DNA of 38,419 nt from contig JASLYQ010000025.1 of the NCBI GenBank assembly GCA_030739735.1, forward strand, positions 1 through 38,419. Reading direction: 5' to 3'. The notes beneath the pieces were generated by a model. The model was not told the DNA's origin. It did not search any database and saw only the letters and a list, made by a program, of their open reading frames with translations. This document shows, piece after piece, positions 1 through 38,419 of this stretch. This stretch comes from Alphaproteobacteria bacterium (lineage in GTDB: Bacteria > Pseudomonadota > Alphaproteobacteria > UBA7887). The number at the start of each line of letters is the position of its first letter. Position 1 is the stretch's first letter. Both the position numbers and the translations under genes were made by a program.

Positions 1-400
1 CCTTACCGCCGCCACTCTGCATCTGGCGCATGAAGAATATCCACACCGCGACAATGAGGATCATCGGTAGCCAATTTAATAATATGCCGTAAAGCGGTGA
101 GACGCCTTCCTTGTCCGGCTTGGCGCTGATGCGCACACCCTGCTCGTGCAAACGCTGAACCAGGGTCGGATCGTCCGGCGCATAGGTCGTGAAGCCCTGG
201 CCGGTACCAGCGAAATGCCCCGTGATGCGCTCGCCCTCTATGGTAACGTCGCGGATCTGCCCGTCCTCTACCCGGTCGAGGAAATCCGAAAAGGCGAGCT
301 GACTCGAGGCGTCGGTCTCGCCCTTACTCTGAAACAGATTGAACAGGGTCAGAAGCAGGAGCGCAATGATGATCCAAAGCACGATGTTACGGCCGAACAT
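1..400 (-). CDS. ftsH: ATP-dependent zinc metalloprotease FtsH, N-terminal part (cut by window edge)
   Basis: The first 133 residues of an FtsH-type membrane protease are encoded here; the AAA+ ATPase and zinc-protease domains lie outside the window. The visible protein starts MFGRNIVLWIIIALLLLTLF, a first membrane segment. A periplasmic FtsH_ext domain of about 80 residues follows (region around LAFSDFLDRVEDGQIRDVTI), then a second membrane segment (WLPMILIVAVWIFFMRQM) and a Gly-rich linker. FtsH forms inner-membrane hexamers that degrade misfolded membrane proteins and short-lived regulators. It lies directly downstream of tilS, the usual order in alphaproteobacteria. The ATG at 400 lies 2 bases after the tilS stop, so the two genes are probably co-transcribed. 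The gene identity is firm from topology and context, although no catalytic motif is visible. Confidence 0.93.
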   Translation of the reverse strand, partial: MFGRNIVLWIIIALLLLTLFNLFQSKGETDASSQLAFSDFLDRVEDGQIRDVTIEGERITGHFAGTGQGFTTYAPDDPTLVQRLHEQGVRISAKPDKEGVSPLYGILLNWLPMILIVAVWIFFMRQMQSGGGK

Positions 401-402
401 AT

Positions 403-1680
403 TCAAGACGTCATTTCCCTCATAGTCGCGAAAGGTGCTCCCAGCAAAGCCTGCGTAGGCCGGAAGCGCACCGCCAGCGACGGCAGTCCCATCTCCCACT
501 TGTCTAGGTGGGGCAACGCAAGGGGCGCGTCAAGGCTCCAGAGCACCGGAAGACCTTCGCGCACCGGCTGCGGCAAGGCCTCGAGCACCGTATCCGCCCC
601 TTTGCGCAGGCGCCCCCAGGTGGCATCATCAAGGGGTCGTAGGGTAGCACCTTCGACAGCCTTCGCGCGGATGCGGAAGCGTCGGTCCCAGGTCTCATCA
701 ACAGGACCGGTCGGCACAATAGCGCGCGCTTCGCGGCAAATCAGGAGCCGGCCGTCGGCGAGCGGCAGCAGGCGGCAACCGCCGAGGGTGCGCGGCGTCG
801 ACTTCGACAGGGCCTCGAGCAGACGCGCTAGCCTCTCTCCACGGGGCGCATACCTGCCTCCGCCAAGGCAGACCAAAACGCGCGCGAGCACCCTTTGTGC
901 CGGCTGCCCTGCGGCCAGCAGGGTGGCAATATCGACCTCCGCCGCCCCGGCTGGGGAAAGCCGTACCGTCTCGGCCAGCAATCGGGCGATACAGTGGTCA
1001 TCGTCGTGGCGGCGCTGCGCCTGTACGGTGGCCTCGGCGCATAAGACGGCGCCCTCGCCGGCGATGGCGCGGCGGGCGCGCACGCGGGCGAACGCGGCAT
1101 CTCGATTCGAAGGGTCTTCGATCCAGCTTTGGCCGGCCGCCTGCATGGTCACACGCAGCCGGTCGCCGGGAACGCCAAGCAGCGGGCGCAATAGACGCAC
1201 GCCGTCGCGCTCGGCACACACAGGCATGGCGGCGAGGCCTGCCGGGCCACTGCTAGCTTTATGACGCAGCCATACGGTCTCGGCTTGGTCGCCGGCGTGG
1301 TGGGCGAGCAGTAGGTGCAGCAAGCCTTCCCGCCGGCAAGCTTCAAACAGCAAATGGTAGCGCGCCTCGCGCGCTGCGGCCTGGATACCACTCTTCGGCT
1401 TCCCGCCCCGCCAGACAAGCAGGCGGGCCTCCATTCCGAGCTCACAAAGACGGGCACAGGTGGCTTCCGCCTCGCTCTGAGATTCGGGGCGCAGGCCGTG
1501 GTCAACCACGAGACCCACCAGCCTGCCGCCGCGCCGCACCGCCCAGCGCTCGGCGAGTAAGGCGAGGCAAAGGCTATCAACGCCGCCAGAGACCGCTGCG
1601 GCTAGCACTGGGACACTCTCAAACGGCCCAAGGGCCTCAATTAGTGAGGCAAACTCTGCCTCGCCGAGCGCCGTGCTCAG
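403..1680 (-). CDS. tilS: tRNA(Ile)-lysidine synthase TilS, probable CTG start
   Basis: TilS adds lysine to C34 of the CAU-anticodon tRNA-Ile using ATP, which changes its decoding from Met to Ile. The N-type ATP-pyrophosphatase P-loop is visible as AVSGGVDS, followed by the N-terminal PP-loop domain (VVDHGLRPESQSEAEATCARL, HHAGDQAETVWLR). The only ordinary start codon is a GTG at 1608, five codons before the P-loop. The frame upstream is open to 1692 and encodes family-like sequence (EAEFASLIEALGPFESVPV). No ATG, GTG or TTG occurs there, only CTG at 1683 and 1680. The CTG at 1680 overlaps the cpoB stop as CTGA, imitating the usual ATGA coupling. I chose 1680; a conservative annotation would use 1608. 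The product is firm and the start is inferred. Confidence 0.9.
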   Translation of the reverse strand: MSTALGEAEFASLIEALGPFESVPVLAAAVSGGVDSLCLALLAERWAVRRGGRLVGLVVDHGLRPESQSEAEATCARLCELGMEARLLVWRGGKPKSGIQAAAREARYHLLFEACRREGLLHLLLAHHAGDQAETVWLRHKASSGPAGLAAMPVCAERDGVRLLRPLLGVPGDRLRVTMQAAGQSWIEDPSNRDAAFARVRARRAIAGEGAVLCAEATVQAQRRHDDDHCIARLLAETVRLSPAGAAEVDIATLLAAGQPAQRVLARVLVCLGGGRYAPRGERLARLLEALSKSTPRTLGGCRLLPLADGRLLICREARAIVPTGPVDETWDRRFRIRAKAVEGATLRPLDDATWGRLRKGADTVLEALPQPVREGLPVLWSLDAPLALPHLDKWEMGLPSLAVRFRPTQALLGAPFATMREMTS

Positions 1681-2597
1681 CAGCTCGCCTCAGCGCGAGC
1701 CACGGGCAGGCGATCTGTAATATGGCCCGGCGCGCTGCCGAGCTCCCGCGTCAGGCGCTCGTAGGCGGCGCAGGCCTCGCGCATCTTGTCCATGGCGGCG
1801 AAGGCCAAGCCGAGCTTGAGCAGGCTGTCCGCGGCCTTGTTACCGTCGGGAAAGCCCTTGTAGGCGCGCGCGAAAGCGACTGCCGCGCTTTGTTGATCGC
1901 CCTGCTTCATATAAATTTCGCCAATCCAAAAATGGGCGTTGCCAGCTAGCGGATCCTCGGGATAGGCATCGATGATGGCCTGGAAGCCCGCCCGCGCTGC
2001 CGCGTAGTCGGTTTGGCTAAGCAGCTGAATGGCTTGGCTGTAGACGTCGGCCACCGGCTGGTCCTCAGGCGGCTGGGCCGCGGCAACGTCAGTGCCCCCG
2101 GCCGGAATGGTGCCGAGCACGCCGTGGCCCTCATTGCTGAGGCTGCCACTGTCGATCGCCATGGTGGAGAGCGAGCCGCCGCCCGCATCTGCGACGGGGC
2201 CAGGTGTCGGCGCCAGCGTCTCGGCTAGGCGCTGCTCGATAGCGGCCAGACGCGCGTCAGTGTCGGCTACCATCAACTCGACCCGGTCGCCGACCTGACG
2301 CAGGGCGAAATGAGCCTCCTCGATCTGGCCGGTAAGCTGGCGCAGCTGGTCTTCCAGCTCGCTGAAGCGCACCTCCTGGCGCGCCACAGCCTCAGCATCA
2401 CCTTCGCCGGCGCTATGGGCGCTCTCGGGCACGCCCGCATTGGCAAGCTGGCGTGTGATCAGGCCGAGGCCACGCTCGAGCCGCTCCAGGCGATCGACCA
2501 GAGCGGCAAGGCTGAGATCCTGGGGGAAGGCGGGCGTTGCGCTAAAAAACACGACGGCGGCACACAGGGCCGCCAAGTGGACTCGCAAAGCTTTCAT
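1677..2597 (-). CDS. cpoB: Cell division coordinator CpoB (YbgF), Tol-Pal associated
   Basis: Periplasmic protein that links peptidoglycan synthesis and Tol-Pal function during constriction. The 306-residue product has a signal peptide (MKALRVHLAALCAAVVFFSATPAFPQ-type, cleaved near residue 26). An N-terminal coiled coil of roughly 100 residues (heptads around LVDRLERLERGLGLITRQL and VRFSELEDQLRQLTGQIEEA) corresponds to the trimerisation region. A Gly/Pro-rich linker follows, then C-terminal TPR repeats from about residue 185 (AIQLLSQTDYAAARAGFQAI, FWIGEIYMKQGDQQSAAVAF, LLKLGLAFAAMDKMREACAA). It lies directly after pal, as in most proteobacteria, and its stop overlaps the probable tilS start. 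Family and role are well supported. Confidence 0.95.
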   Translation of the reverse strand: MKALRVHLAALCAAVVFFSATPAFPQDLSLAALVDRLERLERGLGLITRQLANAGVPESAHSAGEGDAEAVARQEVRFSELEDQLRQLTGQIEEAHFALRQVGDRVELMVADTDARLAAIEQRLAETLAPTPGPVADAGGGSLSTMAIDSGSLSNEGHGVLGTIPAGGTDVAAAQPPEDQPVADVYSQAIQLLSQTDYAAARAGFQAIIDAYPEDPLAGNAHFWIGEIYMKQGDQQSAAVAFARAYKGFPDGNKAADSLLKLGLAFAAMDKMREACAAYERLTRELGSAPGHITDRLPVARAEASC

Positions 2598-2667
2598 ATT
2601 GTCTCGCTCGGCCGGTCAGTAATGTGGCCGATAGTGCCAGCGGATCGTGGCCAGACTAAGGCGCAAC

Positions 2668-2693
2668 GGCGGGCGCCAGATAAAGCGCCCGCC
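2668..2693 (-). promoter_or_regulatory. GC-rich hairpin between pal and cpoB
   Basis: A perfect 9-bp inverted repeat (GGCGGGCGC / GCGCCCGCC) with an 8-base loop sits 13 bases beyond the pal stop. It is not followed by a T-run in the direction of transcription, so it is a poor intrinsic terminator. It could be an attenuator or an mRNA-stabilising structure that sets the pal to cpoB ratio. The hairpin is seen directly; its role is inferred. Confidence 0.5.
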
Positions 2694-2706
2694 AAAATCC
2701 GCCAAC

Positions 2707-3228
2707 TCAGTTGATGCTCGAGATACCGACTCGGTTCTGGGCCCAGGCCGCCTCGGTATGACCAAGTACGATCGGCCGCTCCTTACCGTAGGAGATGGTG
2801 CCGATGCGCGAAGCTTGGACACCGAGCGATACCAAGAAGTTCTTCGCTGCAGTCGCGCGGCGCTCGCCAAGCGCCAAATTGTACTCGCGCGTGCCGCGCT
2901 CATCGCAATGTCCAGCAATCATAATGCTGAGGTTCCCGTTAATCTTTAGGAACTGAGCCTGACGGCGCAGCGTGTCCTGGCCGTCCGGATGCACATCGTA
3001 GCGGTCGTAGTCAAAGAACACGCGATCACCGACTTCCTGGACGAATTGCTCCTGCGACGTCAGCGGAAGCGGTGGAGGTGTTTCGCGAATCTCCGGCGCG
3101 GCCTCGACCACCGGTGCCGGCGTACCCGTGTCACCGGCACCGCCAGCATCCGCAGCCTCATCGGAATCCGTCTCGCAGGCAGCGAGGAGAAGAATTGCGC
3201 CCGCCAGGGCGATCAGTTTGGTCCGCAT
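2707..3228 (-). CDS. pal: Peptidoglycan-associated lipoprotein Pal
   Basis: Outer-membrane lipoprotein that binds peptidoglycan and, with TolB, tethers the envelope layers during division. The 173-residue protein has a lipoprotein signal ending in the lipobox LLAAC (Cys 19). A disordered, Pro/Ala-rich linker follows, then an OmpA-like domain from about residue 60. That domain carries the peptidoglycan-binding region (IAGHCDERGTREYNLALGER) and the family-typical SYGKERP segment. Its length matches alphaproteobacterial Pal. It lies 192 bases after tolB, a gap that contains a recognisable promoter, so pal can probably be expressed above the level of tolB. The C-terminus (NRVGISSIN) is slightly unusual for the family but shows no frameshift. 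Confidence 0.96.
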   Translation of the reverse strand: MRTKLIALAGAILLLAACETDSDEAADAGGAGDTGTPAPVVEAAPEIRETPPPLPLTSQEQFVQEVGDRVFFDYDRYDVHPDGQDTLRRQAQFLKINGNLSIMIAGHCDERGTREYNLALGERRATAAKNFLVSLGVQASRIGTISYGKERPIVLGHTEAAWAQNRVGISSIN

Positions 3229-3372
3229 TTACGCAGTCTCCCAAATTGGCTCGTGACGCTCGCCACAGCACAGTGCCGGCGATGAGAAAACGAGCGGCTT
3301 AGCGTTCCTTGTCGAGACAATGCTCGACCGGCGGCGATACCTGCCCCCACACTGACGAAACCACATTTGTCG

Positions 3373-3401
3373 ATTGTATTGGCAGGACACGCGCTTATCA
3401 A
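3373..3401 (-). promoter_or_regulatory. Predicted sigma70-type promoter of pal
   Basis: Within the tolB-pal gap, the minus strand reads TTGATA, 17 bases, TACAAT. That is five of six matches to the -10 consensus and four of six to the -35, at ideal spacing. Transcription would begin near 3366 and give a leader of about 135 bases before the pal ATG. It would let the abundant lipoprotein be made independently of the tolQRAB transcript. The elements are visible; activity is inferred. Confidence 0.6.
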
Positions 3402-3420
3402 GATCAACTCGCATTTGTGA

Positions 3421-4782
3421 TTAGCGCACATCCGGCCCGCTCCCCGGGGCCTTGCGCGGGATTAGCGGCGACCACGCCGGATCGGAGGCATCGGTAGGCG
3501 TGACGATCTCGCGCTCGTTGCGCCCCGTGATGTCAACACTGACTAGCCGCACCCGCCCATTGCGCCCGCCGCCGCCCGGCTGGTCCCGGAAGAACATTAG
3601 CACGCGGCCGTTCGGCGCCCAGGTTGGTCCTTCCACGAGGAAGCCCGTCGACAGCAGCCTTTCATCGTTGCCGTCAGGACGCATGACGCCGATATAGAAA
3701 ACGCTGCCACGCGACTTGGTAAACGCAATCCAGTCGCCGCGCGGCGACCAGACCGGAGTGGCGTAACGCCCCTTCCCAAAGCTGATGCGCTTTACGCCAC
3801 TGCCGTCGGCATTCATGACATAGACTTGCTGAGTGCCCGAGCGGTCGGATTCAAAGGTTACGCGCTTGCCATCGGCGGAATAAGACGGCGCGGTGTCAAT
3901 GGCAGGGTGACGCGTCAGCTGCAACTGCACCCCAGTGCGAAGGTCAAGCTCGTGGATCTCCGTGTTGCCGTCCAGGGCAACCGACATGACAACCTTGTTG
4001 CCGTCGGGGGAGAAGCGCGGCGCGATAGTCATGTTGCCGTGAAATTTTCCCAGGATCTCCTGCTGACCTGTGTCGATATTGCGAATATAGACCCGCGGCT
4101 GGCCATCGAGGTAGGAGAGATAGGTGATCTCCTGCAAGGTCGGCGAGAAGCGCGGTGTCAACACGAGGTGGCGGCCGTCGGTGAGGAAGCGATGGTTGGC
4201 GCCGTCCTGGTCCATAATGGCCAGGCGCTTGATACGCGCCTCGGTCGGCCCGGTCTCGGCGACATAGACGATGCGGGTGTCGAAATAGCCTTCTTCGCCG
4301 GTGATCCGCTGATAGGTTGCATCGGCGATTAGATGCGCTACACGGCGCCACTTGTCGCGCGGCGCCCGCAGTCGAAAGCCAATCAGATATTGCTCGGAAA
4401 ACACGTCCCAAAGGCGAAACTCGGCATCGACAAAACCATCACCGCTGACGCTCAGCTTACCGGTGACGAGGGCCTGAGCGTTGATCTGGCGCCAATCGCC
4501 GAAGCGAGGGACAACGCCAATCTGATCTGGCTTTTGCAGGAAGCTTCGCGGATCGAGCGGGCGGAACAGACCCGAGCTATCGAGATCGCCCGAGACCACG
4601 GCGGCAATATCGGCTCCGAGTTGGCGCTCAGGCCCGGTCCCGCCAACAAGACCGGTTACCGCAATGGGCACCGGCTCGACTTGGCCGTGCGTAATATCGA
4701 TCTCGATTTGGGCTACGGCCGGCACCGTCGTAGCGACGGCAAACAGGCCGAAAACAAGGCCTATGACACGTCCTGTCATCAC
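3421..4782 (-). CDS. tolB: Tol-Pal system periplasmic protein TolB
   Basis: Periplasmic beta-propeller that binds Pal and is released from it by TolA. The 453-residue protein has a signal peptide ([18 protein letters not shown], cleaved near residue 25). The N-terminal TolB domain follows ([20 protein letters not shown] through roughly residue 165). A six-bladed propeller built from WD40-like TolB repeats comes next, with recurring [26 protein letters not shown] and [10 protein letters not shown] blocks. The GTG at 4782 overlaps the tolA stop as GTGA; an ATG at 4779 is an alternative start. Translational coupling to tolA is therefore likely. Length and domain order match the family. Confidence 0.97.
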
Positions 4783-5648
4783 CCGTACATCTCCCTGGGA
4801 TCAAAGGTCAGCTTTATATCCCGCCACTGCTCGTATTTTTTGGGCGAGAGGTATTGAATCTGTTCTGTCTTGCGTACCGCCCGCACAGCGCTTTCGGCCA
4901 TGGTACGGTAGAAAGGGTCGGACTGCATGCGCATGCGGTCCCTTTCGTCCACTTCAACGCGCTCGACTGTGCCATCTCGGCGCAACTGAAGCCGTAGGGT
5001 GACGCGCATTTCGTGCGCGTCGCGGGCCCCGGCGGGAACATTCCAGTTGCGTTGGATCTGCGAGCGAATGGCGTCGACCTCGGTCTGGCTCAACGGGGTG
5101 TCCAAACGATGGGGCGTAGCGGCTTCCGCCAGCAACTGGTCGATTGGGTCGGCGGCTGCAGGCGTCGTCTCGGTCTCAGGCTCCGGCGCGCGCGGTACCG
5201 GCTCCATCTTCTCCAGGCTCTGCAGCGCAGATTCAAAGTCGAGCCGTACCGGCGGCATGGGCTTCGGTCGTGGCCGCTGAATCTCCGCCGGCAGGGTGGT
5301 AACTTCGATCGGAGCCGGCGCCGGCTCGGGCTCCGCCACCTCGGGCTCAGGCTTGGGGTCCGGCAACGGTGGTGGTGGCGGCTCGGGCTCAGCGACTTCA
5401 AGTACCGGCGGCGGCGGCGGCGGCGTATCTTCAACCTGTGGCGGTGGTGCCTCACTCGGTTCGGGTTCAGGTGCCTCCGCCACCGGCAAGGCTTTGGGCA
5501 GATTGCGCGCCTCGGCGATCGGCACGAACGTGACGGTGGTCACCGCCTCCTGTAATGGCGAATCCTCGAATAAATGCGGCACACCGACATAGACAAGCGT
5601 GATCACCGCGAGGTGCAGCAGCATCGATATAACCATCGCACGCTGCAT
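4779..5648 (-). CDS. tolA: Cell envelope protein TolA
   Basis: Inner-membrane protein that spans the periplasm and passes proton-motive energy from TolQR to TolB-Pal. I start at the ATG at 5648 ([20 protein letters not shown]), giving 289 residues. It follows the tolR stop by 4 bases, has a GTGAGGG ribosome-binding segment just upstream, and opens directly into the single N-terminal membrane helix. A longer frame from 5699 would run inside tolR. The middle third is a low-complexity Pro/Glu linker (about residues 60-150) instead of the Ala/Lys/Glu helix of enteric TolA, which is common in alphaproteobacteria. The C-terminus is a TonB/TolA-like domain ([35 protein letters not shown]). Confidence 0.95.
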
Positions 5649-5652
5649 GGCG

Positions 5653-6093
5653 TCAGCCCTCACCCCGCTGGGGGGTGGGCAGCTCGGTAACCAACCCAAC
5701 CTCGCCGAATCCGGCGGCGTTGATGGTACCCATAACCTGCATTACAAGGCCGTAAGCTACGCTCTTGTCGCCGCGCACGAAAATGCGCAGGTCCGGGCGT
5801 TCAGCCGCGACCGCCTGCAGCTTCGGCACCAGATCGGCTAACTCGACCTTGAGCTCTTGCAAAAAAACTACGCCTTCGGCATCGATACTCACGGTGAGGG
5901 GCTCGTCGTCGCCCGGCAAACCAGTGGCGGCGCTTTCCGGCAGATCGACCTCGACACCGACGGTCAGCAGCGGTGCCGTGACCATGAATACCACGAGCAA
6001 CACCAGCATCACGTCGACGAAGGGCGTGACATTGATCTCCGCCATGGGGCGGTAGCGCCGCCCCGCTTCGCGCTTGACGCCGACGCCGGCCAT
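5653..6093 (-). CDS. tolR: Tol-Pal system protein TolR (ExbD family)
   Basis: Subunit of the TolQR proton channel in the inner membrane. The 146-residue protein has the cytoplasmic lead-in RYRPMAEINVTPFVDVMLVL. The Asp in FVDVML, within the single membrane helix, is the conserved proton-handling residue. The periplasmic ExbD-like domain follows (VSIDAEGVVFLQELKVELAD, LRIFVRGDKSVAYGLVMQVM). Its ATG overlaps the tolQ stop by one base (TGATG), indicating coupled translation and a fixed subunit ratio. Confidence 0.97.
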   Translation of the reverse strand: MAGVGVKREAGRRYRPMAEINVTPFVDVMLVLLVVFMVTAPLLTVGVEVDLPESAATGLPGDDEPLTVSIDAEGVVFLQELKVELADLVPKLQAVAAERPDLRIFVRGDKSVAYGLVMQVMGTINAAGFGEVGLVTELPTPQRGEG

Positions 6094-6815
6094 CAGCCCC
6101 CCCGCTCTGCCATCTGCCGTGACAGAAGAGCACTGAACTCACCGGCAAAGGTCTCTAGCCGCCCAGCATAGCGATTGAGGTCACCCGATAGTTTGTTGTA
6201 GGCAACCACGGCTGGGATCGCCGCAACCAACCCCAAGGCGGTCGCCAGCAGCGCCTCGGCAATGCCGGGCGCGACGACCACCAGCGAGGTGTTACGCGTG
6301 CCGGCAATAGCCTGAAAGCTGTTCATAATCCCCCAGACCGTGCCGAACAGACCAATGAAAGGCGCCGTCGAGCCGACCGTGGCAAGAAAGCCGATACGGC
6401 GCTCGAGCCCCTCCATCTCGCGTTGCATGGCAACGTTCATGACGCGATCTATGCGGCTTTGCAATGAGGCCTGGTCGCGCGTTTCCGATACGGCTGTGCC
6501 GTGCGCGGTGGCCAGGGTCCATTCGCGCATGGCCACAGTAAAAAGCATGGCGAGCGGATGGTCGGGTGCCTGGCCAACACGCTCGTAAAGCTCTTCCAGA
6601 GAGCCGCCGGACCAGAAAGAGTCCTCGAAGGCATCCGCCTTAGCGCGCAGGCGCTGTAACTGGCGCGATTTCTCGAAGATGATCGTCCAGCACCAGACCG
6701 AAGCGAGCAGAAGCACGCCCATCACTAGTTTGACCACCATGTCGGCCTCGCTGGCCAGAGCCCAGACCGAGAGGTCGGCGGCCATCCCGGCCGCCTCGGG
6801 AGTTATCGTTTCCAT
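6093..6815 (-). CDS. tolQ: Tol-Pal system protein TolQ (MotA/ExbB family)
   Basis: Proton-channel subunit paired with TolR. The 240-residue protein has three membrane segments: one near residues 25-45 (VVKLVMGVLLLASVWCWTII), and two near the C-terminal half (FLATVGSTAPFIGLFGTVWG and VAPGIAEALLATALGLVAAI). The motif TAPFIGLFGTVWGIM and the following GIAEALLATALGLVAAIPA are hallmarks of the ExbB/TolQ core. It starts 39 bases after ybgC and heads the tolQRAB block. Identity is firm. Confidence 0.97.
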   Translation of the reverse strand: METITPEAAGMAADLSVWALASEADMVVKLVMGVLLLASVWCWTIIFEKSRQLQRLRAKADAFEDSFWSGGSLEELYERVGQAPDHPLAMLFTVAMREWTLATAHGTAVSETRDQASLQSRIDRVMNVAMQREMEGLERRIGFLATVGSTAPFIGLFGTVWGIMNSFQAIAGTRNTSLVVVAPGIAEALLATALGLVAAIPAVVAYNKLSGDLNRYAGRLETFAGEFSALLSRQMAERGG

Positions 6816-6854
6816 GCTTTTATCGTGCTCTTCGTTTGCATTACCGTGATCCCA

Positions 6855-7259
6855 TCAGTGAAAGGCGGTGACGGCGTCGCGCACCGCCACGGGCAGACGC
6901 GCGGGCCGGCCATCCTGGCGCAGACAGACGATACGGAGCCTCGCGCTTGCCAAAACTTCGTCGCCGCGCAGCACCGTCTGCTCAATGCGGATCGTCGCTG
7001 CGCTGATTCCGCATACGCGCGTATGTACATCGATCGCGTCATCGAGCCGCGCCGGTATGAAATACTCGATGGCACAGTCGCGTACCGCTAAGACAAGGCC
7101 GGCGTCAGCAAGCAGGTGTTGGTGGTCGATGCCGCGCTCGCGTAGCAACTCGGTGCGGGCACGCTCCACAAACTTGAGGTAGTTAGCGTAATAAACAATG
7201 CCGCCGGCATCGGTATCTTCGTAATAGACTCGCAGCGGCCAAATATGCACATCAGCCAT
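6855..7259 (-). CDS. ybgC: Tol-Pal associated acyl-CoA thioesterase YbgC
   Basis: Hotdog-fold acyl-CoA thioesterase of the 4-hydroxybenzoyl-CoA thioesterase family, nearly always found before tolQ; its exact envelope role is not settled. The catalytic motif [20 protein letters not shown] is near the N-terminus, with the conserved Asp of EDTDAGG. The product is 134 residues, the usual size. I start at the ATG at 7259, preceded by GGAGG at good spacing. The GTG one codon upstream is an alternative. The start lies inside the last codons of ruvB, so the ruv and tol genes are physically coupled. Confidence 0.95.
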
Positions 7260-8304
7260 CACCTGCCTCCGGCCCCAGAAACTCCATTTGCTCGAGCGCC
7301 GCTTTGGTAGGTCGACGCTGCATATGCTCCCAGGCGAGCTGCGTCAAAACGCGACCGCGCGGCGTCCGCGCCAGGAAGCCCTGCTGCATCAAATAGGGTT
7401 CGATGACGTCCTCGATGGTGTCACGCTCTTCCGACAATGCCGCCGCCAGGGTTTCCGCGCCGACCGGGCCGCCCGCGTACTTGTCAGCGATGCAGGCGAG
7501 GTAGCGCCGGTCCATGGCGTCGAGCCCGCGACCGTCGACGGCGAGACGCGACAGCGCATCCGCCGCAATCGCCGCATCCACCATGTTGGCCCCGGCGATG
7601 GTGGCGAAGTCGCGCACCCGGCGTAGTAGGCGCCCGGCGACGCGCGGTGTGCCGCGGGCACGCCGCGCAATCTCGTAGGCGCCATCATCGGAGAGCGGCA
7701 TCTCCAACACCCGGGCACCACGGCTCACCACCGCCTCCAGCTCCTCGCCGCGGTAGAAGCGCAAACGCTCCTGAATGCCGAAGCGGTCGCGCAGCGGCGT
7801 TCCCACGAGTCCGGAGCGTGTCGTCGCCCCGACCAGCGTGAAGGGCGCAATGTCGATGCGCACCGAACGCGCACCGGGCCCCTCGCCGATGATCAGGTCG
7901 AGTTGAAAATCTTCCATTGCCGGATAGAGCACTTCCTCAACTTGCGGATTCAAACGGTGGATCTCGTCGATAAACAGCACGTCGCGGGGCTCAAGATTGG
8001 TGAGCAATGCCGCCAAGTCGCCGGCACGCACAATGACGGGGCCTGAAGTGGCGCGGAAGCTTACGCCGAGCTCGCGCGCAACAATCTGTGCCAGCGTGGT
8101 CTTGCCGAGGCCGGGCGGGCCAGAGAACAGCGTGTGATCCAGCGCCTCCTGCCGCTGGCGCGCGGCGCTGACATAGACGCCGAGATTAGCGCGCAGCTCG
8201 GCCTGACCAACAAAAGCATCGAGCGTCTGTGGCCGCAGTGCCGTATCGCCGTCCTCCAGGACGACGCCGGCATCAACCAGTCGCTGTTTCGCGGTCGCGT
8301 TCAC
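7252..8304 (-). CDS. ruvB: Holliday junction branch migration ATPase RuvB
   Basis: AAA+ motor that drives branch migration of Holliday junctions together with RuvA. The 350-residue protein begins with the family N-terminus ([20 protein letters not shown]). It carries Walker A ([12 protein letters not shown]), Walker B ([11 protein letters not shown]), sensor 1 ([20 protein letters not shown]), the arginine-finger region and the C-terminal winged-helix DNA-binding domain ([20 protein letters not shown]). The GTG start at 8304 overlaps the ruvA stop as GTGA. It is third in the ruvC-ruvA-ruvB operon. Confidence 0.98.
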
Positions 8305-8909
8305 GCTGGTGCCAAAACTTTGAGACCGCGTCGAATAAGCCCGCCGACATCGGCCCCCTCGCCAAGTTCGCGCGCGGCGGTGGCAACGGCTGTGAATGCC
8401 TCTCCGCGGCCATAACCGAGATTGACCAGCGCCGACACCGCCTCGCCGGTGCCGCCTTCACCTGCCGCGTCGGCGGCATCCGCCACCACGATAACACTCG
8501 GCGAGACTGCGTGGGCTCTATCCTTGAGCTCAGCGACGATGCGTTGGGCGGCTTTCGGCCCAACGCCAGAGACGTTGCGCAGCGAGGCCGTGTCCTGGGC
8601 GGCGATGGCCGTCACAAGCTCATCAGGCGCCAGCAGCGAGAGCACTGCCAGCGCAAGCCGCGCGCCAACGCCTTGGACGGTCTGCAACAAGCGGAACCAG
8701 TCGCGTTCAACCGGCGCCTGGAAGCCGTAGAGATGGATATGGTCTTCGCGCACATGGGTCTCGACGACGAGCGACACCGCTTCGCCGACAGGCGGCAGGG
8801 CACGCAGGGTGCGGCCCGAGCAATAGACCAGATAGCCGACGCCACCGACGTCGACCACGGCCGAGTCCTCAGCTGCATCGGCAAGGCGGCCGCTGAGGCT
8901 CGCGATCAC
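8301..8909 (-). CDS. ruvA: Holliday junction DNA-binding protein RuvA
   Basis: Tetrameric protein that binds four-way junctions and loads RuvB. I start at the GTG at 8909 (product VIASLSGRL...). It overlaps the ruvC stop as GTGA and matches the usual RuvA N-terminus; a longer frame from 8939 would run inside ruvC. The 202-residue product shows the OB-fold domain ([20 protein letters not shown]), two helix-hairpin-helix motifs ([18 protein letters not shown] and [20 protein letters not shown]) and the small C-terminal RuvB-binding domain ([18 protein letters not shown]). Confidence 0.96.
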
Positions 8910-9418
8910 GCTGCGCTCCCCGCCAGCGCCGCGGCCCAACGCCCGCCGGTGCTAGTAGCATGGTGGGCGTGACAGATGGCCACGGCGAGCGCGTCCGCAG
9001 CGTCGGCGCTGCCTGGCTCGCAGCCCGGCAACAAATGACGGACCATTAGCTGCATCTGCTCTTTGCTGGCACGGCCACTACCAACCACAGCCTTTTTCAC
9101 TTGTGAGTTGTTGTATTCGGCGACCGCAAGCCCGGCCCGCGCCGGGGCCAACATGACGACGCCACGGGCCAGCCCAAGCTTGAGCGCCGAGCCCGGATTG
9201 CAGTTGACGAAAGTCTCCTCGATGGCGGCGGAATCCGGCGCCCAGCTCGCAATCACCTCGGCCAAGGCCACGTCGAGGGCGGCGAGACGGCGCGCGAGAT
9301 CATCGTCCGCCTTGGTGCGCGCCGTGCCATTGGCAACATGGGAGAGATGCGCGCCATCGCTCTCCACTACGCCCCAGCCGGTAGCGTTGAGCCCGGGATC
9401 AAGCCCCATCAGTCTCAT
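8906..9418 (-). CDS. ruvC: Holliday junction resolvase RuvC
   Basis: Dimeric, magnesium-dependent endonuclease that resolves Holliday junctions. The RNase H-like fold carries the expected acidic residues: Asp in MGLDPGLNATGWGV, Glu in AAIEETFVN, and the C-terminal pair in SADAADALAVAICHAHH. I start at the ATG at 9418 (MRLMGLDPGL), the common family start; a GTG two codons upstream at 9424 is possible. The product is 170 residues, and the gene begins 12 bases after yebC. Confidence 0.96.
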   Translation of the reverse strand: MRLMGLDPGLNATGWGVVESDGAHLSHVANGTARTKADDDLARRLAALDVALAEVIASWAPDSAAIEETFVNCNPGSALKLGLARGVVMLAPARAGLAVAEYNNSQVKKAVVGSGRASKEQMQLMVRHLLPGCEPGSADAADALAVAICHAHHATSTGGRWAAALAGSAA

Positions 9419-9430
9419 CGCCACCCGGCC

Positions 9431-10186
9431 TCAGCCACGCGCGCTGACCCACTGCATGATGTCGTCGGAAATATCGAAATTGGCCGCCACCGATTGTACG
9501 TCGTCATTGTCCTCGAGGGCATCGATAAGCTTGAACAACGTCTCGGCCTGGTTTTCATCGATGCTGACCGTGCTTACCGGCAGCCACTCCAGCGCCACAC
9601 CGTTGGGTTCGCCGAACTCGGCCGCAAGCGCGTCCCGCACATCGTGCAAGGCCCCAACCTCGCAGGTGATCTGATGGCCGTTGTCGTCGCTATTAACATT
9701 CTCCGCGCCGGCCTCCACCGCTGTCTCAAACATGTCGTCCACATCGGCCACGTCCGCTGCGTAGCGGACAACACCCACATGGTTGAACATGAAGTTGACG
9801 CTGCCGCTCTCGCCAAGATTTCCAGCGTGCCGCGTAAACGAGGCGCGCACCTCAGCCGCAGTGCGGTTACGGTTGTCGGTCAAGGCCTCAACGATCACCG
9901 CGACTCCGCCGGGGCCAAAGCCCTCATAGCGCATTTCGTCATAGACCGTGTCGTCGTCGCCGGCGGCGCCTTTCTTGACCGCACGCTCGATATTGTCCTT
10001 GGGCATATTAGCCGAGCGCGCGGCAGCGATGGCGGTGCGCAGGCGTGGGTTCATATCCGGATCCGCCACACCCTGTTTGGCAGCAACCGTAATCTCGCGC
10101 GCCAGCTTGGCGAATATCTTGGCACGCTTGGCGTCCTGCGCGCCCTTCCGATACATGATGTTCTTGAATTGCGAATGGCCGGCCAT
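9431..10186 (-). CDS. yebC: YebC/PmpR family protein (translation factor or transcriptional regulator)
   Basis: The 251-residue protein starts with the family signature [20 protein letters not shown] and continues through the three-domain YebC fold ([56 protein letters not shown]). YebC proteins were long listed as DNA-binding regulators. More recent work links the family to translation of difficult, for example proline-rich, sequences. Upstream of ruvC is its usual place. An AGAGG segment precedes the ATG. Confidence 0.95.
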
Positions 10187-10290
10187 CTTGTTCAGACCTC
10201 TTCAGGCTCGCGCGTCGCCGACCAGACTTTGGTGCCGCGCTGCCGTCATCGAATTTCCTGCATGCTGCCCATCAGCTCTTGCCAACATAC

Positions 10291-10319
10291 CAGATATTGG
10301 GGTTTACGAAAGCTTTCAA
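10291..10319 (-). promoter_or_regulatory. Possible promoter of the yebC-ruvCAB operon
   Basis: In the 189-base gap upstream of yebC, the minus strand has TTGAAA, 17 bases, TATCTG. The -35 is good and the -10 is weak. It would give a leader of about 100 bases. A promoter is expected here because the gap is one of the largest in the left block. Confidence 0.35.
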
Positions 10320-10353
10320 GCAGCCTATTCCCCTCGCCTAACAGAGCTTTGTG

Positions 10354-10368
10354 GCGACAATTTGTCGC
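10354..10368. repeat. 15-base palindrome after the ymdB stop
   Basis: The sequence GCGACAA-T-TTGTCGC is a perfect 7+7 palindrome with one central base. It starts 7 bases beyond the ymdB stop and lies about 35 bases upstream of the possible yebC promoter. The short spacer makes an RNA terminator unlikely and suits a dimeric repressor or activator site. The palindrome is seen directly; any protein binding is inferred. Confidence 0.5.
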
Positions 10369-10375
10369 GTCACTC

Positions 10376-11197
10376 TCAGCCTGGCCGCCGTTCTTTCAAC
10401 CGGGCACCGAGGATGACGGGCTCTATGCTGCGGGCGAGCCCGGAGCGAGGCTCGGTCTCCACGAGGACGGCACAAAGCGTAGCCGCGCCGTTTGAGGGGC
10501 CGATGCGCCCGACGGGCATCTTGCTGCGGAACTTCTGCACCCACATGCCCTTGTCCGAGCCAATTACCGAATCGTAGTCACCGCACATGCCCGCGTCACT
10601 CTGGTAGGCGGTGCCGCCAGGCAATATCTGGCCGTCTGCGGTGGGTACATGGCTGTGGGAGCCAACCACGAGGCTGGCGCGACCGTCGAGAAAATGGGCG
10701 ACCGCTTGTTTCTCGCTGGTAGCCTCGGCATGCATATCGACAATGGCGGCATCAATGTTCTCCCCCAGGACATGCTTGGCGAACACTGCCTCGAGAGTCG
10801 CGAACGGGTCGTCGAGGGGGTCCATGAATAGTCGCCCCATGACATTGACCACGAGCACTTTTCCCCTATGCGGGCTCTCGTATTCGTATACGCCCATGCC
10901 ATTGCCCGGCGTCGAGGCAGGCGGAAAATTTATCGGACGCAGCAGGCGTGGCTCACGCACCAGCACCGTTGCCACCTCGCGCTGGTCCCAAACATGGTTG
11001 CCCGTGGTGATCACATCGACGCTGAGATCGAAAAGGGTTTCAGCGATGGCACCGGTAATACCGAAGCCGCCGGCGGCGTTTTCGCCGTTGACAACGACAA
11101 AATCGAGCTCAAGGTCACGGCGCAAGTCGGGCAGATATTTGCTCAGCGCGGCGCGCCCGGCGCTGCCTACCACATCGCCACAGAACAGAATATTCAT
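10376..11197 (-). CDS. YmdB-type metallophosphoesterase (TIGR00282 family)
   Basis: Two-metal phosphoesterase related to Bacillus YmdB, which hydrolyses cyclic nucleotides; the substrate here is unknown. The 273-residue protein has the metal-binding motifs CGDVVGSAGR, VNGENAAGGFG, TTGNHVWDQRE, VDMHAEATSEK and VGSHSHVPTADGQ in family order. Its ATG overlaps the stop of the cyclo-ligase gene (ATGA), so the two are translationally coupled. The pairing of 5-FCL, this phosphoesterase and yebC is common in alphaproteobacteria. Family assignment is firm. Confidence 0.93.
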   Translation of the reverse strand: MNILFCGDVVGSAGRAALSKYLPDLRRDLELDFVVVNGENAAGGFGITGAIAETLFDLSVDVITTGNHVWDQREVATVLVREPRLLRPINFPPASTPGNGMGVYEYESPHRGKVLVVNVMGRLFMDPLDDPFATLEAVFAKHVLGENIDAAIVDMHAEATSEKQAVAHFLDGRASLVVGSHSHVPTADGQILPGGTAYQSDAGMCGDYDSVIGSDKGMWVQKFRSKMPVGRIGPSNGAATLCAVLVETEPRSGLARSIEPVILGARLKERRPG

Positions 11198-11772
11198 GCC
11201 GCCCTCGCGAAGCGCGTCGCGCCGTTTTCGGTGACGAGCCAGTCGAGCGGGCAGTCATGGGTGCCGCGCGGCAGCCGCCCGCAGCGCTGGAAGTTGAAGG
11301 CGAGGCCGACACCGAGCGCGTCGCCGAGCACGGCCAGAGTGCGGTCGTAGAAGCCGCCGCCATAACCCAACCGATAGCCATCGTCATCGACGGCGAGCAG
11401 GGGCACGAGCAAGCAATCGGGGCGCTGTTCTGGCTTGTTCGAGGCCGGCTCACGAGTATCGAACGGGCCTGACACAAGCACATCGCACGGTGTCCAAGCA
11501 CGAAACCGCAAAGGCGCCCCCACTTCTGTCACCGGCAGGCATAAGGCATGACCGCAAGCATGCAGGGCGGTCAGAAGCGGACGCGGATCGATTTCATCGG
11601 GAAACGGCCAATAGCCGGAGACCACCGCATCCGGAGCGAGCGGGATCGCGTCAAGAAACGCCGCCGCCAGCGGCGCACCGGCATCGTGTGCGCGGTGCTG
11701 GCGTTCGTCCCGGCACACCTGGCGCAGGCGTGCCTTCTCTTTAACAAGACGATCAGGTGGACGGGACCGCAT
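11194..11772 (-). CDS. 5-formyltetrahydrofolate cyclo-ligase
   Basis: Converts 5-formyl-THF to 5,10-methenyl-THF with ATP, returning stored folate to the one-carbon pool. The product of about 192 residues has an N-terminal basic helix (LVKEKARLRQVCRDERQ), the substrate loop (VSGYWPFPDEIDPRPLL), and the C-terminal signature LLVPLLAVDDDGYRLGYGGG followed by FYDR. The frame is open upstream to 11925, but that part overlaps the probable 6S RNA and has no family similarity. I therefore use the ATG at 11772. The ribosome-binding site is weak, so the start is less certain than the product. Confidence 0.92.
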   Translation of the reverse strand: MRSRPPDRLVKEKARLRQVCRDERQHRAHDAGAPLAAAFLDAIPLAPDAVVSGYWPFPDEIDPRPLLTALHACGHALCLPVTEVGAPLRFRAWTPCDVLVSGPFDTREPASNKPEQRPDCLLVPLLAVDDDGYRLGYGGGFYDRTLAVLGDALGVGLAFNFQRCGRLPRGTHDCPLDWLVTENGATRFARAA

Positions 11773-11776
11773 CGAC

Positions 11777-11928
11777 CGTTGGCGTTCTAGTACCACTGGC
11801 GCCTGCATGTGCAGGTGGGCGCCGTGTGCCGACGGCACACCGCCGGTAGGGACAGCTCCCGAGTGGAACACTGTTGGCCCAGGGACATAATCGCCTGTGA
11901 CGTATCGCGCAGTACCCGCCCGCAAACG
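11777..11928 (-). ncRNA. ssrS: Probable 6S RNA
   Basis: 6S RNA mimics an open promoter and sequesters sigma70 RNA polymerase. In many proteobacteria it is transcribed between zapA and the 5-FCL gene, exactly this position and strand. The interval of about 152 bases can close end to end (GGCG/CGCC plus CGTT/AACG, with a bulge). It contains a 7-bp hairpin (GTGTGCC-GTC-GGCACAC, near 11826-11842) and a second one (CCTGCA-CA-TGCAGG, 11803-11816). A less paired middle part around GTCCCTGGGCCAACAG would be the bubble. Synteny and foldability support the call. The ends are estimates, and no covariance-model score was available. Confidence 0.7.
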
Positions 11929-11931
11929 AAT

Positions 11932-12264
11932 CTAAGAGTTCTCAAGGCGCGAAGCAATGGCATCAAGCCGCACCGTCATCGCTTCAAACGTCGCCGTCGC
12001 ACTTTGCCGCTCTACCGCACTACCGCCGCCAAGCTCCTCGATCTTAGCATAGGCGTCGGATAGCTCGTCGGCCACCAAGAGCCCCCCCATCAGCATAAGA
12101 TGGGTATCGGTAATCTGGCTGGTGTCGCCGCCGGTCTCGATCAGATTGCGCACCACCGCGTCGAGGTAGGTGCCGAGCTGACGGATGTGGTCTTCCTCAC
12201 CATCCTCGCAGCTGATCGGATAGGTGCGACCGTTGATCTGTACGCGAACCTTGCCCATGCCCAT
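11932..12264 (-). CDS. zapA: Cell division protein ZapA
   Basis: Small cytoplasmic protein that cross-links and stabilises FtsZ filaments in the Z ring. The 110-residue product has the N-terminal beta-hairpin (VRVQINGRTYPISCEDGEED), the globular ZapA helix (IRQLGTYLDAVVRNLIETGG), the long second helix (THLMLMGGLLVADELSDAYA) and a C-terminal coiled coil. It precedes the 6S RNA locus, which is the standard arrangement. It follows the coiled-coil gene by 12 bases. Confidence 0.94.
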   Translation of the reverse strand: MGMGKVRVQINGRTYPISCEDGEEDHIRQLGTYLDAVVRNLIETGGDTSQITDTHLMLMGGLLVADELSDAYAKIEELGGGSAVERQSATATFEAMTVRLDAIASRLENS

Positions 12265-12276
12265 ACCCCATTATGC

Positions 12277-12543
12277 TCAATCACCTATCAGAATACGCAC
12301 GCGCTCGATGGTGCCGTCGAGCCGGGTCGATGCCTGATCGGCGGCGAGCCGCAATGCCTCGCATTGCGCACGCATGTCAGCCAGCTCACCCGCTAGGCGA
12401 TCGCGCTCGGCACGAGCCTCCGCGAGCTCGGCGCTGAGATGAGGCCCGGTCGCTGCCGAGGGTGCGTCCGTCCGGGCGACCGTCGCCTCCAGTCGGTCTA
12501 CCGCCGATTCGAAGCGTTGCCGCGCCTCGTCAAATGATGCCAT
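12277..12543 (-). CDS. DUF4164-like coiled-coil protein
   Basis: A short, acidic, almost fully helical protein of 88 residues with an evident coiled coil (FDEARQRFESAVDRLEATVA; LAEARAERDRLAGELADMRA). Proteins of this size and type are often encoded just before zapA in alphaproteobacteria, which suggests a link to division, but no function is established. The ATG at 12543 has GGGGG upstream at about 11 bases; a GTG at 12567 would add eight residues. It is the first gene of the leftward operon. The family name rests on context and composition. Confidence 0.75.
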   Translation of the reverse strand: MASFDEARQRFESAVDRLEATVARTDAPSAATGPHLSAELAEARAERDRLAGELADMRAQCEALRLAADQASTRLDGTIERVRILIGD

Positions 12544-12595
12544 GACTTCGTTGCCCCCAGCGGTCACCTAAAGAACCGCCATGCTATCGCCCGCT

Positions 12596-12625
12596 AGGAT
12601 ATCCAGCGGTGCGCGCCAGCGTCAA
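12596..12625 (-). promoter_or_regulatory. Predicted promoter of the zapA operon
   Basis: The minus strand reads TTGACG, 18 bases, TATCCT, about 50 bases before the first gene of the leftward operon. Four of six bases match the -10 consensus and five of six the -35. It faces away from the tkt promoter, forming a divergent control region. Confidence 0.5.
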
Positions 12626-12658
12626 CCAAAGCGCACAATGGGGCCCGCCTGTGATCGG

Positions 12659-12687
12659 TTGACGGGGCCTGCATTGGCGGTCATGTT
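12659..12687 (+). promoter_or_regulatory. Possible promoter of the tkt-gap-pgk operon
   Basis: The plus strand reads TTGACG, 17 bases, CATGTT. The -35 is strong and the -10 is weak, as expected for a promoter that may need an activator. It would give a leader of about 100 bases before the tkt GTG. Activity is inferred. Confidence 0.4.
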
Positions 12688-12697
12688 GCGCTCGGTT

Positions 12698-12775
12698 GGG
12701 GTTGCTACTGAGCAGCCCCACCAATGCCAAGTTCATCACCCGGGCCGCGCCTCGCGGCTGTTTCCGAAGACTCGG
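12698..12775 (+). promoter_or_regulatory. Structured leader of tkt: three tandem hairpins
   Basis: Three stem-loops follow each other between the predicted promoter and the tkt start. They are GGGGTTGCT-ACTG-AGCAGCCCC (12698-12719, one G-U pair), GCCGCG-CCT-CGCGGC (12744-12758) and CCGA-AGAC-TCGG (12764-12775). A three-codon open frame, ATGGAGCTGTAG (12778-12789), lies just before the GTG. Its GGAG may simply serve as the ribosome-binding site. None has a T-run. The structures are visible; a regulatory role is inferred. Confidence 0.4.
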
Positions 12776-12792
12776 CCATGGAGCTGTAGCAC

Positions 12793-14796
12793 GTGTTTTC
12801 CGCGGTTTCCCCCGGTGTCGCTGCGGACGCCACCCTGCCCGATCACGTCAGCCTCGCCAACGCGCTACGCGTTCTCGCCATGGACGCGGTGCAGGCGGCC
12901 AAGTCCGGCCATCCCGGCATGCCGATGGGCATGGCCGACGTGGCGACGGTGCTGGTGCGTCAGTTTCTCACTTTCGACGCCGCGTCGCCGGACTGGCCCA
13001 ACCGCGACCGCCTGGTGCTATCGGCGGGCCATGGTTCCATGTTGCTCTACGGTCTGCTGCACCTCACGGGCTATGCGGACATGCCGATCGAGCAGCTGCG
13101 TGATTTCCGCCAGCTCGGCAGCCATACGGCGGGGCACCCGGAATACGGTGCCGCCGGCGGTATCGAGACCACCACCGGGCCACTCGGCCAAGGCATCGCC
13201 AACGCGGTAGGCATGGCCATCGCTGAACGTATGTTGGCGGCGCGCTTTGGCGACGATCTAGTGTCGCACAATACATATGTGATTGTCGGCGACGGCTGCC
13301 TGATGGAAGGCATTAGCCACGAGGCGGCATCACTGGCGGGACATTTGCGCCTGTCGCGATTGGTGGTGCTGTTCGATGACAATCACGTCTCCATCGACGG
13401 GCCGACCGAACTCACGGTGTCGGACGATCAGGCGGCGCGCTTCCGCGCGCTGGGCTGGCAAGTCAATTCGTGCGACGGTCATGATCCCGATTCGATCGCT
13501 GCTGCCTTGACCTGCACCCAGAATGCAGACCGACCAGTATTAATTGCCTGCCGCACCACCATCGGCTACGGCTCACCAGCCAAGGCGGGGACCTCAGCAA
13601 CCCACGGTGCGCCCCTCGGCGAGGACGAGGTGGCAGCGACACGCGCAGCGCTCGGCTGGGCCGAGCCGCCTTTCGAAATCCCAGAGGCTATTCAGAACGC
13701 CTGGCGCGAGGCGGGCCGGCGCGGCACCACGGAACGCCAAGCCTGGGAGGCGCGGCTTGCCGCATCGCCGCAGCGCGCGACCTTTGAAGCAGCACTAGCG
13801 GGTCACCTCGGCAACCTTGATGGCACTGTAGAGGCATATAAACGCGAAGTCTCGGCGGAAGCGCCCAAGGTGGCTACGCGAAAAGCCTCGCAGGACACCC
13901 TGGACCGCATCAACCCGATGCTGCCGATCACCGTCGGTGGCTCCGCCGATCTGACCGGCTCGAACAACACACGCAGCACAGACCAGATGCCGATCACGGC
14001 CGACGATTTCAGCGGGCGCTATCTCTTCTATGGCGTTCGCGAACACGCCATGGCAGCAGTGATGAACGGCATCGCCCTGCACAAGGGTTTCATTCCCTAT
14101 GCCGGCACTTTCCTAGTGTTTAGCGATTATTCACGCCCGGCCATCCGTTTAGCCGCTTTGATGGGTCTGCGGGTCATCCACGTGCTGACACACGACTCTA
14201 TCGGCCTTGGCGAGGATGGCCCAACACACCAGCCGGTGGAGCATCTGGCGGCCCTGCGGGCGATCCCCAATCTCGCCGTCTTCCGCCCGGCAGATGCGGT
14301 GGAGACGGCGGAGTGCTGGCAGCTCGCATTACAACGCACAGATGGCCCCTCCGCGCTGGTGCTGACGCGCCAGGGGTTACCGACCCTGCGCACCGCGCAT
14401 TACTGCGACAACCTCTGTACTGCTGGCGCCTATGAGATGGCGGCCGCGGACGGAGAGGCGCGCGCGAGCATTCTCGCCTCTGGCTCCGAGGTCTCTCTGG
14501 CACTGGCAGCGCGCGAGATGCTACAGGCCGATGGCGTGCCCGTGCGCGTGGTCTCCTTGCCCTGCTGGGAGCTGCTCGCGGCACAGCCGGCCGAGCAGCG
14601 CGAGGCCATCCTCGGTAGCGCGCCGCGGATCGCCGTGGAAGCGGCACTACCCATGGGCTGGGCGCGCTGGGGCGTGGACGAAGACAAGATGATTGCCATG
14701 CGCAGCTTTGGCGCGTCGGCACCGGCGGCGGACCTATTCCGCCATTTCACCATTACCGCGGAAGCCGTGGCCGATGCGGTCAAGGTCGCACTTTAG
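12793..14796 (+). CDS. tkt: Transketolase
   Basis: Thiamine-diphosphate enzyme that moves two-carbon units between sugar phosphates in the pentose phosphate and Calvin cycles. The 667-residue protein has the N-terminal substrate loop ([20 protein letters not shown]), the ThDP-binding stretch ([20 protein letters not shown]), the central pyrimidine domain ([40 protein letters not shown]) and the C-terminal domain. The start is a GTG, the only suitable codon before the conserved N-terminus ([20 protein letters not shown]). It heads an operon with gap (18 bases on) and pgk. Confidence 0.97.
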
Positions 14797-14814
14797 GAAG
14801 AGAGGGAGGTTAGG

Positions 14815-15819
14815 TTGACGGTTCGGGTTGCCATCAACGGGTTCGGCCGCATCGGCCGTCTGGTTCTGCGCGCCGCGGCTGAGGCCGGGCGCAACGACGT
14901 GCAAGTGATCGGCGTCAACGACCTAGGCTCGGTCGAGGCTAATGCGCACCTGCTGCGCTACGATTCCGTCCACGGCCGCTACCCCAAGGACGTCTCGGTG
15001 AACGGCGACAGCATCAATGTCGGAAGCGGGCCGATCAAAGTGACCGCCGAGCGCGATCCGGCCCAGCTGCCCTGGGGCGAGCTCGGCGTCGACGTGGTGC
15101 TCGAATGCACGGGTATCTTCACCAAGCGCGCCGATGCAGCGAAGCATATCGCGGCCGGTGCCCGCAAAGTACTAATCTCAGCTCCCTCGGGCGATGCCGA
15201 CCAGACGGTCGTCTACGGCGTCAACCATGACATGCTCAAGGCCGGCCACGAGGTCGTCTCGAACGCATCATGCACAACCAATTGCCTGGCGCCCGTGGCT
15301 AAGGTGATCAACGACGCTATCGGCATCGAACGTGGCTTCATGACTACCGTGCACGCCTATACCGGCGACCAACCGGTGCTCGATACCCTGCACAAGGACC
15401 TACACCGAGCGCGTGCCGCAGCGAGCTCTATGATCCCTACGTCAACGGGTGCCGCTCGGGCCGTCGGCCTGGTGCTGCCGGAGCTTGCTGGCAAGCTCGA
15501 CGGCACCGCCATCCGCGTACCAACGCCGAACGTCTCGCTCGTCGACCTCACCTTCACCGCCGCCCGCAACACCTCGGTCGAGGAGATCAACGGCACCATC
15601 AGCGCCGCTGCCGCGGGCCCGCTCTCGGGCGTCCTGGCGACCAACGACGAACCGCTGGTATCGATTGACTTCAACCACAGCCCGGCCAGCTCGACCTTCG
15701 ACCTCGGCCAGACCCAGGTCGTCGAGGGCCGCTTCATACGCGTGCTTTCATGGTACGACAACGAATGGGGCTTCTCCAACCGCATGAGCGACGTCGCGGC
15801 GCTGCTCGGCAACATGTGA
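14815..15819 (+). CDS. gap: Type I glyceraldehyde-3-phosphate dehydrogenase
   Basis: Oxidises glyceraldehyde 3-phosphate to 1,3-bisphosphoglycerate with NAD(P), reversibly. The 334-residue protein has the Rossmann motif [15 protein letters not shown], the catalytic Cys in [16 protein letters not shown], the active-site His region (VHAYTGDQ), and the phosphate-binding segment STGAARAVG. The final motif [15 protein letters not shown] is complete. It starts with TTG at 14815, preceded by a good AGAGGGAGG ribosome-binding site. The Asp in GVNDLGS after the second strand suggests NAD preference, but that is an inference. It lies between tkt and pgk. Confidence 0.97.
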
Positions 15820-15826
15820 GGCTGGC

Positions 15827-17026
15827 ATGCCGTCGCTGCCACTACTCAAGGACCTCGATGTCGGCGGCAGGAAGGTCTTGCTGCGGCTCGACCTCAACGT
15901 GCCAATGGATGACAAGCATAATGTTACCGATGACACGCGCATCCGGCGCGCCTTGCCGACTCTCAACGAGCTTTGCCAGCGCGGCGCACGCACGATCATC
16001 ATCTCCCATTTCGGCAGGCCCAAAGGCAAGGACGTGCCCGAGCTTTCGCTGGCCCATGTCGCCGGGCCGCTGACGGAAGCGCTGGGGCGCTACGTCGACG
16101 TTACCGCCGACTGCATCGGCAAGGGACCGGAGACTGTCGCAGACGCCCTCAAGCCGGGCGAGTTCCTGATGCTCGAGAACCTGCGCTTCCACCCAGGCGA
16201 AGAAGCCAACGACGCCGATTTTGGTGCGGCGCTCGCGGTGGTGGGCGACGTCTACGTCAACGATGCCTTCTCGGCCTCGCACCGCGCCCATGCCTCCATC
16301 GTCGGGTTGCCGCAATTGTTGCCGCACGCGGCCGGCCCGGCCCTGCAGAGCGAACTGATCGCGCTAGAGAGCACCTTGCGCAATCCGGAACGGCCCATGC
16401 TCGCCATCATCGGCGGCGCCAAGGTCTCGACCAAGCTCAAGCTGCTGGGCAATCTGATCAGCAATGTCGAGATGCTAGCCATCGGCGGCGCCATGGCCAA
16501 CACCTTTCGCTTGGCACAAGGCATCTCGGTCGGCACCTCGCGCGTGGAAGAGGACATGCTAGACACGGCGTTGGCGGTGCTCGGCAAGGCCTCGGAACAG
16601 GGCTGCAAGATCATCCTACCGATCGACGCGGTGGTCGCGAGTGAGCTGGCCAAAAGCATCGAGACCGAAGTGGTGACCATGGACGACATGCCCGAGGATA
16701 AGATGATCCTCGATATCGGTCCCGCCTCGGCGGACGCCATCGCCAATGCCATGGCGCGTTGCCGCACGGTGCTGTGGAACGGCCCACTCGGCGCCTTCGA
16801 GACCGCGCCTTTCGATACTGCAACGGTGCTCCTTGCGGGCACTACCGCGGCGCTCACCGAGGCGCGCAAGCTGGTCAGCGTCGCCGGCGGCGGCGACACA
16901 GTGGCGGCGCTCTCTCACGCACAGGTCGATGACAAGCTCACCTACGTCTCGACCGCGGGCGGCGCGTTCCTTGAATGGATCGAAGGCAAGACCCTGCCGG
17001 GCCTCGCCATTATGTACAAGGAATAG
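15827..17026 (+). CDS. pgk: Phosphoglycerate kinase
   Basis: Transfers phosphate between 1,3-bisphosphoglycerate and ADP. The 399-residue protein shows the N-domain substrate residues (VLLRLDLNVPMDD, ISHFGRPKGK, MLENLRFHPGEEANDADF) and the signature VYVNDAFSASHRAHASIVG. The nucleotide-binding C-domain follows (IIGGAKVSTKLKLLGNLI; VLWNGPLGAFETAPFDTATV; SVAGGGDTVAAL). It begins 7 bases after gap and completes the tkt-gap-pgk unit. Length and motifs are fully normal. Confidence 0.98.
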   Translation: MPSLPLLKDLDVGGRKVLLRLDLNVPMDDKHNVTDDTRIRRALPTLNELCQRGARTIIISHFGRPKGKDVPELSLAHVAGPLTEALGRYVDVTADCIGKGPETVADALKPGEFLMLENLRFHPGEEANDADFGAALAVVGDVYVNDAFSASHRAHASIVGLPQLLPHAAGPALQSELIALESTLRNPERPMLAIIGGAKVSTKLKLLGNLISNVEMLAIGGAMANTFRLAQGISVGTSRVEEDMLDTALAVLGKASEQGCKIILPIDAVVASELAKSIETEVVTMDDMPEDKMILDIGPASADAIANAMARCRTVLWNGPLGAFETAPFDTATVLLAGTTAALTEARKLVSVAGGGDTVAALSHAQVDDKLTYVSTAGGAFLEWIEGKTLPGLAIMYKE

Positions 17027-17039
17027 CGCGCTTGGGGCA

Positions 17040-17330
17040 GTGATCGTTCATGGCCCGGACGACCTTGCTGCCGCCCTGGAGGCAGGGCGGCAGACCCTGC
17101 GTACTGCGCCCTGGATGGCCGCAGCCTACGGCCCGCTAGTGCTCTACGAAATGACAACGGAGGCACGGGCGGCACAGGTCACGGTGGTACTCGATTGCGC
17201 CGACGATGCCGGCATCGCCATGGCAGCCCTTCGCGTGGGCTGGCGACACATCGCCTTTAGCGGCCGCGACGACCTACGCGCCAAGCTCGCCGACATTGCA
17301 GTCGAGCACGGTGCCACGCTGGTGGATTAG
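17040..17330 (+). CDS. Small conserved-type protein downstream of pgk, function unknown
   Basis: A 96-residue cytoplasmic protein starting at a GTG 13 bases after the pgk stop; no other start fits this frame after pgk. It opens VIVHGPDDLAAALEAGRQTL and has an alternating strand-helix pattern, with segments VTVVLDCADDAGIAMAALRV and IAFSGRDDLRAKLADIAVEH. In related bacteria, short proteins with a similar C-terminal half (a buried VLDC-A/G-D strand and AALR-G---I-F-G) lie next to the fructose-bisphosphate aldolase gene of this operon. I recall that resemblance but cannot test it here. No catalytic motif is evident. Confidence 0.65.
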   Translation: MIVHGPDDLAAALEAGRQTLRTAPWMAAAYGPLVLYEMTTEARAAQVTVVLDCADDAGIAMAALRVGWRHIAFSGRDDLRAKLADIAVEHGATLVD

Positions 17331-17416
17331 TCAAGGCGCCGTCGCGGCCCGGCATGCCGCGAGCCGTCTTGTCTATGCTGGCCTTCATGCTGCAAACACA
17401 GATAAAGGTGGCATGA

Positions 17417-17677
17417 GTGCGACCGCGCAGAAAAACTGGCACAGGCGCCGCAAGTTCGACACCTCGGACGCCGAGGCCGAAGGCGCCCAGCGCGGAGGAG
17501 GCGTGCGCGATCAAGCGGGTCTGGGGAGAGGCCCTCGGCACCGATGCACTCAAAGTGAACCCGCCACCCGGCCTTGACGAGTTCGAACTCAGCCCGCGGC
17601 GCCGTGTAGGGTACCGCCCTTGTCGCCACAGCGGCGATATGCATGATGCCGGGACATCCTCCCGCGAGGCTTCATGA
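17417..17677 (+). CDS. Small basic hypothetical protein
   Basis: An 86-residue frame starting at GTG 17417, with AAGGTGG six bases upstream, and ending in TGA that overlaps the next gene's start (ATGA at 17674). Both signals argue for translation. The first 25 residues are basic and Ser/Thr/Pro-rich (MRPRRKTGTGAASS). The middle looks structured (EEACAIKRVWGEALGTDALK) with high GC at third positions. In the first third, the frame starting at ATG 17413 (MSATAQKNWHRRRKFDTSDA) looks equally coding, so a one-base frameshift is possible. I do not recognise the protein. Confidence 0.45.
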   Translation: MRPRRKTGTGAASSTPRTPRPKAPSAEEACAIKRVWGEALGTDALKVNPPPGLDEFELSPRRRVGYRPCRHSGDMHDAGTSSREAS

Positions 17678-18498
17678 TGCGCACCGCCCTCTTCGCCCTT
17701 GCCCTGATCTTGCACTCTGCCGTGGGCTCAGCGCAGGGCATGGAAAGTGGCGATGTGATCGTCGCCCGCGTCTGGGATGTGGAGATCATGCTCTCCGAGG
17801 TCATGACGGCGATCTATGCAACGCGGCCGGAAGAGCGCGCCAGCCAGCATCCCGAAGACCTCTACGACCAGACCCTCGAACGGCTTGTCGAGGGCGCGCT
17901 GACCTACCATGCGGCGCGCGAGGCGGGTTTGCGTGAAGACCCGAGCGTGCAGCGCCGTTTGCGCCTAATCGAGCGCCAGGTGCTGTCGGACGCCTATTTT
18001 CGACAGCAGCTGTCCGGACAGATCGACGCCGCACTGCTCGATGCCCGCTACGTCGCCTATGCCGCTGCCATGGCCGGGCGCAGGCAGTACCACGCGCACC
18101 ATATCCGCACTGCCAACGAGACTGCAGCGATAGAGGTCAAGGCGCGCATCGACAGTGGAGAGAGCTTCGCAGATGTCGCGCACAGCCTGAGCTATCCCGG
18201 GTCCAGCCGCGGCGGCGACCTCGGCTTCTTCGATGAGAACAGCATGGTGCCTGAGATCGTCTCAGTGGCCGCCGCCATGGCGGTTGGCAGCGTTTCCGAG
18301 CCCTTTCACAGCCAGTATGGCTGGCACCTGCTGAGCCTCGAAGCGGCGCGGCCAGCGCCAATCGCCAGCCGCGAAGAGATGCACGACCAGCTGGCCGAAG
18401 AGGCCTGGCAGGACATGCGCACCGCTGCGATCGAGAGCCTGCGCCAGGCCGCGCCGATTGCGCGCTTTGGCCGCAACGGCGAGCCACTGGTGGACTGA
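17674..18498 (+). CDS. Exported parvulin-type peptidyl-prolyl cis-trans isomerase
   Basis: Likely periplasmic folding factor of the SurA/PpiC/PrsA group. The 274-residue protein has a signal peptide (MMRTALFALALILHSAVGSA, cleavage near residue 20) and an N-terminal helical SurA-like region (residues 25-120). One parvulin domain follows (VKARIDSGESFADVAHSLSY; SSRGGDLGFFDENSMVPEI; VSEPFHSQYGWHLLSLEAAR). Parvulins catalyse cis-trans isomerisation of X-Pro bonds in outer-membrane and secreted proteins. The catalytic-domain motifs are normal. It is 3 bases from argJ and shares its transcript, an order met in several alphaproteobacteria. Confidence 0.9.
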   Translation: MMRTALFALALILHSAVGSAQGMESGDVIVARVWDVEIMLSEVMTAIYATRPEERASQHPEDLYDQTLERLVEGALTYHAAREAGLREDPSVQRRLRLIERQVLSDAYFRQQLSGQIDAALLDARYVAYAAAMAGRRQYHAHHIRTANETAAIEVKARIDSGESFADVAHSLSYPGSSRGGDLGFFDENSMVPEIVSVAAAMAVGSVSEPFHSQYGWHLLSLEAARPAPIASREEMHDQLAEEAWQDMRTAAIESLRQAAPIARFGRNGEPLVD

Positions 18499-18501
18499 GC
18501 C

Positions 18502-19734
18502 ATGGCAAGCGCCAGGTCGCCGCTCGCTCCGGACGCCTTCCCCGCCCTGCCGGCCATCGATGGCGTACGGCTCGGCGCCAGTGCCTGCGGCATCCGCTAC
18601 CGCGAGCGCACGGACCTGATGCTGGCGCTGTTCGATCCAGGCACTACGGTTGCCGGCGTGCTGACCCGCTCGCTGACAGCCTCTGCCGCGGTGCATTGGT
18701 GCCGCGATGCGCTGGCTGGCGGAGTGGCCCGGGCGCTGGTGGTCAATTCGGGCAATGCCAACGCCTTTACCGGCAGCGCGGGCGCGGACGCCATGCGACG
18801 CACGGTAGCCGTGGCGGCCAGGCTCGCAAACTGCGCCGGGTCCGAGGTCTTCGTCTCCTCCACCGGCGTCATCGGCGAGCCCCTGCCGGTGGAGAAGATT
18901 GAACAGGCCCTGCCGGCGCTAGCCAAGACGCTGGCGCCCGATGCGTGGCCGCGGGCGGCCGAGGCCATCATGACCACCGACACGTTCGCCAAGGGCGGCA
19001 CGCGTAGGTGCGAGATTGCGGGCCGGCCGGTGCAGCTAGTCGGCATCGCCAAGGGCTCGGGCATGATTGCGCCCGACATGGCAACGATGCTGTCCTATAT
19101 CGCCACCGACGCAGCGCTGCCCACGGAGTTGCTGCAGCGCCTTCTATCCTTGGCAGTCGATAAGTCCTTCAACGCCATCACCGTCGACAGCGATACTTCT
19201 ACCAGCGACACGGTGCTGTTGTTCGCCACGGGCAAGGTGACGACGCCCGAGCTCAGCGGAATCAGCGACCGCCGCCTGGTCGGCTTCCGTCGCGCTCTCG
19301 GCGCCCTTTGCCAGGATCTTGCACAACAGATCGTGCGCGACGGCGAAGGTGCGAGCAAGCTAGTCACGGTCCGCGTCAGCGGCGCCACAAGCCGCCCTGC
19401 AGCCAAGCGCATCGCCATGTCGATCGCCAACTCGCCGCTCGTCAAGACGGCCATCGCCGGCAGCGATCCCAATTGGGGCCGGATCGTCATGGCCATCGGC
19501 AAGGCTGGCGAGAAGGCCGAACGCGACGCCCTGCGAATAGCCATCGGCAACTTTCCCATCACCGAAGGCGGCACGGTACGGGCCGACTACGATGAGAGCC
19601 TGGTAGCGGAATACATGAAGGGTGACGAGATCGACATCGCTGTCGACGTGGGTGTGGGCCGCGGCCATGCGACGGTGTGGACCTGCGACCTGACACACGG
19701 CTATATCGAGATCAACGCTGACTATCGCTCATGA
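18502..19734 (+). CDS. argJ: Bifunctional ornithine acetyltransferase / N-acetylglutamate synthase ArgJ
   Basis: Transfers the acetyl group from N-acetylornithine to glutamate in cyclic arginine synthesis; some members also use acetyl-CoA. The 410-residue precursor has the self-cleavage site in GSGMIAPDMATMLSYIATDA. Cleavage is expected between Ala 194 and Thr 195, giving alpha and beta chains, with Thr 195 as nucleophile. Other family blocks are VVNSGNANAFTGSAGADAMR, VSSTGVIGEPLPVEKI and GSDPNWGRIVMAIGKAGEKA. The gene starts 3 bases after the parvulin and overlaps the next gene by 4 bases. Confidence 0.97.
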   Translation: MASARSPLAPDAFPALPAIDGVRLGASACGIRYRERTDLMLALFDPGTTVAGVLTRSLTASAAVHWCRDALAGGVARALVVNSGNANAFTGSAGADAMRRTVAVAARLANCAGSEVFVSSTGVIGEPLPVEKIEQALPALAKTLAPDAWPRAAEAIMTTDTFAKGGTRRCEIAGRPVQLVGIAKGSGMIAPDMATMLSYIATDAALPTELLQRLLSLAVDKSFNAITVDSDTSTSDTVLLFATGKVTTPELSGISDRRLVGFRRALGALCQDLAQQIVRDGEGASKLVTVRVSGATSRPAAKRIAMSIANSPLVKTAIAGSDPNWGRIVMAIGKAGEKAERDALRIAIGNFPITEGGTVRADYDESLVAEYMKGDEIDIAVDVGVGRGHATVWTCDLTHGYIEINADYRS

Positions 19735-20654
19735 GCTTCGCACCCATCGCCAGCGAGCGGCTCGACTTGCGGCCGCTGCTGGCGAGCGACGCGGCGGCGC
19801 TCTTCAGCTTGCTCGACGATCACGAGATTGCACGCCAGACCCCGAACCTGCCGTGCCCCTATGGCTACGACATGGCCGTTCGCTGGATCGCCGAGTCGCG
19901 CCCAAGCCTCTATGCTGGCGAGGAGTTCCTTTTTGGCGCCTTCACCCGCACGCACGCCAGCCTGGCGGCGGTGGTCAAGCTGGCGCTTGACCCGGCCCTG
20001 CCAGAGGCGGAGATCGGCTACTGGGTCGATGCCCGCCACCGCCGCAGCGGCATCGCCGGTGAGGCGGTGCGCAAGGTAGCGGACTTCGCCTTTGCCACGC
20101 TCGGCCTGGCGCGGCTCAGCGCCGGCGTTCTCGACGGCAACCCGGCGAGCCTGCGCGTGCTGGCAAAGGCGGGCTTCCGCGAGACGCGGCGCGGCAAGAT
20201 CGGCGAGCGGGCTGCAAGCTTCCACACACTCGACGCGACGCCCGCCAAGGGCCTGCCTTTATACGTCGCAGCGGTCGCCATGATCGATGACTATGGCCGC
20301 GTCCTGATCGCCAAGCGCCCCGCGGGCAAGGCCATGGCGGGTCTGTGGGAGTTCCCCGGTGGCAAGGTTGAGCCCGGCGAGCGGCCACGCGCGGCGCTGG
20401 CGCGTGAGCTTTCGGAAGAGCTGGCGCTCGAAGCGACCCTTAGCGACCTTTGGCCCTTTGCCATGGCCAGCCATCGCTACCCCAAATTCCAACTGCTCAT
20501 GCCCCTGCTGCTTTGCCGGCGTTGGTCCGGCGCGCCGCAGCCACGCGAGGGCCAGGCCATCGCCTGGGCCACGGCGAATGCGCTGGCACGCTTTCCCATA
20601 CCGGCAGCGGATGCGCCGCTGGTCGAGGAGCTATCGCCCCTGCTTGCGCCCTGA
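19731..20654 (+). CDS. GNAT acetyltransferase - MutT (Nudix) fusion protein
   Basis: A 307-residue two-domain protein. Residues 1-170 form a RimJ/RimL-like GNAT domain (ERLDLRPLLASDAAALFSLL; IGYWVDARHRRSGIAGEAVR; LSAGVLDGNPASLRVLAKAG), which acetylates an unknown amine from acetyl-CoA. Residues 175-307 form a MutT-type Nudix domain with the full box GGKVEPGERPRAALARELSE followed by EL. It is expected to hydrolyse oxidised (d)NTPs such as 8-oxo-dGTP. The start overlaps the argJ stop (ATGA). Separate genes in many relatives appear joined here without a frameshift. How the two activities relate is not known. Confidence 0.92.
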   Translation: MSFAPIASERLDLRPLLASDAAALFSLLDDHEIARQTPNLPCPYGYDMAVRWIAESRPSLYAGEEFLFGAFTRTHASLAAVVKLALDPALPEAEIGYWVDARHRRSGIAGEAVRKVADFAFATLGLARLSAGVLDGNPASLRVLAKAGFRETRRGKIGERAASFHTLDATPAKGLPLYVAAVAMIDDYGRVLIAKRPAGKAMAGLWEFPGGKVEPGERPRAALARELSEELALEATLSDLWPFAMASHRYPKFQLLMPLLLCRRWSGAPQPREGQAIAWATANALARFPIPAADAPLVEELSPLLAP

Positions 20655-21512
20655 GCCGAGTGCGTCGGAAAGCGGTCTCTCGCCGCGCCCTGACGTGAGC
20701 GGGCGCGGTTGATCAAGGTTGGTTTTCCAAGCTGTCAGCGTCAGCAACTCGAAGCTTGCCGGCACCCGTCCCTCCGCATCGGCAAAGCGCTCCCGATATC
20801 GCGCCATGACCGCGCCCAGGCGCTGCCGCGTCAAGGGTAGGCGCGAGCGCCGCACAAGCACGTTGCTTTCTCCCATGCCACGCAGATCGTCGAGCAGGCG
20901 CAGCGGATCCTCATAGCTGACGATCACGGTCTCGGTGTCAACCACCGGCAGGGCGAGCCCGGCCCGCTGCAGCAGACCGCCCGCATCGCGGATGTCGACG
21001 AAAGGTGAGATGCGCCCGCCGATGCCGGTTTCAGCAAGCTCGGTCTCGTCGAAAACGCTGCGCAACTCGCCCAGAGTGCCACCGCCAAACAATGAAACCA
21101 GCAGCAAGCCATCGGACTTGAGGCACGCCGCCGCCTGGGCCAGAGCACCCGGAAGATCGTTGGCCCAGTGCAGCGTGAGAACACTGGCGACGAGATCGAA
21201 GGCGTCACGGCGGAACGGCAGTCGCTCCTCGTCGGCCGCGAGGCGAAGGCCAGAGGCCGCGCCCAGCATCGCCTCCGAGAGATCCGCCTGCACCAAATAT
21301 TCGACCAGGCCGGCCGGCAGGACGCGGGCCAGCGCGCCCGTATGGCAGCCGAGGTCAAGCCCGAGTCCAAAACTACGCCGCACCTCGCCAAGGCGCTCGG
21401 CGACGCGCGCCGCCGCTTCGGTAAAGAGAAAGTCGTGCGCCGCGAAGCCGGTGGCCGCCCGCTGCCGGTGCCGGCGCAACAGCGTCCGATCGAAAATCTC
21501 CGGCACACTCAT
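20631..21512 (-). CDS. Class I SAM-dependent methyltransferase, NDUFAF5/BioC-like
   Basis: The 293-residue protein starts MSVPEIFDRTLLRRHRQRAA, the typical N-terminus of the bacterial relatives of mitochondrial NDUFAF5. It then shows the SAM-binding motif GLDLGCHTGALARVLP, the acidic loop (VQADLSEAMLGAASGLRL), and motif DLVASVLTLHWANDLPGALA. The mitochondrial relative hydroxylates an arginine of complex I, while BioC methylates malonyl-ACP. Which applies here is unknown, but the N-terminus favours the NDUFAF5 type. Its 3' end overlaps the 3' end of the GNAT-MutT gene by 24 bases on the opposite strand. Confidence 0.88.
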   Translation of the reverse strand: MSVPEIFDRTLLRRHRQRAATGFAAHDFLFTEAAARVAERLGEVRRSFGLGLDLGCHTGALARVLPAGLVEYLVQADLSEAMLGAASGLRLAADEERLPFRRDAFDLVASVLTLHWANDLPGALAQAAACLKSDGLLLVSLFGGGTLGELRSVFDETELAETGIGGRISPFVDIRDAGGLLQRAGLALPVVDTETVIVSYEDPLRLLDDLRGMGESNVLVRRSRLPLTRQRLGAVMARYRERFADAEGRVPASFELLTLTAWKTNLDQPRPLTSGRGERPLSDALGSGRKQGR

Positions 21513-21543
21513 GCCGGTGTGAAACCGGTGTAGACTGCTCTGA

Positions 21544-21755
21544 TCATGAACGCGTTATACTCGCGACTGGGGGCGGAAGCGCAGCAATAGCCTTGAGCAA
21601 GGTCTTGCGGTTGGCAAGCGGCGCGACACCAAAATATTCGAGGTCGTCGTTGGCCAGGTCAGGCAGCAACTCACGCGTGATCCCGTGTCAACGAAAGCCT
21701 CGGTGAGCACGCCGAGGCTCAGTGAGTCGAGCCAGTCTACAACCTCAGTCAGCAC
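21544..21755 (-). pseudogene. Frameshifted SAM (sterile alpha motif) domain remnant
   Basis: Starting at GTG 21755, inside the last codons of the rhodanese gene, the frame reads VLTEVVDWLDSLSLGVLTEA. This is the first half of a SAM domain of the kind found at the ends of bacterial adenylate/guanylate cyclases. Just after it, near 21690, the similarity moves to the next frame: GITRELLPDLANDDLEYFGV and then APLANRKTLLKAIAALPPPV, ending at TGA 21544. A single missing or extra base would restore a domain of about 70 residues. It is either a decayed cyclase fragment, a broken stand-alone SAM protein, or a sequencing error. Confidence 0.7.
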
Positions 21756-22647
21756 CAATGCGACGCTCGACCGGGCGGGCCTCGTCCTGCGCCCAGTCGA
21801 TCATGGAGCCATCGTAAAGGCGGGCCTGTTCGTTGCCGAGCAATTCATGGGCGACAAACCAGTTTAGCGAGGCCATTTGGCCGGAGTTGCAGAAGGTGAT
21901 CAGCGGCGCCTTAGCCGACAGGCCTGTATTTTCACCGATGGCGGCCAGCACTTCGGCCGGCTGGAAGCGGCCGTCGGGTCTGGTCAGCCAAGTGATGGGC
22001 ACGTTCTCGGCACCGGGAAGCGTGCCACCGCGGGCGACAATGCGCGGTCGATTGATGCCAGCATATTGATCGGACAGGCGGCTGTCGATTAGCGCCGCCA
22101 CTCCGGGCGTGGCGACGTCGGCGGCATCAGCGACGAGATCAACACGCAGGCGGACCGCATAGCTTGCCCTCGGTGGCGGCATGAGTTCACCCTTTTCAAC
22201 CTTGCCGCCCGCCGCGCGATAGATGGAAAAGCCGCCATCGAGTAACGATACCACGTCATGGCCGGCCGCCTTGAAGGTCCAGTAGACGCGCGTCGCCAGC
22301 GTCATGGCGCCGGCGCTGCCGCCGGGTCCTACCACCACCACATGGTCGCTATTGCCGACGCCGAGACCACCAATCAGCGCTGCTAGATGCTCAGCATCTG
22401 GCAGCATGCCGACAACGCCGTTACGCTCGACACGCCATTCTAGGCTACCATAGGGCGCGTGCACTGCACAGGGCACGCGGCCCCGCTCCAGCGACCGTGT
22501 GCTTTCCCGCAGATCAAGCACCACCATACCGTCCTCGCAGGAACGGGCACCGAGCCAGGCCGCATCGACCAGAGGCTCAGCGCACGCCGGTGCAGCAAAA
22601 AGCAGGGCGCCAAGCCCCGCCAAGGTGAAAAGTCGGGAAATGACCAA
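21745..22647 (-). CDS. Exported two-domain rhodanese-type sulfurtransferase
   Basis: The 300-residue protein begins with a signal peptide (MVISRLFTLAGLGALLFAAP, cleaved near ACA-EP) and two tandem rhodanese domains. The first (MVVLDLRESTRSLERGRVPC; HVVVVGPGGSAGAMTLATRV) lacks an active-site Cys. The second (ALIDSRLSDQYAGINRPRIV; PGAENVPITWLTRP) carries the catalytic loop FCNSGQMAS with its Cys. It is probably periplasmic and related to thiosulfate or 3-mercaptopyruvate sulfurtransferases, acting on an unknown donor. It starts at TTG with a GAGTGAG ribosome-binding segment. A SAM-domain remnant overlaps its stop. Confidence 0.9.
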   Translation of the reverse strand: MVISRLFTLAGLGALLFAAPACAEPLVDAAWLGARSCEDGMVVLDLRESTRSLERGRVPCAVHAPYGSLEWRVERNGVVGMLPDAEHLAALIGGLGVGNSDHVVVVGPGGSAGAMTLATRVYWTFKAAGHDVVSLLDGGFSIYRAAGGKVEKGELMPPPRASYAVRLRVDLVADAADVATPGVAALIDSRLSDQYAGINRPRIVARGGTLPGAENVPITWLTRPDGRFQPAEVLAAIGENTGLSAKAPLITFCNSGQMASLNWFVAHELLGNEQARLYDGSMIDWAQDEARPVERRIGAD

Positions 22648-22757
22648 GTCTCACTCACTCGTTCGCGATCACTGTCATGGATTAGGCCGGCAAAGACAAT
22701 ACTATCATATTCCACTGGTGTAAGCTGTTACGGCGTGGGTGTGCAGGGAGGCGCGGT

Positions 22758-23040
22758 ATGACATCGGGACGGGCGGCGATCGGTACCAAGCTGGTCGAGT
22801 AGGTGGTTGCGCTGGCGCATAAGCGCCGCGAGGACGAGCGGACCAACAGACGGCGCTGACCATGCGTGTGGTGGGCAGCACCGGTAAGGTCGCGATCGCG
22901 GTCGAGGATGGGGCAGCAAGAACCAGATGATCATGGTGCACAACACCCAGCTACTATCGGACCTGTGGGCCAGGCGAGCTTCGACCTTGCCATGCTGGCC
23001 GGCTACCAATCGCCAGTTGCTTAACCTGATCACCAGCTGA
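22758..23040 (+). pseudogene. Decayed small gene of unknown family
   Basis: An ATG at 22758 has an excellent AGGGAGG upstream and opens MTSGRAAIGTKLVE, then meets TAG at 22800. Beyond it, coding-like pieces continue in changing frames: VVALAHKRREDERTNRRR, then LTMRVVGSTGKVAIAVEDG, SKNQMIMVHNTQLLSDL, GQASFDLAMLAGYQS and QLLNLITS, ending in TGA at 23038. Together they would make one protein of about 94 residues. One in-frame stop and about four frameshifts separate the pieces. I do not recognise the family. This many lesions point to true decay, not to sequencing error. Confidence 0.6.
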
Positions 23041-23044
23041 CGGC

Positions 23045-24322
23045 TTGACTGTCTTGACGAAGGCAAAGCCCCACTCGCGCCTCGCGGTTCCCACTTGGTG
23101 CCTGTTCGATTGGGCAAACTCACCGTTCCCAACGGTCGTGGTGACTTTCGTCTTCGCGGTCTACTTCCAGCAGGCCGTGGTCGGCGATACCGTGCGGGCA
23201 ACAGAGATGTGGGGCATTGCGTTGGCGATCAGCGCCCTCGGCGTGGCAATCCTTGGGCCTATCCTCGGCGCCGCCGTCGATGCCGGCATGCAACGCAAAC
23301 CCTGGCTGCTGGGTGCCACGGTCCTCATGGTGCTCACCTGCGCCGGACTTTGGTTTGCGACACCGGACCAAGACTCGATCTGGCTGGTGCTCACCCTTGT
23401 GGCCCTCGGCAATTTCGGCTTTGAACTCGGCATGGTATTTTATAATGCCATGCTACCTGTGCTGGCGGAGCGCGGTCGCCTGGGACGTATCTCGGGCTGG
23501 GCCTGGGCGCTCGGCTATGCCGGTGGGCTCGCTTGCCTGACAGTGGCGCTGTTTGTGCTGATCCGGGCCGAGCCACCACCCTTCGGCCTCGATTTGGCAG
23601 CGCAAGAGCCGGTACGTGCGGTGGCGCTGCTGGTGGCGCTATGGCTGATCCTATTCGGCTGGCCACTCTTTGTCTTCACCTCGGAAAACAGCGGCGAAGC
23701 CCTTCCGGTTGGCGCCGCGCTACGCGAAGGTATCGCTGCCCTTGTCGGCACCCTGCGCAACATCCGTAACCACGCCCAGATCGTCCGCTTTCTCCTTGCC
23801 CGCATGCTCTACATCGACGGACTCAACACGCTCTTCGCTTTTGGGGGCATCTATGCCGCCGGCTCATTCGGCATGAGTATGACCGAGGTACTGGAGTTTG
23901 GCATCGCACTCAATGTGACGGCCGGCCTTGGCGCCTTCGGGCTTGCCTGGGTCGACGATTGGATCGGCGCAAGGCGCACATTGATCCTGTCGCTCACGGC
24001 CCTTATCGGGACCGGCGCGGCCATCCTGCTGATCGAGGATAAGACTTGGTTCTGGGTACTAGGCTTGATCATCGGCGTCTTCATGGGGCCCACGCAGTCG
24101 GCTAGCCGCTCGTTGATGGCGCGCCTTTCTCCGCCTGACCTGACCACGGAGATGTTCGGCCTGTTTGCCCTGACCGGTAAGGCAACAGCCTTCCTCGGCC
24201 CATGGCTTGTCGGCATGATTACCCTTGCCGCAAACAGTCAGCGCATCGGCATGAGCGTCATACTTGTATTTCTCGTCCTCGGCCTCGCAATCCTGCTGGG
24301 TGTCCGCGAGCCGCGGGGGTGA
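23045..24322 (+). CDS. UMF1-family MFS transporter
   Basis: A 425-residue membrane protein with about 12 predicted membrane segments. It starts with the family signature CLFDWANSPFPTVVVTFVFA, typical of the UMF1/Atg22-like branch of the major facilitator superfamily. Other segments include GIALAISALGVAILGPILGA, LGNFGFELGMVFYNAMLPVL and FMGPTQSASRSLMARLSP, a conserved cytoplasmic loop. Substrates of this branch are poorly known; vacuolar Atg22 exports amino acids. The start is TTG at 23045 or 23054, just after the decayed gene. It lies 19 bases before the dehydratase gene and probably imports or exports a metabolite of that cluster. Confidence 0.88.
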   Translation: MTVLTKAKPHSRLAVPTWCLFDWANSPFPTVVVTFVFAVYFQQAVVGDTVRATEMWGIALAISALGVAILGPILGAAVDAGMQRKPWLLGATVLMVLTCAGLWFATPDQDSIWLVLTLVALGNFGFELGMVFYNAMLPVLAERGRLGRISGWAWALGYAGGLACLTVALFVLIRAEPPPFGLDLAAQEPVRAVALLVALWLILFGWPLFVFTSENSGEALPVGAALREGIAALVGTLRNIRNHAQIVRFLLARMLYIDGLNTLFAFGGIYAAGSFGMSMTEVLEFGIALNVTAGLGAFGLAWVDDWIGARRTLILSLTALIGTGAAILLIEDKTWFWVLGLIIGVFMGPTQSASRSLMARLSPPDLTTEMFGLFALTGKATAFLGPWLVGMITLAANSQRIGMSVILVFLVLGLAILLGVREPRG

Positions 24323-24341
24323 ACCGCTTAGGGAGACAAGC

Positions 24342-25544
24342 ATGAAAGTCAAAGACGTCAAGACCTTCGCGGTGGGAAATCCACCGCCGCATCATGGTGG
24401 GCCGGTTTGGGTCTTCGTGACGCTCACTACCGACACCGGCATCAAGGGGGTAGGAGAGGTCTACGGCGTACCATTCGATCCGCACGTGGTAGCAAAAATG
24501 ACTGAAGATGTCGCCGAGCAGCATATCGTCGGCGCCGATCCGTTCCAGATCGAGAAGCTCTGGCGTATCGTCTATTCGCGCGGCTATTTGCAGCGCCCGG
24601 ACGTTTCTCTTATGGGGGTAATGAGCGGCATCGAGATGGCGCTCTGGGATATCATCGGCAAGGCGCTCAACCAGCCAGTCTACAACCTATTGGGCGGGCT
24701 CACTCAGGAAACTCTGCGCTCCTACACCTATCTCTATGCCGACTCAGACACCCCCCCTGACAATCCGATGGCATTGACCGACGTGCATAACAACGCCGAG
24801 GTTGCAGCGGCACGCGCCGCGCACTACGTCTCGCTTGGCTTCACCACGGTCAAGTACGATCCCATCATGCCCATGTCCGCCTTCGATCCGCGCGAGCTCT
24901 CGATCGAGACGCTGGATAATGCGGAAGCCGTGACCGCCGCCTTACGCGATGCCGTGGGCAGCGGCGTGGATCTTCTTTTTGGCACCCATGGTCAGTGCAC
25001 CACGGCGTCAGCCATCCGCCTGGCCCAGCGCATCGAGCCCTACGAGCCACTCTGGTTCGAGGAGCCGGTGCCACCGGAAAATATCGACGAGATGGCGCGC
25101 GTCTGCCATTCGACCAGCGTACCCGTGGCAACCGGCGAGAGACTCACCACGAAATACGAGTTCGCACAATTGTTGGGTAAGCAAGCGGCGTCGATCCTGC
25201 AGCCCGCATTAGGGCGCGTCGGCGGCATTCTCGAAGCGAAGAAGATCGCCGGCATGGCAGAGGCCCATTACGTGCGTATTGCACCGCATCTCTATTGCGG
25301 GCCCATCGAGGCGGCGGCAAATATCCAGGTTGCCGCCTGCAGTTCCAATTTTCTTATCCAGGAGAGCATCGAGCGCTTCGACGGCTTCCATGCCACGATC
25401 TTGGAGCAACCCATCCAGTGGCAGGACGGCCACATCCTCCCGCCATGCGAGCCGGGTCTTGGCGTGGTACTCAACGAAGCCGTTGCCGAGGCGCACCCCT
25501 ATGAGGGTGGCTTGTTCCCGGAGATGGTGGACAGGCCACTTTAG
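24342..25544 (+). CDS. Mandelate racemase/muconate lactonizing enzyme family protein, galactonate dehydratase-like
   Basis: Enolase-superfamily enzyme of 400 residues with the N-terminal capping domain (residues 1-125, GVMSGIEMALWDIIGKAL) and a TIM barrel. Compared from memory with E. coli D-galactonate dehydratase, several residues match. These are Lys in FTTVKYD, Glu in PLWFEEPVPP, Glu in PVATGERLTT, His in VRIAPHLYCGP and Glu in FLIQESIERF. The first metal-ligand Asp appears as Gly in LLFGTHGQ, while the catalytic-type His beside it is kept. It probably dehydrates or epimerises a sugar acid or related hydroxy acid; the substrate is unknown. The ATG at 24342 has a GGGAG site. The next gene follows after 2 bases. 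Confidence 0.88.
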   Translation: MKVKDVKTFAVGNPPPHHGGPVWVFVTLTTDTGIKGVGEVYGVPFDPHVVAKMTEDVAEQHIVGADPFQIEKLWRIVYSRGYLQRPDVSLMGVMSGIEMALWDIIGKALNQPVYNLLGGLTQETLRSYTYLYADSDTPPDNPMALTDVHNNAEVAAARAAHYVSLGFTTVKYDPIMPMSAFDPRELSIETLDNAEAVTAALRDAVGSGVDLLFGTHGQCTTASAIRLAQRIEPYEPLWFEEPVPPENIDEMARVCHSTSVPVATGERLTTKYEFAQLLGKQAASILQPALGRVGGILEAKKIAGMAEAHYVRIAPHLYCGPIEAAANIQVAACSSNFLIQESIERFDGFHATILEQPIQWQDGHILPPCEPGLGVVLNEAVAEAHPYEGGLFPEMVDRPL

Positions 25545-25546
25545 CG

Positions 25547-27121
25547 ATGCAGACCGTCTATGAGGTGGTTGGCGCTGCCGCAGACCGTTGCCCCGACAAT
25601 GGCATGGTCTGTGCCCCGCCAATGGCCGGACGCGCTTACCATGCAGACGGCATCGAGATTACCTATGCGGAGGCCTGGCGAGAGATCGAAGCCTTACGCG
25701 AAGCTTATGCGGCGGCGGGCTGGGGCCATGGCCACCGCATGGCATTGCTGCTCGAGCAGCGTCCCGAGTTCTTCTTTCACTTTCTCGCCCTCAACGCGCT
25801 CGGCTGCGCCATCGTGCCAATCAGCCCCGACTATCGCCACGAAGAACTACAATACCTGCTGGGTCACTCCGAAGCCCATACCGCGCTGGCGATCGAAAGC
25901 CGCATCGCCGAGTTACAGCACGCGGCACCGATAGCCGTGGTGTCGTTCGAAAATTTCACCGTGCCTGAGGCCCCCTGTCTGCCGCCCCTCTCAGGCGCGC
26001 CAAAGCGCGAGAGCGAATGTGCCCTGCTCTACACATCCGGCACGACAGGACGACCGAAAGGCTGCATCCTCACCAACGGATATTATCTTAATGCGGGCGC
26101 CTGGTACGTAGCACTCGGCGGGCGCGCGACATTGCGTGAGGGCGACCGACTAATCAACCCACTGCCGTTATTTCACATGAACTCGCAAGCCGTGTCGGCC
26201 ACCGCCATGTTCCTGGTCGGCGGTTGTTTGATCCTGCCCGACCGCTTCCATCCTAAGAGCTGGTGGCGGGACGTGGTGGCGACGCAGGCGACTGTCATCC
26301 ACTATCTCGGCGTCGTACCACCTTTACTGATGAATTTGCCTCCGGCGCCGGAAGACACTGCGCATCAGGTGCGCTTCGGGATCGGTGCCGGCATCGAGCC
26401 CGAGCTGCACGGACCCTTCGAGACGCGCTTTGGCTTTCCGCTCATCGAGGTATGGGGCATGACCGAGACGGGACGCATCTATGCCGATTGCCACGAGCCA
26501 CGGCAAATCGATACGCGCGCCTTCGGCAAGCCGCTGCCAGGGCTAGAAGCGCGCGTGGTCGATGACGAAGGCAACGATGCCGAACAAGGCGAGCTGCTGG
26601 TGCGCCATACGGCTGAGGCGCCGCGCAAGGACTTCTTCGCCGGCTATCTGAAAAACGAGGAAGCGACGGAAGAGGTCTGGCACGGTGGCTGGTTCCATAC
26701 CGGCGATACGGTGCGCCAGGGTGATGACGGCATGCTCTATTTTGTCGACCGCAAGAAGAATATCATCCGGCGCTCGGGCGAGAATATCGCCGCTGCTGAG
26801 GTCGAGGCCTGTTTGCAGACGCATGACGCGGTGGCCCAGGTCGCCGTCGTCGCCGTGCCCGACGCCTTGCGTGACGAGGAGGTGATGGCCTGCATCGTGC
26901 CCGTATCTGGCATTGCAGCCGAAGAAGCCTTAGCACAACGCCTGTTCGCCTGGTGCGACACGCGCCTGGCCTATTACAAGGCGCCGGGCTGGATCACCTT
27001 CCGCGATAGTCTACCGACCACAGGAACCCAAAAGGTGCAAAAGACGCAGCTCTTCGACGAGGGCGACACACCCACGGCAGGCGCCATCGATTTGCGCCAG
27101 CGCAAGAGGAAGAAACGATGA
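25547..27121 (+). CDS. AMP-forming acyl-CoA synthetase
   Basis: The 524-residue enzyme activates a carboxylic acid as its adenylate and then as the CoA thioester. Motifs are in order: the phosphate loop LLYTSGTTGRPKGCIL, PLPLFHMNSQAVSATAMFLV, the adenine motif EVWGMTETGRIYADC, the ribose-binding Asp in GWFHTGDTVRQGDDG, and the hinge YFVDRKKNIIRRSGENIAAA. The C-terminal catalytic Lys region is TTGTQKVQKTQL. It most resembles the crotonobetaine/carnitine-CoA ligase and long-chain ligase group; the acid is unknown. It starts 2 bases after the dehydratase and overlaps the next gene by 4 bases, so one transcript is very likely. Confidence 0.92.
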   Translation: MQTVYEVVGAAADRCPDNGMVCAPPMAGRAYHADGIEITYAEAWREIEALREAYAAAGWGHGHRMALLLEQRPEFFFHFLALNALGCAIVPISPDYRHEELQYLLGHSEAHTALAIESRIAELQHAAPIAVVSFENFTVPEAPCLPPLSGAPKRESECALLYTSGTTGRPKGCILTNGYYLNAGAWYVALGGRATLREGDRLINPLPLFHMNSQAVSATAMFLVGGCLILPDRFHPKSWWRDVVATQATVIHYLGVVPPLLMNLPPAPEDTAHQVRFGIGAGIEPELHGPFETRFGFPLIEVWGMTETGRIYADCHEPRQIDTRAFGKPLPGLEARVVDDEGNDAEQGELLVRHTAEAPRKDFFAGYLKNEEATEEVWHGGWFHTGDTVRQGDDGMLYFVDRKKNIIRRSGENIAAAEVEACLQTHDAVAQVAVVAVPDALRDEEVMACIVPVSGIAAEEALAQRLFAWCDTRLAYYKAPGWITFRDSLPTTGTQKVQKTQLFDEGDTPTAGAIDLRQRKRKKR

Positions 27122-27708
27122 GCCTCGAAGTCTTTTTCGACTGCTCGAGCCCCTGGACCTATCTCGGCTTCGAGAACGTGCAAACGTTTGGCTTCGAGAT
27201 CGCCTGGAAGCCGATCCTGGTAGGCGGCGTGTTCAACTCGATCAACCCGAGTGTCTACGAATCCCGCAGCAACCCGGTTCAAGCCAAGGCGCGCTACCTG
27301 ACCAAGGATTTGGCTGACTGGGCACGCTATTGCGGCCTCAACATCAAGTTCCCGCCAACGGTCTTCCCGGTGAACAGCGTCAAGGCCATGCGTGGCTGCC
27401 TAGTCGCCGCGGAGCAGGCCAAGCTGGTCGATTTTGCCCGCGCCGCCTTCCAAGCCTACTGGTCCCGCGACGAGGACATCTCCCAGGACGACGTGATGCG
27501 TAGTGTCTGCAAAGCAGCGGGCGTAGACGCGGATTGGCTCATGCAGGCGATCGCCCGGCCCGAAATAAAGCGGGCCTTGCGCGACAACACCGAAGAGCTG
27601 ATCCGCCGCGGCGGCTTCGGCTCCCCCACCTTCTTCGTAAACGGGGACGACATGTATTTCGGTAACGACCGCATGCCGCTGATAGAAAGGAAGTTAGGGT
27701 TGAGTTGA
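27118..27708 (+). CDS. 2-hydroxychromene-2-carboxylate isomerase family (DsbA-like) protein
   Basis: A 196-residue kappa-class, glutathione-transferase-like thioredoxin-fold protein. The N-terminus LEVFFDCSSPWTYLGFENVQ holds the Ser that binds glutathione thiol in this family, and the cis-Pro loop is GFGSPTFFVNGDDMYFGNDR. A helical insertion lies between (residues 60-150). Named members isomerise 2-hydroxychromene-2-carboxylate in naphthalene degradation, and others act on CoA or glutathione-linked intermediates. Nothing else here indicates naphthalene breakdown, so the substrate is probably a product of the preceding CoA ligase pathway. The ATG overlaps the ligase stop (ATGA). Confidence 0.9.
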   Translation: MSLEVFFDCSSPWTYLGFENVQTFGFEIAWKPILVGGVFNSINPSVYESRSNPVQAKARYLTKDLADWARYCGLNIKFPPTVFPVNSVKAMRGCLVAAEQAKLVDFARAAFQAYWSRDEDISQDDVMRSVCKAAGVDADWLMQAIARPEIKRALRDNTEELIRRGGFGSPTFFVNGDDMYFGNDRMPLIERKLGLS

Positions 27709-27710
27709 CC

Positions 27711-30700
27711 CTACTCAGCCGCCACGGCGCGCTTGCCCGGATCACGATAGGCACCCAATAGCTCCGCCTCACGGGCCTGCGCCTCTGTGCGAGCCTCTTC
27801 CTTCACGTGGCCATAGCCGCGGATCTCGCTCGGCAGCGAGGCGATCTCCACCGCAAGCGCGTGGCTGTCGGGGGTCAGACCGTCGAGCAGGGTTTGCACT
27901 GTTGTCTCGTAACGGCCGATGGCAACGCGCTCGCGGCGGCGCTCTGCCGTGTAGCCGAACGGGTCGAATGCGGTGCCGCGCAGACCCTTTAGCCTGGCAA
28001 GAATACGGAAGATGGGCAGCACCCAGGAACCGAAGGTCATTTTGCGTGGACGGCGGGTATCCGGATCGCGGCTAGTGAGCAGCGGCGGAGCAAGGTGGAA
28101 AGCGAGTCTGGTATCACCTTCGAATGTCTCGTACAGACGCGCGAGAAAAGCGGGGTCACTATGCAGACGCGCGACCTCATATTCGTCCTTATAGGCCATC
28201 AGCGCGTAGGCGTTACGGGCAACCGTATCGGCAAGACCGCTTTGGCCCGGGGCCTTTTGCGTTTCCGCCGCGCGCACCTTCTCGACCAATGCGGCATGGC
28301 GATCGGCGAGCTCTGCATCCTGGTAAGCCGTTAGCTCTGCGTGCCAGTCCGGCGACGCCTCCGGCTCGTCCTCGACCAGCGCGGTCACCGCCTCCGGGTC
28401 AAGCGCCAGTCGGCGGCCCCAGACAAAGGCATCGCGGTTCATCTGCACAGCGACCCCGTTCATTTCGATCGCCGCCTCGATGGCCTGCGCTCCGACCGGA
28501 AGCAGCCCCATCTGGCAAGCCACGCCAAGTAGCATAAGGTTGCTACCTATCGAATCTCCCAGAAGTCGCGTGGCCAACCTCGACACGTTGTGGAAAACCA
28601 CTTTATTCCCCGCCGCCACGGCAATACGCTTGGCAAGGCTCTCGGTCGGAAAGGTCAGGTCTGGGTTGCGCGTAAAATCGCCGGTGATCTGCTCGTGGGT
28701 GTTGACCAGCACATGAGTCTTACCGGGTGCCATTACCGAAAGCGCCAGCTCGTCACCGGTCACCAGGCTGTCGCAGCCGAGCACCAGATCTGCCGCGCCC
28801 GCATTAAGACGCACGGCACAGATGGCGTCCGCAGTCTCGGCGATTCGGATATGGCTGGTCACGGCACCGCCCTTCTGAGCCATACCAAACTGGTCGACTG
28901 TGGAAAACGCCTTGCCCTCGATATGCGCACCCATAGTGAGGATGGCACCGATGGTGACTACGCCCGTGCCACCAACACCGGCGACGAGCAAGTTGAAGGG
29001 CCGGTCAGTGGCGAGCGGTGTCAATGTCGACTCCGGCAGATCGACCAGATGCGACGGTGGCTCGACACCCGTCGCGGCGCGGCGCGGCCTCCCACCAATG
29101 ATACTGACGAAACTCGGGCAGAAGCCCTCGGCACAGGAATAGTCCTTGTTGCAGGCCGACTGGTCGATGCGCCGCTTGCGCCCAAACGGCGTGTTCGCGG
29201 GCAACACGGACATGCAGTTGGACTTGACGTTGCAGTCGCCGCAACCCTCGCAGACGCGCGCGTTGATGAAGACCCGCCGCGACGGGTCGCCGATGCGTCC
29301 GCGCTTGCGCCGACGCCGCTTCTCGGCGGCACAGGTCTGGTCGTAAATCAGCACGCTGACGCCGCCGATCTCGCGTAAGTTGCGCTGCACCTTGTCCAGG
29401 GAACGGCGGTGCTCGATGCGCATGTCGGCGGGAAATTCCGTGCCGATGGGATATTTGTCCGGCTCGTCGCTGACCACAACAACGCGCGAGACCCCTTCCG
29501 CCGCCACCTGGCGGGCGATGCCGACAACCGTAAGCGGTCCGTCTACGGGTTGCCCGCCGGTCATGGCGACAGCATCGTTGAAAAGGATCTTGAAGGTGAT
29601 ATTGACCCCGGCCGCAACGCAGGCGCGGATGGCTAGATAACCCGAATGGTAATACGTGCCATCGCCAAGGTTCTGAAAGACGTGCTCGGTCTTTACGAAT
29701 GGCGCCTGGCCAACCCAGGTCAGGCCTTCGCCGCCCATATGGCAATGGGTCATGTTGCCGCGGTCCATGTAGGTTGCCATGTAATGGCATCCCACCCCGC
29801 CATGAGCACGGCTGCCCTCGGGAATGCGCGTCGAGGTATTGTGCGGACAGCCGGAGCAGAAATAAGGCCGGCGCATCAGTGATAAGCGCTTGCGGTGCAC
29901 CGCGGCCTCGGCGCGGGCGTCTAGAAAGGCGAGCCGCGCGGTTATGCGCTCAGTAGTATGAAAAGGTGCGATGCGCCGCGCCAGCGCCCGCGTGACATCT
30001 TCCGGAGTGTATTCTGGAAAAGCCGGCAGCAGCGGCGCACCGCTCTCATCGTCGCGGCCCACCACGCGCGGACGCTCGGCGTCCGGAAGCGCGTAGAGCG
30101 CGTCTTTGAGTTGACCCTCGACTAGGCGGTGTTTTTCCTCCACCACCAGCACTTCCTCGAGGCCGCCAGCGAAGTCCTGCAAGTCCTCGGCATTCGCGGG
30201 ATAGGGCATGCCGAGCTTGAGCACGGTTATGCCGAGCGCCGCCGCCTCGTCATCACCAAGGCCAAGTTCAAACAGCGCCTGGCGCACATCGGTCCAGGCC
30301 TTGCCGGTGGCGATGATGCCGTAGCGAGGCTTGCGGCTCTTCAGCGTCACGCGGTTGAGTCCGTTGACACGCGCAAAGGCGAGCGCAGCATCGAGCTTGT
30401 GCGCCCGCAGGCGTGGCTCCTGCAGCATCCAGCTGTCGGGGACGCGCAGGTTTAGACCGTCCGGCGGTAGAACGTCGTCATCCGGCAGCAAAATCGCCGG
30501 ACGTGCCGCATCGCCGTCAATCGTCGCCGCTGCATCCACCGTGTCGGGGATCAGCTTGAAGCCGACCCAGCCGCCCGAATAACGCGACATGGCCCAGCCC
30601 AACAAAGCGTGATCTATGATCTCCTGCACGTTGGCGGGATAAAGCACCGGCATGAGCATATCGGCGAACAGCGTTTCGTGTGCCGCGGTGGCATCGGTGG

Positions 30701-31151
30701 ACGATAGCGGGTGATCGTCGCCAACAACCACCAGAACGCCGCCGTGGACAGCGCTGCCGGCAAGGTGAGCGTGGCGGATGGCATCAACGCTGCGGTCCAA
30801 CCCCGGCCCCTTGCCGTACCACATGGAAAAGACCCCGTCGCAGGTGGCATCGCCGAAAGCGCCAACCTGTTGCGTGCCCCAAATCGCAGTCGCCGCCAGA
30901 TCCTCGTTGATCGCGGGCCAGAACTGGATGCCGGCCCCCGGCAGCAGTCGGTTGGCGGCCCACAGCTCCTTGTCCAGATTGTGCATGGGCGAGCCGCGAT
31001 AGCCGGAAATGAAGCCTTCCGTGCGTAGACCCACCGCCTGATCCCGTCGGCGCTGCAGCATAGCGGCGCGCAGCAGCGCCTGACTGCCAGTGATCGAAAT
31101 GCGGCCGTCGAGGCGGTGGTATTTATCGTCAAGCGAGATCGGTGCGAGCAT
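27711..31151 (-). CDS. Fused indolepyruvate ferredoxin oxidoreductase (IorAB type)
   Basis: A single 1146-residue enzyme that oxidatively decarboxylates arylpyruvates or related 2-oxo acids to acyl-CoA. The N-terminal half has the pyrimidine-binding domain (LRTEGFISGYRGSPMHNLDK). The ThDP-binding domain follows around residue 440-560 (PYFCSGCPHNTSTRIPEGS; NLGDGTYYHSGYLAIRACV; ILFNDAVAMTGGQPVDG). A Cys cluster follows (ARVCEGCGDCNVKSNC and QSACNKDYSCAEGFCPS), then the gamma-type domain (VAGVGGTGVVTIGAILTMGA) and a C-terminal extension. The start is ATG 31151. It converges on the isomerase gene with only 2 bases between stops. It may remove aromatic amino-acid products or feed the neighbouring CoA chemistry. 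Confidence 0.95.
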   Translation of the reverse strand: MLAPISLDDKYHRLDGRISITGSQALLRAAMLQRRRDQAVGLRTEGFISGYRGSPMHNLDKELWAANRLLPGAGIQFWPAINEDLAATAIWGTQQVGAFGDATCDGVFSMWYGKGPGLDRSVDAIRHAHLAGSAVHGGVLVVVGDDHPLSSTDATAAHETLFADMLMPVLYPANVQEIIDHALLGWAMSRYSGGWVGFKLIPDTVDAAATIDGDAARPAILLPDDDVLPPDGLNLRVPDSWMLQEPRLRAHKLDAALAFARVNGLNRVTLKSRKPRYGIIATGKAWTDVRQALFELGLGDDEAAALGITVLKLGMPYPANAEDLQDFAGGLEEVLVVEEKHRLVEGQLKDALYALPDAERPRVVGRDDESGAPLLPAFPEYTPEDVTRALARRIAPFHTTERITARLAFLDARAEAAVHRKRLSLMRRPYFCSGCPHNTSTRIPEGSRAHGGVGCHYMATYMDRGNMTHCHMGGEGLTWVGQAPFVKTEHVFQNLGDGTYYHSGYLAIRACVAAGVNITFKILFNDAVAMTGGQPVDGPLTVVGIARQVAAEGVSRVVVVSDEPDKYPIGTEFPADMRIEHRRSLDKVQRNLREIGGVSVLIYDQTCAAEKRRRRKRGRIGDPSRRVFINARVCEGCGDCNVKSNCMSVLPANTPFGRKRRIDQSACNKDYSCAEGFCPSFVSIIGGRPRRAATGVEPPSHLVDLPESTLTPLATDRPFNLLVAGVGGTGVVTIGAILTMGAHIEGKAFSTVDQFGMAQKGGAVTSHIRIAETADAICAVRLNAGAADLVLGCDSLVTGDELALSVMAPGKTHVLVNTHEQITGDFTRNPDLTFPTESLAKRIAVAAGNKVVFHNVSRLATRLLGDSIGSNLMLLGVACQMGLLPVGAQAIEAAIEMNGVAVQMNRDAFVWGRRLALDPEAVTALVEDEPEASPDWHAELTAYQDAELADRHAALVEKVRAAETQKAPGQSGLADTVARNAYALMAYKDEYEVARLHSDPAFLARLYETFEGDTRLAFHLAPPLLTSRDPDTRRPRKMTFGSWVLPIFRILARLKGLRGTAFDPFGYTAERRRERVAIGRYETTVQTLLDGLTPDSHALAVEIASLPSEIRGYGHVKEEARTEAQAREAELLGAYRDPGKRAVAAE

Positions 31152-31529
31152 AACCCCCACTATAAGCCATCAAAGACACAGCCGGTACGGGCTTGACGCA
31201 GGTCAGGGCCGCCAAGGGGAACGTCATCCTCTTTGCCTTACTGGCTAGGGGGTCAAGGCATGGCTGAGCACAGGCTCGTTCGTATCGGCAGCACCTTCGC
31301 GCTTGCCACTGGCTTCCCCGTGTCACTTGATTTGTCGGATAGGGTCGGCAACGCTGTGACAGCAACGAATGCTGCCGGTCGCCACTCGCCTGTTACCCTC
31401 TCGGGCTTAGACCACCACTCCGATTCAAAGGCTCAATCCCGCGAACGGATCAGGTCAATTTTGGAAGAAACTTCCCAAGCCTACCCAGCAATAATGAGTG
31501 CTATTTATACTAATATAATCAAACGGTTA
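31152..31529. other. Intergenic region between iorAB and tRNA-Gln
   Basis: About 380 bases without a supported gene. The minus strand has TATAGT seven bases before the iorAB ATG, with GGGGG between. This could be a -10 element of a nearly leaderless transcript or simply part of the ribosome-binding site; no good -35 is seen. Open frames crossing this stretch on the plus strand continue into the antisense of the tRNA and are not credible. The 30 bases next to the tRNA are AT-rich, with no clear hairpin plus T-run for tRNA termination. Confidence 0.5.
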
Positions 31530-31603
31530 TGGCTGGGGCGCCTGGATTCGAACCAGGGATCCCGGGATCAAAACCCGGTGCCTTACCACTTGGCTACGCC
31601 CCA
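31530..31603 (-). tRNA. tRNA-Gln (anticodon TTG)
   Basis: A complete 74-base cloverleaf with encoded CCA. The acceptor stem is TGGGGCG/CGCCCCA with discriminator G. The anticodon stem is CCGGG/CCCGG around loop TTTTGAT, giving anticodon TTG at 31569-31571. The T arm has the expected GGTTCGAATCC. The anticodon reads CAA, and also CAG by wobble. Confidence 0.97.
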
Positions 31604-31618
31604 GCAGACGAAGCGCCC

Positions 31619-31646
31619 CCTATAACACGGAGATTTCGGGGCGCAA
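31619..31646 (-). promoter_or_regulatory. Predicted promoter of tRNA-Gln
   Basis: The minus strand has TTGCGC, 16 bases, TATAGG, ending 15 bases before the first tRNA base, so a short 5' leader would be made. A GC-rich GGGGGCGC segment follows the -10, as in stringently controlled stable-RNA promoters. The elements are seen; use is inferred. Confidence 0.5.
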
Positions 31647-31690
31647 AGGCGGTGGTTGACTTAAGGTTGCTATCCTCTATTGAGACGCCC

Positions 31691-32581
31691 ATGACAAACG
31701 CAAAAATCATTGACGGAAAGGGATTTGCGGACAGCTTGCGGGCGCGCATCGGACACCAAGTTTCCAGTTTGCGGGAAAGTGTTGGCTTGGTGCCTGGCTT
31801 GGCCGTGGTGCTAGTGGGCGAAGACCCAGCAAGCCAGATCTATGTGCGCAACAAGGGCAAGGCGACCTCGGCCGCCGGCATGACCAGCATCGAGCGGCAC
31901 CTACCGGCGAATGCGAGTCAGGAAGCGGTGTTGGCGGAGGTCGCGGCGTTGGCGGCAAACCAAGCGGTCCACGGCATTCTCGTGCAACTGCCTTTACCCG
32001 ACCACATCGATGCCACCATGGTGCTTGATGCAGTGCCGCCAGAGAAGGACGTCGACGGCTTTCACCCGGTCAATGCGGGCCGGCTATTCGCCGGGCGCGA
32101 GGCCCTAGTACCATGCACACCACAAGGCTCGATAATGCTTCTGGAAGATACGCTCGGCTCCCTCTCGGGCGCCGACGCGCTGATTATCGGGCGCTCGAAT
32201 ATCGTCGGCAAGCCCATGGCCATGCTCTTGCTGGCGGCAAGCTGCACTGTGACCATGGCACACTCGCGCACGCGCGATCTCGCTGAAGCCTGCCGCCGCG
32301 CGGACATCGTCATTGCCGCTGTCGGCCGGCCCGAGATGGTGCGCGGCGATTGGCTCAAGCCCCGCTGCACGGTGATTGACGTCGGCATCAACCGCATCCC
32401 AGCGGAAGACGGCAAGAGTCGTCTCGTCGGCGATGTCTGCTTCGAGGAAGCCGCTCGGGTGGCGGGTGCCATCACGCCGGTGCCTGGCGGCGTGGGTCCC
32501 ATGACCATAGCCTGCTTGCTGCGCAACACCCTGCTTGCCGCCTGCACCCAGGCAGAAGTGGCGGTGCCCGCGGAAGCGTAA
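31691..32581 (+). CDS. folD: Bifunctional methylenetetrahydrofolate dehydrogenase / methenyltetrahydrofolate cyclohydrolase FolD
   Basis: Interconverts 5,10-methylene-, 5,10-methenyl- and 10-formyl-THF with NADP. The 296-residue protein has the catalytic Lys region ([17 protein letters not shown], Tyr and Lys conserved), the folate-site motif [13 protein letters not shown], and the second signature ([15 protein letters not shown]). The NADP motif is [20 protein letters not shown] and the C-terminal block is [20 protein letters not shown]. The start is ATG 31691. The frame is open further upstream, but that part is the antisense of the tRNA-Gln gene. Together with 5-FCL, this supplies one-carbon units. 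Confidence 0.97.
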
Positions 32582-32672
32582 TCATCGCTCACCATCAACT
32601 TAAGACGCAAGCCGCACGCGCGGCAGGCGTCAGTTGTTCCATGTGAGTCTTGGGGAATTTGTTGAGGCGCTC

Positions 32673-33446
32673 CTACGGCTGCTGCAGCGCCTTGCCCACG
32701 CCGATCTCGGCCAGCGGGTCGGCCAGTACATCGTCGAGCACCGCGGCCCAGTTGTCGATGGCGGTGGCGGTCTCGAGCAGATCCTGACGCACCTCGAAAA
32801 CCACGCTTAAGAGATCGTTGCGGCCGGCATGGTGTGGCACGGTGAAAGTGAGGTCGCTGTAACCGGTATAGGGCTCGTTGTCGCCAACCACGAGTTCCGC
32901 GTAGCGCGTGAACTCATTGAGCACCCGGTTGGCCAAGCGCACGTCATGGTCGTGCAGGACGGCGACGTGCCAGGGCCTGGTGAAGCCTTCCATATCGGGC
33001 GTGAAGCTGTGGATGGCGATCAGCACCGGCCGGCAGCTTTGCTTGGCATCGGCGATGCGTGCGTCGATCGCCGCGTGATAAGGCTCGTAATAGGTGGCGA
33101 CGCGCCGCGCCACCTCCGCCGCACTAATTTTTTGGTTGCCCGGCACGCGGATACCGTCGCTAAGCGCCGGGATAGATTGAGGATGGTCGAGGGCGCGGTT
33201 GGGATCAATCAGGAGGCGTGAGAAGCGCGACAGTACCGCCGGAGCGTCAAGGCGGTCGGACAGTACGCCGGTCAGATCGGCAGCGCCGATATCGAAGGCG
33301 ATGTGGTCGGCAAGTAGTGACGGCGTCAGGCCAAGTCCGGCGAACTCGTCGGGAATGCGGTTGCTGGCATGGTCGCAGAACAGCAGCACATCGGGCCGTC
33401 CCCCGGGGTGCACGACCTCATAGGCTGAAGACTCGGGCGCACGCAT
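32673..33446 (-). CDS. N-formylglutamate amidohydrolase family protein
   Basis: A 257-residue cytoplasmic hydrolase of the HutG-like zinc amidohydrolase family, which releases formate or glutamate-type acids from N-acyl amino acids. It has the metal-site motif VLLFCDHASNRIPDEFAGLG, LADHIAFDIGAADLTGVLSD, and the basic/His block VLIAIHSFTPDMEGFTRPWH. A later TVPHHAGRNDLLSVVFEVRQ also fits. I start at the ATG at 33446, just before the conserved YEVVHPGG; the frame is open to 33497. No histidine-degradation genes lie nearby, so the natural substrate is uncertain. It converges on folD and is divergent from the EamA gene. Confidence 0.88.
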   Translation of the reverse strand: MRAPESSAYEVVHPGGRPDVLLFCDHASNRIPDEFAGLGLTPSLLADHIAFDIGAADLTGVLSDRLDAPAVLSRFSRLLIDPNRALDHPQSIPALSDGIRVPGNQKISAAEVARRVATYYEPYHAAIDARIADAKQSCRPVLIAIHSFTPDMEGFTRPWHVAVLHDHDVRLANRVLNEFTRYAELVVGDNEPYTGYSDLTFTVPHHAGRNDLLSVVFEVRQDLLETATAIDNWAAVLDDVLADPLAEIGVGKALQQP

Positions 33447-33522
33447 GGTGGGGTCACTATAGGCGTATCGTCGCGGCAGCAGAATTGTCTTGAGCACCGT
33501 CAGGCGGTGCTATAACGCCGCC

Positions 33523-34425
33523 ATGAGCCTGCGCCTCGCTGTCGTCCTGCTTTTCGCGGGAACCTTCGCCATCGCCTTTTCGCCAACCTTCGTGCGGTTG
33601 AGCGAAATCGGGCCAGTCGCGACCGCAGTCTACCGGGTGGCACTCGCGCTGCCAGTGCTATTCCTGCTTGTCGCCATGGGCGGCAAGGACGGCCGGGCGC
33701 GCCCCGAGACGCGCGGCGATTGGCTCGGCGTCATCCTGGCCGGGCTGTTTTTTGCGGGTGATCTGGCGTTTTGGCACTGGTCGATCGCCAACACCTCGGT
33801 CGCCAACGCCTCGCTGTTCGCCACCTCGACACCGATCTTCGTGACACTGGCCGCCTGGCTCCTGCTCGGCGAGCGTATCAGCCGGCGCTTTTTGATAGGC
33901 CTCGCCCTCGGCATCGCCGGCGGGCTGCTGCTGGCGGGCTCGTCGGTGCAAACCAACCCGGCGCACCTGTTCGGCGATCTCATGGGGCTGGTTACGGCGA
34001 TGTTCTTTTCGGCCTATCTAATCACCATCAAGCGTCTGCGTGAGCGCCTCAGCGCCGCCGCGGTCATGGCCTGGCCGGGCGCGATCACCGCGCTGGCCTT
34101 GGCCCTGCTCAATCTCGCTGTAGATGGCACCTGGACACCGCTGACTGCATACGGCTGGGGCCTCTTGCTGGCGTTGGCGCTTTTAAGCCACGCCCTGGGC
34201 CAGGGGCTGGTAGCAAAGGCGGTGCTCCGCCTACCAGCTTCGTTTTCCGCTGTCGGCATGCTGAGCGAGCCGCTGTTCGCGGCATTGATCGCCTGGGCAG
34301 TGCTCGGCGAGGCGGTGACATCGCTGCAAGGGCTCGGCGGGGTCATCATACTGGCCGGAATCGCCATCAGCCGGCCATTGCCCGACAGAGCACTGGCGCG
34401 ACCGCTGGCGCAAGGTTTAGGCTAG
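33523..34425 (+). CDS. EamA-type (DMT superfamily) transporter
   Basis: A 300-residue inner-membrane protein with ten predicted membrane segments arranged as two EamA repeats. The first includes LFAGTFAIAFSPTFVRLSEI and FFAGDLAFWHWSIANTSVAN. The second starts near residue 150 (LMGLVTAMFFSAYLITIKRL) and ends with FSAVGMLSEPLFAALIAWAV. Members export metabolites such as amino acids; this one's substrate is unknown. The start is ATG 33523. It lies 18 bases before the glycerate kinase gene and is probably co-transcribed with it. Confidence 0.9.
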   Translation: MSLRLAVVLLFAGTFAIAFSPTFVRLSEIGPVATAVYRVALALPVLFLLVAMGGKDGRARPETRGDWLGVILAGLFFAGDLAFWHWSIANTSVANASLFATSTPIFVTLAAWLLLGERISRRFLIGLALGIAGGLLLAGSSVQTNPAHLFGDLMGLVTAMFFSAYLITIKRLRERLSAAAVMAWPGAITALALALLNLAVDGTWTPLTAYGWGLLLALALLSHALGQGLVAKAVLRLPASFSAVGMLSEPLFAALIAWAVLGEAVTSLQGLGGVIILAGIAISRPLPDRALARPLAQGLG

Positions 34426-34443
34426 GGAGTAGGAAGGACAGCT

Positions 34444-35715
34444 ATGCCGCACCCGCACGAGCTTCTCCGGGCCATGTTTGATGCTGCGGTGCAGAATGCG
34501 CTGCCCGCGGCTTGCGTGCCGCCGCACCTACCGGGGGCGGCGGCGGGACGCACTATCGTGGTCGGCGCCGGCAAGGGCGCAGCAGCCATGGCACACGCGG
34601 TCGAGGAAGCTTGGACCGGCCCGCCACTCGACGGCCTAGTCATCACGCGCTACGGCCATGGCGTTGAGACCGCACGAATCCGCGTGGTCGAGGCGGGACA
34701 TCCGGTGCCCGATGCGGCGGGGCTCGCGGCAGCGCAGGAGATCCTCAACCTAGTCTCCAGCCTTGGCGAGAAGGATCGCGTGCTCTGTCTAATCTCGGGC
34801 GGCGGTTCGGCGTTGCTAACCCTACCCGCACCGGGCCTGACGCTGGCCGACAAGCAGGCCGTGACCGACAAGCTGCTACGCTGCGGCGCCACCATCTCGG
34901 AAATCAATTGCGTACGCAAGCATTTGTCGGCCATCAAGGGCGGGCGTCTAGCCATGGCAGCCTGGCCGGCAGAGGTGCTGACGCTGATGATCTCCGACGT
35001 ACCCGGCGACGATCCGGCGGTAGTCGCCTCGGGCCCAACCGTAGCCGACCCGACGACGTTCGCCGATGCGGAGGCCATCCTCGCCCGCTATGCCATCGCA
35101 CCGCCACCTGCCATCGCCGCACACCTCGTCGCGGCAGCGGAAGAAACCCCCGCTGCGAGCGACCCCCGCCTAGCGCGCTCGAAGGCTATTACCGTCGCCA
35201 CGCCGCAGGCGTCGCTCGAAGCTGCAGCGCGTGTCGCGGAAGCCGCCGGCTACCGCGCCATCATTCTCAGCGACTCCCTCGAAGGCGAGGCCCGCGACGT
35301 CGGCTTGGTACACGCTGCGATCGCCCGCCAAGTGGCGCGCCACGGTCAGCCCGCCGCAGCGCCCTGTGCGCTGCTCTCGGGCGGTGAGACCACTGTGACC
35401 ATGACCGGCGACGGCCGCGGCGGACGCAACAGCGAGTTTCTGCTTTCGCTCACCATCGACCTCGACGGGCACGACGGTGTGCACGCCATCGCCTGCGATA
35501 CCGACGGCATCGACGGCAGTGAGGAGAATGCCGGTGCTATCTGTGGCCCTGACACCCTGGCCCGCTCCCGCGCCGCCGGCATCGACGCCCGCGCCCATCT
35601 TGCCAACAACGACGCTTACGGCTTCTTCGCCGCTATCGACGACATCGTGGCCTCCGGGCCAACGCTGACCAACGTTAATGATTTTCGTGCCATTCTGATC
35701 TCGGGAGCCAGCTGA
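34444..35715 (+). CDS. Glycerate 2-kinase (MOFRL / TtuD-GckA family)
   Basis: Phosphorylates D-glycerate to 2-phosphoglycerate, which feeds enolase and pyruvate kinase. Some members are annotated as hydroxypyruvate reductase, but the fold is the glycerate kinase type. The 423-residue protein has an N-terminal Rossmann-like domain (TIVVGAGKGAAAMAHAVEEA), the motif ISGGGSALLTLPAPGLTLAD, and the DVPGDDPAVVASGPTVADPT block. The C-terminal MOFRL domain follows (LLSGGETTVTMTGDGRGGRN; DTDGIDGSEENAGAI). An AGGAAGG site precedes the ATG. pyk follows after 2 bases, so the pair converts glycerate toward pyruvate. Confidence 0.93.
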   Translation: MPHPHELLRAMFDAAVQNALPAACVPPHLPGAAAGRTIVVGAGKGAAAMAHAVEEAWTGPPLDGLVITRYGHGVETARIRVVEAGHPVPDAAGLAAAQEILNLVSSLGEKDRVLCLISGGGSALLTLPAPGLTLADKQAVTDKLLRCGATISEINCVRKHLSAIKGGRLAMAAWPAEVLTLMISDVPGDDPAVVASGPTVADPTTFADAEAILARYAIAPPPAIAAHLVAAAEETPAASDPRLARSKAITVATPQASLEAAARVAEAAGYRAIILSDSLEGEARDVGLVHAAIARQVARHGQPAAAPCALLSGGETTVTMTGDGRGGRNSEFLLSLTIDLDGHDGVHAIACDTDGIDGSEENAGAICGPDTLARSRAAGIDARAHLANNDAYGFFAAIDDIVASGPTLTNVNDFRAILISGAS

Positions 35716-35717
35716 CC

Positions 35718-37235
<1,518 letters not shown>

Positions 37236-37299
37236 ACGCCTAGTTGTTTAGCATCGCCCAGGAGCAGGGTCACTGAGTGCTGTAAATCTGCAATGATAA

Positions 37300-37334
37300 T
37301 GCCGATGCTAGGATCGGTATCCCAAGCATCGGCA
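37300..37334. terminator. Strong hairpin between convergent genes
   Basis: A 10-bp perfect stem (TGCCGATGCT/AGCATCGGCA) encloses a second 4-bp stem (GGAT-CGGT-ATCC). It sits 65 bases after pyk and 16 bases from the end of the secreted-protein gene on the other strand. It has no T-run on either side, so it is not a textbook terminator, but its place fits a bidirectional transcript end. Upstream, CTGAGTGC (37273-37280) can pair instead with GCACTCAG (37332-37339), which overlaps the 3' arm. Confidence 0.5.
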
Positions 37335-37350
37335 CTCAGCTATAGCAGTC

Positions 37351-37851
37351 CTACGGAATATTATATTCACCGCCGGTTATTGTGCAGAAGAAGTGGCTTA
37401 TCGCCACATTCTCACAGTGGAACGTGTACCACCCGGTGATACCGGCGTATTTCCCGGTGCCCGAGTAGTAGTCGCCTCGGGTGCCGATGTTGGCACCCGG
37501 CCCATACGGCTCAGTAGCCTGCCAACGAAGATTGACGGTATCGCCGTCGACATCCGTTACAGTGCAGAAGCCGCCACCCCACTTTGTAGTGCCGCCTTGA
37601 AATGCTTGTTCACCGGTGCAATACCAAGCACCGAAATGTAGCGGACCGCTCTCCGAATCAGTGGTGCTTTCTCCCCAGAACTCACCGTTCCAGAGTCCAA
37701 AGTCAGGCGCAAACTCCTGAAATTCTCCTACTCCATGAAACCCCGCCATTCCACCTGTGGTGGTGCCTTGCTCAGCAGCTTGCGCAGAGCCGCTGATACA
37801 GAGCGCCCCAATCGCAAACAACACTGTTGATATTCCGAACATATTCCGCAT
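37351..37851 (-). CDS. Small secreted four-cysteine protein, function unknown
   Basis: A 166-residue protein with a clear signal peptide (GISTVLFAIGALCISGSAQA, cleaved near residue 26). The mature part is rich in Gly, Tyr, Trp and Phe and has four Cys (in AWYCTG, GGFCTV, TFHCEN, FFCTI), enough for two disulfides. Segments such as TRGDYYSGTGKYAGITGWYT resemble repeats of small secreted beta-barrel proteins, including the allene-oxide-cyclase-like barrels, but I cannot assign a family. An AGGGAGA ribosome-binding site lies 8 bases before the ATG, and a CCTGGC/GCCAGG hairpin (37873-37889) lies in the leader. The gene is less GC-rich than its neighbours. Confidence 0.82.
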   Translation of the reverse strand: MRNMFGISTVLFAIGALCISGSAQAAEQGTTTGGMAGFHGVGEFQEFAPDFGLWNGEFWGESTTDSESGPLHFGAWYCTGEQAFQGGTTKWGGGFCTVTDVDGDTVNLRWQATEPYGPGANIGTRGDYYSGTGKYAGITGWYTFHCENVAISHFFCTITGGEYNIP

Positions 37852-38222
37852 CTGATTTTCTCCCTGTTTCAGCCTGGCGCAGTGCCAGGACTGTTGACAT
37901 CACACAACGCAAACAGCCGCAGTCGTTGCCGCGCGCGTCCGCCTTGTGCGCCACAAAATCACCGCACTAGTTGTTGGGTTTAGGGGCATGCCACTATCAG
38001 CCTAAGCTGGTCGATATGGATATTGAGCCCTCTTGGTGCTTTCGCACGTAGCAAGTGTGACGCTCGTCCTTCCGCGTCGCAACCGTAAAGTTAAGACCAA
38101 CGTGGTTCTGTGCCAAACATGGGGCAGGAGCTGTGGCTAAACAGCTTTGTGTAAGGACTGCCAAGGGTCAGATTTAGGCAACGCGAAATGACTGCTGTGG
38201 GCTATTTGTAGCACCGCAGGAC
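37852..38222. other. AT-richer intergenic stretch
   Basis: About 370 bases with no credible gene. It holds the leader of the secreted-protein gene with a 6-bp hairpin (37873-37889) and a second small hairpin (AGCTGT/ACAGCT near 38130-38147). No tRNA, repeat array or insertion-sequence end is recognisable. Its base composition is clearly lower in GC than the coding blocks to the left. Confidence 0.5.
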
Positions 38223-38319
38223 TTAAAAATCGCGTCCGGCAGCGAGGGTATAGTGATCGGAGATAGTCTTAGCCGCTGCGTGGTTGATGCCGTCGGCCAA
38301 TTCCCGATCGAAAAGTGCT
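38223..38319 (-). other. Probable true 3' end of the right-edge gene, out of frame
   Basis: Downstream of the TAG at 38320, the neighbouring frame is open and coding-like: GFRALFDRELADGINHAAAK, then TISDHYTLAAGRDF and TAA at 38223. Removing one G of the GGGG run (CCCC at 38326-38329 on the plus strand) joins this to the right-edge frame without a stop. It is either a frameshift mutation or a homopolymer sequencing error. The family is not recognised. Confidence 0.45.
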
Positions 38320-38419
38320 CTAAATCCCCTTGCCGAGTTTATCTTCGAGGGCCTTGGCGCGAGCCTTGGCACTAGGGGATTTTGGGTGCCAGTGCAGCAG
38401 GCGTTCCAGCGCGTGCAGG
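38320..38419 (-). CDS. C-terminal part of an unidentified protein (cut by window edge)
   Basis: The last 32 codons of a gene that enters from the right edge, ending at TAG 38320. The visible protein, LHALERLLHWHPKSPSAKAR and then AKALEDKLGKGI, is amphipathic and basic, like the last helices of a TPR-type repeat, but it is too short to assign. A one-base frameshift just before the stop may have shortened it. Confidence 0.5.
   Translation of the reverse strand, partial: LHALERLLHWHPKSPSAKARAKALEDKLGKGI

Follow-up and report, generated by a model that had tools for sequence, protein, structure and literature searches.

In an E. coli reporter, translation from CUG reached 0.86% of the output of AUG, and among annotated bacterial starts its share is 0.024% (Hecht et al., cited in PMC11497404). 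A change of start codon from AUG to CUG has been inferred very rarely (2 of 61,358; PMC5622118), CTG was not enriched in initiation profiling of M. tuberculosis (PMC9094748), and four of 26 new N-terminal proteoforms of S. Typhimurium started at CUG (PMC11005335). For the plasmid gene RepFIB rep, a CTG start has been tested by mutation in addition to an earlier N-terminal analysis; annotators chose a GTG 14 codons downstream, low output has been proposed for the CUG start, and the accessible text does not describe rep as overlapping an upstream stop codon (PMC11983097). A second related arrangement is the four-base stop/start overlap of ATGA and GTGA gene pairs, for which restart is predicted (PMC6728339; PMC12548453). 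According to a review, restart can be carried out by 30S or 70S ribosomes, with cases that prefer the start nearest the stop, and RNA unfolding is a rival model (PMC12548453).

Here we describe the cpoB-tilS junction of an alphaproteobacterium, located in a contig of 38,419 nt (the window, i.e. the whole stretch of DNA analysed). Like RepFIB rep, tilS has a candidate CTG start, a misleading GTG downstream (24 codons away here, 14 in rep) and Shine-Dalgarno-like sequence upstream (PMC11983097); unlike rep, it is a chromosomal tRNA-modification gene, apparently coupled to cpoB, and known from sequence comparison alone. It shares the four-base overlap, the place in the operon and the predicted restart with ATGA and GTGA pairs (PMC6728339; PMC12548453), but the first base of its overlap is C. 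A search of the accessible text of PMC6728339 found neither CTGA, GTGA, CUG nor TTG. In the literature searched, which left subscription papers mostly outside, no report of a CUG start of tilS was found, and none of such a start among the papers on CTG starts and CTGA overlaps.

Layout of the cpoB-tilS junction

Both genes lie on the minus strand. In a family-model scan of tilS (window 403-1689, minus strand), the product scored 129 bits against TIGR02432 (cut-off 93.6), placing it in TilS by sequence, and 142.5 bits against PF01171 (cut-off 27). It is the one TilS match in this genome, with an intact frame and no internal stop, and it is predicted to synthesize lysidine on tRNA-Ile2(CAU); a CAU tRNA (L253), labelled tRNA-Met by ARAGORN, is presumably this tRNA-Ile2. 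The features of the junction are as follows.

403-1680, minus strand: tilS, read from CTG 1680 to its stop TGA (405-403), 425 residues
1573-1590, minus strand: PP-loop SGGVDS, from the sequence and aligned to the solved TilS structures 1ni5, 3a2k and 1wy5
1606-1608, minus strand: GTG, sole canonical start codon before the PP-loop, coding for residue 25; rejected as start
1609-1680, minus strand: conserved N-terminus upstream of GTG 1608, 24 codons, LSTALGEAEFASLIEALGPFESVP; from codon usage, profile, Phe10 and helix 7-15
1639-1641, minus strand: ATT where many relatives have ATG (EFxxLM), from the codon listing; rival start
1651-1653, minus strand: codon of Phe10, invariant in 35 of 35 aligned TilS
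1677-2597, minus strand: cpoB (tol-pal ybgF), TIGR02795 100.1 bits (cut-off 90.1), product ending ...EASC
1678-1680, minus strand: CTG, favoured start from sequence and junction statistics; preferred to the next CTG as the probable choice
1681-1683, minus strand: second in-frame CTG directly upstream of CTG 1680, alternative start; the data fit the two equally
1688-1691, minus strand: GAGG, Shine-Dalgarno-like, 7 nt before CTG 1680, duplex energy -5.6 kcal/mol
1690-1692, minus strand: TGA closing the tilS frame upstream, from the sequence

The tilS frame reads TGA(1692-1690) GGC GAG CTG(1683-1681) CTG(1680-1678) AGC ACG GCG CTC GGC GAG GCA GAG TTT GCC TCA CTA ATT(1641-1639) GAG GCC CTT GGG CCG TTT GAG AGT GTC CCA GTG(1608-1606) CTA GCC GCA GCG GTC, followed by SGGVDS. 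The original prediction had held that the conserved N-terminus appears to lack any AUG, GUG or UUG start and that a CTG forms CTGA with the cpoB stop where ATGA would be expected, and both observations proved correct. GTG 1608-1606, six codons before SGGVDS, is the only ATG, GTG or TTG in the tilS frame between the upstream stop and the PP-loop. cpoB ends in ...GCG AGC TGC TGA (stop TGA at 1679-1677), and its stop has TG in common with CTG 1680-1678, forming CTGA at 1680-1677 and an overlap of 4 nt if CTG 1680 is the start. At the other end of the gene, the ATG of ftsH (400-398) lies two bases past the tilS stop (405-403); ftsH may be coupled to tilS, which would be odd if tilS initiation is weak.

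Coding character of the codons upstream of GTG 1608

Codon statistics were trained on 438 kb of the same genome, comprising 20 stretches of 20 kb and the window, with genes called by a simple gene caller. The 24 codons from CTG 1680 to CCA 1611 gave a codon-usage log-odds of 4.8 bits, and 871 of 2,555 in-frame gene segments scored lower, compared to a single one of 2,555 segments reaching this value in each shifted frame. A family profile of the 20 residues upstream of the PP-loop strand was built from 139 relatives, 57 of 196 having been left out as they fell out of ungapped register. The N-terminal segment ranked first among 50,903 stop-free six-frame segments of the window, and kept this rank when the profile was limited to 12 columns upstream of LGPFE.

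TilS of the window was aligned with 34 relatives, drawn from 115 listed full-length readings. Phe10, encoded upstream of both ATT 1641 and GTG 1608, was invariant in all 35 sequences and Pro19 was nearly so. An AlphaFold model of the window TilS from this alignment (mean pLDDT 90.3, pTM 0.88) contains a helix at residues 7-15 and a first strand at 25-29, with a mean pLDDT of 91 for residues 1-10 and 95 for residues 11-20. GTG 1608 encodes residue 25, the first of the modelled strand. A protein begun at this codon would lack the helix, and its stretch ahead of the PP-loop would be about 14 residues shorter than that of the aligned E. coli chain 1ni5. Four close pairs, three of which share members, had no excess of third-position differences in this small sample (28 differences; 7, 12 and 9 at positions 1, 2 and 3), and the coding reading thus gets no support from that test. 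Codon usage, profile, invariant Phe and modelled helix nevertheless identify the 24 codons from CTG 1680 as the protein-coding N-terminus of TilS, in line with the family-like residues that the original prediction had noted over about 25 codons before the P-loop.

cpoB-tilS junctions across Alphaproteobacteria

The 438-kb sample of the window's genome contained 265 genes, 86 close same-strand pairs and 46 junctions in the NTGA register (ATGA 21, GTGA 12, CTGA 11 and TTGA 2). At ten of the 11 CTGA junctions an ATG or GTG follows 2-26 nt past the stop, and at tilS alone the first one is found at +71. In all eight other genomes of the window's family an ATG, GTG or TTG lies no more than 44 nt before or 15 nt after the cpoB stop, and the canonical start nearest that stop is 37-54 codons before the PP-loop. 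The family members have the same gene order as the window and begin tilS only a few codons from where cpoB stops, but they differ in having a canonical start and, in L002, L004, L006, L010 and L011, another reading register; GTG stands at +3, directly after the stop, in L004, L006, L010 and L011, and ATG at +6 in L002. The comparison with close relatives put forward in the original prediction gave canonical starts near the cpoB stop in eight of eight genomes, in another register in five of them. Relatives starting at the position of GTG 1608, which that prediction had named as evidence against it, were not encountered among these eight genomes, the invariant Phe10 lies upstream of that GTG, and four relatives described below have no canonical codon between the upstream in-frame stop and the PP-loop.

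A wider survey covered 326 tilS start regions obtained from searches of relatives and of the class Alphaproteobacteria, from scanning the contigs of named genomes, with the 80 best of 289 retained, and from Acetobacteraceae matches ranked by similarity to L066. As L066 is itself a start-less locus, this last set leans to start-less cases and the frequencies are not population estimates. Seven regions without a TilS N-terminus or motif were dropped (L370, L377, L391, L392, L393, L395 and L396), leaving 319, of which 286 were distinct; cpoB adjoined in 272 and was missing from beside tilS in 14. Junctions with an ATG, GTG or TTG in the interval that opens 45 nt ahead of the cpoB stop and closes 22 codons ahead of the PP-loop were placed in class A (230 of 272), those in which canonical starts are confined to the conserved block in class B (28, of which 25 have ATG at codon -17 or -18), and those with no canonical start up to codon -10 in class C (14, window included, of which 12 are in register 1 with CTGA). 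No ATG, GTG or TTG was thus present upstream of the conserved block at 42 of 272 distinct junctions in this biased sample. The residues upstream of the LM position were equally conserved in classes A, B and C (medians 15.2, 15.4 and 15.4; out-of-frame control -19.9; 209 of 272 loci in ungapped register).

Within class C, no canonical codon occurs in loci L289, L308, L332 and L337 over the whole stretch from the upstream in-frame stop (56-89 codons away) to the PP-loop, and CTGA is in register at each of them. Counting from the start of the PP-loop, the first canonical codon follows after 6 codons in L289 and 10 in L308, and from there the frame stays open for 397 and 398 codons up to a stop; for L332 and L337 the sequence was followed for only 91 and 95 codons beyond that point. 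Each of these genomes has one TilS match. Judged from sequence, non-canonical initiation of tilS is hard to avoid at these four loci. At three other class C loci (L012, L109 and L363) a canonical codon occurs farther back, within cpoB. In L012 (G036), canonical starts upstream of the block are confined to two ATGs, 56 and 98 nt ahead of the cpoB stop, and the overlap of tilS with cpoB may be deeper at this locus. At L068 (Acidisoma sp. L85), tilS is in register 2 and has no canonical start up to codon -2; an ATC stands just after the cpoB stop with a CTG further on, and another near-cognate start may serve.

The 272 junctions were then compared by whether another canonical start was present between 45 nt before the cpoB stop and the conserved block. 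tilS was in registers 0, 1 and 2 at 51, 146 and 75 junctions, respectively. Such a start was found at 50 of 51 junctions in register 0 and 72 of 75 in register 2 (together 122 of 126), but at 11 of the 43 register 1 junctions that combine CTG at -7 or -4 with CTGA (hereafter CTG..CTGA); it was absent in 32, window included. The other register 1 junctions gave 31 of 81 with ATG, GTG or TTG at the junction itself, 12 of 14 with CTG at -7 or -4 and no CTGA, 2 of 2 with CTGA alone and 4 of 6 without any NTG. CTG..CTGA junctions thus differ from the other registers (p = 7.5e-21) and from CTG without CTGA (p = 1e-4), and not significantly from canonical junctions (p = 0.17).

The pattern persisted when GC content and relatedness were taken into account. 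At GC >= 0.68, another canonical start was present at 9 of 40 CTG..CTGA junctions, versus 65 of 67 in other registers and 4 of 5 with CTG only; at GC >= 0.72 the values were 3/26, 24/25 and 1/2, and 3/26 was also below the canonical junctions (6/14, p = 0.044). Thinning at 65% identity (129 loci) gave 6 of 18 versus 58 of 61 and 7 of 9, and the class-wide draw alone 5 of 10 versus 61 of 63 and 9 of 9. A logistic model with interval length and GC returned p = 3.8e-8 for CTGA in register (246 loci), while an earlier form of the association weakened on thinning at 60% identity (about 70 loci; median p = 0.005, worst 0.09). Background codon rates predict a chance lack of canonical starts at 46.6 of 171 non-CTGA loci, and 9 were observed, as compared to 21.4 expected and 32 observed for 75 CTGA loci; the pressure to retain a canonical start thus seems to be gone where CTGA is present. 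At CTG..CTGA loci without an upstream canonical start, the stretch from CTGA to the block has GC contents of 0.68, 0.75 and 0.88 by codon position (142 codons), with a third-position excess at p = 8.5e-5, versus flat values of 0.67, 0.66 and 0.65 in the stop-to-start gaps of registers 0 and 2 (970 triplets, p = 0.65; both p values from rounded counts). In these sequence comparisons, the CTG..CTGA junction statistically stands in for a canonical start.

The origin of the NTG triplets was traced to the C-terminus of CpoB. In register 1, a TGA stop places its first two bases in an NTG codon of tilS, and a penultimate Cys in CpoB, present at 218 of 272 loci (120 of 146 in register 1), forces an NTG at -7 in the tilS frame. 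At 45 loci CTGA is in register and the junction has no canonical NTG; 43 of these also have CTG at -7 or -4. None of 34 CTGA loci without a second CTG lacks a canonical start, a result that is largely mechanical because the Cys codon forces some NTG at -7. Cys is the last CpoB residue at 25 of 272 loci, the window (1680-1682) among them. Selection for the C of CTGA found no support, as C precedes the cpoB TGA no more commonly in the start register (75 of 101) than in the other registers (52 of 71), and CTGA thus looks like a by-product of cpoB codon choice. A before the TGA was missing from the start register (0 of 101) and equally from the others (0 of 71; 0 of 172 in all), so that the lack of ATGA gives no sign of selection on tilS either. 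ATGA is the commonest overlap in the window's genome sample, yet it never occurs at the cpoB-tilS junctions surveyed.

Proposed initiation at the junction and its implications

On the comparative evidence from the junctions, translation of tilS probably starts on a CUG where cpoB ends, by a restart coupled to cpoB, which agrees with the re-initiation at CUG suggested in the original prediction. A ribosome halting at the cpoB UGA would sit over CUGA, with GAGG 7 nt upstream, and the same ribosome could restart on CUG 1680-1678 or perhaps on its neighbour, CUG 1683-1681. The NTG triplets of the junction would be by-products of the CpoB C-terminus, i.e. of the conserved Cys codon TGC and a following codon ending in C before TGA, and tilS would have come to use them. 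Restart by the same ribosome, the CUG that serves and a low output, which the original prediction had raised as a possible effect of the codon, are parts of this proposal that we infer. A restart on CUG would carry fMet.

The signals around the start are of an ordinary kind. The Shine-Dalgarno strength before CTG 1680 is usual for this genome, with the -5.6 kcal/mol of GAGG equalled or exceeded in 47% of 146 ATG starts, 12% of 3,000 random positions and 14% of 2,410 internal CTGs, and across the junction classes this strength was not specific to CTG..CTGA loci. Local RNA structure around the start was not special (z -1.08). No initiator tRNA was found in the G000 assembly with two patterns, nor in the 32 that were read of 39 tRNA matches. 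The E. coli initiator tRNA has three G-C pairs in its anticodon stem; the relative G001 (L275) has the anticodon-stem arms TCAGG/CCTGA, with A-U for the first of these pairs.

Other readings of the junction fit the data less well. GTG 1608 is the sole canonical start before the PP-loop and is preceded by a weak Shine-Dalgarno-like stretch (-3.1 kcal/mol), but a shorter protein starting there, with the upstream codons untranslated, appears unlikely: it would lose the invariant Phe10 and the modelled helix, begin on strand 25-29 and be shorter before the PP-loop than E. coli 1ni5, the codons upstream carry a coding signal and family sequence, and four relatives have no canonical codon at all in the region of GTG 1608. 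We give a similarly small chance to another near-cognate start, AUU 1641-1639 (ATG of EFxxLM in many relatives) or ACG 1674-1672. AUU starts are known in infC and pcnB, and the class B junctions, nearly all with ATG at codon -17 or -18, would fit a start inside the block; against this, Phe10 and other conserved residues lie upstream of ATT 1641, at loci with only the block ATG, conservation upstream of it matches that at other loci (medians 15.4 versus 15.2), and the association of start-lessness is with CTGA in register.

The canonical starts in the eight other family genomes count against the CUG reading itself, and they would agree with base 1680 having been misread or misassembled, or having changed recently in this genome alone, in a codon that is truly ATG, GTG or TTG; the window also comes from a single draft assembly of 69 contigs. 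A single-base error at one given site is improbable, however, and CTGA without a canonical start recurs at 31 other sampled loci, including 11 with none up to codon -10, which makes this explanation quite improbable. Least credible of all is a -1 frameshift at the end of cpoB producing a CpoB-TilS fusion, although the tilS frame is -1 to that of cpoB in the window, one of 12 among the 14 class C loci with this arrangement. The register varies among relatives (51, 146 and 75 of 272), no slippery heptamer was recognisable on reading AGC TGC TGA, the tilS frame is open for only 10 nt upstream of the cpoB stop, and the CpoB N-terminus reads like a signal peptide, so that a fusion would be exported.

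Initiation of tilS at the junction CUG may be less exceptional than the window suggests. The original prediction had called a CUG start rare, which overstates the case for tilS. A pair of in-frame CTGs ending in CTGA, at a junction free of canonical NTG, occurs at 43 of 272 sampled loci, of which 32 have no canonical start ahead of the conserved block, in a sample that leans to such cases. On balance, we lean towards CUG at the cpoB-tilS junction being a regular start of tilS in a sizeable part of Alphaproteobacteria, above all in Acetobacteraceae. It would arise from the Cys-X-stop end of CpoB placing NTG in the tilS frame, with restart beside the stop tolerating C as the first base; gene callers blind to CTG would misplace these starts, and a class of conserved CUG-started housekeeping genes would have been overlooked.

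If this CUG reading is true, database entries for such TilS proteins may give the wrong N-terminus. TilS lets tRNA-Ile2(CAU) read AUA and not AUG, and since it sets the decoding by this tRNA, TilS dosage may matter for decoding accuracy. Recurrent CUG-started tilS genes would provide natural replicates for testing models of restart, and the recurrence of CUG in an orthologous housekeeping gene would suggest that start-codon rules are looser beside a stop codon than in free initiation.
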